64,000 nucleotides of DNA. It comes from Neptunicoccus cionae (GTDB lineage: Bacteria > Pseudomonadota > Alphaproteobacteria > Rhodobacterales > Rhodobacteraceae). The notes under the pieces are model-generated. The model was given only the letters and a program-made list of their open reading frames with translations. It was not told the DNA's origin and did not search any database. Where the stretch lies: positions 1-64,000 of the forward strand of contig NZ_PKOJ01000011.1 in NCBI RefSeq assembly GCF_002860325.1. The letters are read 5' to 3'. Made by a program: the position numbers and the translations under genes. Every line of letters starts with the position of its first letter. Positions within the stretch are counted from its first letter, which is position 1. Shown here one piece after another: positions 1 through 64,000 of the stretch.

Positions 1-436
1 AGTCCTTGTTGCCGTCAGCGCCGTGGTGTGTACCTCGTTGCCTCCGGTGAAGCGGTGTTTAGGCCTACTAACTCAGACCCGCAACCCCTTTTTTTACGAA
101 ACTGTCATTTTTTCGAAATAATCCGAAAAATCGGGTGTTATCAACGCCCACGGGGCGGAATGTTGCGCAGACCCCTAGGGTAAACTTGTCAAAAATTGCG
201 CAGGAATCCCGCAGCAATCCACGCAGCCCGGTTGTTCGCACGGCTTAAGAGGTTCCGGGCCCCGACTCGTGCGTTGAATCGCACCGGAATCACGGGAGCC
301 GAAGTCTGATTCCGACTCGGAACCGGTCCCAGAGCCGGTGAAATGCGGAATCAGGACAGAAATTCGCTCTGAGACCGACTGATTTGCCCAGCCCGTGCGT
401 AACAGGCAGATCCTGTCATAATAAAGGTGCCCAGAG
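1..436. other. left-edge intergenic region, no recognised gene
   Basis: I find no convincing gene here. On the reverse strand an AAGGA run lies at about positions 3-7, so a reverse-strand gene may start just left of the window; this cannot be tested here. Positions 107-131 hold an AT-rich inverted repeat (arms roughly ATTTTT and AAAAAT). Positions 250-355 hold a dense set of mutually complementary segments, annotated separately. A short inverted repeat (ACAGG at 402-406, CCTGT at 412-416) lies just before the next gene. Confidence 0.4.
285..353 (+). promoter_or_regulatory. alternating inverted repeats, candidate structured leader
   Basis: Three copies of one 8-mer alternate in orientation: CGGAATCA at 285-292, TGATTCCG at 307-314 and CGGAATCA at 346-353. 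The middle copy can pair with either outer copy but not both. If it pairs with the right copy, an inner stem also forms between ACCGG at 322-326 and CCGGT at 335-339. A further complementary pair is GGTTCCG at 251-257 with CGGAACC at 318-324. This resembles mutually exclusive RNA hairpins in the leader of the downstream sulfotransferase gene. No U-tract or known riboswitch core is visible, so function is inference. Confidence 0.35.
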
Positions 437-1102
437 ATGTACGTTCCCCGAACCTTCCTTGATGAACTGATTCCCGCACGCGGCCGTAAGATGCTGTTCG
501 TCCACCCGCCCAAATGCGGCGGCAAGTTTGTGGAGCGTGCCTTTGGCAAACGGGCCCGCAATTGTATATCGGTCAGGCATCCGAACCTGCGAGGGCATCT
601 GTTCTGGACAGAGTATCGGGACCGGATGAGAGCGCTGGGGGATAGTGTTGATACCTATTACACCTTCTCTGTCATGCGGAACCCTTTTGCCTGGCGGGTG
701 TCCTTCTATGAATACGTGCGCAAAGACACCGGAGGGCGGCACTCCGGCCTGCCCCATCTCCACGCTCTTTGGTCCAGGATGACATTTTCAGATTATCTGG
801 ACTGGCTGGAAGATCCGGCGGCCCCGACAACGGTGCGGTTCAGGCCCCGTGCGCAAGTGTCCGACTGGTTTACCAATGAAGAGGGGATCATCAGTGTGGA
901 CTATGTGATGCGGCAGGAAGTGCTGACGCAGGATCTCTCGCGGCTTGGCCACAGCTTCGGCATCAGACTGCGTATTCCTGACGCTCCGGTGAACCGATCG
1001 GTATCGGGCGACTGGCGGCGGTACTACAGTTCTGGTGATGTAGATAAAGTGGCGGCTTTACATCAAAGAGATATTGCCCTGTTCGGGTACAGCTTTGAAT
1101 AG
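437..1102 (+). CDS. small sulfotransferase family protein
   Basis: This 221-residue protein looks like a sulfotransferase of the Sulfotransfer_2 type, which moves a sulfo group from PAPS to a sugar or other acceptor. The N-terminal segment HPPKCGGKFVERAF (about residues 23-36) resembles the phosphosulfate-binding loop that binds the 5' phosphate. SVMRNPFAWRVSFYEY (about 78-93) matches the 3'-phosphate-binding motif of these enzymes. No signal peptide or membrane segment is seen. The gene stands alone, with a structured leader before it and a strong terminator after it, so its acceptor cannot be inferred. A surface polysaccharide is a common substrate for relatives. Confidence 0.75.
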   Translation: MYVPRTFLDELIPARGRKMLFVHPPKCGGKFVERAFGKRARNCISVRHPNLRGHLFWTEYRDRMRALGDSVDTYYTFSVMRNPFAWRVSFYEYVRKDTGGRHSGLPHLHALWSRMTFSDYLDWLEDPAAPTTVRFRPRAQVSDWFTNEEGIISVDYVMRQEVLTQDLSRLGHSFGIRLRIPDAPVNRSVSGDWRRYYSSGDVDKVAALHQRDIALFGYSFE

Positions 1103-1144
1103 GGCGCACATCCGCCTACCGTGGTCCCAACACCAAAAACAACG

Positions 1145-1179
1145 ATGCCCCCTGCCTTTATCCGGCGGGGGGCATTTTT
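1145..1179 (+). terminator. rho-independent terminator after the sulfotransferase gene
   Basis: The arms ATGCCCCC (1145-1152) and GGGGGCAT (1168-1175) are perfectly complementary, with a further GCC/GGC pairing inside the loop. A run of five T follows at 1175-1179. A run of A on the other side could also let it serve the convergent DUF302 gene. Confidence 0.8.
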
Positions 1180-1211
1180 ACAGTTTGGTCAGTCTGGCTG
1201 AAAAGCAGGCC

Positions 1212-1667
1212 TTACATCGCAGCCTTGGCAGTCAGATTCTTCAGCGCAGTTGCCATCGGATCCAGTAGCGAAGCATCCGGTTCGATGCTTTCTAGGGATC
1301 CCAGCGACTCGGCAGGGTTTTCATAGGCAAACCAAGTCTTACCTGCGTCATCTTCATAGACCAACACCTTCAACGGCAGATGCAATCCGGCAAGGCGGTT
1401 TGCTTCCATAGCAGGCGTCCCCACTTTGGGATTGCCAAAGATCACGAGTTCGCTTGCCCCGATGTCCGAGCCTATGGATTTGGCCCCTGCCCCGTGATCA
1501 ACCCGTGCAAACACTTTGGCGCCAGCGCCTTCGATTGCGCTCACAAGCGCATCGACGGCACCTGAAACAGTTTTTTCCGTTTCAACTTTTACAATCCCCT
1601 CGGCCCAAGCCAGCATCGGGGTCACGGCCACAGCGGCTGTGGCGATAATCGTCTTCATGTAATGCAT
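1212..1667 (-). CDS. DUF302 family periplasmic protein
   Basis: This 151-residue protein has a signal peptide (ATAAVAVTPMLAWA near the N-terminus) followed by one DUF302 domain. The domain carries the family pattern of a short first strand, a helix, a segment like LVIFGNPKVGTPAM, and a C-terminal HLPLKVLVYEDDAGKTW-type stretch. The biochemical role of DUF302 is not established. The start at 1667 was chosen because AAGGAAA precedes it at good spacing; an upstream in-frame ATG at 1703 has no ribosome site and would put residues before the signal peptide. It lies about 100 nt downstream of msrQ on the same strand and may share its transcript, which would place it with periplasmic redox repair. 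Confidence 0.8.
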   Translation of the reverse strand: MHYMKTIIATAAVAVTPMLAWAEGIVKVETEKTVSGAVDALVSAIEGAGAKVFARVDHGAGAKSIGSDIGASELVIFGNPKVGTPAMEANRLAGLHLPLKVLVYEDDAGKTWFAYENPAESLGSLESIEPDASLLDPMATALKNLTAKAAM

Positions 1668-1770
1668 GATCGTTTCCTTATAATTCCAGTTAACGCGACA
1701 CATTCAAGACGTAGCTTCATACCAGCGAAAAGCGAACCACAGTGCCGTGAACAGGGGGATCGCGCAGGTT

Positions 1771-2367
1771 TCAGCGGATCAGCTTTGGAATCCTGTACGC
1801 GACCAGAATCACAGCGATGGCGAGATAGACCAGAGGCTCTGTCTGCCACGTCTTTTTCAACATCACGAAATGCGCTGCTCCCAGGATCACGGCCAGATAA
1901 GCGCCATAGTGGATCTGGCGCCAGCGTTTGGGGCCAAGTTTGCGGATTGAAAGATTGTTCGAGGTGACGGCCAACGGGATCAGGATCAGGAACGCCAGAA
2001 CACCGACGATGATATAGGGGCGTTTGGTAATGTCCTTGATCAGGGCGTCCCACCAGAACTGGTTGTCGAGCACCAGATAGACCAGCAAATGCGCGCACAC
2101 GTAGAAAAATGCCATCAGACCGATCGCGCGGCGGTATTTGATCAGATTCAAACCGCCCAGATCGCGCAGCGGTGTCACCAAAAGGCCGAGCACCAGAAGT
2201 TTCAGCGCATATTCCCCCAACCCGTGCTCCAACGCCTCGACCGGATTGGGGCCGGGGTTTTGCAACACGGTCCAGAACAGCCAGAACCCCGGAAACAGCA
2301 GGATCGGATACAAAGGCCATGCCGGCAGCTTGCGCGCTGCCGCATTCACAGATTGGCTGACTGACAT
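1771..2367 (-). CDS. msrQ: heme-binding membrane subunit MsrQ of the periplasmic methionine sulfoxide reductase
   Basis: MsrQ is the b-heme membrane protein that passes electrons from the respiratory chain to MsrP. The 198-residue product has about six hydrophobic segments and family motifs such as ALKLLVLGLLVTPLRDL, a YRRAIGL turn, and histidines in FYVCAHLLVY and in the IHYGAYL and AAHFVML segments that are candidate heme ligands. It starts 34 nt after the msrP stop, as in the usual msrPQ operon. The start at 2367 is preceded by AGGGA; the longer frame to 2433 would run back over the end of msrP. Confidence 0.9.
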   Translation of the reverse strand: MSVSQSVNAAARKLPAWPLYPILLFPGFWLFWTVLQNPGPNPVEALEHGLGEYALKLLVLGLLVTPLRDLGGLNLIKYRRAIGLMAFFYVCAHLLVYLVLDNQFWWDALIKDITKRPYIIVGVLAFLILIPLAVTSNNLSIRKLGPKRWRQIHYGAYLAVILGAAHFVMLKKTWQTEPLVYLAIAVILVAYRIPKLIR

Positions 2368-2401
2368 GATTGGTCCCTGTCCGATGGCAATGTTGTACCG
2401 G

Positions 2402-3331
2402 TTAGTAGAATTTCGACAGGTCCATACCGTCATAAAGGCTCGCCACCGCGTCCCCGTAGCCGTTGAACATCTCGGTCGGTTCCTTGCTGGCGAACAGCCC
2501 GGAACCGATCACCCGATGGGACGCCTGAGACCAGCGCGGATGGCTGACGTTCGGATTCACATTACTATAGAACCCGTATTCCCGCGCGTTAATCAGGTTC
2601 CATGTGGCAGGAGGTTCCTTTTCCGTCAGGGTAATCTTCACAATGGATTTGATGGATTTGAAGCCGTACTTCCAAGGCACAACCAGACGCAGCGGTGCGC
2701 CGTTCTGGTTTGGCAAAGGCTCGTCATACAAGCCCGTGGCCATCAGTGTCAGCGGGTGCATGGCTTCGTCCAGACGCAAACCTTCTACATAAGGCCACGG
2801 GAAAGAACCGTTTTTCTGACCGTGCATTTCCTCGGGGCGCATCAGGGTTTCAAACGCTACGTATTTGGCATTGCCTTGCGGATCGGCTTTGGCGATCAGG
2901 TCAGACAGTTGGAAACCGACCCAAGGCACCACCATGGACCACGCCTCGACACAACGGAAGCGATAGATGCGTTCCTCCAATGTCATATCCTTGAGAATAT
3001 CTTCCAGCGCATAGTTGCCCGGATTGTTCACCAGCCCGCCGATTTCCACAGACCAAGGGTCCGTCGTCAGTGCGTGGGCGTATTGTGCCGGATCGCCCTT
3101 GCCGGTGCCAAATTCATAAAAGTTGTTATAACTAGTGACGTCTTCGTAAGAGGTCGGTTCCTCGGTTGTGGACCATTCGCTTTTCGCAGCATTCAGGGCC
3201 GCCGCTGCCGGAGTGACCAGCCCGCCTGCAAGGGTCATGCCGGCGGCCCCTGTCATCAACTGGCGACGGTTTAGAAAATCAGCCTTTGGCGTGATGTCGG
3301 AATATTTCAGCGCGGTCTTAAAACGGCCCAT
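2402..3331 (-). CDS. msrP: molybdopterin-dependent protein-methionine-sulfoxide reductase MsrP
   Basis: MsrP repairs oxidised methionines in periplasmic proteins with a Mo-molybdopterin centre. The 309-residue precursor carries a twin-arginine motif (NRRQLMTG, residues 21-28) before a hydrophobic stretch ending near AAAA, so it should be exported folded by the Tat route. Cys127 in RFRCVEAW matches the conserved molybdenum ligand. The C-terminal part ([14 protein letters not shown]) is typical of the family. The start at 3331 has GGAGGG upstream. It is first in an operon with msrQ and possibly the DUF302 gene. Confidence 0.93.
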
Positions 3332-3465
3332 AAAGACCCTCCCTCTACAATAATGTCTGTATCCAGATTGGCTTAGACCTAGTGTAATTCCAAAGCAAAA
3401 CACGCGCGTTCACGACCTTGTTGGAAAGATTACAGCCCTGTGGCGCTTACAACGTTGTAAGCAGA

Positions 3466-4974
3466 CTAACCGGATGCGCTGCCGGTTGGGATCGGACGCG
3501 GCCAGATTTCCGACATAAGCGTAGAGCGGCCATTGTCCTGCACGATCCGCACATGGTGACGCCGTATCGCGCGGGGTTCGGTAACACCAACGGAATGGGC
3601 GATGATCTCGACTTCCTTAGTGATCATCTTCGCATAGGCAGCCACCTTCTCGAATTTATCCTCGGGCACCAGCCCTTTCTGAAAGCGTGGATCATGGGTG
3701 GTGATCCCTGTCGGACAGGTGTTCCGGTTGCATTTAAGCGCCTGAATACAGCCGAGGCTGAACATGAAGCCGCGCGCCGAGGTCACGAAATCCGCACCCG
3801 CTGCAATCGCCCAAGCCACATCACCCGGGTTCATCAGCTTGCCACTGGCAATCAGGCGGATGCGATCGCGCAGCCCCATTTCGACCAGCAGATCAGAAAC
3901 CAGAGGCAGGCTTTCGCGGATGGTAATCCCAACCAGATCCATCAACGGCATCGGGCTTGCGCCCGTTCCACCGTCGCCACTGTCTACAGTAATGAAGTCC
4001 GGTGCACTTTCCTCACCGCGTTTGTGGATCTCGCCAAAGAGTTCACGCAGGGCCGCTTCATCACTGACAACGGTTTTGATCCCCACAGGTTTACCCGTCA
4101 CATCACGAATATGGTGAATCATGTCGAGCAGTTCCGACATGCTGCCGATCTCGGGGTGGCGGTTTGGAGAGATCGACGCCTCACCTACAGGAATACCGCG
4201 AATTTCGGCAATTTCCGGTGTAACCTTTGCCGCCGGAAGTATTCCCCCTTTGCCGGGCTTTGCCCCCTGCGCCAGTTTGATTTCGAACATGCGCACCTGT
4301 TCATGGGCGGCAATGGCGCGCAGGCGATCATCTGACAGGCTGCCATCGACATCCCGCACGCCGTATTTTGCCGTACCGATCTGGAACACAAGATCACAGC
4401 CGCCTTCCAGATGAAACGGCGACAGGCCACCCTCCCCCGTATTCAGCCAGATCCCCGCTTTTTGTGCCCCACGGGACAAGGCCCGCACCGCAGGGCGGGA
4501 CAACGCGCCAAAGCTCATGCCGGAAATGTTGAACAGGGACGGCGCATCATAGGGCTGGCGGGCGTATGGGCCGATTTGCAAAGGTTCGGTCCGCGCAGCC
4601 TGCGTTTCCAGTGGCGGAAAGGCGGCATTCACGAAAATCGGCGTCCCCGGAATCGTCAGGTTGCGGGTAGACCCGAAGGCAACTGTATTGCCCTTACCGG
4701 ATGCGGCCCGTTTCACCCAGTTTCTTTGCGCACGGTTGAACGGCAGTTCCTCGCGATCCATGGCAAAGAAATACTGGCGGAAGAATTCGCCCAGTTCGGT
4801 GAACAGACCGCGAAACCGCCCCACAACCGGATAATTCCGCCGCACCGCATCGCTGGTCTGGCTGCGGTCGATGACAAACATCACCACCACGGCGGCAAAA
4901 CCGATGCCAACCGCACAGATAAAGGCAATCGCAAAATAAAAGAGGATCGTAGACACAAGGTTCATCAGGAACAT
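3466..4974 (-). CDS. FMN-binding glutamate synthase family protein, stand-alone
   Basis: The 502-residue protein begins with one hydrophobic segment (about residues 8-35). The rest is the FMN-binding TIM barrel of glutamate synthase, with PSLFNISGMSFGALS and the glycine-rich stretch TVDSGDGGTGASPMPLMD. Cysteines 409, 415 and 420 give the C-x5-C-x4-C spacing of the GltB [3Fe-4S] cluster. The glutaminase domain and the GltB C-terminal beta-helix are both absent, so it is not a full glutamate synthase. Proteins of this shape are annotated as FMN-binding glutamate synthase family or GltB2-like, and their physiological reaction is not settled. The N-terminal segment suggests membrane anchoring. 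Confidence 0.85.
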   Translation of the reverse strand: MFLMNLVSTILFYFAIAFICAVGIGFAAVVVMFVIDRSQTSDAVRRNYPVVGRFRGLFTELGEFFRQYFFAMDREELPFNRAQRNWVKRAASGKGNTVAFGSTRNLTIPGTPIFVNAAFPPLETQAARTEPLQIGPYARQPYDAPSLFNISGMSFGALSRPAVRALSRGAQKAGIWLNTGEGGLSPFHLEGGCDLVFQIGTAKYGVRDVDGSLSDDRLRAIAAHEQVRMFEIKLAQGAKPGKGGILPAAKVTPEIAEIRGIPVGEASISPNRHPEIGSMSELLDMIHHIRDVTGKPVGIKTVVSDEAALRELFGEIHKRGEESAPDFITVDSGDGGTGASPMPLMDLVGITIRESLPLVSDLLVEMGLRDRIRLIASGKLMNPGDVAWAIAAGADFVTSARGFMFSLGCIQALKCNRNTCPTGITTHDPRFQKGLVPEDKFEKVAAYAKMITKEVEIIAHSVGVTEPRAIRRHHVRIVQDNGRSTLMSEIWPRPIPTGSASG

Positions 4975-5091
4975 AAGGCAGGGAACTCCGTAGCTTTCAG
5001 GTGTTCAGGGGACACTGTCCCAGCCCCACTGAACCCTTCAATGTGTAGCCCGTGCCGCCTGAAACACAAAGCCCGCAGGCAAATGCGACAG

Positions 5092-5202
5092 TCAAAAATA
5101 CTTGAGATAAACAAACAGCCCCACAGCCAGCGTGAAAGGCCAGACCACGAAGGCCAGCCGCACAGCCAGAAACAGGATGATCCGGAGAAATCTGGCCAGC
5201 AT
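5092..5202 (-). CDS. 36-residue hydrophobic membrane peptide
   Basis: The frame encodes 36 residues beginning MLARFLRIILFLAVRL and ending in LFVYLKYF. It consists of two hydrophobic stretches interrupted by a single arginine and proline. A purine-rich ribosome site (GGAAGGGA) lies just upstream of the ATG. It sits between the clpB terminator and the glutamate-synthase-like gene on the same strand, with about 117 nt to the latter, so the two may be cotranscribed. I do not recognise it. The support is the good ribosome site and a membrane-like composition; conservation in relatives would decide. Confidence 0.5.
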   Translation of the reverse strand: MLARFLRIILFLAVRLAFVVWPFTLAVGLFVYLKYF

Positions 5203-5235
5203 ATCGCAGGTCCCTTCCTTTGGCCTGATTGCAAA

Positions 5236-5266
5236 CCGCCCCGCAAGCACAAGACCTGCGGGGCGG
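5236..5266 (-). terminator. terminator after clpB
   Basis: CCGCCCCGCA (5236-5245) and TGCGGGGCGG (5257-5266) form a perfect 10-bp stem with an 11-nt loop, 31 nt past the clpB stop. On the reverse strand a short TTT follows, so it is a G/C-strong but T-poor terminator. Confidence 0.65.
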
Positions 5267-5296
5267 CAAGGGTTTTACATGCCCGAGCGGCAGCGG

Positions 5297-7906
5297 TTAA
5301 TGAACCGGCGCATCGGCGGGCGGCTTGGCAGCCTGCGCGACGCCGTTGATCACCAGTCCGTTGTCATCGGCGCTGACTGTGACGGTGGACCCGTCCAGCA
5401 CTTCGCCCGACAACAACAGTTCTGCCAGCGGGTCCTGAACCGCTTTCTGGATCACACGTTTCAACGGGCGTGCACCATAGACCGGATCATAACCCTGATT
5501 GGCCAGCCAGGTCCGCGCGGCTTCGTCCATTTCCAGCGCAATCTTGCGTCCCGAAAGACGGCGTTCCAGAATATCGAGCTGGATGTCCACGATCCCGTCC
5601 ATGTTCTCACGGCTGAGCCGGTCAAACAGCACGATCTCGTCCAGACGGTTGATAAACTCGGGCCGGAAATGGGCTTGAACCGCCTGCATCACATCCGCCT
5701 TCGCCTTGTTGCTGTCCGCCCCTTCGGGCAACTGGCTAAGCGCCTGCGACCCGAGGTTACTCGTCAGGATAATCAGCGTCTGCTTGAAATCCACAGTCCG
5801 CCCCTGCCCGTCGGTCAGAACACCATCGTCCAGCACCTGCAAAAGCACGTTGAACACATCGGGGTGGGCTTTTTCCACCTCGTCGAACAACACCACCTGA
5901 TAGGGCCGGCGCCGCACGGCTTCGGTCAGCACACCGCCTTCGTCATACCCGACATAGCCCGGAGGCGCACCGATCAGGCGGGACACCGCGTGTTTTTCCA
6001 TGAATTCGGACATATCAATACGAACCATCGCCTGATCGTCGTCAAACAGGAACTCTGCCAGAGCCTTCGTCAGTTCGGTTTTACCTACACCGGTCGGGCC
6101 GAGGAACAGGAAAGACCCCTGCGGACGGTTTTCGTCGGACAGCCCCGCACGGGACCGGCGCACCGCATTGGAAACGGCCCTAACCGCCTCGCGCTGGCCG
6201 ATCACCCGTTTACCGAGCTCTCCTTCCATGCGCAGCAGTTTTTCGCGGGTGCCTTCCAGCATCTTGTCCACGGGAATACCTGTCCAGCGCTCGACAACGC
6301 TTGCGATATGTTCGGGGCGCACGGCCTCGTCCACCATCACATCGTCCTCGCGGCCTTCAGCCTCTGACAGCTTCTTCTCCAGCTCGGGGATAACGCCGTA
6401 TTGCAGCTCGCCCATCTTGGCCAGATCACCGGCGCGGCGGGCAGTTTCAAATTGCACCCGCGCCTGGTCCAGTTCTTCCTTGATGTCACGCGCGCTCGCC
6501 AGCTTGTCCCGCTCTGCCTGCCAGTGTGCCGTCATCTCGGACGACTTTTCCTGCAGTTCGGACACCTCTTTTTGCAAGGTCTCCAGACGGTCCTTGGAAG
6601 CCGCATCACTTTCGGTTTTCAGCGCCTCGACCTCGATCTGTTTTTGCAACAACTCGCGGTCGATCGCATCAAGCGCTTCGGGCTTGCTGTCCACTTCCAT
6701 GCGCAGACGGCTGGCCGCTTCGTCCATCAGGTCAATCGCCTTATCCGGCAGGAACCGGTCGGTAATATACCGGTTGGACAGATTGGCCGCAGCAACCAGC
6801 GCACTGTCGGAAATACGGATACCGTGGTGCAGTTCGTATTTTTCCTTGATGCCGCGCAGGATTGAGATCGTGTCAGATACAGTTGGCTCCTGTACCATGA
6901 CAGGCTGGAAACGCCGCGCAAGGGCTGCGTCCTTCTCTACATGCTTGCGGTATTCATCAAGCGTGGTGGCACCAACACAGTGCAACTCTCCCCGCGCCAG
7001 CGCAGGTTTCAGCAGGTTGGACGCATCCATCGCGCCTTCGGATTTACCGGCCCCGACCAGCGTGTGCATCTCGTCGATGAACAGGATAATCGCGCCGGCT
7101 GCCTCGGTCACTTCCGTCAGGATTGACTTCAGACGTTCTTCAAATTCACCGCGATATTTCGCGCCAGCAATCAACGCCCCCATGTCCAGCGCCATCAGCG
7201 TCTTGTTTTGAAGGCTTTCGGGTACGTCGCCGTTGACGATGCGCAGGGCAAGCCCTTCGGCAATCGCGGTTTTACCCACGCCCGGCTCCCCGATCAGCAC
7301 AGGGTTGTTCTTGGTGCGGCGCGACAGAACCTGCATGGCACGGCGGATTTCTTCGTCCCGGCCAATGATCGGGTCAATTTTGCCGTCCCGTGCCGCTTCG
7401 GTCAGGTCGCGGGCGTATTTCTTCAGCGCGTCATAGCCGTCCTCGGCACTGGCGCTGTCGGCGGTGCGCCCCTTGCGCACGTCATTGATGGCTGCGTTCA
7501 GCCCCTGAGCCGTCACACCCCCGTCTTTCAGAATGGTCGCCGCATCGGACTTCACGATTGCCAGCGCGGTCAGCATCCGTTCGACAGGTACAAAAGAATC
7601 GCCTGCTTTTTGCGCCAGTTTCTCGGCCTCGGCAAAAATCTTGGCGGTTTGCCCGTCCATATAAATCTGGCCGTTGTCGCCTGACACTTTGGGCATTTTT
7701 GCAAGGTTCACGTCCAGATCCTGCAGGACACGGGACGGATTGCCCCCCGCTGCCTTGATCAGATTGGCCGCAAGCCCCTGCTCGTCATCCAGAAGGGCCT
7801 TCAACAGGTGTTGTGGTGTAAAGCGCTGGTGATCCTCGCGCATTGCAATGGTCTGGGCCGATTGAATCATCCCCCGAGACCGTTCTGTGAACTTCTCTAA
7901 GTTCAT
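5297..7906 (-). CDS. clpB: ATP-dependent protein disaggregase ClpB
   Basis: ClpB is a hexameric AAA+ chaperone that pulls proteins out of aggregates together with DnaK. The 869-residue product has the usual order. An N-terminal Clp repeat domain spans about 1-145. The first ATPase domain has GEPGVGKT at 206-213. A coiled-coil middle domain spans about 410-525. The second ATPase domain carries [10 protein letters not shown] and ends in the small C-terminal domain (YGARPLKR). The start has AAAAGGAG in front. A promoter resembling the alphaproteobacterial RpoH consensus lies upstream, so heat-shock control is likely. Confidence 0.97.
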
Positions 7907-7982
7907 GGTCTTCTCCTTTTACAAGCGCCTGCGATGGAAAATGACGCCCGAAAACGGCACGTCAGGGTGCAAGCCTTAGCAT

Positions 7983-8013
7983 CAAGATAGGAAGCCCCCT
8001 CCCAACCGACAAG
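7983..8013 (-). promoter_or_regulatory. candidate RpoH (sigma-32) promoter of clpB
   Basis: Read on the reverse strand, CTTG (8010-8013) is followed after 18 nt by CCTATCTTG (7983-7991). This closely fits the alphaproteobacterial heat-shock pattern CTTG, 17-18 nt, CYTATNTNNG, missing only the last G. The predicted leader to the clpB start is about 70 nt. The match is by eye only, but clpB is a standard member of this regulon. Confidence 0.55.
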
Positions 8014-8047
8014 AGCCGCAGTGAAAATCCCGCAAGGGTTTCAGGCC

Positions 8048-8070
8048 GCTTCAATGTTCCGAAAATACTC
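8048..8070 (+). repeat. dispersed intergenic element, copy 1
   Basis: This stretch shares TTC(A/G)ATGTTCC followed by GAAATACTC-like sequence with 12912-12934 and 44010-44030. Here the copy reads AAAATACTC and lies directly after the stop of the MFS gene, in antisense orientation to it. Unlike the other two copies, no CTCC...GGAG hairpin follows. Confidence 0.55.
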
Positions 8071-8073
8071 GGA

Positions 8074-9258
8074 TCACGACCGGATGTTCTTGCCATCGCG
8101 GCTGAAGACATAGGCGACACAGCCCGCCAGAAGACAAAGCGCGAAAAAACCGAACAGCCATTGATAGGCGACAACAGCCGTGCTTTGTGGTGCAACCGCT
8201 CCGTAGATATTGCCCGAAAGGGACTGCAACAACCCCGTGCCGCCCATCCCGAACAGGTTCAGCAGGGTCACACCGCGCCCTGTCAGATGCTCGGGGAAGA
8301 AGGTTTTCGCATGGGCAATAATCACCACAAATGTCGCCCCTGTCAGACCGATCATTGCCAGCAACACGGTTGCAACCACAACAGAATGCCCCGCAAACAG
8401 GATCAGCAGCAGCACACAGGCCAGATTGATCAGGTTGCCGCCCAGCACAATCGTCTTGCGCGACGGGATCAAGCGGTCCATCGGCCCGTAAACGAAATTC
8501 CCTGCCACCATCGCAAAGCTCATCACAAGGGTCACAACCCCGATCACTTCCGGAGTGGCCGCAAAAACTTCGTCCAGATAAGGGCCAACCCAAAGCCCCC
8601 GCAAACCGGCAACAGAAATATAGTTCACCGCCATCATCGCAAGAATCGGCCAAAGCACCGGCATGGCCAGCAGGTCCAGCACAGATCCTTTCTGCGCCAC
8701 CGCAACCCGTTCGGGATCACGTACAAAAACCGCAGCCATCAATGCGATGAACAGCGTCACCCCTGTCAACACCCACATGGTCCCGCGCCAGCCGAACCAC
8801 TCGACCGCCAGCGTCAGCGGCAGGGCGCTGCCGATATTACCGAACGTACCGATCCCGAGTGTCACCCCCGCCAGAGTCGCAAATACTGCAGGAGCGTAGG
8901 AGCGGGCAAAGATGTAGTAAGAGGCCATCAGGACCGGCGAACACCCCACGCCGATCAGCATCATCGCAAGGGTGATGTGAAGCGGAGTACTTGCAAGCGC
9001 GAACAGTGCCGCCCCGCCTCCGCCGCCAATAGCAAAGAGAACACTCGCCGTGATCCTTGGCCCGATCCGGTCGAGCGCTTCCCCGACAGGGATTTGCATC
9101 GCCGCGAAGACAAGGAACCACATACCGCTCGCAAAGGCGAGGTCTTCGGGCCCTGCCCCGATATCCACCCCGAGCGCAGGCGCCATAACTGCAAGAAAAG
9201 CCCTGTAAAACTGGCTCATCACATAAGCCAGCACAAGAAAGACGATGCCCGCGTTCAT
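8074..9258 (-). CDS. MFS transporter
   Basis: The 394-residue protein has about twelve hydrophobic segments and a loop between TM2 and TM3 (IPVGEALDRIGPRI) that matches the MFS signature region. Its family subtype looks like the OPA/NNP-like or CynX-like permeases, but the substrate cannot be read from sequence. It lies downstream of clpB on neither the same operon nor with an obvious partner; the next gene upstream on this strand is a second MFS gene 104 nt away. The ATG at 9258 directly begins the first hydrophobic segment. Confidence 0.8.
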   Translation of the reverse strand: MNAGIVFLVLAYVMSQFYRAFLAVMAPALGVDIGAGPEDLAFASGMWFLVFAAMQIPVGEALDRIGPRITASVLFAIGGGGGAALFALASTPLHITLAMMLIGVGCSPVLMASYYIFARSYAPAVFATLAGVTLGIGTFGNIGSALPLTLAVEWFGWRGTMWVLTGVTLFIALMAAVFVRDPERVAVAQKGSVLDLLAMPVLWPILAMMAVNYISVAGLRGLWVGPYLDEVFAATPEVIGVVTLVMSFAMVAGNFVYGPMDRLIPSRKTIVLGGNLINLACVLLLILFAGHSVVVATVLLAMIGLTGATFVVIIAHAKTFFPEHLTGRGVTLLNLFGMGGTGLLQSLSGNIYGAVAPQSTAVVAYQWLFGFFALCLLAGCVAYVFSRDGKNIRS

Positions 9259-9362
9259 GGCCTAATTCCACTTCTCAAATTTGCTGACCCAACTGGTAGG
9301 GGAATTCACGGCCCTTGCCAATTCGCAAATACGGCGACCCTGCGTCGGCACTTGTCCTAACG

Positions 9363-10604
9363 TCAGCTTCGTTCGGCGTTGCGCACGTCATTGGCTGCAA
9401 CCAGACCGAGGATCGTCACTCCGAACAGGATCGCCATCAGCACAAAAACGCCCGAATTTTCGTTCAGAACCGCGCCGGTTACAGAGGTGAGGATCGCACC
9501 ACCCCCGACCACAGCCGCACCGGACAGGCCCGATGCACTGCCAGCCAGATCGGGCCGCACGGACAAGGCACCCGAATTGCTCGCCGGAAGGGTCAACCCG
9601 TTGCCGATCCCGATAAAGACAACCGAACCGAACAAAACCAGCGGATGCATGATCCCTGCCACCAGCAGGACAAATCCGCCGCCAAGCCCGACCAGCGCCA
9701 CAATCCGGCCTGCGATCATCATGGTAGAAAGCGCGTAGCGTTTGGCATTTCGCCCCGACAGGAAATTACCAAAGACAAACCCCATCGTAATTGCCCCCAT
9801 CCCGAGGCCGAGCATGGCAGGTGTCAGACCGAACTGCGCCTCTCCTACCAACGGGGCTCCTGCAAGGAAGACATAAAAGGCGCCAACCGAACAGGCCTGA
9901 CACGCCACATGGCCCCAGAACTCCCGTGCGCCCAACAGGGCCGGATAGGTTTTGAACTGAGCAAGTAATGTATCCGATTTCTTGGTATTGGTTTCTCCGA
10001 GATCGCGCCAGCACAAGGTAAAAACACCCGCACCAAGCGCGGCAAACAACAGGAATGTCACCCGCCAGCCGAACATCTGGTCCAGCACGCCGCCCACAAC
10101 CGGCCCCACCATCGGTGCCAGCGCCATGACCATCGCCACATACCCCATCATGCTTGCCGCTTCCTGCGGGGGGGCCATATCCCGGATCACTGCACGGCTT
10201 AGGGCCATTCCTGCAATCACCGCCCCCTGAAGCAGACGGAACCCCAGAAAGACCCAGACATTCGGCGCCAGCCAGCACCCGATCGACGCCACCGTAAAGA
10301 TCGCCATAGCCGCCAGCAAAACCGGTCTGCGGCCCCACCGGTCCGAAAGCGGCCCCATGATGATCTGCAATACAGCGCTCACCCCGAGATACCCTGCAAT
10401 CGATAGATTGATCACCGCGTAATCCACCTCAAAGTCCCGCGCCATATTCGACAGGGATGGCAGAAACATATTCAGCGACAGCACAGAGATCGCAGTCAGC
10501 AACACGAGCGTTACAAAACGGGGCGGAGAGTGGGGCGTGAACACAGAAAAACTCTTTAATCGGGTTGCCAGCAAATACCATGCTGCCACACCATGCGCAA
10601 ACAC
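9363..10604 (-). CDS. Bcr/CflA family multidrug-type MFS transporter
   Basis: The protein (413 residues from the first ATG) matches drug:proton antiporters of the Bcr/CflA family. The first hydrophobic segment is LVLLTAISVLSLNMFLPSL, and the motif GPLSDRWGRRPVLL (TM2-3 loop) is the classic MFS signature. It would export small hydrophobic compounds through the inner membrane. The true start may be the GTG at 10544, which removes 20 residues that do not resemble the family; neither start has a strong ribosome site. It diverges from pyrF. Confidence 0.85.
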   Translation of the reverse strand: MFAHGVAAWYLLATRLKSFSVFTPHSPPRFVTLVLLTAISVLSLNMFLPSLSNMARDFEVDYAVINLSIAGYLGVSAVLQIIMGPLSDRWGRRPVLLAAMAIFTVASIGCWLAPNVWVFLGFRLLQGAVIAGMALSRAVIRDMAPPQEAASMMGYVAMVMALAPMVGPVVGGVLDQMFGWRVTFLLFAALGAGVFTLCWRDLGETNTKKSDTLLAQFKTYPALLGAREFWGHVACQACSVGAFYVFLAGAPLVGEAQFGLTPAMLGLGMGAITMGFVFGNFLSGRNAKRYALSTMMIAGRIVALVGLGGGFVLLVAGIMHPLVLFGSVVFIGIGNGLTLPASNSGALSVRPDLAGSASGLSGAAVVGGGAILTSVTGAVLNENSGVFVLMAILFGVTILGLVAANDVRNAERS

Positions 10605-10672
10605 TGCCTGTTGCCTTGACTTTCCGCCCTCACCGCCCCAAACCCCGAAAAACCAGCCAACGGAGCCCTGAT

Positions 10673-11368
10673 ATGCCTGCTGATGACCGCCTGATCGTTG
10701 CCCTTGATGTCCCTAACATTCTGGATGGCATGGCCATCGCGGAAAAGCTCGGGGATAGTGTGTCGTTTTACAAGATCGGGCTCGGCATGTTGACGGGGGG
10801 CGGTCTTGCGCTTGCCAATGAATTGAAAGAACAGGGCAAACGCGTATTTCTTGACATGAAGTTCTTTGACATCGGGGCCACTGTAGAGCGGGCCGTCGGC
10901 GGCATCGCGCAGTATGATTTCGACTTCCTGACCGTCCACGGTGATCCCCATGTGGTGCGTGCGGCTGTGGCAGGCCGCGGCGACAGCGGCCTCAAGATCC
11001 TTGCTGTTACAATCCTGACCTCCCTCGACCGGAGCGATCTGGACGATTGCCTGATCCAGTCCGGTGATCTGCAAGACCTCGTGATCGAACGGGCCCGCGC
11101 GGCTTTTCTTGCCGGTGCAGACGGGGTGATTGCCTCACCGCAAGAAGCTGCTTTGATCCGTGCCCTGCCAGAAGCTGCAGGGCGGTTGATTGTAACACCG
11201 GGGGTACGCCCGACCGGCTCGGCCTCGGGCGATCAGAAACGCATTGCAACACCGGCCAGCGCCATCGGGGACGGGGCGGATCACATCGTTGTAGGGCGTC
11301 CGATTGTTCAGGCCGACGATCCGGCTGCCGCAGCACGGGCGATCCTTGCGGAACTGGCCACGATCTGA
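10673..11368 (+). CDS. pyrF: orotidine 5'-phosphate decarboxylase
   Basis: PyrF converts OMP to UMP, the last step of pyrimidine synthesis. The 231-residue TIM barrel shows LIVALDVPN at the N-terminus, the catalytic region FLDMKFFDIGATV (the Asp-x-Lys-x-x-Asp motif), LAVTILTSLD, and the phosphate-binding end VTPGVRPTG with DHIVVGRPI. The start was placed at 10673 because GGAG precedes it at the right distance and the upstream extension is proline-rich and unlike the family. It diverges from an MFS gene. Confidence 0.96.
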   Translation: MPADDRLIVALDVPNILDGMAIAEKLGDSVSFYKIGLGMLTGGGLALANELKEQGKRVFLDMKFFDIGATVERAVGGIAQYDFDFLTVHGDPHVVRAAVAGRGDSGLKILAVTILTSLDRSDLDDCLIQSGDLQDLVIERARAAFLAGADGVIASPQEAALIRALPEAAGRLIVTPGVRPTGSASGDQKRIATPASAIGDGADHIVVGRPIVQADDPAAAARAILAELATI

Positions 11369-11416
11369 GGGCAAACGCCTAAAATACAAGAATCTTCAAT
11401 TGAATATTTAACGCAT

Positions 11417-11457
11417 CGTTAAGGTTTGGGCGCGATCCAGAGAGCCGAACCTTAACG
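11417..11457. promoter_or_regulatory. perfect inverted repeat before the 48-aa peptide gene
   Basis: CGTTAAGGTT (11417-11426) and AACCTTAACG (11448-11457) are perfect 10-bp arms with a 21-nt spacer. The right arm runs into the ribosome site GGAG of the following small gene. Pairing in RNA could mask that site, or the DNA could be an operator. Confidence 0.45.
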
Positions 11458-11466
11458 GAGCCCCCA

Positions 11467-11613
11467 ATGGATATATTCTCGAAAATCGGCCTGACTGCCC
11501 TGATCGCGACCAGCCTGCTTGTGACCCACGCCAAAGCATCCCCTGACACTTCGAACGCCTTGGCATTTCCAGTATTATACGCCGGAAATTCCCAAACTGA
11601 CATCACGTCCTGA
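11467..11613 (+). CDS. 48-residue secreted peptide, unknown function
   Basis: The frame starts with an ATG six nt after GGAG and encodes 48 residues. The first 23 form a clear signal peptide (MDIFSKIGLTALIATSLLVT, then HAKA with likely cleavage after AKA). The mature part is only about 25 residues, polar and without cysteines. It lies between pyrF and dinB, 35 nt before dinB. I do not recognise it. Support comes from the ribosome site and the signal-peptide shape; the short mature part and lack of known relatives keep confidence moderate. Confidence 0.5.
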   Translation: MDIFSKIGLTALIATSLLVTHAKASPDTSNALAFPVLYAGNSQTDITS

Positions 11614-11648
11614 CTGGTATTGGCAACAGAACTGCGGGATAAGACCCT

Positions 11649-12908
11649 ATGCCAAAACCTGCCTTCTGCCGAGATTGCCTGAAACGCTGCGCGCCAAAAC
11701 CGCGCTGCGAACATTGTGCTTCACCGCGGGTGCTGGCCCATGAGGAATTGTTCTCGCTCTCCATCGCCCATATGGATTGCGACGCATTTTATGCATCAGT
11801 GGAGAAACGGGACAATCCGGATATCCGCGACAAGCCGGTGATCATCGGCGGCGGCAAACGGGGCGTTGTTTCCACCGCCTGCTATATCGCGCGGATCAAC
11901 GGGGTGCATTCTGCCATGCCCATGTTCAAGGCGCTGAAACTCTGCCCCGAAGCGGTGGTGGTAAAACCCAGAATGGACGCCTACGTCGAAGTGTCCCGCG
12001 CCATCCGCGCCATGATGGAAGACCTGACACCGGTGGTCGAACCCCTATCACTGGATGAGGCATTCATCGACCTAAGCGGCACAGAAAAACTGCACGGCGC
12101 CCCGCCAGCGATCATGCTCGCACGGCTGGTGAAACGGATGGAGGACGAATTGGGGATTTCCGGTTCCATCGGCCTGTCCCACAACAAGTTCCTAGCCAAA
12201 CTTGCCTCCGATCTGGACAAGCCGCGCGGGTTTTCCGTGGTTGGAAAGGCGGAAACACTGGACCTTCTCGCGCCACTCCCCATCAAGAAAATCTGGGGCG
12301 CCGGACCGGTTTTGCAACGCAAACTGCAAAGTGACGGCATCCAGACCTTCGCAGACCTGCGCCGCCGCGATCGCAAGGCGCTCGGTGAACGCTACGGCTC
12401 CATGGGGGATCGGCTCTGGCACTTGGCGCAGGGACTTGATCACCGCCGCATTTCGGGGCGCGATCCGGTGAAAAGCATCTCCAAGGAAACCACTTTCTTT
12501 GAAGACACAGGCGATGCCGACCTGCTGGACGGGCATCTCTGGCGGCTGGCCGAACAGGTGTCAGACCGCGCAAAGGCCAAGGAATATGCGGGTAAGACCG
12601 TTACGTTGAAGGTGAAGAAAGCGGATTTCAAAACCCTGAACCGCTCTGTCACCCTGTCCGAACCAACCCAGATGGCGGACAGGATTTACACCCACGGGCG
12701 CCAGATGCTTGACGGGGTGATCGACAAGGCCCCCTTCCGCCTGATCGGTATCGGCATCAGCCAACTGACCCGCCCCGAAGAAGCCGATCACTATATGGAC
12801 CTGCTGGAACAGGACGCCGCGAAACGCGCCAAGGCGGAACGGGCCACAGACGCAATCCGCGAAAGATTCGGCAAAGACGCCATCCTGAAGGGACGTGCCC
12901 TGCGCTGA
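11649..12908 (+). CDS. dinB: DNA polymerase IV (Y-family)
   Basis: DinB is an error-prone polymerase that copies past damaged bases. The 419-residue product has the Y-family core: HMDCDAFYASVE with Asp43, the SLDEAFID active site with Asp136 and Glu137, a helix-hairpin-helix-like segment (KKIWGAGPVLQRKL), and a little-finger domain. It ends in a short charged tail. The N-terminus carries an extra putative zinc ribbon (Cys7, Cys10, Cys20, Cys23) seen in many alphaproteobacterial pol IV proteins. No LexA box was identified upstream by eye, and the tail shows no clear beta-clamp motif. Confidence 0.95.
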   Translation: MPKPAFCRDCLKRCAPKPRCEHCASPRVLAHEELFSLSIAHMDCDAFYASVEKRDNPDIRDKPVIIGGGKRGVVSTACYIARINGVHSAMPMFKALKLCPEAVVVKPRMDAYVEVSRAIRAMMEDLTPVVEPLSLDEAFIDLSGTEKLHGAPPAIMLARLVKRMEDELGISGSIGLSHNKFLAKLASDLDKPRGFSVVGKAETLDLLAPLPIKKIWGAGPVLQRKLQSDGIQTFADLRRRDRKALGERYGSMGDRLWHLAQGLDHRRISGRDPVKSISKETTFFEDTGDADLLDGHLWRLAEQVSDRAKAKEYAGKTVTLKVKKADFKTLNRSVTLSEPTQMADRIYTHGRQMLDGVIDKAPFRLIGIGISQLTRPEEADHYMDLLEQDAAKRAKAERATDAIRERFGKDAILKGRALR

Positions 12909-12911
12909 CCT

Positions 12912-12949
12912 GCTTCGATGTTCCAGAAATACTCCCCGCGCGGAGCGCA
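12912..12949 (+). repeat. dispersed intergenic element, copy 2
   Basis: Positions 12912-12934 match copies at 8048-8070 and 44010-44030 (TTCGATGTTCC then GAAATACTC). A CTCC...GGAG hairpin follows directly, as in copy 3. It lies between the convergent stops of dinB and the MotB-like gene. Confidence 0.55.
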
Positions 12950-12954
12950 GAAAC

Positions 12955-14955
12955 CTATTTTTCCGTAAACTTCAATTCAATCCGACGGTTCTGCGCCAGT
13001 GCCTCTGGGCTGTCGCCCTCTGCAATCGGCTGGTATTCCCCGAATCCGTTGGCCGCCAGCCGGTTCGCCGGCACCCCGAGCTCGCTGTTCAGATAGCGCA
13101 CCACAGACAGCGCCCGCGCCTGACTAAGCTCCCAGTTGTCGCGGAACTCTCCGAAACCGGACAGGGGTATTTTATCGGTATGTCCGTCCACCCGCAGAAT
13201 CCAGTCGATTTCCGGCGGGATCTGGTCGGCAACATCCAGAATGATGCTGGCCACATTGGCAATCTCTGCCTTGCCCTGCTCCCCGAGAGTGGCCGAACCG
13301 GCGGCAAACAGGATTTCGGAGGAAAACACGAAACGGTCCCCGACGATACGAACCCCTTCCTGTGTCCCGAGCACATCGCGCAAGCGGCCAAAGAACTCGG
13401 AGCGGAACTTCTTGAGGTCATTGGCCTCTGCTTCCAGTCGCTGGCGTTCAGCTTCTTCCAGCTCAAGCCGCTTTTTCTGCTCGGCCGCTACACGGGCCAG
13501 CGCGGTGTTCAGGTTCGCGCCCAGCGCTTCTATCTGTACCTGACTGGCTTCATCTGCTGCCTTTGAGGCGTCAAGCAATCCCTGCAAACGGTCCAGCTGC
13601 TTGCGCAGTTCTACCGTTTGTTCGTTCAGTAAAGCCAGCTTTTGCGCGGCTTCGCGGCTTGCGGTTTTCTCATCGGCCAGTTCCTGCCGTGCTACGGACA
13701 AAAGGGCGGCCTGACGGTCGCCTTCGCTCATGTTTTGGGCCGCTTCGCGCTCTGCCTCGCTCAGTTCGGCGCGGGTGGCAGCCAGCAGGGTCAGCGTGTC
13801 TTCCGCTTCCTTACGTTTGGCCTCCAGCGACAGGGTCATGGCGGTCAGTTCGTCCTCGGCCCCCTTCAGTTTCTCCCGCAGGGCTGCAGCGGCGGCGGCT
13901 TCGGCAAGTTTCGCCTTTTCCTCTTCGGAAAGGCTGTTAACCAGCGCATCAATCCGCGCACGCAATTCTTCTTCGGTCAGACCACGGGCGGTCAGTTCGG
14001 ACTGCGCCTCTGCCAATGCCTGCGCCCGATCTTCGGTTTCCTGTTCGGCCCGAGCCAGCGCAGCCCTCTCCCGTTCCAGGGCGGTTTTTGTCTGGCCCAG
14101 TTCGCTGCGGCTCTCGGCCAGTTCGGAGCGTGTGGTGCTGACCTGCGCCAGCGCATCACTTAGCGATCCACGTGTCTGCGACAGGTCATCCTGCGTCGCC
14201 GCCAAAAGCGCCAGCGCATCCGCGAGCGAACCTTCCTTATTGCTGACGTCAGCCCGCAAATCGGCAATCAACCCTTCCAGTGCTTCCCGTTTCGCGGCTG
14301 CCAGACGCGCCGCCTCGGCGCTTTCGTCGATTTCTGTGCGGGCCTGTGCCAGTGCCAGTTGCAGGGCCTCTTTCTCGGAGATCACTGTCAGATTGGCTTG
14401 TTCCAATGCGTCTTTATCCGCCAGCAGCAGGCGTTTTTCCTCTTCCAGCGCGGCTTCGCGGCTTTCAGCATCCGCCACATCACCTTCTAGATCTTCAACC
14501 TGCCCCGTCAGAATTGCAACACGGGAACGGCTGTCGGAAAGCTGCGAATCCAGATCGGAATTTTGCGCCAGCAATGAAGCCACCTGCTCTTCGAACCCGG
14601 CAATCTGCGCGGCTTGATTCGAGGTTTCCGCGTTCAATGCAGCGATCAGAGAGTCTTGTTGCGCAGCGCGGTGCTGCGCATCCGCAAGCGAATCATTCAA
14701 ACGGCTGACGTCTTCTTCCAGACCCGAGGCACGGGCCCGTTCCAGACCAAGCGCTTCGGACAGGCCAATGATTTCACCTGCAAGCGCGTCGAGTTCTTTG
14801 TCCTGTCCGGAGATTCGTTCGTTCAGCGTATATTGAACCACCATGAAGATGGTCAGCACAAACATCAGGATCAGCAAAAGCGCGGTCATCGCATCCACGA
14901 ATCCGGGCCAGATATTGGCCGAAAACCGGTTCGCTGCGCGGCGGTTCAGGGCCAT
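12955..14955 (-). CDS. MotB/OmpA-type protein with a very long coiled coil
   Basis: The 666-residue protein has a short cytoplasmic start, one membrane helix (FVDAMTALLLILMFVLTIF) and a predicted coiled coil of some 450 residues (about 45-510, rich in Ala, Glu, Leu, Arg). It ends in an OmpA-like peptidoglycan-binding domain (LRVDGHTDKIPLSG, then LSQARALSVVRYL and NRRIELKF). Asp21 at the start of the helix is where MotB and ZorB carry the proton-binding aspartate. It follows the MotA/ExbB-like gene by 3 nt, so the two should form one ion-driven complex. Usual MotB or ZorB proteins are 200-300 residues, so the coiled coil is exceptional. Its function in this group is not established to my knowledge. 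Confidence 0.85.
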   Translation of the reverse strand: MALNRRAANRFSANIWPGFVDAMTALLLILMFVLTIFMVVQYTLNERISGQDKELDALAGEIIGLSEALGLERARASGLEEDVSRLNDSLADAQHRAAQQDSLIAALNAETSNQAAQIAGFEEQVASLLAQNSDLDSQLSDSRSRVAILTGQVEDLEGDVADAESREAALEEEKRLLLADKDALEQANLTVISEKEALQLALAQARTEIDESAEAARLAAAKREALEGLIADLRADVSNKEGSLADALALLAATQDDLSQTRGSLSDALAQVSTTRSELAESRSELGQTKTALERERAALARAEQETEDRAQALAEAQSELTARGLTEEELRARIDALVNSLSEEEKAKLAEAAAAAALREKLKGAEDELTAMTLSLEAKRKEAEDTLTLLAATRAELSEAEREAAQNMSEGDRQAALLSVARQELADEKTASREAAQKLALLNEQTVELRKQLDRLQGLLDASKAADEASQVQIEALGANLNTALARVAAEQKKRLELEEAERQRLEAEANDLKKFRSEFFGRLRDVLGTQEGVRIVGDRFVFSSEILFAAGSATLGEQGKAEIANVASIILDVADQIPPEIDWILRVDGHTDKIPLSGFGEFRDNWELSQARALSVVRYLNSELGVPANRLAANGFGEYQPIAEGDSPEALAQNRRIELKFTEK

Positions 14956-14958
14956 GGA

Positions 14959-16170
14959 TTATCCCCTGCCACCGGGTTCATCAGATGCCGAGATTGCCGC
15001 ACGCAATGTGGATGTCAGCCCTAAAAGATCGCTACGCAGTTCGCTGATGGCGCCCTGCCGTCCGGCAGTCATTTCCTCAAGAATGCGCAACATCTGGGTA
15101 TCGATATTGCGCAAACGCATCTTGGCTTCGGCATCCCAGACCTCATCCCCTGCGGGGCGGGCCATTTGTGCAGGCAGCGCCTGCACAGCCTCGACCAGTT
15201 GTTTCTGCCCATAGGCGATTTGCTCGGCCAGACGATCCCGATCGCCCTGCCCCGCCGTTGCAACCTCGGCAAGGCGCTCCACCACCTGCCCCAGCCGTTC
15301 GAGCCGCTGATCGGTTTCGGCACGCCGTTCCTGATTCTGGCGCAGCAGGTCATGCAGGGTTTCTATCTGGTAGGTCGTATGTTCCAGCATGTCAGCGAGC
15401 GCGAAATTTTCCACGCTGCCCATATCCCCTTCACCTGTTGCGACCCCGATCCGTGTAATTGAAGACAGCCACTCTTCTAGTTCGCGGTAAAAACGGTTCT
15501 GGCCACGCCCTGCCATCAGATCCAGCAAACCGACAACCAGTGACCCTGCCAATCCCAGCAGCGACGAACCGAAGGCCGTACCCATACCGCCAAGCTGGCG
15601 TTCCAGACCGGACATAAGGTTGTCGAACACATCGACCGAACTGCCATCATCCTGTGGCGCGAGGGAACGTATCGTATCAACTACGGCAGGAACCGTCGTG
15701 GCCAGCCCGTAAAATGTACCCAAAAGACCAAGGAAGATCAGCAGGTTAATGACATATCGTGTGATCTCGCGGCCTTCATCAAGCCGTGTCGCCACACTGT
15801 CCTGAATGCTTTGTGTACTGGTCGAAGTCAGCGAAGCCCGGGCCGAGCGTTTACGCAGCAGATGGGCCAAAGGCGCCAATAATCCGGGCGGTTGAACGAA
15901 CTCATGCCCCGGCCGGTCCAGCGCCAGCCCTTCGATCCAGCTGACCGAGCTGACCAGCGTAAACACCTGCCAGAAACAGGCAATGATGCCAAAGATGAAC
16001 ACCAAGCCGATAAAGCTGTTCAAATAGACGTTTGCCATAAAGATCGGCAGCAGTGATTGATACGACAGAAATCCCCCAATGGCGACGATGACGACAAACA
16101 TCAACATCATAAGGATTTGCCGCACCGGTTGGGTAAAATGCGGGTCGATCTTCGTGTCTGACTTCAACAT
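14959..16170 (-). CDS. MotA/TolQ/ExbB-type proton channel subunit
   Basis: The 403-residue protein has two N-terminal hydrophobic segments (about 17-75). After a cytoplasmic stretch come the two channel helices typical of the MotA_TolQ_ExbB family (VINLLIFLGLLGTFYGLATT and GMGTAFGSSLLGLAGSLVVG). The last 150 residues are helical and charged, like the cytoplasmic tail of ZorA. It should pair with the adjacent MotB-like protein as stator and channel. The ATG at 16170 was chosen because upstream residues to 16299 are basic and cysteine-containing, unlike a membrane start; the ribosome site is weak. No flagellar, Tol or Ton genes lie nearby. Confidence 0.85.
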   Translation of the reverse strand: MLKSDTKIDPHFTQPVRQILMMLMFVVIVAIGGFLSYQSLLPIFMANVYLNSFIGLVFIFGIIACFWQVFTLVSSVSWIEGLALDRPGHEFVQPPGLLAPLAHLLRKRSARASLTSTSTQSIQDSVATRLDEGREITRYVINLLIFLGLLGTFYGLATTVPAVVDTIRSLAPQDDGSSVDVFDNLMSGLERQLGGMGTAFGSSLLGLAGSLVVGLLDLMAGRGQNRFYRELEEWLSSITRIGVATGEGDMGSVENFALADMLEHTTYQIETLHDLLRQNQERRAETDQRLERLGQVVERLAEVATAGQGDRDRLAEQIAYGQKQLVEAVQALPAQMARPAGDEVWDAEAKMRLRNIDTQMLRILEEMTAGRQGAISELRSDLLGLTSTLRAAISASDEPGGRG

Positions 16171-16337
16171 TCTTTGGGGCCTGCTCCGTGCTTGTCTGCA
16201 CCCTAACCTGCTTGACTGGTGTTGCCAAATGGTATGTTCGCCGGACGCGCCAGACTGTTTACCAACTAAACCATTGTAAAAAAGCCGCGAACTCCCCAAA
16301 TATAACTGTGTAAACCTGATTTGTTGGAGTGGTTGTT

Positions 16338-17279
16338 TTGGACGAATTACTTGGATTTGAATCCGTAGGCCTGACGGCCATTGCGCTGTTTGTCTTTGCG
16401 TTGATCCTGATATTCATGATGGTTCGCTCCATCCCGCAAGGCGAGGAATGGACGGTAGAGCGGTTTGGCCGTTACACCCGCACTCTCAAGCCCGGTTTGC
16501 GGTTCCTGATCCCTTTCATGGACAAGATCGGGGCGAAAATAAACATGATGGAAACCGTGCTTGATATCGACAGTCAGGAAGTCATCACCCGCGACAATGC
16601 GATGGTCGTGACCGATGCGGTTACTTTCTATCAGGTTGTGGACGCCGCTGCCGCTGCCTATGAGGTCCGCGATCTCTACCGTGCGCTGTCCAACCTGACG
16701 CAAACCAATATCCGTTCGGTAATCGGCTCTATGGATCTGGACGAAAGCCTGTCCAACCGCGAGATTATAAACGCCAAACTACTGACCGTGATTGACGAAG
16801 CCGCCAATCCGTGGGGCGTTAAAGTTACCCGTGTCGAGATCAAGGATCTGGCCCCGCCGCCGGACATCAACGAAGCGATGGCCCGCCAGATGAAAGCGGA
16901 ACGGGACAAGCGCGCCTCGGTCCTGCAGGCCGAAGGTATGAAACAGGCTGCCATTCTGAAAGCGGAAGGCGAGCGGGAAGCCCAGATTCGCGAGGCTGAA
17001 GGCCGCAAGGAAGCTGCCTTCCTTGACGCGGAAGCCCGTGAACGGATGGCACAGGCCGAAGCCAAGGCGACGCAGATGGTTTCCGAAGCCATTGCCGCCG
17101 GTGACATACAGGCCGTGAACTACTTTGTTGCGCAAAAATACACCGAAGCCCTGCGGGATGTTGCCGCCAGCCCTTCGGCCAAGACCATCATGATCCCGCT
17201 TGAGGCGTCCTCTCTGATCGGGTCTATCGGGGGTATTGCCGACATCGCCAAAGCCGTCACCTCCGGCGACAAATCTTAA
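16338..17279 (+). CDS. SPFH/band 7 membrane protein (QmcA/stomatin-like)
   Basis: The 313-residue protein has one N-terminal membrane helix (VGLTAIALFVFALILIFMM) and an SPFH domain (RSIPQGEEWTVERFGRYT onward). A long charged helix with repeated AEGxxxAxxxxAEG units follows, as in QmcA and stomatin homologues. Such proteins form ring-shaped membrane microdomains, often with an NfeD partner, which is the next gene. The start is uncertain. GGAG at 16326-16329 points to TTG at 16338; a GTG at 16329 overlaps that ribosome site and is less likely. Confidence 0.9.
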   Translation: MDELLGFESVGLTAIALFVFALILIFMMVRSIPQGEEWTVERFGRYTRTLKPGLRFLIPFMDKIGAKINMMETVLDIDSQEVITRDNAMVVTDAVTFYQVVDAAAAAYEVRDLYRALSNLTQTNIRSVIGSMDLDESLSNREIINAKLLTVIDEAANPWGVKVTRVEIKDLAPPPDINEAMARQMKAERDKRASVLQAEGMKQAAILKAEGEREAQIREAEGRKEAAFLDAEARERMAQAEAKATQMVSEAIAAGDIQAVNYFVAQKYTEALRDVAASPSAKTIMIPLEASSLIGSIGGIADIAKAVTSGDKS

Positions 17280-17291
17280 AAGGATTCAGCC

Positions 17292-17759
17292 ATGCCTTTC
17301 CTCGATTTTCTCGTTGATCTGTCGCCGTGGTGGTGGGTCGCAGCGGCCTTTGTCATTGGCGCGGCAGAAATGGTTACAGGCACGGCAGTTTTGATCTGGA
17401 TCGCCCTTGCGGCATTGGTCATGGCAGTATTGCACGCGCTGATGCCGGGCCTGTCGGGAGAGATGCAAATCACCTTATTTGCGGCTCTGTCCGTTGGCCT
17501 GACCTTTGCGGGGCGCTGGGTGGTCCAACGCTTTGGCGACGGTGCAGCGGCCCATGATACGCTGAACCAGCGGTCCAACCATTTGATCGGGCGCACGGCC
17601 ACGGTGCTCGACTTTCATCCTGCCAGCCATAGCGGGGCCGTCACAATCGAGGGCATGCGCTGGCGGGCGGAATGGGCTGCCGGTGCAACTGCGGAAATCG
17701 GCAGCACCGTCAGGGTCAGCGCCGCAAAAGGAATGGTTTTGAAGGTAGAACCGGTTTAA
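17292..17759 (+). CDS. NfeD family membrane protein
   Basis: This 155-residue protein has about three N-terminal hydrophobic segments (WWWVAAAFVIGAAEMV and following). It ends in an OB-fold NfeD domain (NHLIGRTATVLDF, then VTIEGMRWRAE and GSTVRVSAAKGMVLKV). NfeD proteins of this short type pair with SPFH proteins and are thought to support their assembly or localisation. It follows the SPFH gene by 12 nt with AAGGA upstream, so the two form one operon. Confidence 0.9.
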   Translation: MPFLDFLVDLSPWWWVAAAFVIGAAEMVTGTAVLIWIALAALVMAVLHALMPGLSGEMQITLFAALSVGLTFAGRWVVQRFGDGAAAHDTLNQRSNHLIGRTATVLDFHPASHSGAVTIEGMRWRAEWAAGATAEIGSTVRVSAAKGMVLKVEPV

Positions 17760-17763
17760 CCGC

Positions 17764-18315
17764 TCAGGCGGTTACACTCAGTTCCAGCACACGTTGGGTC
17801 AGCCATTCCAGATCGGGGTCGGGCAGACCCAGTTCCGCAAGGTGGCGGTTTACCTCTACCAGATATTCCGTGTTGGGCCCGCGCCCGCCGACAGCCTTGG
17901 CAATGACCTCGGCCTGACGTTCCAGCGAAAGACCCCCACAATACTGCACGTGATCCCGGTCCACCACATAGGACACACAGTCAACAACGCGACCGTCCCG
18001 CAGCTTTGCCGGATGGACCTGCTCCAGATAGGCCGCCGAAACCAGTTCCCGCTCTCGCAGGTAATCTATCGTCTGTTGTGCGGTTTCCGGCGGCACGAAA
18101 AAGGCGACCCCGTCACAATAGGATTTCGGCGCAGCGTCTAGGGCCAGCACCAGTCCCGGGGCTGCTTCTGTACCGCGATGGTGGATCGACCACATGCAAA
18201 AGCTGCGGGAAAACCCGTCCATCCGCGCAACTTCGCGTTCCGCAAACTCAAAACCCGGTTGCCACACCAAAGAGCCGTAGCCGAATACCCAAAAACCGTT
18301 ATCAATATTTGTCAC
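17764..18315 (-). CDS. gamma-glutamylcyclotransferase, ChaC family
   Basis: The 183-residue protein starts with FWVFGYGSLVWQPGF, the substrate-loop signature of the cyclotransferase fold. It continues with the ChaC pattern (FCMWSIHHRGTEAAPGLVLAL). ChaC proteins cleave glutathione to 5-oxoproline and Cys-Gly; one conserved glutamate acts as acid/base, and YLRERELVSAAYLE is where it is expected. The gene is convergent with nfeD, with only four nt between their ends, and diverges from the DUF2125 gene. Confidence 0.88.
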   Translation of the reverse strand: MTNIDNGFWVFGYGSLVWQPGFEFAEREVARMDGFSRSFCMWSIHHRGTEAAPGLVLALDAAPKSYCDGVAFFVPPETAQQTIDYLRERELVSAAYLEQVHPAKLRDGRVVDCVSYVVDRDHVQYCGGLSLERQAEVIAKAVGGRGPNTEYLVEVNRHLAELGLPDPDLEWLTQRVLELSVTA

Positions 18316-18375
18316 TGGTTCACCCCTTTCAGGGTGCTATAACCCGCGCCAAACGGAAAAGAAAAGGGGCTGCCC

Positions 18376-19383
18376 GTGGTTCGTGCTTTATTTGGAATCC
18401 TGATTGTCGTGTCGCTGGCATGGTTTGGCTATTGGTGGGTCGGCTCCAGCGCGCAGCAAACGGCCCTGTCCGCATGGCTGGAAGACCGCCGCTCTGCAGG
18501 ATGGGTCGCGGATTACGACACGCTGGATGTGCAGGGCTTTCCCAGCCGCTTTGACACCCGTGTCACCGATCTCAACCTTGCAGACCCTGCTACAGGCTGG
18601 GCATGGCAGGCGCCGGAGTTCGAGGTTCTGATGCTCAGCTACAAACCGAACCACGCGATTGCCGTCTGGCCGGACACTCAAACCATCGCCACACCGCAGG
18701 AACGTATCGACGTGACCTCGCAGGATATGAGAGCCAGCATCAAATTTGATGCCAACACCGATCTTTCGCTTAATGCCGCAACGGCAGAGGTCAAGGACCT
18801 GACACTGACCTCCAATGCCGGTTGGGTGACTGAAATGGATGCAGCCATGCTGTCCACACGGCAAACAGCGGGTCAGGCCAATGCCCATGATCTGTTCTTG
18901 CAGACCACAAATCTGAAACCTGCGCGGATTTTCAAGGACATTATCGACCCCGACAACCTGCTACCGGATGTATTCGAAACCGTGCGTTTTAACGCAACCG
19001 CCGGATTTGATGCCCCTTGGGACCGCCACGCGGTGGAGGGGCGCAAGCCGGAGCTGACTTCCCTTGAGATCAAGGAGTTCAATGCCGCTTGGGGAGAGTT
19101 GAATTTCCAAGCCACCGGCACTGTAGAGTTGGATGCCGACGGTTATCCTACCGGCAAGATTTCAGTCAGGGCTAAAAACTGGCAGGATATGCTGGAACTC
19201 GGAGTGAGCGCAGGAATCGTCCCTGCCGAACTGCTTGGCACACTGGAAGGCGGGCTCGGTCTGCTGGCAAAACTATCCGGCAATCCCGATACGATTGACG
19301 CGCCATTGTCCTTTCAGAACCGCGTGATCTCGCTCGGTCCCTTCCCGATAGGCCGCGCCCCGCAGTTCCGGATCAATCCGTAA
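18376..19383 (+). CDS. DUF2125 domain-containing protein
   Basis: The 335-residue protein has an N-terminal membrane anchor (LFGILIVVSLAWFGYWWVG) and a DUF2125 domain filling the rest. The domain opens with WLEDRRSAGWVADYD and VQGFPSRFDTRVTDLNL, patterns typical of the family. Its periplasmic, beta-rich appearance resembles proteins of envelope maintenance, but no activity is known. Translation probably starts at GTG after an AGGGG ribosome site. It is convergent with the extensin-like gene. Confidence 0.85.
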   Translation: MVRALFGILIVVSLAWFGYWWVGSSAQQTALSAWLEDRRSAGWVADYDTLDVQGFPSRFDTRVTDLNLADPATGWAWQAPEFEVLMLSYKPNHAIAVWPDTQTIATPQERIDVTSQDMRASIKFDANTDLSLNAATAEVKDLTLTSNAGWVTEMDAAMLSTRQTAGQANAHDLFLQTTNLKPARIFKDIIDPDNLLPDVFETVRFNATAGFDAPWDRHAVEGRKPELTSLEIKEFNAAWGELNFQATGTVELDADGYPTGKISVRAKNWQDMLELGVSAGIVPAELLGTLEGGLGLLAKLSGNPDTIDAPLSFQNRVISLGPFPIGRAPQFRINP

Positions 19384-19393
19384 CACAGCAGGA

Positions 19394-20368
19394 TCAGCGG
19401 CAGTAAGCTCCGCCACCACGGTGCTGGGCGACGTCAAAGTGAAAGTGATCCTGATGAAAGCGGTTTGCCTTGGGGCCGAGCACGGTGCGAAAAGGGCCAC
19501 AAGCAGTTTTGTGCAGGCGTTTCAAGGTCGGCCCGTCCTCGCCCGAGCGCCAGCCGCGCAGCACGCTCATGGTTGTGCCGTTCTTTAGCACAAATCCCGC
19601 AATATCCACGGCATTACCTTTGGCGTGTTCAGATAATTTGCCCCGTTTGGCGCTGTTGCGGTTGCGGCAGGAATAGCTGGCGATCAGTTGGATGCTTGCC
19701 AGCCCGCCGCCTTTCGTCCCCACTGTGGGTTTGGCAGAATCATGGACCCAACGATAAAGCGCACGGGCTGCGTCGCAGCCGATAAGCGCCTCTCGGGTCA
19801 GCTTGATGCCGTCGATCTCTGAAACCTTCACCGGCTTGGCGATACCACAAGCCCCTTTGCCGCGCACCCGTTTTACGGAATAGCCCCTGATCCCGCGCAA
19901 TCCGCAAACCGATCCTTCCAGACTGTAGCGTTTCGCGCGATCCTTGCGCTTTGCCATCGCAAGCTGGAACCCTTCGGGCCGCGCCTGCGGCCGCGGGGAC
20001 ACAGCCAACCCGTCCAGCAGATCATCCGGCACAATTTGGCGCACAGACACGGTTACGGATTCCCCGATGCCGTCCCCTGCATCCATTCCCGTGGTCACAA
20101 TCGCCGCTTTGGTCAGTTTCTGCGCGACTACGTCTTCTGTAATGGTCTGTTCCAGCACAACTTTCTGCACCGCGATGCTGGAAGCTGTCCGTCCGGTATC
20201 AAAGCGGCGCAGCTTTGGACGGGGCGCCATCAAAGGAGCTGCTGTCGGATTAAACTGCTCTGCCAACGCAAGGGGCCGCAATCGGGGCCGCTGATCCGGA
20301 GTTTGCGCAATGGCGGTACCTGCAATCAGGACCGCGCAGGCCATCAAGGATATCCGCCATTGCGCCAT
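19394..20368 (-). CDS. extensin-like family protein (M15-like fold)
   Basis: The 324-residue protein has a signal peptide (MAQWRISLMACAVLIAGTA, cleavage near AIA). A proline/arginine-rich linker follows, then a C-terminal extensin-like domain. That domain contains SEHAKGNAVDIAGF and FHQDHFHFD, which match the zinc-binding His/Asp pattern of LAS/M15 peptidases. A role in peptidoglycan trimming is plausible but untested. Several cysteines (SVCGLRG, GACG, SYSC, TACG) may form disulfides in the periplasm. It is the last gene of a hisC-tyrC operon, two nt after tyrC, with no obvious metabolic link. Confidence 0.87.
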   Translation of the reverse strand: MAQWRISLMACAVLIAGTAIAQTPDQRPRLRPLALAEQFNPTAAPLMAPRPKLRRFDTGRTASSIAVQKVVLEQTITEDVVAQKLTKAAIVTTGMDAGDGIGESVTVSVRQIVPDDLLDGLAVSPRPQARPEGFQLAMAKRKDRAKRYSLEGSVCGLRGIRGYSVKRVRGKGACGIAKPVKVSEIDGIKLTREALIGCDAARALYRWVHDSAKPTVGTKGGGLASIQLIASYSCRNRNSAKRGKLSEHAKGNAVDIAGFVLKNGTTMSVLRGWRSGEDGPTLKRLHKTACGPFRTVLGPKANRFHQDHFHFDVAQHRGGGAYCR

Positions 20369-20370
20369 TT

Positions 20371-21294
20371 TCAGTCTCCTGCTTTCGGGTCGCGCCCGAA
20401 GTTCGGTGCGTTGGTATCCTGCCCTGCATCAATAATGCTGCGCCGGATTGCACGGGTGCGCGTGAAGTGGTCGAACAACTGTTCTCCGTCCCCGCGCCGA
20501 ATGGCCCGTTGCAGATCGAACAGTTCTTCTGTGAAACGCCCGAGAATCTCTAGCGTCGCTTCTTTGTTATTGAGGAACACATCCCGCCACATGGTCGGAT
20601 CAGAGGCCGCGATCCGCGTGAAATCGCGAAAACCGGCGGCAGAGAAATCAATGACTTCCTTATTCGCCACCCGTTGCAGATCATCAGCCACACCCACCAT
20701 CGTATAGGCGATCAGATGCGGCGTATGACTTGTGACAGCCAGCACGAGGTCATGGTGCTCTGCATCCATTTCCTCAACATTCGCGCCCATTAAGGACCAA
20801 AGCTTTTGCAACCGTTCCACATAGGCGCGATCTGTATCCGGCAGGGGGGTAAAGAGACACCAGCGGTTCTTGAACAGATCGGCAAAGCCTGCGCGGGGGC
20901 CAGAGTGTTCTGTCCCTGCAAGCGGATGTGCCGGAATAAAATGAACATGATCGGGCATATGGGGCTGCACTGCTTCAATGATGGCCTTCTTGACCGATCC
21001 CACATCGGAAACCGTAGCATTCTGCGCCAGATGCGGTGCGATTTCCTGCGCAATCGCACCCATTACCCCGACCGGCACACAAAGCACTACCAGATCCGCG
21101 CCCTGAGCAGCTTCGGCGGCTGTGTCGAACACGGCATCCACCAGTCCAATGTCCAGTGCTGTTTTCCGTGTTTCTGCGGATCGGGCGTGGCCGACGATCT
21201 CACCGGCCAAACCTGCGCGGCGCACAGCCAGTGCCATGGAACCGGCGATCAGCCCAAGCCCGATCAGGGCGACCTTGTTGTAAAGCTGCGTCAT
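20371..21294 (-). CDS. tyrC: prephenate/arogenate dehydrogenase
   Basis: The enzyme oxidises and decarboxylates cyclohexadienyl substrates on the way to tyrosine. The 307-residue protein has the Rossmann motif LIGLGLIAGSMALAVR (about 10-25), the segment VVLCVPVGVMGAI, and the active-site HPLAGTEHSGP. The C-terminal helical domain (TSHTPHLIAYTMV) fits TyrA/TyrC. Whether it prefers prephenate or arogenate cannot be read from sequence. Its ATG overlaps the hisC stop by four nt, so translation is coupled to the aminotransferase that supplies the same pathway. Confidence 0.92.
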   Translation of the reverse strand: MTQLYNKVALIGLGLIAGSMALAVRRAGLAGEIVGHARSAETRKTALDIGLVDAVFDTAAEAAQGADLVVLCVPVGVMGAIAQEIAPHLAQNATVSDVGSVKKAIIEAVQPHMPDHVHFIPAHPLAGTEHSGPRAGFADLFKNRWCLFTPLPDTDRAYVERLQKLWSLMGANVEEMDAEHHDLVLAVTSHTPHLIAYTMVGVADDLQRVANKEVIDFSAAGFRDFTRIAASDPTMWRDVFLNNKEATLEILGRFTEELFDLQRAIRRGDGEQLFDHFTRTRAIRRSIIDAGQDTNAPNFGRDPKAGD

Positions 21295-22382
21295 GCTTCC
21301 CAGCCTTCCTTAAAGACGGAAAGAACAGCGATCACACGTTTGCAATCGGCCCCCTTGCCCACGGTAATCCGCAGACACTCCGGCAGGCCATAGCTTTTAA
21401 CAGCGCGCACGATCAGTCCTTCAGCCCCGAGCGCACGATCCGCCGCATCGGCCTCGGCCTCTGATCCGAAACGGGCCAGAACAAAATTCCCCAAGGACGG
21501 GTCACAGGCAATGCCCAGCGCGGTCAGTTCTGTTTGCAGATAATCCCGCCACTGGCTGTTCAGCTCCTGACATTTGGCTGTGTAATCCACATCAAGCATT
21601 GCAGCTTGAGCAGCTGCAAGCGCACCTGCGTTTACATTGAATGGCCCGCGTACCCGTTGCAGCGTGTTCACGATCTCTGCCGGACCATAGCCCCAACCCA
21701 TCCGCAAACCGCCCAGACCGTAAATCTTGGAAAAGGTGCGGGTCATGAAGATATTTTCGCGTTCTTCAACAAGACCGGCGTGCCCGTCAAAGCCTTCGAC
21801 AAATTCAGCATAGGCCCCGTCCAGCACCAAAAGCGCCTGTTCGGGCAGCCCATCTGCCAGCCGCGCGACCTCCGCTTCGGAGATCATTGTGCCGGTGGGA
21901 TTGTTGGGATTGGCAATGAAAACCAGCTTGGTGTTTTCATTCGCTGCTTCCAGTAGCGCATCCACATCTGTGGTCCGTTCTGTTTCACGCTCGGATACAG
22001 GCGTAGCCCCTGCTGCCTGTGCACAGAGTTTATACATCAGAAAGCCGTGTTCGGTGAACAGAACTTCGTCCCCTGCGCCGGCATAAGCCTGACACAGGAA
22101 GGAAATCAGCTCGTCCGAGCCGTTGGAGCAGATGATCCGCTCTGCATCCAGACCGTGCACCTTGGCAATGGCCGCACGTAATTCGCTGTGGTCCGACGAC
22201 GGATAGACATGCAGATTGCCTGCAACGGAACGATAGGCCTGCTTGGCCTTCTCGCTTGCGCCCCAAGGGTTTTCGTTACTGCTGAGCTTCACCGTATTGG
22301 ACACACCATCCACATGGGCCTTCCCGCCCACGTAAAGTTCGATGTCCATAATGCCCGGTTGTGGCTGAATGCGCGCCGTCAT
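21291..22382 (-). CDS. hisC: histidinol-phosphate / aromatic aminotransferase
   Basis: The 363-residue protein is a fold-type I PLP aminotransferase of the HisC family. Visible hallmarks are KLSSNENPWG near residue 32, FIANPNNPTGT (155-165) for the pocket, LVLDGAYAEF, and the PLP lysine Lys219 in TRTFSKIYGLGGLR. HisC makes histidinol phosphate, and in many bacteria the same enzyme transaminates prephenate or phenylpyruvate. Its coupling to tyrC supports that second role here. Confidence 0.93.
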   Translation of the reverse strand: MTARIQPQPGIMDIELYVGGKAHVDGVSNTVKLSSNENPWGASEKAKQAYRSVAGNLHVYPSSDHSELRAAIAKVHGLDAERIICSNGSDELISFLCQAYAGAGDEVLFTEHGFLMYKLCAQAAGATPVSERETERTTDVDALLEAANENTKLVFIANPNNPTGTMISEAEVARLADGLPEQALLVLDGAYAEFVEGFDGHAGLVEERENIFMTRTFSKIYGLGGLRMGWGYGPAEIVNTLQRVRGPFNVNAGALAAAQAAMLDVDYTAKCQELNSQWRDYLQTELTALGIACDPSLGNFVLARFGSEAEADAADRALGAEGLIVRAVKSYGLPECLRITVGKGADCKRVIAVLSVFKEGWEA

Positions 22383-22455
22383 CTCACGTTATCCTTTTGG
22401 TATTCTGCGCCCGTGTTTAGCGGCGCAGCCCCCCCTGATAAAGCATTAATAGGCT

Positions 22456-24678
22456 TTAATAGAAGGTCTGGGGGTCGATATCTATGCTGATGCGCAGATT
22501 ATTGGGCGGCTTTATGCTGGCATGCCAAGCGGCCAGCGCGGGTTGCAGCACGGTACCTTTATCCGCCTTGACCAGAATGCGCACACGGTGACGGCCCCGC
22601 ACACGGGCAATCGGTGCGGGGGCAGGTCCGTAGATTTCCGCATTGATCCGCCGCAGGGGTTCGGCGTTGCGCACCATGTACTGCGCCACATCAAACACTT
22701 GGGCAAGGTCAGGACCGGACAGCACAATCCCCGCCATCCGTCCGAAAGGTGGCACGCCAGCCTGTTCGCGCTGGGCGGCTTCGGCGGCCCAGAAATCTTC
22801 CTCGTCGCCGGTCAGGATCGCCTGTATCACCGGATGCTCCGGTTGCAGGGTCTGGATGTAGGCAGTGCCTTTCTTATCAGCACGCCCCGCCCGACCTGCC
22901 AGCTGACGGATTAACTGAAAGGTCCGCTCCGCCGCACGCAGATCACTGCCCTGTAGCCCCAGATCCGCATCAATCACTCCAACACAGGTCAGCAGCGGAA
23001 AGTTATGCCCTTTGGCCACAAGCTGCGTGCCGATGATAATATCCGCCTCACCCTCGGCAATGGATTTGATCCGTTCTTTCAGGTTCCGCGCGGTCATGGA
23101 CATATCGGAGGACAGCACCGCAATCCGCGCATCGGGAAAGCGTTCGACCGCTTCTTCGGCCAGACGCTCTACCCCCGGACCGACCGCTGCCAGCTTGCCT
23201 TCCACCTGACAGGAGGGGCAAGCCTCGGGCATCGGTTTGGTTTCCCCGCACTGATGGCACATCAGGCGACCCTGAAAGCGGTGTTCCACCATCCGCGCAT
23301 CACAATCGTCACAGCCGATCTGGTGGCCACAGGCACGACACACCGTCACCGGCGCATAGCCACGACGGTTCAAAAACAACAGCGACTGTTCCTTGCGCTC
23401 CAACCTTGAAAAAACTTCCCGCGCCAGACTGTCGGAAATCCACCGCCCACTGGGGAGGTCTTCCTTGCGCAGGTCAATCGCCTTCATCTCCGGCAGTTCC
23501 GCCGCGCCAAACCGTTGCGCCAGATCAAAGCGTTCGTATTTCCCCGCCCGCGCATTGGCCCAGCTTTCAAGCGAAGGCGTCGCGCTGGCCAACACAACTG
23601 AAGCCCCGCAGATCGAGGCCCGTAACACCGCCATATCCCGCGCATTATAGAGCACACCGTCTTCCTGCTTGTAGGACTGATCGTGTTCTTCATCCACGAC
23701 GATCAGGCCCAGATTCTGGAACGGCAGGTAAAGCGCCGAACGCGCCCCCACCACAAGCTGCGCCTTGCCTTCACCCACCATGCGCCAGCAGCGCCGCCGC
23801 TCTGTCACGGTGACGCCAGAATGCCACTCGGCAGGGCGTGCGCCAAAGCGTTGTTCCACTCGGTCCAGAAACTCCACCGTCAGGGCAATTTCCGGCAAAA
23901 GCACCAACGCCTGCCGCCCCTGCGCGAGACATTCGGCCACCGCCTCAAGGTAAACTTCGGTCTTGCCGGAGCCCGTCACCCCTTTGAGCAAGCTGGTACC
24001 ATAGCTCTGCGAGGCCACTTTGTCCCGCAGCAACCCCGCCACCCGCGCCTGATCGCCGGTTAGTTCCTTACCTGCGTGAAGTGCATCCAGATGCGGATAG
24101 GGCAGATCGCGCGGGGTTTCGTATTCGACAAGTACCCCCTGCTTTACCAAACCCTTCACCACCGAAGACGTCACCCCCGCCAGTGTGGACAGCTCCCCCG
24201 CAGTAAAGCGCACGCCGCCGTGGTCTTCCAGAACGCCGATCACCTTTTCCCGCGCAGGGGTCATCCGGTCCGGTTCCTTATCCCCAAGCCCGTAGATCCG
24301 GCGCATTCCGGGCGGATCTGTCAGTCCGGGCGCACGGGTCGCCAACCGCAGCATGGCAGAAAGCGGCGTAAGCGTATAATCCCCGACGCGTGCCAGAAAC
24401 TTTTGCATCTCCTCGCGCATCGGGGGCACATCAATCACCCCGATCACAGAGCGGATTTTTTTCGGGTCATACCCGCCCTGCCCAGCGCCCCAGACGACGC
24501 CAATTACCTTACGCGGGCCAAGGGGCACCTCCACATAGGCACCAAGGAAACAGCCCCCCGCAGGGGCCTTGTAATCCAGCAACCGGTCGAGCGGCTGCGC
24601 GGTCAGGACAGCCACAAGCTGACCCGCTTCAAAATAGCTTTGATCGGTGTATTCGGGCACGATAAGCGGGGTTCTCAT
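22456..24678 (-). CDS. priA: primosomal replication restart helicase PriA
   Basis: PriA recognises stalled forks and reloads the replicative helicase. The 740-residue protein has a 3'-DNA-binding N-terminal domain ([18 protein letters not shown]), then the helicase core with Walker A ([14 protein letters not shown]) and the DEEH box ([15 protein letters not shown]). A zinc domain has eight cysteines in [13 protein letters not shown] and [17 protein letters not shown]. The C-terminal helicase part includes [13 protein letters not shown]. It diverges from the transaldolase gene. Confidence 0.96.
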
Positions 24679-24761
24679 TCACGGCGCATTGCGATAAACC
24701 CCAACATGACATCTGCGCAAGCCACGCGCAAGAAACCAACCGGACACAAGGAACCCCGAAG

Positions 24762-25415
24762 ATGAAATTTTTTGTTGATACCGCCGATGTGGATGCAATC
24801 GCCGAACTGAATGATCTGGGCTTTGTGGATGGAGTTACAACCAATCCCTCACTGATCCTGAAATCCGGTCGCGACATTCTGGAAGTGACCAAAGAAATCT
24901 GTGGCATGATTGACGGTCCGGTCAGCGCTGAAGTTGTGGCACTGAATTACGACGACATGATTCAGGAAGGGCGCAAACTGGCCAAGATCGCAGAAAACAT
25001 CGCCGTGAAAGTGCCACTGACATGGGACGGTCTGAAAACCTGTAAAACCCTGTCCGAAGAAGGCACAATGGTCAACGTAACCCTGTGTTTCTCTGCCAAT
25101 CAGGCACTTCTGGCGGCCAAAGCGGGCGCGACCTTTATCTCTCCGTTCATCGGGCGTCTGGACGATATCAACATCGACGGGCTGCAACTGATCGAGGATA
25201 TTCGCGTGATTTACGACAATTACGCCTATGAGACAGAGATCCTCGCAGCGTCTATCCGCACCGTTAACCATGTTTCCGATTGTGCCAAAATTGGCGCAGA
25301 TGTTGTGACAGCCCCGCCAAATGTGTTGCAAAACCTTGCAAAACACCCGCTGACCGATAAAGGTCTTGAGGCGTTTATGGAAGATTGGGCGAAAACCGGA
25401 CAGAAGATCCTGTAA
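24762..25415 (+). CDS. transaldolase, fructose-6-phosphate aldolase-like
   Basis: The 217-residue enzyme belongs to the short transaldolase family (TalC/Fsa type). It begins [13 protein letters not shown] and has [10 protein letters not shown], the Schiff-base lysine Lys83 in IAVKVPLTW, and [12 protein letters not shown]. Short transaldolases serve the pentose phosphate pathway; the exact choice between transaldolase and fructose-6-phosphate aldolase activity needs assay. AAGGAAC precedes the ATG at good spacing. The DUF484 gene follows 25 nt later. Confidence 0.92.
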
Positions 25416-25440
25416 CGCCCCCAGATACGAGGCGTAGCGA

Positions 25441-26157
25441 ATGGCAGAGCAAGCGAAACCGCAGGACGCGGTGCGTGAACATATTCTATCCGACCCTATT
25501 CAGGTTCTCGAAGACCGTGACATCATGCGCGCGCTCATCTCGGCAGACGAGGTGGCGCGCGGCAAAAATGTCATCGACCTGCGCGCCATCGCGCTTGAGC
25601 GGCTTGAGGCCAGACTGAACCGGCTGGAAGACACCCACCGCCATGTGATCGCTGCGGCCTATGACAATCTGGCCAGTACGAACCAGATACACAGGGCTAC
25701 GCTTGCCATTCTTGAACCCAAGACATTCGCGGATTTTCTGGTTCTTCTGCAAGAAGAACTGGGCCGTATCCTGAACGTGGCTTCGGCCCGTCTGGTCCTT
25801 GAAAGCCCGGCAGCAACGCCGGATATGGAAGACCAGCTTCAGGCAGAATTCGGCAGCGGTGTGTGTTTTTGCGCCCCCGGTGCTGTGAATGATTATATCT
25901 CGCGCGGGCGCAACACATCGGTGCGCCCCGTGACCTTGCGGACTATCCATGACCCCGATCCGGTTCTGTTTGGTGATGCAGCAAGCAAGGTGACATCCGA
26001 AGCCCTGCTGCGGCTTGATCTGGGCAAGGGCAACCTTCCCGCGATGCTGGTGCTCGGCTCTGCCAGTAATGACCAGTTTACCCCGCAAAAAGGCGCAGAT
26101 CTTCTGGTCTTTTTCGCCAGCGCCTTTGAACGTGTGCTGCGCCGCTGGCTGAACTGA
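25441..26157 (+). CDS. DUF484 family protein
   Basis: The 238-residue protein fits DUF484, a GAF-like family. An N-terminal helical part (VREHILSDPIQVLEDRDIM, then a coiled segment LERLEARLNRLEDTHRHVI) precedes a GAF-like domain. The domain ends with ADLLVFFASAFERVLRRWL. DUF484 genes sit beside xerC in many proteobacteria, as here, where the stop overlaps the xerC start (TGATG). No activity is established. Confidence 0.88.
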   Translation: MAEQAKPQDAVREHILSDPIQVLEDRDIMRALISADEVARGKNVIDLRAIALERLEARLNRLEDTHRHVIAAAYDNLASTNQIHRATLAILEPKTFADFLVLLQEELGRILNVASARLVLESPAATPDMEDQLQAEFGSGVCFCAPGAVNDYISRGRNTSVRPVTLRTIHDPDPVLFGDAASKVTSEALLRLDLGKGNLPAMLVLGSASNDQFTPQKGADLLVFFASAFERVLRRWLN

Positions 26158-27077
26158 TGACAGCCCAAAGCGGCGCCTTTGATCTTCTGGGCCGCTGGCT
26201 GGCCAGTATCACTGCGTTGCAAGGCGCCTCTGCCAAAACCGTTGAAGCCTATCAGCGGGATGTGTCGGGGTTTCTCGGGTTTCTGGCCAATCATTTCGGC
26301 GGCGATCTGGGGAAAGCCAAACTCGGCACGGTTAAAATCACCGACATGCGGGCCTGGATGGCCCATGAGCGGCGGCGCGGTGTGGGGCCGCGCTCTCTCG
26401 CGCGGGAACTCTCGGCGGTTAAATCCTTTTACCGCTGGCTGGGCGAGGCAGAGGGCATTGAAGTCACCGCTCCGCTGGCAACGCGCGCCCCGAAGTTCAA
26501 AGCCCAACTGCCCCGCCCCGTCGCTAAAGATCAGGCAAAGGCCATGATCGAAACAGTAGAATTCCAAACACAGGACAGCTGGACAGGCGCGCGGGACACA
26601 GCGGTGATCACGCTGCTTTACGGATGCGGCCTGCGCATTTCCGAAGCACTGGGCCTGACATTCGCCGCCGTGCCATTGGGGGATACCCTGCGTATCCGTG
26701 GCAAGGGTGACAAAGACCGCGTTGTGCCCGTGCTGCCCGCCGCGCGCAAGGCCGTGGACAGCTATCTTGCGCTCTGCCCGTTCAGCCACACGGCTGAAAC
26801 GCCACTGTTTCTGGGCAAAAAAGGGAAGGTTCTGAACCCGCGCCATATCCAGAAGGTGATGGAACAGACACGGATGCAGCTTGGACTGCCTGCCACCGCA
26901 ACCCCCCACGCAATGCGTCACTCCTTTGCAACCCATCTGCTGGAAGCCGGCGGAGATTTGCGTGCGATACAGGAATTGCTGGGCCATGCCTCGCTTTCGA
27001 CGACCCAAGCCTATACCGCTTTGGATCAGGCCCATTTGATGGCCGTATACAGAAAAGCCCATCCCAAAGGCGGATAA
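26157..27077 (+). CDS. xerC: site-specific tyrosine recombinase XerC
   Basis: XerC resolves chromosome dimers at dif together with XerD. The 306-residue protein has the SAM-like N-terminal domain (KTVEAYQRDVSGFLGFL) and the catalytic domain. The catalytic residues are recognisable: Arg in LRISEALGL, His-x-x-Arg in HAMRHSFATHLL, His in LGHASLSTTQ, and the nucleophile Tyr in QAYTALDQ. It is a housekeeping recombinase and does not mark a mobile element. It is coupled to DUF484. Confidence 0.93.
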   Translation: MTAQSGAFDLLGRWLASITALQGASAKTVEAYQRDVSGFLGFLANHFGGDLGKAKLGTVKITDMRAWMAHERRRGVGPRSLARELSAVKSFYRWLGEAEGIEVTAPLATRAPKFKAQLPRPVAKDQAKAMIETVEFQTQDSWTGARDTAVITLLYGCGLRISEALGLTFAAVPLGDTLRIRGKGDKDRVVPVLPAARKAVDSYLALCPFSHTAETPLFLGKKGKVLNPRHIQKVMEQTRMQLGLPATATPHAMRHSFATHLLEAGGDLRAIQELLGHASLSTTQAYTALDQAHLMAVYRKAHPKGG

Positions 27078-27103
27078 ACATCGCCTTATTTGCAAAAATC
27101 TAT

Positions 27104-27808
27104 ATGAAGCCGCCCATGACACATCAGATCAAAGCTCTCTCGGTTCATCTTTTCACAGCCACCGGCGCCGTGTTTGCCATGCTCGCCATGCTGGCAGCGG
27201 CGCAGTCAAAATGGGATTTGATGTTCCTCTGGCTGGTTGTGGCCTTTGTTGTGGACGGGATCGACGGGCCACTGGCGCGGAAATACGAGGTGAAAACCCA
27301 CGCTCCGCAATATGACGGTGTGATCCTCGATCTGATTATTGACTATCTGACCTACATCTTCATTCCGGCCTTTGCCCTGTTCCAGAGCGGTCTGCTGCCG
27401 GACTGGACAGGCTGGATTTGCATCCTTGTGATCACCTTCACTTCGGCGCTTTATATGGTGGACACGCGGATGAAGACCAAGGACAACAGCTTTTCCGGCT
27501 TTCCGGCCACGTGGAATATGCTGATACTGGTGATCTTTGCCACCGAGCCGAATTTCTGGGTGACATTATTTCTTGTCGTAGCCTGCGCGATCACCATGTT
27601 CACGCCGCTGAAATTCATCCACCCCGTGCGCACCGAACGCTGGCGCTGGCTGAGCCTGCCTGTCGCCCTGATCTGGACTGCCGCGGCAGCTATGGCCGCA
27701 TGGGTTGATTTCAACCCCGGTCCGGGTGTGATACTGGTGCTGGCAGCCACAAGTATTTACCTGCTGCTTGCCGGTATCCTGCAACAGATCTTTCCGCAAA
27801 AAGCCTGA
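27104..27808 (+). CDS. pcs: phosphatidylcholine synthase
   Basis: Pcs condenses CDP-diacylglycerol with choline to make phosphatidylcholine in the inner membrane. The 234-residue protein has about seven hydrophobic segments. The CDP-alcohol phosphotransferase motif appears as VDGIDGPLARKY and, eight or so residues on, DGVILDLIIDYLTY. The spacing and the start SVHLFTATGAV match Pcs rather than PssA or PgsA. The first ATG is used, though a second four codons later is possible. Confidence 0.92.
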   Translation: MKPPMTHQIKALSVHLFTATGAVFAMLAMLAAAQSKWDLMFLWLVVAFVVDGIDGPLARKYEVKTHAPQYDGVILDLIIDYLTYIFIPAFALFQSGLLPDWTGWICILVITFTSALYMVDTRMKTKDNSFSGFPATWNMLILVIFATEPNFWVTLFLVVACAITMFTPLKFIHPVRTERWRWLSLPVALIWTAAAAMAAWVDFNPGPGVILVLAATSIYLLLAGILQQIFPQKA

Positions 27809-27822
27809 TCCCCGCAAACGTT

Positions 27823-28659
27823 TCAGATTCTGATCGCTATCACCCCGAGAACGATCACTAGGGCGGCAATCAGCTTGCCTGTATCGGCTTTATCCCTGAA
27901 GAACAGAATACCGATCAGAACCGCGAAGAGGACGGATACCTCTCTTAGGGCTGTGACAAGTGCAATCGGGGCGACTGTCATCGCCCAGACAGCGATCCAG
28001 TAGGCGATGACCGAAGCCAGTCCCGCAATCATCCCCAGCGCCCACACCCGTGGGGCGCGTGGCAGCACAGCCCGCCCGCGCAAGGCGAGCCCTCCTATGG
28101 TGAACAAAAAGGCATCGAGGAAGAACAACCACCCCACAAAGCCTGAAGCATGGCCGGAGGCGCGCGCCCCCATACCGTCAAACAGCGAATACCCCGCCGT
28201 TCCCACTGCAGCCATCAACGCATAAGGAATAAGGGCGCGTTCTTCCCCGTGGGTAAAAACGCCCTTGGCCATCAATACAATACCAAGCCCGACCAGAAGA
28301 ATACCGCCAATCTGTGCGAAGCTTACAACATCCGGCAGAATCATCAGGCTGACAACCAGCACGATCATGGGCGCAGTACCCCGCGCAATGGGATAAACGC
28401 GGCTGAGGTCTCCGCGCGTGTAAGCAATGGTCAGAAAGGACTTGTAAATCAGGTGAAACAGCACCGATCCCGCAAGAAGCCACCAAGACTCTTGTGCAGG
28501 GGCAGGAAAGACCAGAATCATCACCAACCCGATCACCCCGTGGGCGATCGACAAGAGGACCATGCCCTGAAACTTGTCCTCTCCGAACTTGATAATGGCG
28601 TTCCAGCTGGCGTGAAGCAGGGCCGCAAACAGGACAGCGGCGAAAACAGCTACGGACAT
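27823..28659 (-). CDS. DMT superfamily transporter (EamA-like)
   Basis: The 278-residue protein has about ten hydrophobic segments arranged as two five-helix halves, the EamA pattern. The start LFAALLHASWNAIIKFGEDK is a common opening of this group. Substrates range from amino acids to small metabolites and cannot be read here. It is convergent with pcs and lies 10 nt after ogt on the same strand, so both may be on one transcript. Confidence 0.85.
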   Translation of the reverse strand: MSVAVFAAVLFAALLHASWNAIIKFGEDKFQGMVLLSIAHGVIGLVMILVFPAPAQESWWLLAGSVLFHLIYKSFLTIAYTRGDLSRVYPIARGTAPMIVLVVSLMILPDVVSFAQIGGILLVGLGIVLMAKGVFTHGEERALIPYALMAAVGTAGYSLFDGMGARASGHASGFVGWLFFLDAFLFTIGGLALRGRAVLPRAPRVWALGMIAGLASVIAYWIAVWAMTVAPIALVTALREVSVLFAVLIGILFFRDKADTGKLIAALVIVLGVIAIRI

Positions 28660-28669
28660 GGACAGACTT

Positions 28670-29125
28670 TCAGATCAGAAGGGAATAAGCGCCTTCGCCT
28701 TGCAGCAGTTTGACTTTGGTTTCCACGCCGCCTGCACCGGAGAACCCGCCCAGATGGCCGGTGCCGACGACGCGATGGCAGGGAATAATCACCGGAATAG
28801 GATTGGAGCCACAGGCCTGCCCGACAGGCTGCGCTGGCACGCCAAGCGCCTTTGCAATCTCTCCATAGGTGCGCGTCTCCCCCTTCGGGATTGCTGACAT
28901 GGCAGCATAGACCTGTTGCTGAAAATCAGTACCCGCAGGGGCAAGGGGCAGGTCGAACTGTTCAAGCCGCCCCTCAAAATAGGCTGCTAGCTGGTCAAGC
29001 CCTTCTTGCAACAACGCAGTATGCGATCCTTCCTGCCGCTCGGCCCACAGGAGTTCGGTAATCGCTTCGTTTTGTGCAATCAGGGTCAGGGTGCCGACCG
29101 GCGTTTTCAGATAGGCTGCGTTCAT
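28670..29125 (-). CDS. ogt: methylated-DNA-protein-cysteine methyltransferase
   Basis: This suicide enzyme takes O6-alkyl groups from guanine onto its own cysteine. The 151-residue protein begins with KTPVGTLTLIAQ. It carries a DNA-binding wing (RTYGEIAKALGVPAQPVGQA) and the acceptor cysteine in IPVIIPCHRVVG, followed by LGGFSGAGGVETK. The start was set at the internal ATG at 29125, which fits the family; the longer frame adds 12 unrelated residues. A tandem palindromic element lies about 125-190 nt upstream and could regulate it. Confidence 0.92.
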   Translation of the reverse strand: MNAAYLKTPVGTLTLIAQNEAITELLWAERQEGSHTALLQEGLDQLAAYFEGRLEQFDLPLAPAGTDFQQQVYAAMSAIPKGETRTYGEIAKALGVPAQPVGQACGSNPIPVIIPCHRVVGTGHLGGFSGAGGVETKVKLLQGEGAYSLLI

Positions 29126-29437
29126 GGGCGCAGTGTTCCTCGGTTTGCAGGAATTTGGCAAGCGGGATATGGCCGGGGGAGAACTGCGAGATGTGTATCG
29201 TCATCCAGTGTTTGCCGTGAAACCCGAACCGATCACCCTGCTTAAACGACGCTTCATTTATGAAGCTTCAAATATCGCGCGTCTTGTATGAAGCTTCATT
29301 TATGACGCTTCATATTTGCAGGGTCATGCCTATTACATAGGAATAACAACACTTTATAAAAAACGAAAATCCGTAAAAGGAACATTGCAGGACCACCCCG
29401 TGCCTTTAACCGGAAGCCCCGTCATCTAGCGCTGGCC
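29126..29437. other. 312-nt intergenic region between ogt and DUF1491
   Basis: No coding sequence is supported here. The main content is the tandem palindromic repeat at 29249-29312. The sequence around 29320-29380 is clearly AT-rich compared with the neighbourhood. In relatives recO commonly follows the era block at this place; I see no trace of it. Confidence 0.5.
29249..29312. promoter_or_regulatory. tandem palindromic repeat, candidate operator
   Basis: GCTTCATTTATGAAGCTTCA at 29251-29270 recurs at 29293-29312 with one mismatch (TGACGC for TGAAGC). The copies are exactly 42 bp apart, about four helical turns. Each holds an inverted pair GCTTCA/TGAAGC around TTTA. A 10-bp palindrome TGAAGCTTCA occurs at 29261-29270 and again at 29289-29298. 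The phasing suggests a regulator binding both sites on one DNA face. The nearest gene that could respond is ogt, on the reverse strand. Confidence 0.5.
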
Positions 29438-29767
29438 TCACTCCCGCAGACCGTCCTCATCCAGCAGATGCCGACCGGCCCGGTCTTCCACCTCGACAAC
29501 CCAGATATCAGGATCAAAGGACCGTTGACGGCGCACAGCTTCGTCCACATCCCGTTCCGGCCCTTGGGCCAGAGTGACCCAAACGCGGTCCCCGTCCAGA
29601 TTATAAGACCGCTGGTACAGTGTTGCTGTTCCGTCCAGAGGCGCCTGTTTCACCAGAACCGCCCCCGCCGTTGCATCCCCGCGCGCGGTGACAAACGCGG
29701 CTATATCTGCCAGCGCAAGGCGTCGCAGATAGGCTTTAACCCAGAACTCGGCGGTCACGCGGACCAC
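29438..29767 (-). CDS. DUF1491 family protein
   Basis: The 109-residue protein matches DUF1491 from its opening (EFWVKAYLRRLALADIAAFV) and its middle part (GAVLVKQAPLDGTATLYQRS). It ends in RQRSFDPDIWVVEVEDR. The function is unknown; the family is mostly alphaproteobacterial and commonly sits beside era. It starts with GTG, three nt after the era stop, so it is translated from the same message. Confidence 0.88.
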   Translation of the reverse strand: MVRVTAEFWVKAYLRRLALADIAAFVTARGDATAGAVLVKQAPLDGTATLYQRSYNLDGDRVWVTLAQGPERDVDEAVRRQRSFDPDIWVVEVEDRAGRHLLDEDGLRE

Positions 29768-29770
29768 GGA

Positions 29771-30685
29771 TCACTCCCGCGTGTCTTTGAAGTCCAGACC
29801 CATTTCGGTAAACCGCTCGGCTTCGGTTTCCCAACGGGGGCGAACCTTGACCTGAAGGAACAGATGCACCTCGGCGCCGACCAGTTCTTTCAGTTCCTGC
29901 CGCGAGGCCATGGACACCGCCTTGATGGTTTCCCCTTTCGGCCCGACTGCGATCCCCTTGTGGCCTTCACGGGTGACATAAATCACCTGATCGATCCGCA
30001 CAGAGCCGTCTTTCTTCTGTTCCCAATTTTCGGTTTCCACCGTCAGGAAATAGGGCAGTTCCTGATGCAAACGCAGCATCAGCTTTTCACGGGTGGTTTC
30101 CGCTGCGATCATGCGCAACGGCACATCCGCGATCTGGTCTTCCGGATACAGCCACGGGCCTGCGGGCAGGTTTTGCGCCAGATATTTGGTCAGATCCTTC
30201 ACCCCGTGGCCCTTTTCAGCCGAGATCATAAAGACCTCTTCAAACGGGTAGGCATTGGACAGTTCCTGCGTCAGGGCGAGGAGTCGGGCGGATTCCACCT
30301 TGTCGATCTTGTTGATCGCAAGGGCAACCTTGGTGTTCTTGCCGACCTTGTTGCCCAACTCTTCCAGAATCATCCGCACCCCCGGAGACATGCCGCGATG
30401 GGCCTCTACCAGAAGAACGGTGATATCCGCATCCCCTGCCCCGGCCCAGGCTGCAGCCACCATGGCGCGGTCCAGATTACGCCGCGTGCGGAACAGACCC
30501 GGTGTATCAACAAAGACGATCTGGCTCTGGTCTTCAATCGCGATACCCCGAATACGGGCCCGCGTGGTTTGCACCTTGTGGGTCACGATAGAGACTTTCG
30601 CCCCGACAATCCGGTTCATCAGCGTGGATTTCCCCGCGTTCGGCTCTCCGATCAGTGCCACGAATCCGGCTCGTGTTTCAGTCAT
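29771..30685 (-). CDS. era: GTPase Era, 30S ribosome maturation
   Basis: Era binds 16S rRNA near its 3' end and checks 30S assembly. The 304-residue protein has the GTPase motifs GEPNAGKST, VDTPGLF and NKID (in AINKIDKVES). The C-terminal KH domain includes EGHKGIAVGPKGETIKAVS. It lies one nt after rnc, so the two enzymes of rRNA processing and assembly are cotranscribed. Confidence 0.96.
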   Translation of the reverse strand: MTETRAGFVALIGEPNAGKSTLMNRIVGAKVSIVTHKVQTTRARIRGIAIEDQSQIVFVDTPGLFRTRRNLDRAMVAAAWAGAGDADITVLLVEAHRGMSPGVRMILEELGNKVGKNTKVALAINKIDKVESARLLALTQELSNAYPFEEVFMISAEKGHGVKDLTKYLAQNLPAGPWLYPEDQIADVPLRMIAAETTREKLMLRLHQELPYFLTVETENWEQKKDGSVRIDQVIYVTREGHKGIAVGPKGETIKAVSMASRQELKELVGAEVHLFLQVKVRPRWETEAERFTEMGLDFKDTRE

Positions 30686-30686
30686 T

Positions 30687-31367
30687 CTACTTCTCCAGCA
30701 GCGTCAGGACGGCCTTCGCGGCAGCCTGTTGCGCATTGCGTTTACTTTCAGCGGCCCCGCGTCCGCGAAGCCCGTTTTCCAACTGCGCCTCGATCTCGAA
30801 CTTGGGGGCGTGATCGGGTCCGGTGCGGCCCACTTCTATGTATTGTGGCGGCTTCATGCCACGGGCCTGCGCCCATTCCTGCAAAGTCGTCTTGGCATCC
30901 CGCGCATCTTCTTTGGCCGCATCGATCCGGCTGTCCCAAAGGCGCAGGATCAGGCGGCGGGCAACCTCGAATCCGGCATCGCGGTAGACTGCGGCCAGAA
31001 CCGCTTCCATCGCGTCAGCCAGAATAGCCTGTTTACGCCGTCCGCCCGAAATCATCTCGGAGCGGCCCATTTTCAACGCCGCCCCCAGATCCAGTTCGCG
31101 GGCAATGTCTGCGCAGGTCTCCTTGCGCACCAATGCGTTGAACCGTGGCGCCATCTGCCCTTCCGAAGCAGACGGATCACGATCTGACAAGGCTTCGGCG
31201 ATCACCAGCCCGAGCACCCGATCCCCTAGAAATTCCAGCCGTTGGTTGTCAGGCCGTGTGGCCGAAGACAAAGACGAATGGGTCACAGCCTGAATCAAAA
31301 GTTCGGGGTCTGCGAAATCATGCCCGAGACGGGCACTAAAGTCACGAAGTTCGGCAGCAAGCTTCAC
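30687..31367 (-). CDS. rnc: ribonuclease III
   Basis: RNase III cuts double-stranded RNA, including the pre-rRNA stems. The 226-residue protein has the catalytic signature [12 protein letters not shown] and the second acidic cluster [16 protein letters not shown]-terminal dsRNA-binding domain follows ([11 protein letters not shown] ... [16 protein letters not shown]). I place the start at GTG 31367, which overlaps the lepB stop as GTGA and has AAGG at seven nt. The ATG at 31400 would extend 33 nt back into lepB and adds residues not typical of the family. Confidence 0.94.
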
Positions 31368-32170
31368 TGGAGCGCCTTGAAGAATCGATCGCTGCGCCAT
31401 GTCCAGAACGCCAGAATGGAACTCCCCGCAGAAGAGAACATCACACGATCCGCGCGTCCGATCAGATAGGATTCCGGCACGAAGCCAACGCCATTGGGCT
31501 GGCGGAAGCGGCTGTCAGTGGAATTGTCGCGGTTGTCACCCATAAAGAAATAATGCCCTTCGGGAACGGTATAAACCGGCGTGTTATCTCCGCCGCGATC
31601 CCCGATGTTGAGCGTCAGATGGGAAACACCATTAGGCAGGGTTTCGACAAACTGTTCCTTTACGCATTCCGCGCCAATTCCGACCGCCCCGTTTCCGCAG
31701 GCTGGCAGATTGCCCATTGGACCTTGGGCATCGTAGGTTTCCACAAAAGACCCTGCAGGCTCCATCGGGACCGGTTCGCCGTTGATGTTCAACTGGCCGT
31801 TCACCACCTGCACCTTGTCGCCGGGAAGACCGATCAGACGTTTGATGTAATCCGCTTCGCTGGCAGGATGTTTGAAGACGATAATATCACCCTGTTCCGG
31901 CTCCCCCCCAAAGAGACGTCCGTCCCAATCCTTCGCGAACCCGCAGAAGTTGAAGCCGCGGATACTGGGACAGGAGGCCCAGCTGTAGCCATAAGTGAAT
32001 TTATTTACGAACAGGAAATCCCCGATCAGCAACGTCGACTTCATAGAGCCTGACGGAATCCAGAACGGTTGAAACAGGATGGTACGGATTATGCCTGCCA
32101 GAAACAAAGCCCAGAATATGGTCTTGAATGTCTCGGCGATTCCGCCTGATTTTTCGCTTTTATCTGCCAT
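31364..32170 (-). CDS. lepB: signal peptidase I
   Basis: LepB removes signal peptides of exported proteins at the periplasmic face. The 268-residue protein has one N-terminal membrane helix ([16 protein letters not shown]). The nucleophile Ser42 lies in [11 protein letters not shown] and the general base Lys110 in [13 protein letters not shown]. The C-terminal box includes [16 protein letters not shown] pair of cysteines in the insert ([12 protein letters not shown]) is seen in some alphaproteobacterial enzymes. It lies in the conserved acpS-lepB-rnc-era order. Confidence 0.95.
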
Positions 32171-32220
32171 TGCTGCCGCCTGTGTTCAAATATGCTGGCT
32201 ACATGGCCTGTCAAAGGGGT

Positions 32221-32622
32221 TTAGTCAACTGGTGTAGCCTCTATCACCACAAAGGCCTGTGCCCAGGGATGATCATCCGTCAGGGAAACATGCACCACTG
32301 CGCGGTGACCCGGCGGAGTTAATTCTTCAAGCCGTTTCGCAGCCCATCCGGTCAGTTCCATCACCGGCTGGCCGGTCCGCATATTGCGCACGGACATATC
32401 CTTCCACGCGATCCCCATGCGCAATCCGGTACCAAGCGCTTTTGAGCACGCCTCTTTCGCGGCCCAGCGTTTGGCATAGGTGCCAACCGTATCACGGCGC
32501 CGCTCGGCCTTTGCCTGCTCGACTTCGGTAAAGACGCGGTTGCGGAACCGGTCTCCGAAACGCTCCAGCGTTCCGGCAATCCGGTCAATATTGGCCAGAT
32601 CGGTTCCGATACCTAAAATCAT
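32221..32622 (-). CDS. acpS: holo-[acyl-carrier-protein] synthase
   Basis: AcpS transfers 4'-phosphopantetheine from CoA to acyl carrier protein. The 133-residue protein opens with [14 protein letters not shown], which carries the metal-binding aspartate. It has the second motif [18 protein letters not shown] with the catalytic glutamate. The length fits the trimeric bacterial type. Its start overlaps the pdxJ stop by four nt. Confidence 0.94.
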
Positions 32623-33371
32623 AGTCCCGAACGCGCCTCGTCCATCAGGACGCGCATTCGCAGAATCGCGGTTTCCAGTCCGGTGAAAATCGCCTCACCG
32701 ATCAGAAAGTGACCGATATTAAGCTCCTGAACCTCTGGCAGAGCGGCGATGGGTTTGACGGTGTCATAGGTCAGTCCATGGCCTGCGTGGACCTCCAGAC
32801 CCAGATCCGCCGCAAAGGCGGCCATATCCCGCAGGCGCGCAAATTCTGCGTCCCTTTCTTCAAACCGCCCCTCTGCATGGGCATCGCAATAGGCTCCGGT
32901 GTGCAATTCGATGACCGGCGCACCGATCCGCGCCGCCGCTTCGATCTGCGGCCTGTCGGCGGCGATAAAGATAGAAACCCGGCAGCCCGCGTCCTTCAGA
33001 GGTGCGATGAAATGGGCCAGCTTGTTTTCTTCCCGCGCCACTTCCAATCCGCCTTCGGTCGTGCGTTCCTCGCGCTTTTCAGGGACGATACACACTGCGT
33101 GCGGCTTGTGGCGCAGTGCAATGGCCTGCATTTCATCCGTCGCCGCCATTTCAAAATTCAGCGGCACGGTCAGCCCGTCTACAAGCGCCTCAATGTCGGG
33201 ATCTGTGATATGGCGGCGGTCTTCGCGCAGATGGGCGGTGATACCGTCCGCACCGGCCTGTTCCGCCAGAAGCGCGGCGCGCAACGGATCAGGCGTGTCG
33301 CCACCCCGCGCATTCCGAACCGTTGCCACGTGATCGATGTTCACACCCAGCCGCAATTTGCCCGTCGCCAT
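32619..33371 (-). CDS. pdxJ: pyridoxine 5'-phosphate synthase
   Basis: PdxJ closes the pyridoxine ring from amino-acetone phosphate and deoxyxylulose phosphate. The 250-residue TIM barrel opens with [19 protein letters not shown]. It has [12 protein letters not shown] and the C-terminal [17 protein letters not shown] that binds phosphate. All are family hallmarks. It lies in the conserved pdxJ-acpS-lepB order. Confidence 0.95.
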
Positions 33372-33392
33372 CGGCTATTCCTTCCAGTCTGC

Positions 33393-34028
33393 TTAATCTG
33401 CTTTCTGCTGGCGCTTGGCCCGCAGTTCGTGAAACTTCTTCAATAACGCACCTTTACGGCGGTGTTGATAGGCCGAGATCATCGGTTTGGAAACAAAATA
33501 CAAAACCAAGGCGCAGATCAACCCCGGGGCAATCCCGCCCACCAGATAAGGCCAGAACACATCATAAAAGAAGGATGTCACCCCGTGCCACGGGCTTGGC
33601 GGATAACCGAACAAGGCTTTGGCATTATCCAGTATAGTCCCCCAGGTTTCGACCACACCATGTTTCACCCGATGCCAGACCCGGCCCTCGTGGCCCTCCC
33701 CCAGCATCCACAACCCCAGCCGGTAACTGGTGGCGGCGATAAAGGGAAAGGTGATCGGGTTGCCAACAAAAGTACCCAGCAAAGCCGCCAGAACATTCCC
33801 ACGCAGCACAAAAGCCAGTCCGGCTGCCAGAAAGAAATGCAATCCGAAAAAAGGGGTAAAAGTCACGAAAGCGCCGCAAGCGATTCCAAGCGCGATCTTG
33901 TGGGGCGTATCGGGCAACCGCTTGATCCGGTGCTTCACATACCCAAAGGCGCGCTTCCAACCCGATTTGGGATAGAAGAACTCTGCAATGCTTTGCAGCC
34001 ACGTCCTTTGCTTTCTGCGTTTGAACAC
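33393..34028 (-). CDS. DUF2062 membrane protein
   Basis: The 211-residue protein matches DUF2062. It has a basic start, then PHKIALGIACGAFVTFTPFF, a long hydrophobic stretch, and GTFVGNPITFPFIAATSYRL, with a last helix near VGGIAPGLICALVLYFV. The family is predicted to have several membrane helices and no known activity. It sits between rsh and pdxJ, 69 nt after the rsh stop. Confidence 0.87.
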   Translation of the reverse strand: MFKRRKQRTWLQSIAEFFYPKSGWKRAFGYVKHRIKRLPDTPHKIALGIACGAFVTFTPFFGLHFFLAAGLAFVLRGNVLAALLGTFVGNPITFPFIAATSYRLGLWMLGEGHEGRVWHRVKHGVVETWGTILDNAKALFGYPPSPWHGVTSFFYDVFWPYLVGGIAPGLICALVLYFVSKPMISAYQHRRKGALLKKFHELRAKRQQKAD

Positions 34029-34097
34029 CCGAGATGCCTTTTGATCCTGTTGAACTGCACTTAGCGCCCTTGCACGCGAGTCGCCAGAACCCGCAGT

Positions 34098-36251
34098 TCA
34101 CTCTGTCTGGTGATTTCGGTTTTTGCGCAACACTTGCGCCACGTCCGAATCAGCTTCCACCGCTGTGAGGACATGAATCAAATGTTCCACATCCCGCACC
34201 TCGATATCAATCGTCATCCGGTAAAAATCCTGTTTACGATCAGTGAATTCCAGATTTGATATGTTGGAGTTATGCTCTCCGATCAGGGTGCAGATCCGGC
34301 CCAGCACACCCGCATCATTGGCCATCGTGACCTCGATAGTGGCTTCCTGATCCGCCATTCTCTTGCCATCCAGCCAGCGCAAGTCGATCCACCGCTCAGG
34401 CGAGTCTTCGTATTCCACCAACCGCTCGCAATCGATCCGGTGTACCAGCACGCCGCTGCCCCGTGTCGCGATCCCGACGATCCGTTCTCCGGGAAGGGGT
34501 TGGCAGCATCCGCTGGTCTGCGCGAACTGGCCGGGCTCCAACCCGACAATCCGTTCGGCCGGTTCTTCTTGGGACAGCTCGTCCACACGGACCAGTTCGG
34601 GATAAAGCACCCCGACCAGATCGGAGCCGGTCATCTCGGCGCTGCCAATCTTGGCAAGAAGCTCTTCCGCGGAACCGATACCCATATGGGCCGCCGCAGT
34701 GCCAAGCGCCTTGTCAGTCGCTTTCTTGCCAACCCGCTCCAGCGCCACACGCGCCAGTTCACGTCCCAGCCGCACAAAGCCCTCACGATGTTCTTCGCGC
34801 AGGGCCTTTCTGATGGCAGATTTGGCACGGCCCGTCACCGCAATATCCATCCATGTGGATTGCGGGCGCTGGCCTTCGGCGGTGGTAATTTCCACCGACT
34901 GTCCGTTGCGCAACCGCGTCCAGAGCGGCACACGCCGCCCGTCCACCTTGGCCCCCACACAGGCAGAGCCGATGCGCGTGTGGATCGCATAGGCAAAATC
35001 GATCGGTGTCGCGCCACGGGGCAATTTGATCACATCGCCCTTCGGCGTGAAGCAGAACACCTGATCCGCAAACATATCCAGTTTCACATGTTCGAGGAAT
35101 TCCTCGTTCATGTCATTGTTGGCCACATGTTCCGTCAGCTCTTCAAGCCATTTGAACGGATCGACAGCAAAAGGGTTCTCGGCCCGTTCGCCGTTACGAT
35201 AAGACCAATGGGCCGCGACGCCGGATTCTGCCACTTCGTGCATCTGTTGGGTGCGGATCTGGATTTCCACCCGCTTGCCATCCCGTCCCGACACGGTGGT
35301 ATGAATACTGCGATAGCCGTTGGACTTCGGCTGGCTTACATAGTCCTTGAACCGTCCCGGAACAGCCCGCCAGCGGCGATGCACCAACCCGAGAGCGGCG
35401 TATATATCGTCTTCTGTCTTTGTAATGATCCGGAAGCCAAAGATATCGGACAGCCGCGAAAAGCCCTCTTTCTTTTCCTCCATCTTGCGCCAGATGGAAT
35501 AGGGCTTTTTTTCACGTCCGAGAACCGTCGCCTCGACCCCGGCTTTTTTCAGCAGGTCGCGGATGTCTTGGGTGATCTGCGGCGTCACATCGCCGGTTTC
35601 CTTGCGCAGGGTCAGGAAGCGGCGCATGATCGAATTACGCGCTTCGGGATTAAGGACGCGGAATGACAGGTCTTCCAGTTCCTCGCGCATCCACTGCATC
35701 CCCATGCGTCCCGCTAAGGGCGCATAGATTTCCATTGTTTCGCGGGCTTTGCGTTCCTGTTTGGGGCCGACCATATGGCGGATCGTGCGCATGTTATGCA
35801 GACGGTCGCTCAGCTTCACAAGGATCACCCGCACGTCCTTGGACATGGCAAGCAGCAGCTTGCGGAAGTTCTCGGCCTGTTTGTTGTCTTTCGACGACAG
35901 CTCCAGATTGGTCAGCTTGGTCACACCGTCCACCAGTTGGGCAACTTCGGTGCCAAAGCGTTTCTCAACGGCCTGATATGTGGATTTTGTGTCTTCTACC
36001 GTGTCGTGCAACAGGGCGGTGATGATCGTGTCATCGTCCAGCCGTTGTTCGGCCAGAATCATCGCAACTGCAATCGGGTGGGTAAAATAGGGCTCGCCGG
36101 AATGACGCATCTGCCCCGTGTGCATCAGCTTGCCATATTCATAGGCCGCCTCAATGCGCTCCACATTGCAATTCGGATTATACGTCCTGACCAGATCCAC
36201 GAGAACCTGGGCAGGGACCATTTCAGTATTGGATTGAACAGAAGGCCCCAT
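34098..36251 (-). CDS. rsh: bifunctional (p)ppGpp synthetase/hydrolase, RelA/SpoT homologue
   Basis: This enzyme makes and breaks the stringent-response alarmone. The 717-residue protein has an intact hydrolase HD domain (THPIAVAMI and ALLHDTVEDT, about 55-95). The synthetase domain shows YRSIHTTVSGRDGKRVEIQI. A TGS domain (FTPKGDVIKLPRGATPIDFA) and a C-terminal ACT domain (VTMANDAGVLGRICTLIGEH) follow. The intact HD residues argue for a bifunctional Rsh rather than a synthetase-only RelA. It lies six nt after rpoZ, the usual alphaproteobacterial arrangement. Confidence 0.95.
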   Translation of the reverse strand: MGPSVQSNTEMVPAQVLVDLVRTYNPNCNVERIEAAYEYGKLMHTGQMRHSGEPYFTHPIAVAMILAEQRLDDDTIITALLHDTVEDTKSTYQAVEKRFGTEVAQLVDGVTKLTNLELSSKDNKQAENFRKLLLAMSKDVRVILVKLSDRLHNMRTIRHMVGPKQERKARETMEIYAPLAGRMGMQWMREELEDLSFRVLNPEARNSIMRRFLTLRKETGDVTPQITQDIRDLLKKAGVEATVLGREKKPYSIWRKMEEKKEGFSRLSDIFGFRIITKTEDDIYAALGLVHRRWRAVPGRFKDYVSQPKSNGYRSIHTTVSGRDGKRVEIQIRTQQMHEVAESGVAAHWSYRNGERAENPFAVDPFKWLEELTEHVANNDMNEEFLEHVKLDMFADQVFCFTPKGDVIKLPRGATPIDFAYAIHTRIGSACVGAKVDGRRVPLWTRLRNGQSVEITTAEGQRPQSTWMDIAVTGRAKSAIRKALREEHREGFVRLGRELARVALERVGKKATDKALGTAAAHMGIGSAEELLAKIGSAEMTGSDLVGVLYPELVRVDELSQEEPAERIVGLEPGQFAQTSGCCQPLPGERIVGIATRGSGVLVHRIDCERLVEYEDSPERWIDLRWLDGKRMADQEATIEVTMANDAGVLGRICTLIGEHNSNISNLEFTDRKQDFYRMTIDIEVRDVEHLIHVLTAVEADSDVAQVLRKNRNHQTE

Positions 36252-36257
36252 TCAGCC

Positions 36258-36608
36258 TTATTTCATTTCTTGCGCTTCCATCAGCGCGCGCAACAGGTTT
36301 TCTTCAGACATGTCGTCATCCGGCTTGTCCTGTTCTGTCCCCATCAACAGCGCCATTTGATCTTCTTCAGGCTCGTCGACCTCGATTTGGGTCTGGTAGC
36401 TTTCGATCGCAGCTTCACGCAGTTGGTCGGACGTCAGTGTTTCCTCTGCGATTTCGCGCAGGGCAACGACAGGGTTCTTGTCGTTGTCGCGGGGCACCGT
36501 GATTTCCGCGCCGGTTGAAATCTCACGCGCCCGATGTGCAGCCAGCATTACCAGCTCGAAACGGTTCGGTACTTTATCTACGCAATCTTCAACAGTAACA
36601 CGTGCCAT
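36258..36608 (-). CDS. rpoZ: RNA polymerase omega subunit
   Basis: Omega helps fold beta-prime and, in many bacteria, senses ppGpp. The 116-residue protein begins [20 protein letters not shown] and continues AAHRAREI, the family signature, with an acidic C-terminal extension. The start at 36608 has GGAG upstream; a longer frame to 36650 adds proline-rich residues foreign to the family. Its cotranscription with rsh couples the ppGpp enzyme with a ppGpp target. Confidence 0.94.
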
Positions 36609-36694
36609 ATTGGAAAACTCCGGCGGTTTGGGGATATCAAGAGTGCGCAAATAGCCGCTTTCCGGCAGGATTGCAAGGCCTATGCGGCAGGAGT

Positions 36695-37312
36695 TTACCC
36701 TGCCCCCGCGCCGTCACCGTCATTGTAAGGTACAATTTGGGCAACATCTTTTTCGCCGAACGCATTAATCAACTGGTCAAGCGTGGCTCCGGACACCGGA
36801 TGGCGCCAATCCGGCGCGACATCCCGCAAGGGAATCAACACGAAGAGTCTGTCCTGGATTCGCGGATGTGGCAGGATAATCCGCCCCGGAGCCCGTTCCA
36901 TCTGCAATTTTATCGGCAGATCGCGCCATTGTGAAAATGTCGCGATATCGGGTAAAACCTGCCCGGCAAAGTCGATCAGATCAAGGTCAATGACCCGCGC
37001 TTCCCAGCGTTTATCACGGGTGCGCCCAAGGCGCTGCTCTACCTTATGTAGCGCTTCCAAAACTGCTTCTGCACCAAGCGCAGTTTCACAATAAACAACC
37101 GCATTTACAAAATCCGGCCCTGCTCCGGCGGGAAATGCAGGCGTGCGAAAAAAACGGCTGATTTCAACCGGAAATAGCCCGATGCTTGACAAGTCATCGA
37201 TTGCAGCTTCTACTATTTTCACTGAGGCGCCAATTTCGTTTGACAGGTTCGAACCCAAAGCAATTAAGCACTTTGAAAGATCTTCTCGGGCATTTTGTTG
37301 TTGCAGTACCAA
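36695..37312 (-). CDS. folK: 2-amino-4-hydroxy-6-hydroxymethyldihydropteridine pyrophosphokinase
   Basis: FolK pyrophosphorylates the pterin intermediate in folate synthesis. The 205-residue protein has CLIALGSNL near the start, the [10 protein letters not shown] segment, and the catalytic stretch [33 protein letters not shown] completes the substrate pocket. The first 13 residues may not be translated; no strong ribosome site decides. It diverges from the NYN-domain gene. Confidence 0.9.
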
Positions 37313-37407
37313 AATTAGAACCTATTTTCTGCGGAGTTTCAGCCAGATCACAACACGCCAATAAACGACACCGCACTGGCTGAACAGACATTTTGGAAGG
37401 ATCAATT

Positions 37408-37986
37408 ATGTTCTATCGCGACGAGCGTCTGGCATTGTTCATCGACGGCTCAAATCTCTATGCGGCAGCCAAAGCCCTTGGTTTTGACATCGACTATAAG
37501 CTACTCCGTTCGGAGTTTATGCGTCGGGGCAAACTGTTGCGCGCATTCTACTACACAGCCCTTTTGGAAAGTGACGAATACTCTCCGATCCGTCCGCTGG
37601 TGGACTGGCTGAATTACAACGGTTTCAACATGGTTACGAAACCGGCCAAAGAATACACGGACAGCATGGGCCGCCGTAAGGTGAAAGGCAACATGGACAT
37701 CGAACTTTGCGTCGATGCGATGGAGCTGGCTCCGCATGTGGATCACATTGTGTTGTTCTCCGGCGATGGCGACTATCGCCCGATGATCGAATCCCTGCAA
37801 CGCAATGGCGTCCGGGTTTCTGTTGTCTCCACTATTCGCAGCCAGCCACCGATGATTTCGGACGATCTGCGCCGTCAGGCCGATAACTTTATCGAACTGG
37901 ACGAACTGCGGGACGTTATCGGCAGACCACCGCGCCCCGAAGGGGAAGACCAGCGGAGTGAGCCGGAATACGAAGTTGAAAACTAA
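37408..37986 (+). CDS. NYN domain (LabA/DUF88) putative ribonuclease
   Basis: The 192-residue protein is a PIN-like NYN domain, opening with LALFIDGSNLYAAAKALG. It has the metal-binding acidic residues in MDIELCVDAMELA and VLFSGDGDYRPMIESL. Such proteins are LabA/DUF88 type and are predicted single-strand-specific nucleases; in this group they are small, stand-alone and of unknown target. The ATG at 37408 has GGAAGG seven nt upstream. A strong terminator follows. Confidence 0.88.
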   Translation: MFYRDERLALFIDGSNLYAAAKALGFDIDYKLLRSEFMRRGKLLRAFYYTALLESDEYSPIRPLVDWLNYNGFNMVTKPAKEYTDSMGRRKVKGNMDIELCVDAMELAPHVDHIVLFSGDGDYRPMIESLQRNGVRVSVVSTIRSQPPMISDDLRRQADNFIELDELRDVIGRPPRPEGEDQRSEPEYEVEN

Positions 37987-37990
37987 TGGA

Positions 37991-38019
37991 AAAGGCGCCT
38001 GCGGGCGCCTTTTTTTTTC
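37991..38019 (+). terminator. rho-independent terminator after the NYN gene
   Basis: AAAGGCGCC (37991-37999) and GGCGCCTTT (38004-38012) form a 9-bp stem with the tetraloop TGCG. A run of T extends to 38018. This is the clearest terminator in the window. Confidence 0.92.
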
Positions 38020-38070
38020 GGCACACACAGATAGTTCGCCCCGCGATTTTGCAGATATTGGTCTGGCACA

Positions 38071-38424
38071 ATGAACCGTGAGGAATTCAACACCTTCTGC
38101 GCCGCACTCCCCCAAACCACACATGTGGTTCAATGGGGCAATGCAGATGTCTGGAAAGTGGGCGGCAAGGTTTTTGCAATTTGCGGCTGGAACGACGGCA
38201 AGGATGCATTCACCTTCAAAGCCCGACCTATCGCTTTTGAAGTTCTTTCCGGTCAACCGGGAATCCGCCCGGCGCCTTATCTTGCGTCCCGCGGAATGAA
38301 GTGGCTGCAACAATACGACGAGCCCGGCCTGTCTGATGAAGAACTCAAGGCACATCTGCGCGACAGTTACGATATGGTCGTGGCAAAACTGACCAAGAAG
38401 ATGCGGGCCGAATTGGGATTATAG
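38071..38424 (+). CDS. MmcQ/YjbR family protein
   Basis: The 117-residue protein fits the MmcQ/YjbR family (CyaY-like fold). It has TTHVVQWGNADVWKVGGKVF in the middle, a typical PAPYLASRGMKWLQ stretch, and helical ends. The family is thought to bind DNA or nucleotides, but no activity is proven. Translation starts with ATG 38071. A short palindrome follows before the desaturase gene. Confidence 0.85.
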   Translation: MNREEFNTFCAALPQTTHVVQWGNADVWKVGGKVFAICGWNDGKDAFTFKARPIAFEVLSGQPGIRPAPYLASRGMKWLQQYDEPGLSDEELKAHLRDSYDMVVAKLTKKMRAELGL

Positions 38425-38443
38425 GCGGTTTGTCCCATGTTTG

Positions 38444-38467
38444 CCCTTAAGGCAGGTTGCTTAAGGG
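38444..38467. promoter_or_regulatory. inverted repeat upstream of the desaturase gene
   Basis: CCCTTAAG (38444-38451) and CTTAAGGG (38460-38467) are perfect arms with an 8-nt spacer. No T-run follows, so it is not a standard terminator. It lies about 63 nt before the desaturase start and may be an operator. Confidence 0.4.
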
Positions 38468-38529
38468 AACCCTGTAGCCTAAACCCGTGCGCAAAGACGA
38501 ATAAAGATCAGGCAAGGAACCCCTGCTTC

Positions 38530-39582
38530 ATGGACAACCCCCAACGGGCGGATGCAAACGACACTTCCGAAAAATCCGCACGCGACTGGGCCCTTAGCCT
38601 TGCGCAATACCGCAAACCAAACACAAGACGCGCTGTTTATGAACTTGCCGCCAGCCTGATTCCGTTTATCGGCCTCTGGGCGCTGGCATGGTGGATACTT
38701 CCTTACAGCGCGGTACTCGCCGTGCTGATCGCCATTCTCAACGGCGGGTTTCTGGTGCGGTTGTTTGCGATCCAGCACGATTGCGGCCACGGAGCCTTTG
38801 TGAAAAACGCGAAAGCCTCCAACTGGATCGGGCGCTGTCTGGGCGTGCTGACACTGACCCCCTATGCGGTTTGGCGCAAAAGCCATTCCCACCACCACAG
38901 CACATCGGGCAATCTGGACCACCGCGGCATGGGCGATGTCCACACGAAAACCGTTGCCGAATATGCAGAATTGAACCGTTGGCAGAAACTCGGCTACCGG
39001 CTCTACCGTTCTCCGTTTGTGTTGTTCGGCCTTGGCCCTGTCTATTTGTTTGTCTTGCAGAACCGCCTGCCTATCGGTCTGATGACGGCGGGGCGCATCT
39101 ACTGGATTTCCGCCATGGGCACCAATGCTGTGCTTGCGCTGCTGCTGGGTCTGATCGCCTATTTCGGCGGCATCTGGCCGTTGCTGCTCGTTTTCGCGCC
39201 GACTGTGATGACCGCCGCTGCCGCTGGTGTCTGGCTGTTCTATGTCCAGCACCAGTTCGAGGAAACCCATTGGGACAGGGACGATGCGTGGAACATTCAG
39301 GACGCCGCCTTCCACGGCAGTTCCTATTACAAACTGCCTGCCTTCCTGAACTGGCTGACTGCCTATATCGGCGTGCACCATGTGCATCACCTGAACTGTC
39401 GCATCCCGTTCTATCGCCTGCCCGAAGTGCTAAGCGACCACACCAGACTGGCCCATATCCAGATTATCACTCTGGCCGAAAGCTTTCACTGCGCCCGCTT
39501 GCACCTGTGGGATGAAGACCAGCGCCGCCTGTTGTCTTTTGCACACGCGAACAAGCTGATCGCAGCCCAGCGACCGGCCTGA
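38530..39582 (+). CDS. membrane fatty acid desaturase
   Basis: The 350-residue protein is a di-iron acyl-lipid desaturase. It has the three histidine boxes HDCGHGA (H-x3-H), HSHHHST (H-x-x-H-H) and HHVHH (H-x-x-H-H), with four or more membrane helices between. It resembles omega-6/delta-12 type DesA enzymes. I set the start at 38530, after AAGGAA about ten nt away; the longer frame from 38437 crosses the palindrome and is cysteine-rich. Membrane fluidity control is the likely role. Confidence 0.85.
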   Translation: MDNPQRADANDTSEKSARDWALSLAQYRKPNTRRAVYELAASLIPFIGLWALAWWILPYSAVLAVLIAILNGGFLVRLFAIQHDCGHGAFVKNAKASNWIGRCLGVLTLTPYAVWRKSHSHHHSTSGNLDHRGMGDVHTKTVAEYAELNRWQKLGYRLYRSPFVLFGLGPVYLFVLQNRLPIGLMTAGRIYWISAMGTNAVLALLLGLIAYFGGIWPLLLVFAPTVMTAAAAGVWLFYVQHQFEETHWDRDDAWNIQDAAFHGSSYYKLPAFLNWLTAYIGVHHVHHLNCRIPFYRLPEVLSDHTRLAHIQIITLAESFHCARLHLWDEDQRRLLSFAHANKLIAAQRPA

Positions 39583-39607
39583 GCGAAGATCAGCGAAGCC
39601 GCAGCCC

Positions 39608-40525
39608 CTATGCGGCCTGCGCTTGTGACAAGGCCGTTTCCAGCATCTGCACCGGTTGAAACGCCTCTGGCGGGCACTCGTGGCTGGAATGGCCGAAGGC
39701 GATCCGGCTTTTGACGTAATCAACTGTGATGAAAGCCTCGTCCATCCGCGCGATGGCCCTGCTGAATCTGTCACACAGGGCAGCCACCTGCGCCGGTGTG
39801 GAACTGGTGTTTTGCACCAGAAATGCGCCATCCCCGTGATAGGTGAACAAGAACCCTTCCTGCTCTACGGTTTTCGCCAGAACCTTGACCATCTGGCTCA
39901 GGTAGTATCGGAACCCTTCCGGACTAAGCCGCATATGCAGGCTTGGCAGGTTCTTGATCTTCAGTGCCAGAATATTCAGCCGCTCGGGATGGTTCTGCTT
40001 CAACTGGAACAGGAAATTTTCAAACGCATCCTTCGGGATAAGGCTGGTGCTCCCCGCACTGGCGCGCCCTGCCTGCTCGACCGCAGCCACCAGCGCCCGC
40101 TCCATTTCCGGCAAGCCGGCACTCGGATCATTGCGCAGGTTGCGCAAGCTCGCCAAACGGGTTTCCGCCGCGTGCAGGCGGGTTTCGACCTCAAAGAACT
40201 CGAACGGTTTCGTGATGTAATCAAGCGCCCCTGCCGCGAAGGCCCCCTGAATGTTCTTAACATCCCCCATTGCGGTCAGCTTTAGCACCGGGGCATTTTT
40301 ATATTCGGGAATTTCTCGCAGTTTCCGCAACAATTCCGTACCAGTCATCTCCGGCATCTGGATATCAAGAATGAAGCAGTCGAACGGAACAGTCGCCGCC
40401 TCCAAAAGCGCCAGCGCTTGTGCCCCCGACTCTGCCGTTTCGACGTTCTGATATCCTGCATGAAGGAGAAACGCCGCCAGAATTTCTATGATTTCGGGAT
40501 CATCGTCCACAACCAGTATTTTCAT
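39608..40525 (-). CDS. response regulator with a degenerate GGDEF-like domain
   Basis: The 305-residue protein has a receiver domain with Asp7-9 (VVDDDP), phosphoacceptor Asp54 in CFILDIQMPEMTG, and Lys106 in YITKPFEF. A helical linker leads to a C-terminal domain that resembles a nucleotidyl cyclase fold. Where GGDEF would stand it has YHGDGAFLV (about 228-236), so diguanylate cyclase activity is doubtful. No histidine kinase lies nearby. It may act by protein contact or bind a nucleotide. An AT-rich gap with a divergent promoter precedes it. Confidence 0.8.
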   Translation of the reverse strand: MKILVVDDDPEIIEILAAFLLHAGYQNVETAESGAQALALLEAATVPFDCFILDIQMPEMTGTELLRKLREIPEYKNAPVLKLTAMGDVKNIQGAFAAGALDYITKPFEFFEVETRLHAAETRLASLRNLRNDPSAGLPEMERALVAAVEQAGRASAGSTSLIPKDAFENFLFQLKQNHPERLNILALKIKNLPSLHMRLSPEGFRYYLSQMVKVLAKTVEQEGFLFTYHGDGAFLVQNTSSTPAQVAALCDRFSRAIARMDEAFITVDYVKSRIAFGHSSHECPPEAFQPVQMLETALSQAQAA

Positions 40526-40841
40526 CAGCCCACCTTGATGTAACCAAGCCGCGCAGCGGAACCCATACTCTCCGAAGCCGGCGAACCAAAAACAATTTAC
40601 TGAAAGACCCGTTACACTTTCTGGATAGCATCAAGCGAAAAATACACGCAGAGGTTAAAACAATCTGTCAATTTTCGCCCTTATTTGACACAATTTTGCC
40701 ACAGTTTTTAAACCAGCATTCCCGAATCTGCTCCGCAAAGCGGCAACATTTTACCGCCGCTGCAATTAAAACCCCCGTCAGGCTCGACCAGAGAGACAGT
40801 TTCACCTAGATAGAAAGCGCATCCAATCACAAGCCAGAGCC
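40526..40841. other. 316-nt divergent intergenic region
   Basis: This gap between the response regulator and ispH is AT-rich from about 40600 to 40720. It holds a candidate forward promoter at 40685-40713. I find no coding sequence, terminator or recognised RNA. Confidence 0.5.
40685..40713 (+). promoter_or_regulatory. candidate sigma-70 promoter for ispH
   Basis: A consensus -35 TTGACA (40685-40690) is followed after 17 nt by TTAAAC (40708-40713), a weak -10. The leader to the ispH start would be about 120 nt. Confidence 0.45.
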
Positions 40842-41795
40842 ATGACAAAACCACCCCTGAACCTCTATCTTGCCGCACCACGGGGCTTTTGCGCCGGTGT
40901 GGACCGCGCCATCAAGATCGTCGAAATGGCGATCGAGAAATGGGGCGCCCCTGTCTACGTGCGTCACGAAATCGTGCACAACAAATACGTGGTGGACGGG
41001 CTGCGCGAGAAAGGCGCGGTTTTTGTGGAAGAACTCTCCGAATGCCCAGACGACAGGCCTGTGATTTTTTCGGCTCACGGCGTCCCGAAATCCGTCCCCG
41101 CCGCCGCACAGGCCCGCGAGATGGTTTTTGTCGATGCCACCTGCCCGCTGGTCAGCAAGGTCCACATAGAGGCAGAACGCCACCACCAGAACGGCCTGCA
41201 AATGGTGATGATCGGCCATGACGGCCATCCCGAGACCATCGGCACCATGGGCCAGCTGCCCGAAGGCGAAGTGTTGCTGGTGGAAACCCCTGCGGATGTG
41301 GCGAAACTAGCGCCCCGTGATCCGGAACAACTTGCCTATATCACACAGACCACCCTGTCGGTGGACGATACGATTGAAATCGTAGATGCGCTCAAAGCCC
41401 GTTTTCCGGCCATCGTCGGCCCCCATAAGGAAGACATCTGCTACGCCACCACAAACAGACAGGAAGCGGTTAAGGCGGTCGCACCGAAAATCGACGCCCT
41501 GCTGGTGATTGGTGCGCCGAACTCGTCCAACTCCAAACGGCTGGTTGAAGTGGGCAAAACCGCCGGATGCAGCTATTCCCAACTGGTGCAACGGGCCGCC
41601 GATATAGACTGGCGCGCCCTTGACGGGATCACATCTGTGGGCATCACCGCAGGGGCATCTGCGCCGGAAGTCCTGATCAACGAGGTGATTGACGCCTTCA
41701 AGGACCGTTATGACGTAACCAGCGAAGTGGTGGAAACCGCCGTCGAAAACGTCAGCTTCAAAGTGCCCCGCGTGCTGCGCGACACAGCCGCTTGA
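40842..41795 (+). CDS. ispH: 4-hydroxy-3-methylbut-2-enyl diphosphate reductase
   Basis: IspH makes IPP and DMAPP in the last step of the MEP pathway using a [4Fe-4S] cluster. The 317-residue protein has the cluster cysteines Cys17 ([10 protein letters not shown]), Cys101 ([11 protein letters not shown]) and Cys200 ([10 protein letters not shown]). The active-site segment PNSSNSKRL is also intact. It overlaps the next gene, which encodes a small membrane protein. Confidence 0.95.
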
Positions 41796-42238
41796 TGGTA
41801 CCGACACTGCCGCCACGCACCCCGCTGGCACTGGCAACCCTTGGAACCGCCCCCTTTGTCATCGGTGCAATCGGGGCCGCAACCGATACGGTTTTCACCC
41901 CTTTTCCCTACAGCAGTGTGCAATCTGTTATTCACTACGGGGTGGTGATCCTGTCTTTCCTGACCGGCATCCTCTGGGGGTTTGCGTCACATTCGCCGAA
42001 AGGCGAGTCCTCTTACGCCTACATCACTGGTGCGATCCCTGCGCTTTACGTCTTTTTCGCGGTTGCCGGAACTGATGCCGACAAGCTGGAAGCGCTGATG
42101 TTCGGCTTCCCTGCCCTGCTGGTGATCGACACATCCTTCCAGAAATCCGGACTAGCCCCGAAATGGTGGTTGACCCTTCGGATCCCCTCAACGCTGCTGA
42201 TTATTGCCTGCCTGTTTCTGACACGGATCAGCATCTGA
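41795..42238 (+). CDS. DUF3429 family membrane protein
   Basis: The 147-residue protein has about four or five hydrophobic segments, with LATLGTAPFVIGAIGAA near the start and VVILSFLTGILWGFA, the DUF3429 pattern. Function is unknown. The ATG at 41795 shares its A with the ispH stop codon (TGATG), so translation is probably coupled. Confidence 0.82.
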   Translation: MVPTLPPRTPLALATLGTAPFVIGAIGAATDTVFTPFPYSSVQSVIHYGVVILSFLTGILWGFASHSPKGESSYAYITGAIPALYVFFAVAGTDADKLEALMFGFPALLVIDTSFQKSGLAPKWWLTLRIPSTLLIIACLFLTRISI

Positions 42239-42316
42239 CGGTCCGGCACAATAGACAATGCAGATTGAACAGGGCGACCCAACCGTGACACACTGCCCCA
42301 AAGACGGAGAGTGCAA

Positions 42317-42904
42317 ATGGACCGCCAGACCATAGACATCTATGACGAGAAAGCCAGCGAATATGCCAGCCGCGTCACACGTGATACACCGTCCACCCAT
42401 CTACGTGCTTTTATGGATGCACTTCCGGAAGGCGGCAGGGTTCTGGATCTGGGCTGTGGACCGGGCAATGCGGCAGCAAACATGCGGGATGCAGGGTTTG
42501 AGGTAACAGCCCTTGATGCCAGCCCCAAAATGGTAGAGCTCGGCGCGGCCCGTTACGGGCTGAACATCACCCTTGGCACCTTTGATGATGTGACACAGGT
42601 TGCGGTGTATGACGGTATCTGGGCCAGTTTCTCGCTGTTGCACGCCGCGCGGCAGGATATTCCCCGACACCTGAAGGCCATACATACGGCACTGAAATCC
42701 GGCGGTATTTTCGTGATCGGCGTAAAAACCGGAACCGGCACCAGCAGGGATGCAATCGGGCGACAGTATACCTATTTTGAACCGGACGAACTGGACCGGC
42801 TTTTGCGCAATGCGGGCTTTCGCCCTGTTGCCTCTGACAGCGGCTCTGATACAGGGTTGTCCGGTGAAACTTCCCCGTGGATTATTGTGACTGCCCATGC
42901 CTGA
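42317..42904 (+). CDS. class I SAM-dependent methyltransferase
   Basis: The 195-residue protein has the SAM-binding motif [15 protein letters not shown] (about 42-56), the acidic loop [14 protein letters not shown], and a central [12 protein letters not shown]. The fold is UbiE/Tam-like. The acceptor is unknown. The ATG at 42317 has GGAG at seven nt; a GTG six nt earlier lies inside that site. It overlaps rnhA by eight nt. Confidence 0.85.
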
Positions 42905-43373
42905 ACTCTTCGCTTACACAGACGGTGCCTGCTCCGGAAACCCCGGTCCCGGAGGCTGGGGCGCTATGCTGATCGCCCGCGACGGCGACACCATCCTGAA
43001 AACCCGCGAACTGAACGGCGGCGAGCCGGAAACCACCAATAACCGGATGGAACTTCTGGCCGCGATCAACGCGCTCGAAGCACTGGAAAAACCCAGCACC
43101 ATTACGCTCGTAACCGACAGCAATTACGTGAAAGACGGTATCACCAAGTGGATTTTCGGCTGGAAGAAAAACGGCTGGAAAACCGCCGCTAAAAAGCCGG
43201 TGAAGAACGAGGAATTGTGGAAGGCACTGGATGCCGCCACCAAGCGGCACAATATCACATGGAAATGGATTAAGGGACACGCTGGACACGCCGAAAACGA
43301 ACGGGCAGATGAACTGGCCCGTCAGGGGATGGAACCCTTCAAACCCGCCAAGAAACCAGCCAAATCAAAATGA
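42897..43373 (+). CDS. rnhA: ribonuclease HI
   Basis: RNase HI cuts RNA in RNA:DNA hybrids. The 158-residue protein has the full acidic site: Asp in [14 protein letters not shown], Glu in [10 protein letters not shown], Asp in LVTDSNYV, and the last Asp in [15 protein letters not shown] lysine-rich tail ends the protein. It starts inside the end of the methyltransferase gene, and its stop overlaps the next gene. Confidence 0.95.
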
Positions 43374-43993
43374 CTCCGCTCGAAGCCCTTGATTTCGCAG
43401 CTGTTTTTGTCTTTGCCCTGACGGGAGCATTAACCGCCAGCCGCGCGCAGCTTGATATCATCGGCTTTGCCTTTCTGGCGAGCCTCACAGCGGTGGGTGG
43501 CGGAACCATCCGCGACCTGCTTCTTTACCAGAACCCGATCTTCTGGATCGAAGCCCCCCGATACATCATGATCGCCTGCGCGGCGGCAGCGCTGGTCTTT
43601 GTTACAGCCCATCTGTTTGAAAGCCGCCTGCGGGTGATCCTCTGGCTCGACGCCCTTGCCCTGTCCGTAGCCGTCGCAGCCGGTGCGGGTGTGGCCCTTG
43701 CCACCGGCCAGTCCCCGATTATCGTGGCCTTGATGGGTGCGGTTACCGGCACTATGGGCGGCCTGATGCGCGATGTGGTGGCCAACGAAGTGCCGCTTGC
43801 CCTGAAGCAGGGGGAACTCTACGTAACCGCCGCCTTCGCCGGTGCAGTGGCCGCCCTGCTGACGGCAGGTGTGACAGATCATACGCTGGCCCCTCTGGCA
43901 GCCTGTACCGCTGTCACCCTAATCCTGCGCGCCGGCTCCATTGCCTTCGGCTGGCGCCTGCCCGTCTACAAAAGCCGACCGCCCAAACAATAA
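43370..43993 (+). CDS. TRIC-type cation channel (UPF0126) protein
   Basis: The 207-residue protein has seven hydrophobic segments and an internal duplication seen in prokaryotic TRIC channels. The two repeats carry the motif [10 protein letters not shown] and [17 protein letters not shown]. Such proteins form trimeric monovalent-cation channels. Its ATG overlaps the rnhA stop by four nt. Confidence 0.87.
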
Positions 43994-44009
43994 GCCCTGC
44001 GCGCACCTT

Positions 44010-44040
44010 TTCAATGTTCCCGAAATACTCCTGCCGGAGG
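44010..44040 (+). repeat. dispersed intergenic element, copy 3
   Basis: TTCAATGTTCC followed by CGAAATACTC matches the copies at 8048 and 12912. A CTCC, TGCC, GGAG hairpin follows at once, as in copy 2. It lies 16 nt after the TRIC gene stop. Confidence 0.55.
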
Positions 44041-44139
44041 CAATTCGCCCATTGGGACTGCCCTGCCGCACCCCATTGCAATTCCGCGCCAGCACCGCCA
44101 TATAATGCCAATCTAAAAATAACGCTGACACGGGTGACA

Positions 44140-45099
44140 ATGCAAAACTACCTCGAGTTTGAAAAGCCTCTGGCCGAGATCGAAGGCAAAGCCGAAGAAC
44201 TGCGTGCCATGGCACGGCAGAACCCCGAAATGGATGTGGAAAAAGAGGCACAAGCGCTCGACAAGAAAGCGCAGGACCTGTTGGTGGATCTTTACCAGAA
44301 ACTGACTCCGTGGCGCAAATGTCAGGTGGCCCGTCACCCCGACCGGCCCCAGTGCAGCGACTATATCAACGCAATTTTCACCGAATATACACCGCTCGCC
44401 GGTGATCGTAACTTCGCTGACGATTATGCCGTGATGGGGGGGCTTGCCCGCCTCAACGACAAACCTGTGATGGTGATCGGCCATGAAAAGGGCAAGGACA
44501 CCAAATCCCGCATCCACCACAACTTCGGCATGGCCCGCCCCGAAGGCTATCGCAAGGCGATCCGCCTGATGGACATGGCAGACCGTTTCGGCCTGCCGGT
44601 GATTACACTGGTGGATACGCAGGGCGCCTACCCCGGCAAAGGGGCGGAAGAACGCGGCCAGTCCGAAGCCATTGCCCGATCCACCGAAAAATGTCTCTCT
44701 CTCGGGGTCCCGCTGATTTCGATCATTATCGGTGAAGGCGGTTCCGGCGGTGCGGTGGCCTTTGCCACGGCGGACAAGCTCGCCATGTTGGAACACTCGG
44801 TTTATTCCGTTATCTCCCCCGAAGGCTGCGCCTCCATCCTGTGGAAAGACGCAGGCAAGATGCGTGAAGCGGCAGAAGCACTGCGCCTGACCGCGCAGGA
44901 TCTGAAGAAACTTGGCGTAGCCGATGTTGTGATCCCCGAGCCCATCGGTGGTGCCCAGCGCAATACCGAAGACACAATCCAGAATGTGAAAGCAGCTTTG
45001 GACGAAATGCTCGGCCAGTTGGAAAAGAAAAAACCGGATACGTTGCGCAAGGGGCGCCGCAAGAAGTATCTCGATATGGGGTCTAAATCGCTGGTGTAA
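44140..45099 (+). CDS. accA: acetyl-CoA carboxylase carboxyltransferase subunit alpha
   Basis: AccA is one half of the enzyme that carboxylates acetyl-CoA for fatty acid synthesis. The 319-residue protein begins [19 protein letters not shown] and has [19 protein letters not shown] and [17 protein letters not shown], the oxyanion-hole segments of the crotonase fold. The start at 44140 fits the family; the upstream extension includes the dispersed repeat and is non-coding. It is separate from accD, as usual. Confidence 0.95.
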
Positions 45100-45121
45100 C
45101 CGCCGCGTTTTCATCCCGCAA

Positions 45122-45143
45122 CGGCGGGGGATTATCCCCGCCG
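45122..45143. terminator. hairpin between convergent accA and solenoid gene
   Basis: CGGCGGGG (45122-45129) and CCCCGCCG (45136-45143) form a perfect 8-bp stem around the reverse-strand stop codon. No T-run is present, so it is a weak candidate bidirectional terminator. Confidence 0.45.
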
Positions 45144-46682
45144 GATTACACCTGTTACGGCCGCCGCGCCCAGCGCAGTGATCACCCAACCGGTGATTTT
45201 GGCAACCCAGCGTATCCACCAACCGTGCCAGCCCCAAGGGCTGCGCGAGGTAGACGGCCCCCAAGCATCCTCCTGCCCGAGATTGACGATCGGCACCAGC
45301 AGGTCAGCGGCATAGGCATAGGGCTGGAAAGTCTCATAGTCCTGCCCCGCCTGCCCGCGCATCGCCCAGAACGCACCCGGATTATCGGGGTGTTCTTGTG
45401 TGGCAGATACCCAGCCCGCCGAAATCAGGATCGGCGCGGCGGCCGGGGTCATATCCCCTGCCTCCCATGTTTTCTGGAAATAGAACCCCAGCCCGACGAT
45501 CAGCAACACCGCCCAAAGCACCACCCGCGAGGGGCGATAGCCATAGGCCAGCAAAAACCACCCCAGCCCGTCCCGCACCGTCATCATCAACTGCATCCCG
45601 CCGGTCGCCGCGGCGCGGTTCGCTGCTCTTTGCAGACGCTCCTTTTCGATCAGCACTTTTTCAGCGTCTTCACGGTGGCCGATCCGCTCCAGCACCCGCG
45701 CCAGATGCTCATAGGGCTGGGCGCGGAAATCTATACCGTCAGGGCGTCGGGCCAGCCATTCCAAACGGGTTTTTACTGAAATATCCGTATGCTGGGCGAA
45801 ATCCTGATACTCGAACCCGTCCAGCCGGACCGCACCACCGCCCACGCCCCCCGGTTCGTCGTTGAGCCTTCGGGCTTGTGCGCCGGAAAAGTTGATGATC
45901 CCGCCGGAAATCTGGTTCTGCTTGAAATAGAGTACACCGCGAATTTCACAACGGGTCAGGGACAGCGCAATGGCATTGCTGCCCTCTGCCCCGTCGGCCA
46001 CCGATTTTCCGCCCTGCCCCGCCGCAGAAATCGCCACATTGCGGCAGTGGAAACCCTCTTCGATGTCCCCGTTGGACAGGATCACCGCGCCTTCGCAGTG
46101 CAACTCGGTTTCATCCGTATTGAACGGGTAATCCCCGAGATAGACAGACCCGCCCACGCGCATGGAATTGGCAAAAATCGCTGAACGGCCGCCACCGTCA
46201 ATCTGTGCTCCGCAGATTTGCAGGTCTCCGCTGATGCGCGCGCCCGGAAAGGCAATTTCTCCGGTACAGATAAAATCGTTACGCAGATAGACCGAGCCGT
46301 CGAACACCGCGTTATCCGCTGCGATCCCTGGGCACTGGCAGCCTGACAGAAAGACGCCACGCATCCGTGCATTCACAAACACCAGAGTTTTATCCATCAC
46401 GCATCGGGAAAGGCTAAGATCATTGGCGCAGTCCACACCCTGAAAATCCAGCGTTCCGGTGATCCGCGCCCCGCGAATGCGGATACCTTTCGCGTGGGGC
46501 ACCGCAGTGGGATCAAGCTCCAGCAGGATGAGCCGGATCAACCCTGCACGGATTTCAACCTCCCCTGCTTCGGGTTTCGGGCGTTCTCCGTCCCCTATTA
46601 TCACCCGTGCGCCGGTCTCGGCCTGTTCGACCAATCGTCGTTCTGCGGGAAGGAGGGGTTCAAATTCGCGTAAACTCTGCAT
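45132..46682 (-). CDS. beta-solenoid-like protein with C-terminal membrane helices
   Basis: I do not recognise a characterised family. The first 290 of 516 residues carry repeats of about 20 residues built around A-x-I-x-G-x-L (IRIRGARITGTLDFQG, GARISGDLQICGAQI), which resemble a pentapeptide-like or right-handed beta-solenoid. A helical, TPR-like stretch (YEHLARVLERIGHREDAEKV) follows. Then comes a membrane helix (VVLWAVLLIVGLGFYF) and a last hydrophobic segment (ITGWVITALGAAAVTGV). Similar proteins are often labelled membrane-associated oxidoreductase, but no redox motif is visible. No Shine-Dalgarno precedes the ATG. It diverges from the phosphoesterase gene with only 44 nt between. Confidence 0.75.
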   Translation of the reverse strand: MQSLREFEPLLPAERRLVEQAETGARVIIGDGERPKPEAGEVEIRAGLIRLILLELDPTAVPHAKGIRIRGARITGTLDFQGVDCANDLSLSRCVMDKTLVFVNARMRGVFLSGCQCPGIAADNAVFDGSVYLRNDFICTGEIAFPGARISGDLQICGAQIDGGGRSAIFANSMRVGGSVYLGDYPFNTDETELHCEGAVILSNGDIEEGFHCRNVAISAAGQGGKSVADGAEGSNAIALSLTRCEIRGVLYFKQNQISGGIINFSGAQARRLNDEPGGVGGGAVRLDGFEYQDFAQHTDISVKTRLEWLARRPDGIDFRAQPYEHLARVLERIGHREDAEKVLIEKERLQRAANRAAATGGMQLMMTVRDGLGWFLLAYGYRPSRVVLWAVLLIVGLGFYFQKTWEAGDMTPAAAPILISAGWVSATQEHPDNPGAFWAMRGQAGQDYETFQPYAYAADLLVPIVNLGQEDAWGPSTSRSPWGWHGWWIRWVAKITGWVITALGAAAVTGVIRRG

Positions 46683-46726
46683 ATGAAACAGCTAACACGC
46701 GCATTACTCTTAAGGAAACCCTGCCC

Positions 46727-47473
46727 ATGTCCGATCCTGTTCTTTATGCCATTGGTGACATTCACGGCGATCTGGACCAGATGTTGATGATCCACGACCG
46801 GATTGCCAAAGACATCGCCGCCAACGCTGTCGGCCCCCATCAAGTCATCCATATTGGCGATCTGGTAGACCGGCGCTTTAACAGCTGTCAGGTCATCGAT
46901 CATCTGATGCAAGGCCAGCAAGAGGGCAAACCGTGGATCGTGCTCAAAGGCAATCACGACCGGATGATGACGCTGTTTCTGGATCACATGGAACAGGATC
47001 CGATCCTGCGCAAGGATCTGACGTGGCTTCATCCCCGTCTTGGCGGGCTGACGACACTTGAAAGTTATGGCGTCAGCGGGTTTGATCACACACAGGAAAA
47101 GGAAATTCTGGCCGAGGCCCGCGCCAAAGTGCCAGAGGCCCATCGCGATTACCTGCGCGATCTGCCAGCCTTTCACGATACCCCACGCGCCTTTTTCGCC
47201 CATGCTGGGATCGAGCCGAACGCACCGCTGTCCGATCAGATCGAGGACCACCTGATCTGGATTCGCGCCCCTTTCCACGAACACACCCGCCCTTACGAAA
47301 AACTGGTGGTCCACGGCCATACACCTGTGGATGTTGTAACCCACTACGGCAACCGCCTGAACATTGACACAGGCGCCGCCTACGGGCGCAAGCTGTCGGC
47401 GGTTGTGCTGGATGACAGCGGTGTCTGGGAACTGACCGAGGACGGGCGGACCGAGGTCCATCGGGAGGGTTGA
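46727..47473 (+). CDS. calcineurin-like metallophosphoesterase (PrpA/serine-threonine phosphatase type)
   Basis: The 248-residue protein has the di-metal motifs in order: YAIGDIHGDLDQ, HIGDLVDRR, LKGNHDRMM and VVHGHTPVD. These fit PPP-type bacterial phosphatases such as PrpA or Ap4A hydrolases; the substrate cannot be chosen. The start at 46727 follows TTAAGGAAA; the longer frame overlaps the divergent gene. A nested pair of hairpins marks its end. Confidence 0.88.
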   Translation: MSDPVLYAIGDIHGDLDQMLMIHDRIAKDIAANAVGPHQVIHIGDLVDRRFNSCQVIDHLMQGQQEGKPWIVLKGNHDRMMTLFLDHMEQDPILRKDLTWLHPRLGGLTTLESYGVSGFDHTQEKEILAEARAKVPEAHRDYLRDLPAFHDTPRAFFAHAGIEPNAPLSDQIEDHLIWIRAPFHEHTRPYEKLVVHGHTPVDVVTHYGNRLNIDTGAAYGRKLSAVVLDDSGVWELTEDGRTEVHREG

Positions 47474-47497
47474 CTGACATACGGTCAGACCCTCCCG
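47462..47497 (+). terminator. hairpin at the end of the phosphoesterase gene
   Basis: CGGGAGGGT (47462-47470) and ACCCTCCCG (47489-47497) are perfect arms, with TGAC/GTCA pairing inside. The stop codon lies in the hairpin. There is no T-run, so it probably works with the stronger terminator that follows. Confidence 0.5.
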
Positions 47498-47510
47498 CAA
47501 CCGGAGACAG

Positions 47511-47548
47511 AAAACGCCCGCCAGACAGCAGGTCTGGCGGGCGTTTTT
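47511..47548. terminator. strong bidirectional terminator
   Basis: AAAACGCCCGCCAGAC (47511-47526) and GTCTGGCGGGCGTTTT (47532-47547) form a perfect 16-bp stem with a 5-nt loop. Runs of A and T flank both sides. It separates the forward phosphoesterase from the reverse catabolic operon. Confidence 0.92.
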
Positions 47549-47569
47549 CGTGAATAGCGTGTTGTCCTG

Positions 47570-47761
47570 TTAGCCGGCCTGTTTGGCCAGTTCGAACGCA
47601 CGGCTCAGCACGTCACGATCCCCGACCACATTGGACAGCAGCAGAACCAGACGGGCGTTCAGCGCATGGCTTTCCGCCTCGCTCAGCCCTTCGTGGGCCG
47701 CCAGAAGTTCGGCGTAAAAGCCATCGGCATCTTCGATATTCGGCGTAAAGAGTTTATCCAC
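47570..47761 (-). CDS. DUF2783 domain-containing small protein
   Basis: The 63-residue protein matches DUF2783 (FYAELLAAHEGLSEAESHAL, then LLLSNVVGDRDVLSRAFELA). It is helical with no membrane part. DUF2783 genes tend to follow MhpA-like FAD hydroxylase genes, as here, four nt after that gene's stop. The role is unknown; a stabilising partner is one possibility. Confidence 0.85.
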   Translation of the reverse strand: MDKLFTPNIEDADGFYAELLAAHEGLSEAESHALNARLVLLLSNVVGDRDVLSRAFELAKQAG

Positions 47762-47765
47762 GGGT

Positions 47766-49364
47766 TTACCCTCCCATCGCGGTTTTCAAGGCAGCAGATA
47801 CATCGGCGGTAGTCGGGTTGACCCAGCGGGCTGCTATCACCTGATCCGGCCGGATCAGATAGACCGCCTGTTCAGCCCCGCCAAGATAACGTTCGGCGAT
47901 CAGATCATCCGGCGCCACGATCACGTCCACCAGATCAAGGTCGAGCCCTTCGGGTTTGAATTCCGAATTCACGGTAAACAACTGGAACCGCCCGCCAATA
48001 CGGTCGATCAGCCAACCCTGATCTGTAGGCGCATCGACCAGCGTTGCCCCGACACGGGTGCGTTGCGGCAGGCTTGCGTCATCCGCCCCGTTCAGGGACG
48101 ATCCGTCATAAACACATGGTACGGACAACCGGCCCGAGTTCACCAGCGGGCGCATGGCATCGGTGTGTTCCACCAGATCCAGAACGCTTTCACGGAACAG
48201 TTTCGCAATCTCCGTTTTCGGCGTCATGAAGTCGGTCGTGCGGCTGGAGTTCAGAATATTTTCGTCCGCACCGTGCTTGCGCTCTTCCTGATAGGTGTCG
48301 AGCAGGCGTTCGCCCGCCTCGCCCTTGATCACTGCGGCCAGTTTCCAGCCCAGATTGTCCACGTCCTGAATGCCGCCGTTACAGCCCCGTGCGCCGAAAG
48401 GGGACACCTGATGGGCGCTGTCTCCGGCAAAGAAGACGCGGCCGTGGCGGTATTCATCCATGCTCATGCACTGGAAGGTGTAAACGCTGACCCATTCCGG
48501 TTCAAACTCTACGCCTTCGCCCAGCATCGCCTGAACCTTTGGCATGTAGTATTCCGGCTGCACCACCGCCTTGCGATCGATATCCCAGCCAAGCTGGAAA
48601 TCGATGCGCCAGATGTCATCGGGCTGTTTGTGCAGCAGCACAGACTGGCCGCGGTTAAAGGGCGGATCAAACCAGAACCAGCGTTCGGTCGGGAAATCCG
48701 CGGTCATCTTCACATCGCAAATCAGGAAGTTGTCTTCAAATACGCGCCCTGTGAAATCATGCCCCAGCATGGTGCGCACCGGAGAGCGCGCGCCGTCACA
48801 AGCCACCATGTAATCCGCTTCCATGCGGTAAGGGCCTTCGGGGGTGTCCACTTCCAGCACTACATGATCGTCATGGGAATCGACCGAGAGCACGCGGTTC
48901 TTGCCACGAATTTCAATCGGCGCCCCTTCGGCCTGTGCCGCACGGATGCGTTCGACCAGAAACTTTTCGAAGTAGGGTTGTTGCAGGTTGATGAAAGCGG
49001 GGCGCTTGTGGCCCTCTTCCGGCAGCAGATTGAAATCGTAAATCTGCCGCTCGTCACGGAAGACACGGCCCACGTTCCACACCACGCCCAAATCCACCAT
49101 AGGATCGGCGGCGCCCATACGGTCACAAATTTCCAGCGTGCGTTTGGCAAAACAGATCGCGCGGCTGCCGACACCGACACCGTCGTGGTCATCCAGAACC
49201 ACGCAGGGCACGTTTTTCAGCCCCAATTCCAGCGCCATCCCCATCCCGACAGGGCCGCCGCCTACAATCACCACAGGGTGGCGCGCGGGGCTTTGTGCAT
49301 CCTGATCCGCAGACCGTTCATAGGGGTACAGCGTGAACGCTGTTTCATATCTTACATCAACCAT
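47766..49364 (-). CDS. FAD-dependent aromatic hydroxylase, MhpA-like
   Basis: The 532-residue protein is a group A flavin monooxygenase. It has the FAD dinucleotide motif VVIVGGGPVGMGMALELG (about 32-49), the DG motif ACDGARSPVRTML, and the GD motif FFAGDSAHQVSPFGARG. The C-terminal thioredoxin-like domain is present. This layout fits 3-(3-hydroxyphenyl)propionate hydroxylase (MhpA) and related phenol hydroxylases. The substrate is not determined; its place beside hmgA and fahA suggests an aromatic compound feeding the homogentisate route. It lies three nt after the DinB-like gene. Confidence 0.88.
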   Translation of the reverse strand: MVDVRYETAFTLYPYERSADQDAQSPARHPVVIVGGGPVGMGMALELGLKNVPCVVLDDHDGVGVGSRAICFAKRTLEICDRMGAADPMVDLGVVWNVGRVFRDERQIYDFNLLPEEGHKRPAFINLQQPYFEKFLVERIRAAQAEGAPIEIRGKNRVLSVDSHDDHVVLEVDTPEGPYRMEADYMVACDGARSPVRTMLGHDFTGRVFEDNFLICDVKMTADFPTERWFWFDPPFNRGQSVLLHKQPDDIWRIDFQLGWDIDRKAVVQPEYYMPKVQAMLGEGVEFEPEWVSVYTFQCMSMDEYRHGRVFFAGDSAHQVSPFGARGCNGGIQDVDNLGWKLAAVIKGEAGERLLDTYQEERKHGADENILNSSRTTDFMTPKTEIAKLFRESVLDLVEHTDAMRPLVNSGRLSVPCVYDGSSLNGADDASLPQRTRVGATLVDAPTDQGWLIDRIGGRFQLFTVNSEFKPEGLDLDLVDVIVAPDDLIAERYLGGAEQAVYLIRPDQVIAARWVNPTTADVSAALKTAMGG

Positions 49365-49367
49365 GGG

Positions 49368-49883
49368 TCACTCCCAATAGGGCGCGGCACTCTGCACGCG
49401 ACCAAACTCCAGATAAAAATCGTCCAATTGCGGCGGAGCAATGCCCGCCGCGCTAAGCATGCAATGCACCTGTCCGCGGTGGTGCAGCTGATGTTGCACC
49501 AGATGCAGGAACAACCAGTCCACCCGCTCCTCCTGCGGGGCGTCAGGCCGGTCTGTCATCCGCGTTGAGTGCAGATCGTCAGGTTCTAGCTCTTGCGCAA
49601 ATGCGATGAACCGCGCGTCCGCCCGCGCCTGTGCCTGTTGCAGTGGTGGCAGGGTGGCGAAATCCTCGCGTTCATAAACAGCACGCCCTTTGCCCCCCTG
49701 TTCCAAAGCATCAAGGTAATACAGATCCACTTCGTAAATATGGTTGAGCGTGCGCCCGACAGAGCCGAAAAACCCCGGACGCGCCGCCCAAAGCGCAGAT
49801 TCCGTCAGAGCAGAGCAGGCATCGTAAAGCACCCCGTTCGCCCATGCGTTGTTCTGCGCCATTTTCACGAAATGCTGTATCAC
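49368..49883 (-). CDS. DinB/YfiT-fold putative metalloenzyme
   Basis: The 171-residue protein has the four-helix DinB fold. The candidate metal ligands are His48 in LNHIYEVD and His131 and His135 in the pattern H-x3-H (HLVQHQLHHRGQVH). The superfamily includes mycothiol-dependent maleylpyruvate isomerase and other thiol-dependent transferases. Here it is cotranscribed with an FAD hydroxylase near fahA, so an isomerase or thiol-transfer role is possible. It is unrelated to DNA polymerase IV despite the name. Its ATG overlaps the previous stop by four nt. Confidence 0.82.
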   Translation of the reverse strand: MIQHFVKMAQNNAWANGVLYDACSALTESALWAARPGFFGSVGRTLNHIYEVDLYYLDALEQGGKGRAVYEREDFATLPPLQQAQARADARFIAFAQELEPDDLHSTRMTDRPDAPQEERVDWLFLHLVQHQLHHRGQVHCMLSAAGIAPPQLDDFYLEFGRVQSAAPYWE

Positions 49884-50164
49884 CCGCGCGGCACCAGTAC
49901 AAAAGGTTGGGCCAGAACCACCAGCATCAACAGGATTGTCACCCAGATCAGCTGGCGCCGTTCAGTCGCGACCGACGGGTCACTGAAGAACCCGCCAAAA
50001 GCGCGAAAGATATGGCCCATCCAGACAGAAAAGCCACCACCCGTGCGATCATGCTCCCGCACGGACTGGCGTGTCAGCCGCCCGAGCATCCGGAACATCA
50101 GGAAAACCCAAACGGCAAAAACGATGCCCATCAAGGTCAGTATTGCAATGTTGAGTGGTGGCAT
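49880..50164 (-). CDS. 94-residue protein with two membrane helices
   Basis: I do not recognise a family. The protein has an N-terminal helix (NIAILTLMGIVFAVWVFLMF), an amphipathic basic loop of about 45 residues, and a C-terminal helix (IWVTILLMLVVLAQPFVLV). It sits between the MBL-fold gene and the DinB-like gene and overlaps the latter by four nt, so it is coexpressed. Confidence 0.72.
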   Translation of the reverse strand: MPPLNIAILTLMGIVFAVWVFLMFRMLGRLTRQSVREHDRTGGGFSVWMGHIFRAFGGFFSDPSVATERRQLIWVTILLMLVVLAQPFVLVPRG

Positions 50165-50179
50165 ATCGTCCTCCTGTGA

Positions 50180-51130
50180 TTAGCCTTGCAGCGCCTCCCA
50201 CATCTCCAGATCGCGTTGTGCGGTCCAGATGCGCGGATGCGCGATGCCACGGGCCTCGTCATAGGCACGGGCAACGTTGAAGGGCAGGCAATGCTCGTAA
50301 ATGGCATAGTCCTTGAATTTCGGATCGCACACCTCGCGGCAGGCATCCCAAGCGTCTTTGAGCGAGCCGTTCCGCGCGGCAACCTGTGCAACCGGCTTGT
50401 AGGTGCTGTTGACGAAATCGCGGGTCAGCTCGATGGCTTCATCCACGGCTTCACGGCCAACCAGTGCATCCCCGCGACCCGGCGCGATGGACTGCGGATC
50501 ATAGGCTTTGACGTTATCCAGTGTCTGGCCCCAGTCATTGAAATATCCGTCGCCGCAATAACAGGCGGAGTGTTTTTCAACGATGTCACCGGTGAACATG
50601 ACCTGCTCGTCCGGCACCCAGATGACGCTGTCGCCTGCAGTGTGCGCACGGCCGATCTGTTTGATCTCTACCTTGCGGTTGCCAAGATAAACGGTCATGG
50701 AATCGCTGAAAGTTGTGGTCGGATAGGTCAGACCGGGAATGCTTTCGTGGCCTTCAAACAAGCGCGGGAAACGCTGGAATTCGGAATCCCAGTCTTCCTG
50801 ACCCCGCTCCATAACCATTCCACGGGCCACGTCAGACATAATGATCTGGTCCGCGTTGAATGCGGAAGCACCCAATACGCGCACCGCGTGATAATGGGTC
50901 AGAACAACATGGGTGATCGGCTTGTCGGTAATCTCACGCACCTTGTCGATGACCATATTGGCTAGACGAGGTGTGGCCTGTGCCTCTACGATCATGACGG
51001 AGTCATCGCCAATAATCACACCGGAGTTCGGATCGCCTTCTGCGGTGAACGCCCACAGATCCTTGCCTACCTCGGTAAAGCTGATCTTCTTTTCTGCCGT
51101 ATCGCCTTGCGATGCGAATGCTTTAGCCAT
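50180..51130 (-). CDS. metallo-beta-lactamase fold protein with altered metal motif
   Basis: The 316-residue protein has the MBL fold (VGKDLWAFTAEGDPNSGVII at the start). The usual H-x-H-x-D-H motif reads THYHAVRVLG: His79 and His81 are kept, but Asp and His are replaced by Val83 and Arg84. His163 (RAHTAGDS) and Asp182 (FTGDIVEKH) are present. The PGHG loop reads PGRG with Arg219. So metal site 2 appears lost. It heads the run of genes that includes the FAD hydroxylase. The ATG at 51130 follows AAGGAA. Hydrolytic activity should not be assumed. Confidence 0.82.
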   Translation of the reverse strand: MAKAFASQGDTAEKKISFTEVGKDLWAFTAEGDPNSGVIIGDDSVMIVEAQATPRLANMVIDKVREITDKPITHVVLTHYHAVRVLGASAFNADQIIMSDVARGMVMERGQEDWDSEFQRFPRLFEGHESIPGLTYPTTTFSDSMTVYLGNRKVEIKQIGRAHTAGDSVIWVPDEQVMFTGDIVEKHSACYCGDGYFNDWGQTLDNVKAYDPQSIAPGRGDALVGREAVDEAIELTRDFVNSTYKPVAQVAARNGSLKDAWDACREVCDPKFKDYAIYEHCLPFNVARAYDEARGIAHPRIWTAQRDLEMWEALQG

Positions 51131-51279
51131 GTCTGTCTTCCTTGGTTGTAACGTCATTAGAATATCGGGTCCAACCGGCACAGCCGGCGGTGGAAACGGG
51201 CTTTACCCCCGTGGCCTGAACCCAGTTCTGTCCCGCATCCCCTGAACCCCGTCCGGAGCATGCGGTATTCTTCAAACGC

Positions 51280-51747
51280 CTAGAATTTAACCCCTTCACG
51301 AAGACCGTGTTTTGTCTTCTTGTCGTAGGCCACATCAAGGGCGTTATGTTTCTTCAGGATCGCATCACCGTTTACACAGTTTGCGGCCTCTATCTGTTGT
51401 GCGGCCGAAATCCCGTTCTTCCCGTGGTTCTTCTCATGGGCGAGAAGATTGGCGTACATCCGGTCGAACTTCGCCTTTACATCCGCCGGCACCTTCTTGG
51501 GTGAAGCCAGTTTCGGCATGGTGTATTTCACGTCGACCGAAACCTTACAGGAGCCGCTCCATTTCACGTACCATTCGGTGTAACCCCAATACCCTCTGGG
51601 GCCGTTTTTCTTCATGCTGGCCTTCAGTTCCTCAACGGTATTTCCCGAAATGGAATAGTGCCTGATCCCTTCTTTGACCTTCGGACCGGCCAGTGCAGCC
51701 TGCCCGATAGCTGTAATCAAAAAGGCCCCTACGATGATCTTGCGCAT
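51280..51747 (-). CDS. DUF922 family putative secreted zinc peptidase
   Basis: The 155-residue protein has a signal peptide (cleavage near AALA, residue 20) and a DUF922 domain. HEKNH (residues 104-108) fits the H-E-x-x-H zinc site. WYVKWSGSCKVSVDVKYTMP is the typical strand before it. DUF922 proteins are predicted periplasmic zinc peptidases. It lies between fahA and the MBL gene but may be an independent insertion into this cluster. Confidence 0.85.
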   Translation of the reverse strand: MRKIIVGAFLITAIGQAALAGPKVKEGIRHYSISGNTVEELKASMKKNGPRGYWGYTEWYVKWSGSCKVSVDVKYTMPKLASPKKVPADVKAKFDRMYANLLAHEKNHGKNGISAAQQIEAANCVNGDAILKKHNALDVAYDKKTKHGLREGVKF

Positions 51748-51766
51748 TAAACTCTCTCCCTTTGTT

Positions 51767-51804
51767 TATGCTGGTGTCAGGGCTTAAGCCCCAACGCCAG
51801 CATA
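51767..51804. promoter_or_regulatory. 38-bp nested palindrome between fahA and DUF922
   Basis: TATGCTGG (51767-51774) and CCAGCATA (51797-51804) are perfect outer arms. A 12-bp palindrome GGGCTTAAGCCC occupies 51780-51791, and further bases pair between. It lies about 20 nt before the DUF922 start and 72 nt after the fahA stop. No T-run follows on either strand, so it may be an operator or RNA-processing hairpin. Confidence 0.5.
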
Positions 51805-51875
51805 TCCTAAACGGATCATGCCCGTTGTCAGAAGGCATATTTTACAGCGCATCGGAACGGGGCCACTCTCTGGCG

Positions 51876-53147
51876 TCAGGGGAACTTGACCGCTGGCAGA
51901 ACGGTGCCAGCGCATTCGCCGAAGCCGATCGTGAACCCGTCACCCTTGGCCGCACCGCGCAGGGTGACTGTGTCACCGTCTTCAAGGAATGTACGAGTCT
52001 CGCCACTGTCGAGCGTGATCGGATCAGCGCCCGCCCACGTAATTTCCAGCAACGCACCGCGCTGGTGTTTTTCCACACCTGAAATCGTACCGGACCCCAG
52101 CAAGTCGCCTGCACCCATCTCACAGCCGCCGCTGGCATGATGGGCCAGTTGCTGCGCCGAGGAGTAATACATCTCGTTGTAATTGGTGCGCGAGATTACA
52201 GTCTCTTCCTTGTTCTCAGGGGCAAGGGCCACTTCCAGATCGATGTTGTACAGCATCGGGCCGGGCTCTTGCAGGTAAGGCAGCAGCTCGAATTCGCGCT
52301 CCGGTGTGTTGCAGCGGAACGGCTCCAGCGCCTCTTTGGTCACAACCCAAGGGCTGATCGTGGTGGCGAAAACCTTGGCCTGAAACGGGCCGAGCGGCTG
52401 GTATTCCCACGCCTGAATGTCCCGTGCGGACCAGTCGTTAAGCAGCACATAGCCAAAGATCATCTCGTCGGCTTCGGCCACGCTGACAGGCTGGCCCATC
52501 TTGTTGCCAGAACCAACAACCGCGCCCATTTCCAATTCGATATCAAGACGTTTACAAGGGCCAAAAGAAGGAACCGTGTCATTCGGGCCTTTCAACTGGC
52601 CGTTCGGACGGTGGAAGTCGGTGCCTGACACAACCACAGTGCTGGCACGACCGTTATAGCCGATCGGGATGTGCAGCCAGTTCGGCGGCAGTGCATTTTC
52701 CTTGCCACGGAACATCTCGCCCACGTTCTGGGCGTGATTGCGGCCTGCATAAAAGTCTGTGTATTCGCCAACGACGAAGGGCATGCCCATTTCTACATCG
52801 CTTTGGGCGATCATGGCCGCGTTGCGCAGGTCTTCGTTGCCCGACAGCGCATCGTCACCGCCTTCGGCCAGAAGCTCCGTCAGGCGCGCCCGCACGGATT
52901 TCCAAGCGTCAGAACCAAGATCCATGAATTCATTCAGGAACGGCACGTCAAACACAGGGTCTTCACCACCTGCATTGATCACGCCTTCGTCTTCCAGAAC
53001 GCCCAGATCAACGATCATGTCGCCAATGGCCACACAGGGGCTGCCGACACCGTCTTCATCCAGATAAACGCCATAAGGCAGGTTGTTCAGGGGAAACTGG
53101 CTCTCGGCAGAGTTCGCAGACTCTACCCAACTTTTCTTCAAACCCAA
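51876..53147 (-). CDS. fahA: fumarylacetoacetase
   Basis: Fah hydrolyses fumarylacetoacetate to fumarate and acetoacetate, ending tyrosine degradation. The 423-residue protein has the N-terminal SH3-like part (FPLNNLPYGVYLDEDGVGS), a catalytic region with VGEYTDFYAGRNHAQNVG, and the metal site EMGAVVGSGNKMG with NDWSARDIQAWE. Translation starts at TTG, eight nt after AAGGA; no better ATG is in range. A small membrane-peptide gene separates it from hmgA. Confidence 0.95.
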   Translation of the reverse strand: MGLKKSWVESANSAESQFPLNNLPYGVYLDEDGVGSPCVAIGDMIVDLGVLEDEGVINAGGEDPVFDVPFLNEFMDLGSDAWKSVRARLTELLAEGGDDALSGNEDLRNAAMIAQSDVEMGMPFVVGEYTDFYAGRNHAQNVGEMFRGKENALPPNWLHIPIGYNGRASTVVVSGTDFHRPNGQLKGPNDTVPSFGPCKRLDIELEMGAVVGSGNKMGQPVSVAEADEMIFGYVLLNDWSARDIQAWEYQPLGPFQAKVFATTISPWVVTKEALEPFRCNTPEREFELLPYLQEPGPMLYNIDLEVALAPENKEETVISRTNYNEMYYSSAQQLAHHASGGCEMGAGDLLGSGTISGVEKHQRGALLEITWAGADPITLDSGETRTFLEDGDTVTLRGAAKGDGFTIGFGECAGTVLPAVKFP

Positions 53148-53189
53148 GGTTCTATTCCTTCCATTTTGCAGCCCGAAAGGGCCGCGTGT

Positions 53190-53336
53190 TCAGTCTTGCG
53201 AGGCGGCATCCTTACCGGAGCCGCCCTTCGCATCGTTTCTTGATCGCTGCTGCATCCATCCGATACACCAGACAACCCCCGCAACAAGGCACAACAGACC
53301 GGCGGCACCGATCAGACCCTGTAGATGCAGGCTCAA
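53190..53336 (-). CDS. 48-residue membrane peptide between hmgA and fahA
   Basis: A TTG inside the hmgA stop region (TTGA overlap) opens a 48-codon frame. It has one hydrophobic helix ([20 protein letters not shown]) and a charged tail rich in Lys, Asp and Ser. It is read through stop-start overlap with hmgA, which would give translational coupling. No separate ribosome site is visible. Function unknown; conservation beside hmgA in relatives would confirm it. Confidence 0.5.
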
Positions 53337-54697
53337 TCCTTCAGGCCGGGCGTGCCGTCAAACTTCTTCTCCAGCCCGTCCCAGCAGTCCACGTAATCAT
53401 CCTGCAACGGCGCTTCGTCAGCGGCAAAGCGGGTCAGTTGCTGCGGGAAGCGGGTTTCAAACATGAACGACATGGTGTTCGTCAGCTTGACCGGATCCCA
53501 GCTCTCCTTGGTGGCATGCTCGAACGCGTTGTTGTCCGGCCCGTGGGGCAGCATGCAGTTATGTAGACTGATCCCGCCCGGGATAAACCCTTTGGGTTTC
53601 GCATCATAGACACCGTAAACATTGCCCATCAGTTCGGACATGATGTTCTTGTGATACCACGGCGGGCGGAAGGTGTTCTCATTCGCCAGCCAGCGTTCGG
53701 GGAAGATCACGAAGTCGATATTCGCGGTGCCTTCTTCAGCGGTGGGCGCGGTTAGCACGGTAAAGATAGACGGATCGGGGTGATCAAAGCTGATCGAACC
53801 GATGGTCGCATAGGTGCGCAGATCGTATTTGTAAGGCGCATAGTTGCCGTGCCATGCCACCACATCCAGCGGCGAGTGGTCGATTTCGCAAGTGTGGAAC
53901 TGGCCGCACCATTTTACGGTCACGCGGCAAGGGGTTTCCTTTTCCTCGAACGCAGCAACCGGTGTTTTGAAGTCCCGCGGGTTGGCAAGGCAGTTCGCCC
54001 CGATCGGACCGCGGTTCGGCAGGGTGAATTTCGCGCCGTAGTTTTCACAAACAAAGCCGCGCGCCTGACCGTCCGGCAGCGTCACCTTGAACAGCATACC
54101 CCGTGGCAGCACACAGATTTCCAGAGGTTCCAGATCAATGATGCCAAACTCGGTAAAAATCTTCAGACGTCCGTCCTGCGGTACCACCAGAAGCTCGGAA
54201 TCAGCGGAATAGAAATAATCATCCTCCATATCCGTATTGGCCAGATAAACATGGCTCGCCATGCCGACCTGCGTACCCACATCCCCTGCGGTGGTCATCG
54301 TTCGCATACCGGTGACGAAGGTCAGTTTCTCATCGTTGAACGGCACCGGATCCCAACGGTACTGACCCAAGGAGATAACATCCTCAATCACATGAGGTGC
54401 GGTCTTCCAGTAAGGCATATCTACCTTGTTGAACCGGCTGACGTGCTTCACGCTCGGGCGGATACGATACATCCAGGACCGTTCCAGCGTCGCATGGGGC
54501 GCTGTGAAGGGAGAGCCGCTGAGCTGTTCTGCATAAAGACCGTATTCAACCCGCTGCGGGCTGTTTCGCCCGACGGGCAGCGCACCGGGCAGGGCCTCGG
54601 TTTCAAAATCATTGCCAAAGCCGGGCATATAGCCTTCGGTCACACCGATATTCGATGCGGCCTGAACGAAACCCTTCGGCTGTGTCTGCTTGTTCAT
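53333..54697 (-). CDS. hmgA: homogentisate 1,2-dioxygenase
   Basis: HmgA opens the ring of homogentisate with a ferrous iron. The 454-residue protein has [18 protein letters not shown] near the start, [15 protein letters not shown], and the iron region [14 protein letters not shown] with [18 protein letters not shown]. The length and order match the family. A consensus promoter with an operator-like spacer lies 35-64 nt upstream of its ATG. It leads the catabolic gene run. Confidence 0.96.
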
Positions 54698-54731
54698 ATC
54701 AACTCTCCCATGGGCGGATTCGATTGGTCAC

Positions 54732-54761
54732 ATTATATCGTTGCAAATGCAACGATGTCAA
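54732..54761 (-). promoter_or_regulatory. hmgA promoter with palindromic operator in the spacer
   Basis: Read on the reverse strand, a perfect -35 TTGACA (54756-54761) and a perfect -10 TATAAT (54732-54737) are separated by 18 nt. The spacer is a palindrome; with flanking bases it reads ATCGTTGCAAATGCAACGAT at 54737-54756 on the plus strand, with 9-bp arms. A bound repressor would block polymerase directly. The -35 overlaps the stop codon of the methyltransferase gene. Confidence 0.8.
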
Positions 54762-55411
54762 TTCCCGAGTTGCCCCTTCCGCCCTTCGGCCCCTGAAACT
54801 TCCAGAACGAGCCAGTCCCACGTGACCCCCGCCGCGATATTCTGCGGTTGGACTGACGCCACCTTTTTATGACACGTCACAGAAAGCCCGATATCACGGG
54901 CCTGCCCCAGCAGCCGCCCCGCCTCTCCGCCATAGCTTGGCCGTCCCGCCGGCGCCGGACCGTTACGTACCGAGATCACCAGTCTTGCCACAGGGGCTGC
55001 AAGGGAACACAACGTGCGAAGGGCAGTTTCCCGCTCTGCCAGCTTCAGGTGGTGCCAGACTCCGTTCAGGATCAATACGTCATAGAGACCACCGGCCTGC
55101 CGCAGTTCTGTGAGGTCGGGCAGTTGATCCGCACTCCACGTCAGATCAAGGCCACGGTGCAACGACTGCCCAGCGCTGCGGAACGCCGCCACAGGCTCAA
55201 CCGCCGTCACGATATGCCCCGCCCGCGCGAGCCATGCAGCATCCCGACCGGTCCCTGCCGCCACATCAAGCACGCGGCAGGGTCGGACGGGGAGAAAATC
55301 CAGTACCGGCGCAAAGACCTGCAAGGGATCAAGCGCTTCGAACCGGTCAATCAGATCTTCCGCATCGCGCGCATAACCTGCCAGAACCTCTGTCTCCCTA
55401 TTATCGGTCAA
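54758..55411 (-). CDS. class I SAM-dependent methyltransferase
   Basis: The 217-residue protein has the SAM motif LDVAAGTGRDAAWLA and an acidic loop VTAVEPVAAFR, then LILNGVWHHLKLAERE. The fold is UbiE-like and the acceptor is unknown. I place the start at TTG 55411, preceded by AGAGGGGG; upstream in-frame ATGs at 55450 and 55456 would overlap the regulatory site before marR. It lies between hmgA and the divergent marR, so it may share the regulator. Confidence 0.78.
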   Translation of the reverse strand: MTDNRETEVLAGYARDAEDLIDRFEALDPLQVFAPVLDFLPVRPCRVLDVAAGTGRDAAWLARAGHIVTAVEPVAAFRSAGQSLHRGLDLTWSADQLPDLTELRQAGGLYDVLILNGVWHHLKLAERETALRTLCSLAAPVARLVISVRNGPAPAGRPSYGGEAGRLLGQARDIGLSVTCHKKVASVQPQNIAAGVTWDWLVLEVSGAEGRKGQLGN

Positions 55412-55454
55412 ACCGATCCCCCTCTTGATCCCGTTGCGCCCACATCGCATACTC

Positions 55455-55475
55455 ATATCACTTGCAACGATATCA
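55455..55475. promoter_or_regulatory. second copy of the hmgA operator half-site, before marR
   Basis: TGCAACGATATCA (55463-55475) matches TGCAACGATGTCA (54748-54760) of the hmgA operator at 12 of 13 positions. Outer arms ATATC (55455-55459) and GATAT (55469-55473) form an inverted repeat. It ends 11 nt before the marR start and follows a candidate promoter (TTGATC 55425-55430, 17 nt, CATACT 55448-55453). Autoregulation is likely. Confidence 0.6.
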
Positions 55476-55486
55476 GGCGACCGGAT

Positions 55487-55915
55487 TTGTCCCAATTCTC
55501 TCTCGACGATTTTCTGCCCTATCAACTTGCCGTAGTCTCTGCGCGGGTCAGTCGCGAGTTCTCGCAGATTTATGCGGAACATTTCGACATGTCTGTTCCG
55601 GAATGGCGGGTGCTGGTGCATCTACATAATGCGGGCCCCGTTTCGATACGCGAAATTCAGGCGCGCGTTGATATGGATAAATCCAAAGTCTCCCGCGCGG
55701 CTTCACGGTTGGAGAAAGCGGGATTCCTGACCAAGGAAACCAACGCCGACGACCGCCGCCTTCTGAAACTCGGCCTGACCGAACAAGGCTATGCGCGAAT
55801 GGAACAAATCATCCCGCTCGCCAACAAATTCGAGCAGGAACTGCTGGAACGGATGGGCGCAGATACAGACGGTTTCCGCGAAACCCTTCTCAAACTTCTG
55901 AAAGACAACACATGA
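55487..55915 (+). CDS. MarR family transcriptional regulator of the homogentisate genes
   Basis: The 142-residue protein has the winged helix of MarR (SVPEWRVLVHLHNAGPVSIR, then ARVDMDKSKVSRAASRLEKA and the wing DDRRLLKLGLTEQG). It probably starts with TTG at 55487; no ATG is in range upstream. It is coupled to maiA by a four-nt overlap. Its position and the shared operator suggest it represses hmgA and itself and is released by a pathway intermediate, as reported for HmgR-type regulators, but the ligand is unknown. Confidence 0.85.
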   Translation: MSQFSLDDFLPYQLAVVSARVSREFSQIYAEHFDMSVPEWRVLVHLHNAGPVSIREIQARVDMDKSKVSRAASRLEKAGFLTKETNADDRRLLKLGLTEQGYARMEQIIPLANKFEQELLERMGADTDGFRETLLKLLKDNT

Positions 55916-56538
55916 CCACGACCCTTTACGATTACTGGCGGTCCTCTGCTGCATACCGCCTGCGCATTGCCTTTGGTATCGCAGGTATCGGCTATGAAGC
56001 CGTGCCGGTGGACCTGCTGACCGGTGCGCACCAAAGTGCCGAAAATCTGGCCCGCAATCCGCAAGGGCTGGTGCCAACTGTTGAAATCGACGGCCATACG
56101 CTGACCCAGTCTCTGGCCATCATCGAATATCTTGGTGATGCGGGGCATTACAACTTCCTGCCCGAAGGCGCATTGGAGAAGGCCCGCGTCCGCGCGTTGT
56201 CCTACGCAATCGCCATGGAAATTCATCCTGTGTGCAACCTCTCGGTTGCCAAATTCGCTGCTACGAACTCCGGCGGCGAAATCACGATGGAAAGCTGGAT
56301 GCGCCAGTTCATTCCAAAAGGGCTGAAAGGGTTCGAGGACATGCTGCAAGGGGACGGCACATATTGCTTTGGCGACAATGTGACACTCGCTGATCTTTGC
56401 CTCGTGCCGCAAATCTACAACGCAAACCGCTGGGGTGTGGACCTGTCGCCCTTCCCCAAAACCCGCGCCGCCTTTGCCGCGCTAGAGAAACTGGATGCAG
56501 TGCAAGCGGCCCACCCGGACAACTGGCAGCCGGAATAA
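55912..56538 (+). CDS. maiA: maleylacetoacetate isomerase (zeta-class GST)
   Basis: MaiA converts maleylacetoacetate to fumarylacetoacetate with glutathione. The 208-residue protein has the zeta-class signature RSSAAYRLRIAF near the start and the NPQGLVPTVEIDG and QSLAIIEYL segments of the glutathione site. The C-terminal domain has GDNVTLADLCLVPQIYNA. It is cotranscribed with marR and complements hmgA and fahA on the other strand. Confidence 0.95.
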   Translation: MTTTLYDYWRSSAAYRLRIAFGIAGIGYEAVPVDLLTGAHQSAENLARNPQGLVPTVEIDGHTLTQSLAIIEYLGDAGHYNFLPEGALEKARVRALSYAIAMEIHPVCNLSVAKFAATNSGGEITMESWMRQFIPKGLKGFEDMLQGDGTYCFGDNVTLADLCLVPQIYNANRWGVDLSPFPKTRAAFAALEKLDAVQAAHPDNWQPE

Positions 56539-56568
56539 ATCAAAGCGCGAAATTTGGATACTTGAACC

Positions 56569-56606
56569 AAAAAGAGCCGGTTGGCCCTGCGCTTCAGGCT
56601 CTTTTT
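56569..56606 (+). terminator. terminator between maiA and the SDR gene
   Basis: AAAAAGAGCC (56569-56578) and GGCTCTTTTT (56597-56606) form a perfect 10-bp stem with an 18-nt loop. The T-rich arm ends the maiA message, and the A-rich arm allows reverse use. Confidence 0.8.
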
Positions 56607-56650
56607 GGGGAAAATATCCAAAAAAACTCCGCCTGCGCCACGGATGGCAA

Positions 56651-57388
56651 TCAGACGTGTTGTCCGCCGTTCACTTCGATCTCTGTCCCCGAAACATAGG
56701 CGCTTGGCGCGGTGCAGAGGAAGTAGATCACATCTGCGACTTCCGAAGGCTGCCCGAGGCGGCGCATGGGCAGTTTTTCAACGATTTTTTCCGTGCCCGG
56801 TGACAGGATGCTGGTTTCCACCTCACCCGGAGCAATCGCATTGACCCGCACGCCGAGCGGTCCGAAATCATGGGCCATTTCCCGCGTCAGCGCCGCCAGC
56901 GCTGCCTTGGAGGTGGCATAGGCGGCCCCCGCAAAGGGATGCACCCGCGCCCCTGCGATAGAGGTCACATTCACCACCGAACCTTTCGCTGCGGCCAGTT
57001 CCTTTTGCAACCCGCGCGCCAGCACCACCGGCGCGAAGAAATTCACGTGAAACACATGCCCCCAGGTGCGAAGGTCGGTGTCGATGGTGCTCAACCGCTC
57101 CCCTTCCGGTCCTTTCGGCGAAATTCCCGCGTTATTCACCAGCGCATCGAGTTTCCCCGATGGCAGACGCTTGCGCACGCGCTCTACCGCTTCGATAGTG
57201 CTTTCGGGATTGGCGAGGTCAACCTGAATGTGGTTTTCCTCTCCCCCCGGCCAAGGGCAGTGTTCGGAAAACGGATGGCGCGAACAGGTCAGCACACGCC
57301 AGCCTTCGGCGCTGAATTTCTTGACCGTTGCATGGCCTATTCCGCGACTTGCACCGGTCAACAGCAGGTTTTTGCGTTCCATTTCCAC
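56651..57388 (-). CDS. short-chain dehydrogenase/reductase
   Basis: The 245-residue protein is a classical SDR with the NAD(P) motif [13 protein letters not shown], the NNAG segment (ALVNNAGIS), and the catalytic Tyr-x3-Lys in [12 protein letters not shown], preceded by Ser in NVTSIAGA. It keeps the family C-terminal IEVNGGQHV. The substrate cannot be told. It is transcribed away from argB; the two start regions face each other over 86 nt. Confidence 0.9.
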
Positions 57389-57474
57389 ATCCTTGTGACT
57401 TTGTCGGGACGGTATCCCCTTGGCGCGTGGGGCGCAAAGGGTTAAATCAAATCAGACACTACATAGAGGCCCCC

Positions 57475-58338
57475 ATGGAGAAATCAAAAGCCGTGAAGCG
57501 AGACAGTATCACCACCGCGAAAATCCTGTCCGACGCCCTGCCCCATATGCAGCGCCATGACGGCTCTATTATCGTTATCAAACTGGGCGGCCATGCCATG
57601 TCCTCGCCCGAGGCTATGGCCTCTTTCGCCCGTGACGTGGTTCTGATGCGCCAGTGTAACGTCAATCCGGTGATCGTGCATGGCGGCGGGCCAATGATCA
57701 ACGAGATGCTGAAGAAGCTCGACATCCCGTCGGAATTCGTCAACGGCAAGCGGGTCAGCGATGCGGCCACAGTGGAAGTCGTTGAAATGGTTCTTTCGGG
57801 CAAGGTCAACAAATCCATCGTTCAGGCGATCAACGGACAGGGTGGACGTGCCGTCGGGATTTCCGGCAAGGATGCCAACCTGATGGTCTGCACACAGGCC
57901 GAGGGCGGCCTCGGGCTGGTTGGCGACCCGCAAACCGTGGATGCGCGGGTTGTGCGGTCCCTGATTAATGACGGGATGATTCCGGTCATCGCGCCCCTTG
58001 GTGCGGGCGCAAACGGCGAAACCTTTAATGTGAACGGCGACACCGCCGCCGGAGCCATCGCTGCCGGTCTGAAAGCGGACCGTCTGCTGCTGCTGACTGA
58101 TGTTGAAGGCGTGAAAGACGCTGACGGCGACGTAATCACCAGCCTGAGCGCCGAGCACGTCGAGAAACTGACCCGCGAAGGGGTGATCGCCGGGGGCATG
58201 ATTCCCAAAACCCAAACCGCGCTTGATGCGGTGCGTGGCGGGGTGAAGGCGGTTGTCATCATGAACGGGCAACAGGAAAACGCCTGTCTGCTGGAGCTGT
58301 TCACCACTTATGGTGCCGGTTCGATGATCCGCGCTTGA
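57475..58338 (+). CDS. argB: acetylglutamate kinase
   Basis: ArgB phosphorylates N-acetylglutamate in arginine synthesis. The 287-residue protein has [11 protein letters not shown], the substrate segment [34 protein letters not shown] and [14 protein letters not shown]. The longer type usually binds arginine as inhibitor. The start at 57475 has GAGG six nt upstream. Its stop overlaps the next gene (TGATG). Confidence 0.95.
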
Positions 58339-59132
58339 TGGAGGGCGAAGCGGGCATACGCCTTTCGGTCTTTATCGGCCTCTTCGTACTTCTGGCACTG
58401 GCCGAACATCTGCTGCCCCGCCGCAAGCTGCGGGTGCGCAAATCAAGGCGTTGGGTGACGAATTGGGCGATTGTTCTGATTGACACGGCCACACTGCGCC
58501 TGCTTGCCTTTGCGGTGCCTGCCCTTGCAGTGGGCGCTGCCTTTGACGCTGCACAACGGGGTTATGGACTGTTCAACCAGACGGACTGGCCGTTTTGGGT
58601 AGAGTTTCTTGCTGGTCTGCTGATCCTTGATTTCCTGATCTGGGCGCAGCATCTGATCACCCACAAGGTGCCTCTGTTGTGGCGGCTGCACAGTGTCCAC
58701 CATGCGGACAGGGATTTTGACGTGACCACGGCGATCCGCTTTCATCCTGTCGAAATCGCCCTGTCGATGCTGCTGAAAATCGGCGCGGTCTACCTGTTCG
58801 GCCCTGCGGCAGTGACGGTCATCGTCTTTGAAATCCTGCTCAATGGATGTGCGATGTTCAATCACTCCAACCTGAAACTGCCCCGCCGCGTTGACGCCGT
58901 GCTGCGCCTGTTTCTGGTCACGCCGGACATGCACCGCGTGCATCATTCCGACAAGCGCTCCGAGCATGACAGCAACTACGGGTTTTCCATATCGCTTTGG
59001 GACCGTTTGTTCCGCACTTATATTCCGCAACCAGAAGCGGGGCATGAGGAAATGACGATCGGGTTGCAGTGGCAGGACGACAGACCAACGCGGCTCGGGT
59101 GGTCACTAAGCCTGCCGTTCCGCCGCAAATGA
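58338..59132 (+). CDS. fatty acid hydroxylase / sterol desaturase family protein
   Basis: The 264-residue membrane protein belongs to the di-iron hydroxylase family. The histidine clusters are HLITHKVPLLWRLHSVHH and MHRVHHSDKRSEHDSNYGF. About four membrane helices surround them. Relatives act on sterols, carotenoids or fatty acids; no choice is possible. The start is coupled to argB and its end to the ferredoxin-like gene, an unusual partnership. Confidence 0.87.
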   Translation: MEGEAGIRLSVFIGLFVLLALAEHLLPRRKLRVRKSRRWVTNWAIVLIDTATLRLLAFAVPALAVGAAFDAAQRGYGLFNQTDWPFWVEFLAGLLILDFLIWAQHLITHKVPLLWRLHSVHHADRDFDVTTAIRFHPVEIALSMLLKIGAVYLFGPAAVTVIVFEILLNGCAMFNHSNLKLPRRVDAVLRLFLVTPDMHRVHHSDKRSEHDSNYGFSISLWDRLFRTYIPQPEAGHEEMTIGLQWQDDRPTRLGWSLSLPFRRK

Positions 59133-59791
59133 GCTATCCCGCCGCCTGTTCTGCTGCCAGAGCTCAGGGGCTGGATGTGCTTGGCGGGTTTCACGGTGGG
59201 GCAGAGGACGGTCTGCCTGTGGATTGTCAAACACTTTTACTGCTCGGGCCGGCGCCGGATTTCTGGCCACAGTTCCGCCAGTCCGGTGAATATAGCGACC
59301 GTTTGCCTGATCCGGTGGACCGCTGGTCCAAGCGGGTAATTCCGCAATTGGCCGACGAATTGTCCGCTGTACCGTTCCTGCCCTTCGGCGGGCCACCCTA
59401 TGCGCCGTTCTTAAGCTGGGCCATCAAGACACAACGGGCGTGGAGCTCTCCTGTCGGGATGCTGGTGCATGACACAGCCGGGCTGATGGTTTCCTTTCGC
59501 GGGGCGTTGGCCTTTCGCCAGAAGCTGGATCTTCCACCGACAGGCGTGCGCCCCTGCGACAGTTGTACGGCGAAACCCTGCCTGTCCGCCTGTCCGGTGG
59601 ATGCTTTAAGCGCGGCGGAGGGCTATCATACTGCGGCGTGCCATGATTATCTCGACACAGCGGATGGGCAGAACTGTCTCTCTTCGGGATGTAAGGCGCG
59701 GCGGGCCTGTCCGGTCAGTGCCGGTGCAAACCGTGATCCGGAGCAGTCCGCACATCATATGAAGTATTTTCACAAACCCAGAGCATTTTAA
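59129..59791 (+). CDS. ferredoxin-like iron-sulfur protein
   Basis: The 220-residue protein ends in a cysteine-rich region, CDSCTAKPCLSACPVDAL and CLSSGCKARRACPV, that fits two [4Fe-4S] clusters, like QueG-related proteins but without the helical repeats. The N-terminal half resembles the QueG/corrinoid-binding region only loosely. It may pass electrons, possibly to the adjacent hydroxylase, which is inference from the four-nt overlap. The start at 59129 gives an ATGA overlap with that gene. Confidence 0.75.
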   Translation: MSYPAACSAARAQGLDVLGGFHGGAEDGLPVDCQTLLLLGPAPDFWPQFRQSGEYSDRLPDPVDRWSKRVIPQLADELSAVPFLPFGGPPYAPFLSWAIKTQRAWSSPVGMLVHDTAGLMVSFRGALAFRQKLDLPPTGVRPCDSCTAKPCLSACPVDALSAAEGYHTAACHDYLDTADGQNCLSSGCKARRACPVSAGANRDPEQSAHHMKYFHKPRAF

Positions 59792-60300
59792 TGAAAACCC
59801 TAATTCTTACCCGCCATGCCAAGTCCAGTTGGGACGATTTGAACCTTCTGGATCACGAGCGCAAACTGAACGCCCGCGGGCAGGAATCTGCCGGAACCAT
59901 CGGCCGTTGGCTGGCGCAGCAAGGGCATGTGCCGGATCAGGTTATCAGTTCCGATGCGCAGCGCTGCAAGGAGACATGGGAACTGCTGGCTGCCGAACTG
60001 CCTGACGCACCCGAACCGAGCTTCCATCGCAGGCTTTACCTTGCGGCCCCTGTCACCCAGTACGAAGCCTTGAAACAGGCGAAAGGGGATAAGGTCATGA
60101 TGCTGGGTCACAACCCGGGTATAGCGCAATTTGCCCATGACCTGCTGGCCCCTCGTGCAATACCGGACCACCCGAAATTCGGGCTCTACCCGACAGCCGC
60201 AACGCTGGTGGTCACGTTTGACATCCCGAATTGGTCCACGCCTTTTATGGGAACCGGACAGGTCGTCGATTTCGTCGTCCCCCGAGAGCTAGACGCCTGA
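59791..60300 (+). CDS. SixA-type histidine phosphatase family protein
   Basis: The 169-residue protein is a small histidine phosphatase. It opens with LILTRHAKSSWDD, which holds the catalytic RH motif, and has the second histidine in MMLGHNPGIAQFAHDLL. SixA removes phosphate from phosphohistidine in phosphotransfer proteins; this relative could act on other substrates. Its ATG shares the last base of the previous stop. Confidence 0.85.
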   Translation: MKTLILTRHAKSSWDDLNLLDHERKLNARGQESAGTIGRWLAQQGHVPDQVISSDAQRCKETWELLAAELPDAPEPSFHRRLYLAAPVTQYEALKQAKGDKVMMLGHNPGIAQFAHDLLAPRAIPDHPKFGLYPTAATLVVTFDIPNWSTPFMGTGQVVDFVVPRELDA

Positions 60301-60329
60301 AGAATGACCGAGAAGAAGGAAGGACAGCC

Positions 60330-61754
60330 ATGAAGAACACCGATGACATATGGGATCTGGCGGACCGGCACAGTGACCGGTTTATAGCACTGTCGGACGC
60401 TGTTTTTGACACACCGGAAACGCTCTATACCGAGTTCAAGTCTGTCGCGGCCCACCGGGAAGCCCTTGTCGAGCAAGGCTTTCGCATAACCGACAACGCA
60501 GGCGGCCTGCCCACAGCCATCATCGGAGAGGCCGGAGAAGAAGGTCCGGTCATCGCCATCCTCGGGGAATTTGACGCCCTGCCGGGCCTGTCGCAACACT
60601 CCGGTGAAACCGAACCGCGCCCGATAGAGGACGGGGCCCACGGCCACGGTTGCGGCCATAACCTGTTTGGCGCCGGCGCGTTGCTGGCAGCAACCGCGCT
60701 GAAGGACTGGATCGAAGCCAATAACATCAAGGCACGGGTGCGGTATTACGGGTGTCCTGCGGAAGAAGGCGGAGCGGCCAAGACCTATATGGTGCGGGAC
60801 GGGCTGTTTGACGATGTGGATGCCGCGATCAGCTGGCACCCCGCCCCCTACCTTGCGGTTAATCAAGAGCCGAGCCTTGCCAATGCGCGTATCGACTACA
60901 CCTTCCACGGCACCGCCTCCCATGCTGCATTCGAACCCGATATGGGACGTTCTGCACTGGATGCGGTGGAACTGATGAATGTGGGCGTGAACTATATGCG
61001 CGAGCATATGCCGGATGCAGCACGGGTTCACTACGCCTATATGGATGCCGGAGGAGAGGCTGCCAATGTAGTGCAGGCCCGCGCAAGGGTGCGCCAGTTG
61101 ATCCGTCATCCCAACCTGCCCGGCCTGAAAGACCTGATCGCCCGTGTCGACAAAATCGCAGAAGGCGCGGCGCTGATGACGGAAACGCGGATGGAAAAGA
61201 AAGTCTATTCCGGCGTGTCGAACCTGCTGCCCAACCGCCCCTTGGAAGAGGCGATGCAAACCGCGGTGGAACAACTTGGCCCCGTGCCCTTTGATGATAA
61301 AGACCGCGCCTTCGCGGCAGAAATTCAGGCGACCCTGCCCAAGGGCGCGGTGGACAGCACGCTGGCGTCGATGGACTACACCCCCTCCGCCGGTCAGGAT
61401 ATTTCCCTGTGCGATTTCATTCTGCCACTGGACCGTAATGGAGTGATCCGTGCCGGCTCTACCGATGTGGGCGATGTCAGCTGGGCGGTTCCAACGGTGC
61501 AGCTTTGGGGTGCTACCTGGACCCTTGGCACACCGTTTCACACCTGGCAGGTGGTAGCCCATGGCAAAACACCGCTGGCCCACAAGGGTATGATCCATGC
61601 GGCCAAGGTCATGGCCGGAACGGCGCGGATGTTGATCGAAAACCCCGATCTGCTGGCCAGTGCGAAAGAAGCACATGCCGCCCGTCTGGAGAAAACGCCT
61701 TACGAATGTCCGATCCCCGACGAGACCAAACCGCCTATCGTTCAACCTTCCTGA
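60330..61754 (+). CDS. M20 family amidohydrolase, AbgB-like
   Basis: The 474-residue protein is a zinc amidohydrolase. The metal sites are GAHGHGCGHNLFGAG and CPAEEGGAAKTYM, with a dimerisation domain including YTFHGTASHAAFEPDMGRSA. Its similarity is closest to p-aminobenzoyl-glutamate hydrolase subunit B (AbgB), but AbgA is not nearby. AGGAAGGA precedes the start at 60330. A terminator follows. Confidence 0.87.
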   Translation: MKNTDDIWDLADRHSDRFIALSDAVFDTPETLYTEFKSVAAHREALVEQGFRITDNAGGLPTAIIGEAGEEGPVIAILGEFDALPGLSQHSGETEPRPIEDGAHGHGCGHNLFGAGALLAATALKDWIEANNIKARVRYYGCPAEEGGAAKTYMVRDGLFDDVDAAISWHPAPYLAVNQEPSLANARIDYTFHGTASHAAFEPDMGRSALDAVELMNVGVNYMREHMPDAARVHYAYMDAGGEAANVVQARARVRQLIRHPNLPGLKDLIARVDKIAEGAALMTETRMEKKVYSGVSNLLPNRPLEEAMQTAVEQLGPVPFDDKDRAFAAEIQATLPKGAVDSTLASMDYTPSAGQDISLCDFILPLDRNGVIRAGSTDVGDVSWAVPTVQLWGATWTLGTPFHTWQVVAHGKTPLAHKGMIHAAKVMAGTARMLIENPDLLASAKEAHAARLEKTPYECPIPDETKPPIVQPS

Positions 61755-61761
61755 AACGAAA

Positions 61762-61786
61762 AAACCCCGGCCACTGGCCGGGGTTT
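61762..61786. terminator. terminator between the amidohydrolase and aapP
   Basis: AAACCCCGGCC (61762-61772) and GGCCGGGGTTT (61776-61786) form a perfect 11-bp stem with a 3-nt loop. A and T runs on both sides let it stop both convergent messages. Confidence 0.88.
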
Positions 61787-61810
61787 CTGTTTGTATTGCA
61801 GAGGTTGGGT

Positions 61811-62602
61811 TTAGTGGCCCAAAATCTGGCTGAGGAACAGTTTGGTGCGTTCGGATTTCGGGTTGTTGAAGAACTCTTCCGGCTCGTTCTGTTCAACAAT
61901 CTGGCCCGCATCCATAAAGATCACGCGGTTGGCAACCTGTTTGGCAAAACCCATTTCGTGGGTCACACACAGCATGGTCATGCCTTCTTCGGCCAGTTCC
62001 ACCATCGTATCCAGCACCTCTTTGATCATCTCGGGATCAAGCGCAGAGGTCGGTTCATCGAACAGCATGATGCGGGGTTTCATGCACAAGGAACGCGCAA
62101 TCGCAACACGCTGCTGCTGACCACCCGAAAGCTGGCCGGGGTATTTGTCAGCCTGCTCGGGGATCTTCACCTTTTCAAGGAAATGCATCGCAATTTCCTC
62201 GGCTTCCTTCTTGGGTGTTTTACGCACCCACATTGGCGCCAGCGTACAGTTCTCAAGGATCGTCAGGTGCGGGAACAGGTTGAAGTGCTGAAAGCACATG
62301 CCAACCTCGCGCCGGATCTTGTCGATGTTCTTGAGATCAGAGGTCAGTTCGATCCCGTCCACGATGATATCGCCCTTCTGGTGTTCTTCCAGACGGTTGA
62401 TACAGCGGATCAGCGTCGATTTCCCTGAACCGGACGGACCGGCAATAACGATCCGCTCCCCCCGTTGCACGGTCATGTCGATGTCACGCAGAACGTGAAA
62501 TGCACCGTACCATTTGTTCATTTTGTTGATCTGGATCGCCACCTCGTCGGAGACGGCCATCTTGCTACGATCAATTTCACGATCAGTTGCTATTTGAGAC
62601 AT
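61811..62602 (-). CDS. aapP: general L-amino acid ABC transporter ATP-binding protein
   Basis: The 263-residue ATPase has Walker [12 protein letters not shown], the signature [15 protein letters not shown], and Walker [17 protein letters not shown]. It belongs to the polar amino acid class. Together with AapQ, AapM and the binding protein AapJ it imports many L-amino acids. It lies 15 nt after aapM. Confidence 0.93.
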
Positions 62603-62617
62603 ATTGAAGGCTCCTAA

Positions 62618-63928
62618 CTAGTGGCCGGTCTTGAGCTTGCGCTCGAGGTACATGGAGTACCGTGACATGGAGAAACAGAAGATAAAGAAGATCAGTGCGA
62701 TAAAGCCGTAAAGCTCCCACACAATACCGTTCCAGTTGGAATCTGCGCGGATATTGGCAGTCAGGCCGATCGGGTCCAACAGACCGATGATCGAAACCAA
62801 CGTGGTATCCTTGAACAGACCAATAAAGGTGGACACGATTCCCGGAATGGAAATCTTCAACGCCTGCGGCATGGTAATCAGCCGCGTGGCCTTCCAATAG
62901 TCCAGACCCAGAGCATCCGCTGCTTCGTACTGGCCGGTTGGCAAAGCCGCCAGACCGCCCCGAACCACCTCGGCCATATAGGCAGAGGCAAACAGCGTCA
63001 CCATGATGATCACCCGCAGGATGATGTCAAACGTCGTGCCCGGAGGCAGGAAGTAGTTCAACAACGTCGAGGCCACAAACAGCAGCGTGATCAGCGGCAC
63101 ACCGCGAATGAACTCGATAAAGCCTACGCAAATCGCCTTGACGATCATCAGGTCGGACTGACGCCCGAGCGCCAGAAGAATGCCCAAGGGCAACGACATA
63201 ACGATCCCCGTCACACCAATGATGATCGACAGCATAAAGCCGCCGAATTTTGCGGATTCAACCGGCTCCATCGCCAGCGGGATCACCGCAGCCAGCCCGT
63301 TCGCCACAGGCCCTGCCAGCAACAGCCACCAGATGACAGGCACCAGAATAGCGGCAATCACACCGACAAGTGATCCAGCCGCACGGTTCAGTATCTCGAA
63401 TGCAAAATACGCGAGAACGAAACCAGCAACGGCCACGACAGGTGTCCAGAGTGTCCCCCCCCAAAGCAGCCAGAAGGCCAGGAACGGGTAAAGTGCCGAA
63501 AACCACAGAATCTTGCGTGGCAGGTTGGGATAGAGCACAGGTGCCAGAGCCACGATCATCAGGATGAAAGCCAAGTTGGCACGCCAGTACAGTTCATCCG
63601 GATAAAACCCGTAAATCAGCTGGAGATAGCGCTCTCCGATAACGGACCAGCAGGCCGCACCATGTGCGAGACCCAAGTCGGAAACTACCTCGCGGCACTC
63701 TCTCAGAGAGGAGGCGGTCCATGACCCGTACCAGACCCAAGGCAGGACAAGGGACAGAACGACCCAGAGGAAGTAAACCGACAAAAGAGTCAGCACCGTA
63801 TTCATGACACTGGAAAATAGGTTATCCCGCATCCACCGGATAGGCCCTGCCGCAGTCGACGGGGGCGCTTGTTCGGGCAGCATCGTTTCGCGAACGTAAG
63901 CTACCGTTTGTGCATGAGTATCGCTCAT
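62618..63928 (-). CDS. aapM: general L-amino acid ABC transporter permease AapM
   Basis: The 436-residue permease is longer than the usual 220-residue amino acid permeases because of an N-terminal region with several extra membrane helices. It has the family segment MSLPLGILLALGRQSDLMIV and the EAA-like loop YEAADALGLDYWKATRLITM. These features match AapM rather than a simple GlnP. It starts one nt after the aapQ stop. Confidence 0.92.
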   Translation of the reverse strand: MSDTHAQTVAYVRETMLPEQAPPSTAAGPIRWMRDNLFSSVMNTVLTLLSVYFLWVVLSLVLPWVWYGSWTASSLRECREVVSDLGLAHGAACWSVIGERYLQLIYGFYPDELYWRANLAFILMIVALAPVLYPNLPRKILWFSALYPFLAFWLLWGGTLWTPVVAVAGFVLAYFAFEILNRAAGSLVGVIAAILVPVIWWLLLAGPVANGLAAVIPLAMEPVESAKFGGFMLSIIIGVTGIVMSLPLGILLALGRQSDLMIVKAICVGFIEFIRGVPLITLLFVASTLLNYFLPPGTTFDIILRVIIMVTLFASAYMAEVVRGGLAALPTGQYEAADALGLDYWKATRLITMPQALKISIPGIVSTFIGLFKDTTLVSIIGLLDPIGLTANIRADSNWNGIVWELYGFIALIFFIFCFSMSRYSMYLERKLKTGH

Positions 63929-63929
63929 A

Positions 63930-64000
63930 TCAACGCTCCCTCAACTTTACGGATTCATTGTACCAGTTCATCACGGAAGAGATGATCAGGCTGATTGCCA
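63930..64000 (-). CDS. aapQ: general L-amino acid ABC transporter permease AapQ, C-terminal end
   Basis: Only the last 22 complete codons lie in the window. The readable end is ISLIISSVMNWYNESVKLRE plus Arg, a typical permease tail with a last hydrophobic stretch and a charged end. The stop lies one nt before the aapM start. Position in the aapQMP order supports the name. Confidence 0.8.
   Translation of the reverse strand, partial: AISLIISSVMNWYNESVKLRER

Follow-up and report, generated by a model that had tools for sequence, protein, structure and literature searches.

A MarR-family regulator of Neptunicoccus cionae very probably represses, as a dedicated local regulator, the homogentisate branch of tyrosine breakdown, acting on hmgA-fahA and on marR-maiA, with a compound of tyrosine degradation as the derepressing signal. 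The regulator is encoded in a stretch of 64,000 nucleotides, referred to here as the window. Genome comparison makes it a well-supported conclusion that a MarR switch at the homogentisate genes, an ordinary kind of metabolic control, is conserved across Rhodobacteraceae. A regulator without a named target would in this way gain a regulon, an operator and a likely inducer throughout a large family of marine bacteria. The locus contains the following features.

51876..53147, minus strand: fahA, located downstream of hmgA and encoding fumarylacetoacetase (TIGR01266, 546 bits; cut-off 375)
53333..54697, minus strand: hmgA, homogentisate 1,2-dioxygenase (TIGR01015, 657 bits; cut-off 511)
54732..54737, minus strand: -10 box of hmgA, TATAAT, read from the sequence (TATAAT, TAGAAT or TACAAT in the three closest genomes)
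54738..54755, minus strand: candidate hmgA operator TCGTTGCATTTGCAACGA, a perfect palindrome that fills the promoter spacer (53/53 relatives; part of the six-sequence footprint)
54756..54761, minus strand: -35 box of hmgA, TTGACA, read from the sequence (TTGAC invariant in the six-sequence alignment)
54758..55456, minus strand: SAM-dependent methyltransferase gene, between both operators (Methyltransf_23/25)
55453..55470, plus strand: candidate marR operator TCATATCACTTGCAACGA, a degenerate full site (the same or a variant at equal distance from marR in L184-L187)
55487..55915, plus strand: marR, MarR-family regulator (PF12802/PF01047; conserved N-terminus)
55912..56538, plus strand: maiA, maleylacetoacetate isomerase (TIGR01262, 233 bits; cut-off 171)

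The genes hmgA and fahA probably form an operon. The marR and maiA reading frames overlap in an ATGA and are therefore probably carried on one mRNA; the TTG start of marR was inferred by alignment with relatives. The MarR winged-helix domain scores above the curated cut-offs of both families (PF12802, 56.5 bits with a cut-off of 27; PF01047, 55.3 bits with a cut-off of 24.6). The first ATG of the methyltransferase gene, at 55456, falls within the marR operator. A methyltransferase gene occupies the same place in the related locus L184, where it is 86% identical and hmgA 100%. In Neptunicoccus sediminis (L185) the gene is absent from this place and both operators are unchanged, so that it was either inserted between existing operators or lost in that species.

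Upstream of hmgA, on the minus strand, a TTGACA (54761-54756) and a TATAAT (54737-54732) are separated by an 18-nt spacer and lie about 35 nt before the start codon at 54697. The original prediction held that this spacer is itself a palindrome, and this proved to be real: the 18 nt form the perfect palindrome TCGTTGCAttTGCAACGA, with arms of 9 bp over 54737-54756 and one extra base pair on each side of the spacer. The 20-bp palindrome pattern occurs a single time in the window and in none of 100 shuffles, and with up to 3 mismatches 0.04 matches would be expected. In a pattern scan of the 4.29-Mb genome, the exact 18-mer was found once. Genome sites within 2 mismatches of the family consensus TCRTTGCAnnTGCAAYGA number 7, the marR site among them, compared with 1 for the reversed control. 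Among non-redundant hmgA promoters with an operator of the window's type, TTGAC immediately precedes the operator in 64 of 76 and TA follows it in 52 of 76; in a six-sequence footprint, TTGAC and the operator are kept while the flanks diverge. These observations indicate that the operator occupies the promoter spacer as a rule, rather than by accident in a single genome.

Is the palindrome kept where the regulator is kept? A scan of named-species genomes with this MarR returned 80 loci; its closest matches are those of a Rhodobacteraceae metagenome-assembled genome (98% identity) and of Neptunicoccus sediminis CY02 (92%). The original prediction had named absence of the palindrome from hmgA, in relatives that keep marR, as an outcome that would speak against it. 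The opposite was found: of the loci containing this MarR together with an hmgA start, every one (53 of 53) has the operator (at most 2 mismatches) no further than 150 bp ahead of hmgA. In 50 of these 53 a TTGA -35 box directly adjoins it, and across 839 kb just 2 sites were left without such a placement. The exact operator is present in 11 of 149 genomes of the family, each time about 5 kb or less from a MarR ortholog, with no hit for the reversed pattern; it was not found in the 384 other alphaproteobacteria of a 385-genome class sample, in which only the window's own genome matched.

The association is also seen without physical linkage. In two genomes, G131 (L147) and G124 (L143), hmgA retains its operator with marR-maiA on another contig, and the hmgA operator is likewise kept with 0-2 mismatches in G015, G011, G053 and G036, although in G036 the gap between operator and marR is only 5 kb and in G053 both are on one contig. 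Seventeen hmgA genes from genomes without a MarR of the window's type, and with no linked MarR match, have no operator-like site (at least 5 mismatches). Where a MarR of the window's type is linked to hmgA, 2 of 24 loci have no site directly at hmgA (L075 and L086), and both have sites before marR; one further genome, G002, encodes a MarR of the window's type and lacks an operator at hmgA. The operator thus stays at hmgA when marR is elsewhere and, as described below, changes with the recognition helix, two sequence-level observations that lend support to the predicted regulatory link between MarR and hmgA.

Two further arrangements were seen among the relatives. In G060, a genome with no hmgA match, an exact operator is found upstream of fahA instead (L055, 7999-8016). 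Three or more operators lie near hmgA and marR in L070 (6398-6465), L074 (7247-7337) and L083 (6024-7405), a pattern in the sequences that suggests cooperative or graded repression in these relatives.

The second site of the locus had been described as half of the palindrome, recurring before marR. The 13-mer TGCAACGATATCA at 55463-55475 does agree with the hmgA-side 13-mer in 12 of its 13 bases, and 11 nt separate its end from the marR TTG start at 55487, so the recurrence itself was confirmed; the site is not a half-site, however, since this 13-mer forms the right arm of an 18-mer that is complete though degenerate, TCATATCActTGCAACGA, which ends 16 bp upstream of the marR start and whose left arm, TCAT, is kept in relatives. 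At 55453-55470 it differs from the perfect palindrome by 3 mismatches and from the family consensus by 2. Sequences around the marR start are diverged in L186 and L187, yet a TCAT...TGCAACG skeleton is still found at the same position. Across marR starts of the window's type, 44 of 111 have a site (at most 3 mismatches) 10-32 bp upstream, a recurrence that favours the predicted autoregulation.

Does the operator change with the protein that would read it? A second MarR clade, 32-41% identical, is encoded divergently from many other hmgA genes in Rhodobacteraceae. Its recognition helix is mostly HKTK[IV]SR, compared with [DE]KSKVSR in the window's type, and its hmgA operator reads TRGTTACAnnnnCAACYA. 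Helices of the form [D/E]-K-[S/P] co-vary with TCRTTGCA operators, and H-K-T helices with TRGTTACA operators. Every one of the 23 loci whose operators are of the first kind has D or E at the helix position, and 43 of 45 with the second have H, a lineage correlation with few independent changes, because the label follows clades in the tree. Both MarR-operator systems coexist in one genome in G106 (L087/L141), G082 (L083/L166) and G138 (L077/L182); G106 carries a pair of hmgA copies, each with a different system, and G082 has only an hmgA remnant beside the first type. A third MarR paralog, with helix DKVQVSR, is found near hmgA or marR loci (L074, L083, L149, L072 and L080). In L149 (G023), where the hmgA operator is of the window's type, no other MarR is linked, which implies that related MarRs may share an operator. 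With their co-varying recognition helices, the two classes of operator provide a natural collection in which DNA reading by MarR proteins could be studied, and they might serve as homogentisate sensors.

Outside Rhodobacteraceae, one alphaproteobacterial family has hmgA-linked MarRs with helix MHKTKVSR and sites like TGGTTACATCTGTAACCA, and other hmgA-linked MarRs, with helix MDKVAVSR, have TAGTTTCATCTGAAACCA near marR. A one-residue code, in which D/E or H in the helix sets the outer half-site, was rejected phylum-wide because MDKVAVSR proteins have TAGTTTCA sites. From these comparisons, a family of hmgA-linked MarR switches seems to extend through the phylum. We consider the evidence evenly poised on whether the hmgA-linked MarRs across Pseudomonadota represent one old homogentisate-repressor lineage, in which the 18-bp operator frame is kept and its letters change with a few helix residues; the half-sites would then be TCGTTGCA, TAGTTACA, TGGTTACA and TAGTTTCA, and the helix residues DKSK, HKTK and DKVA. 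If a single lineage is indeed involved, the systems that coexist in G106, G082 and G138 would be repressor-operator sets that are orthogonal by nature and could readily serve to test a MarR recognition code.

Could the palindrome be a chance or structural feature, with no protein bound to it? A perfect palindrome can form an RNA or DNA hairpin, but the -35 and -10 boxes would place any transcription start downstream of this one, which would thus not be transcribed from the hmgA promoter. The lack of palindrome matches in the shuffles, the presence of the operator in 53 of 53 loci, and the conservation of base identity, beyond complementarity, across 76 promoters together make this explanation next to impossible. 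That another regulator binds the palindrome, with marR a mere neighbour, is very unlikely. In favour of it, the DKVQVSR paralog adjoins hmgA with the same operator type in L149 and further operators in L074 and L083; the operator nevertheless tracks the window's type of MarR across genomes even when the two are unlinked, recurs at marR and co-varies with the recognition helix.

Why should a protein in the spacer repress rather than activate? MarR might act from there in the manner of MerR, by distorting a promoter with an overlong spacer, and the palindrome does sit exactly in the spacer, the position used by MerR-type activators, within a spacer 1 nt above the optimum. MerR-type promoters usually have spacers of 19-20 nt, however; the 18 nt of the hmgA spacer are close to the optimum and the two hexamers match the consensus, so that the promoter should be strong unaided. 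Tandem operators around hmgA in some relatives also fit occlusion better than activation. Repressors typically hinder RNA polymerase binding inside the promoter, and activators bind further upstream (PMC5487221). Activation by MarR is, in our judgement, unlikely.

In the repression mechanism that we infer, a MarR dimer would sit on the 18-bp palindrome between the -35 and -10 boxes of the hmgA-fahA promoter and, because a protein dimer in the spacer would block RNA polymerase, would keep the polymerase off this promoter by steric exclusion. MarR would also bind, probably more weakly, the degenerate palindrome before its own start, and the presumed marR-maiA operon would be damped. A tyrosine-degradation compound would lower the DNA binding of MarR, and hmgA, fahA and maiA would be derepressed together. 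The inducer is most likely homogentisate or its ring-cleavage product, because the genes with operators encode only steps after homogentisate, and hpd lies elsewhere without an operator; the IclR-type HmgR of Pseudomonas putida, which is relieved by homogentisate, is the analogy behind this proposal. Leakage of the homogentisate pathway gives pigment-forming homogentisate.

A site at hpd had also been suggested, and there is none. The gene, searched as a further target, is present in a single copy away from the hmg genes, with no operator, and its neighbour is a divergent Lrp/AsnC-like gene (L091, 2738-3217). On both counts hpd was rejected as a member of the regulon, and the upper step of the pathway seems to be separately controlled. 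Elsewhere in the genome, an operator with two mismatches, ACGTTTCAATTGCAACGA, stops 10 bp short of a gene that we read from its sequence as a putative 3-oxoacid CoA-transferase subunit A (L005, 1501-1518; G000:C1:917210-917227). Such an enzyme would use acetoacetate, the end product of the homogentisate pathway. Conservation of the site is limited to two genomes that are nearly identical, and G003 (L308) has a match with 3 mismatches; this gene is at most a candidate member of the regulon. Another two-mismatch site (L003, 1501-1518; G000:C1:374971-374988) ends 12 bp before an IclR-type-like regulator gene and lies 61 bp from a divergent transporter-receptor-like gene.

How does this regulator relate to those already described? 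The closest solved structure by sequence is PDB 2fa5, a MarR/EmrR-family protein of Xanthomonas campestris (93 bits over residues 6-140); the entry names no function. HpaR and its kin are MarR repressors of aromatic-acid operons and belong to another pathway; the window's MarR scores 35.9 bits against the HpaR model TIGR02337, well below the cut-off of 121.2. Our literature search, which covered few subscription journals or regulon databases, so that an earlier description is possible, found no paper naming a MarR regulator of hmgA in Rhodobacteraceae.

In Pseudomonas putida, HmgR, an IclR-family protein, is the repressor of the hmg genes, and homogentisate relieves the repression (cited in PMC5343134). 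The window's regulator is of a different protein family: a family search found no IclR effector domain in it, the cross-match to the IclR helix-turn-helix is weak, and its best families are MarR. The homology to HmgR implied by the name used in the original prediction was therefore wrong. HmgQ of Azotobacter and Shewanella, also a local regulator of homogentisate genes, is of the LysR family (PMC5343134) and differs from the window's MarR in both protein family and lineage. Different lineages use unrelated proteins to control the homogentisate pathway, and the regulator described here adds another solution.

The nearest description is that of HmgS, a MarR-family protein predicted by comparative genomics to regulate hmgAB in Alteromonadales/Pseudoalteromonadales, in three gammaproteobacterial genomes only (PMC5343134). 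The window's regulator has the features of this type, being a MarR protein with an operator at hmgA-fahA and presumed control of these genes. Both are MarR proteins with predicted local control of homogentisate genes, and we liken them by description and not as orthologs. MarR-type control of hmg genes having already been predicted for HmgS in Alteromonadales, we file the Rhodobacteraceae regulator as a new addition to this kind of control.
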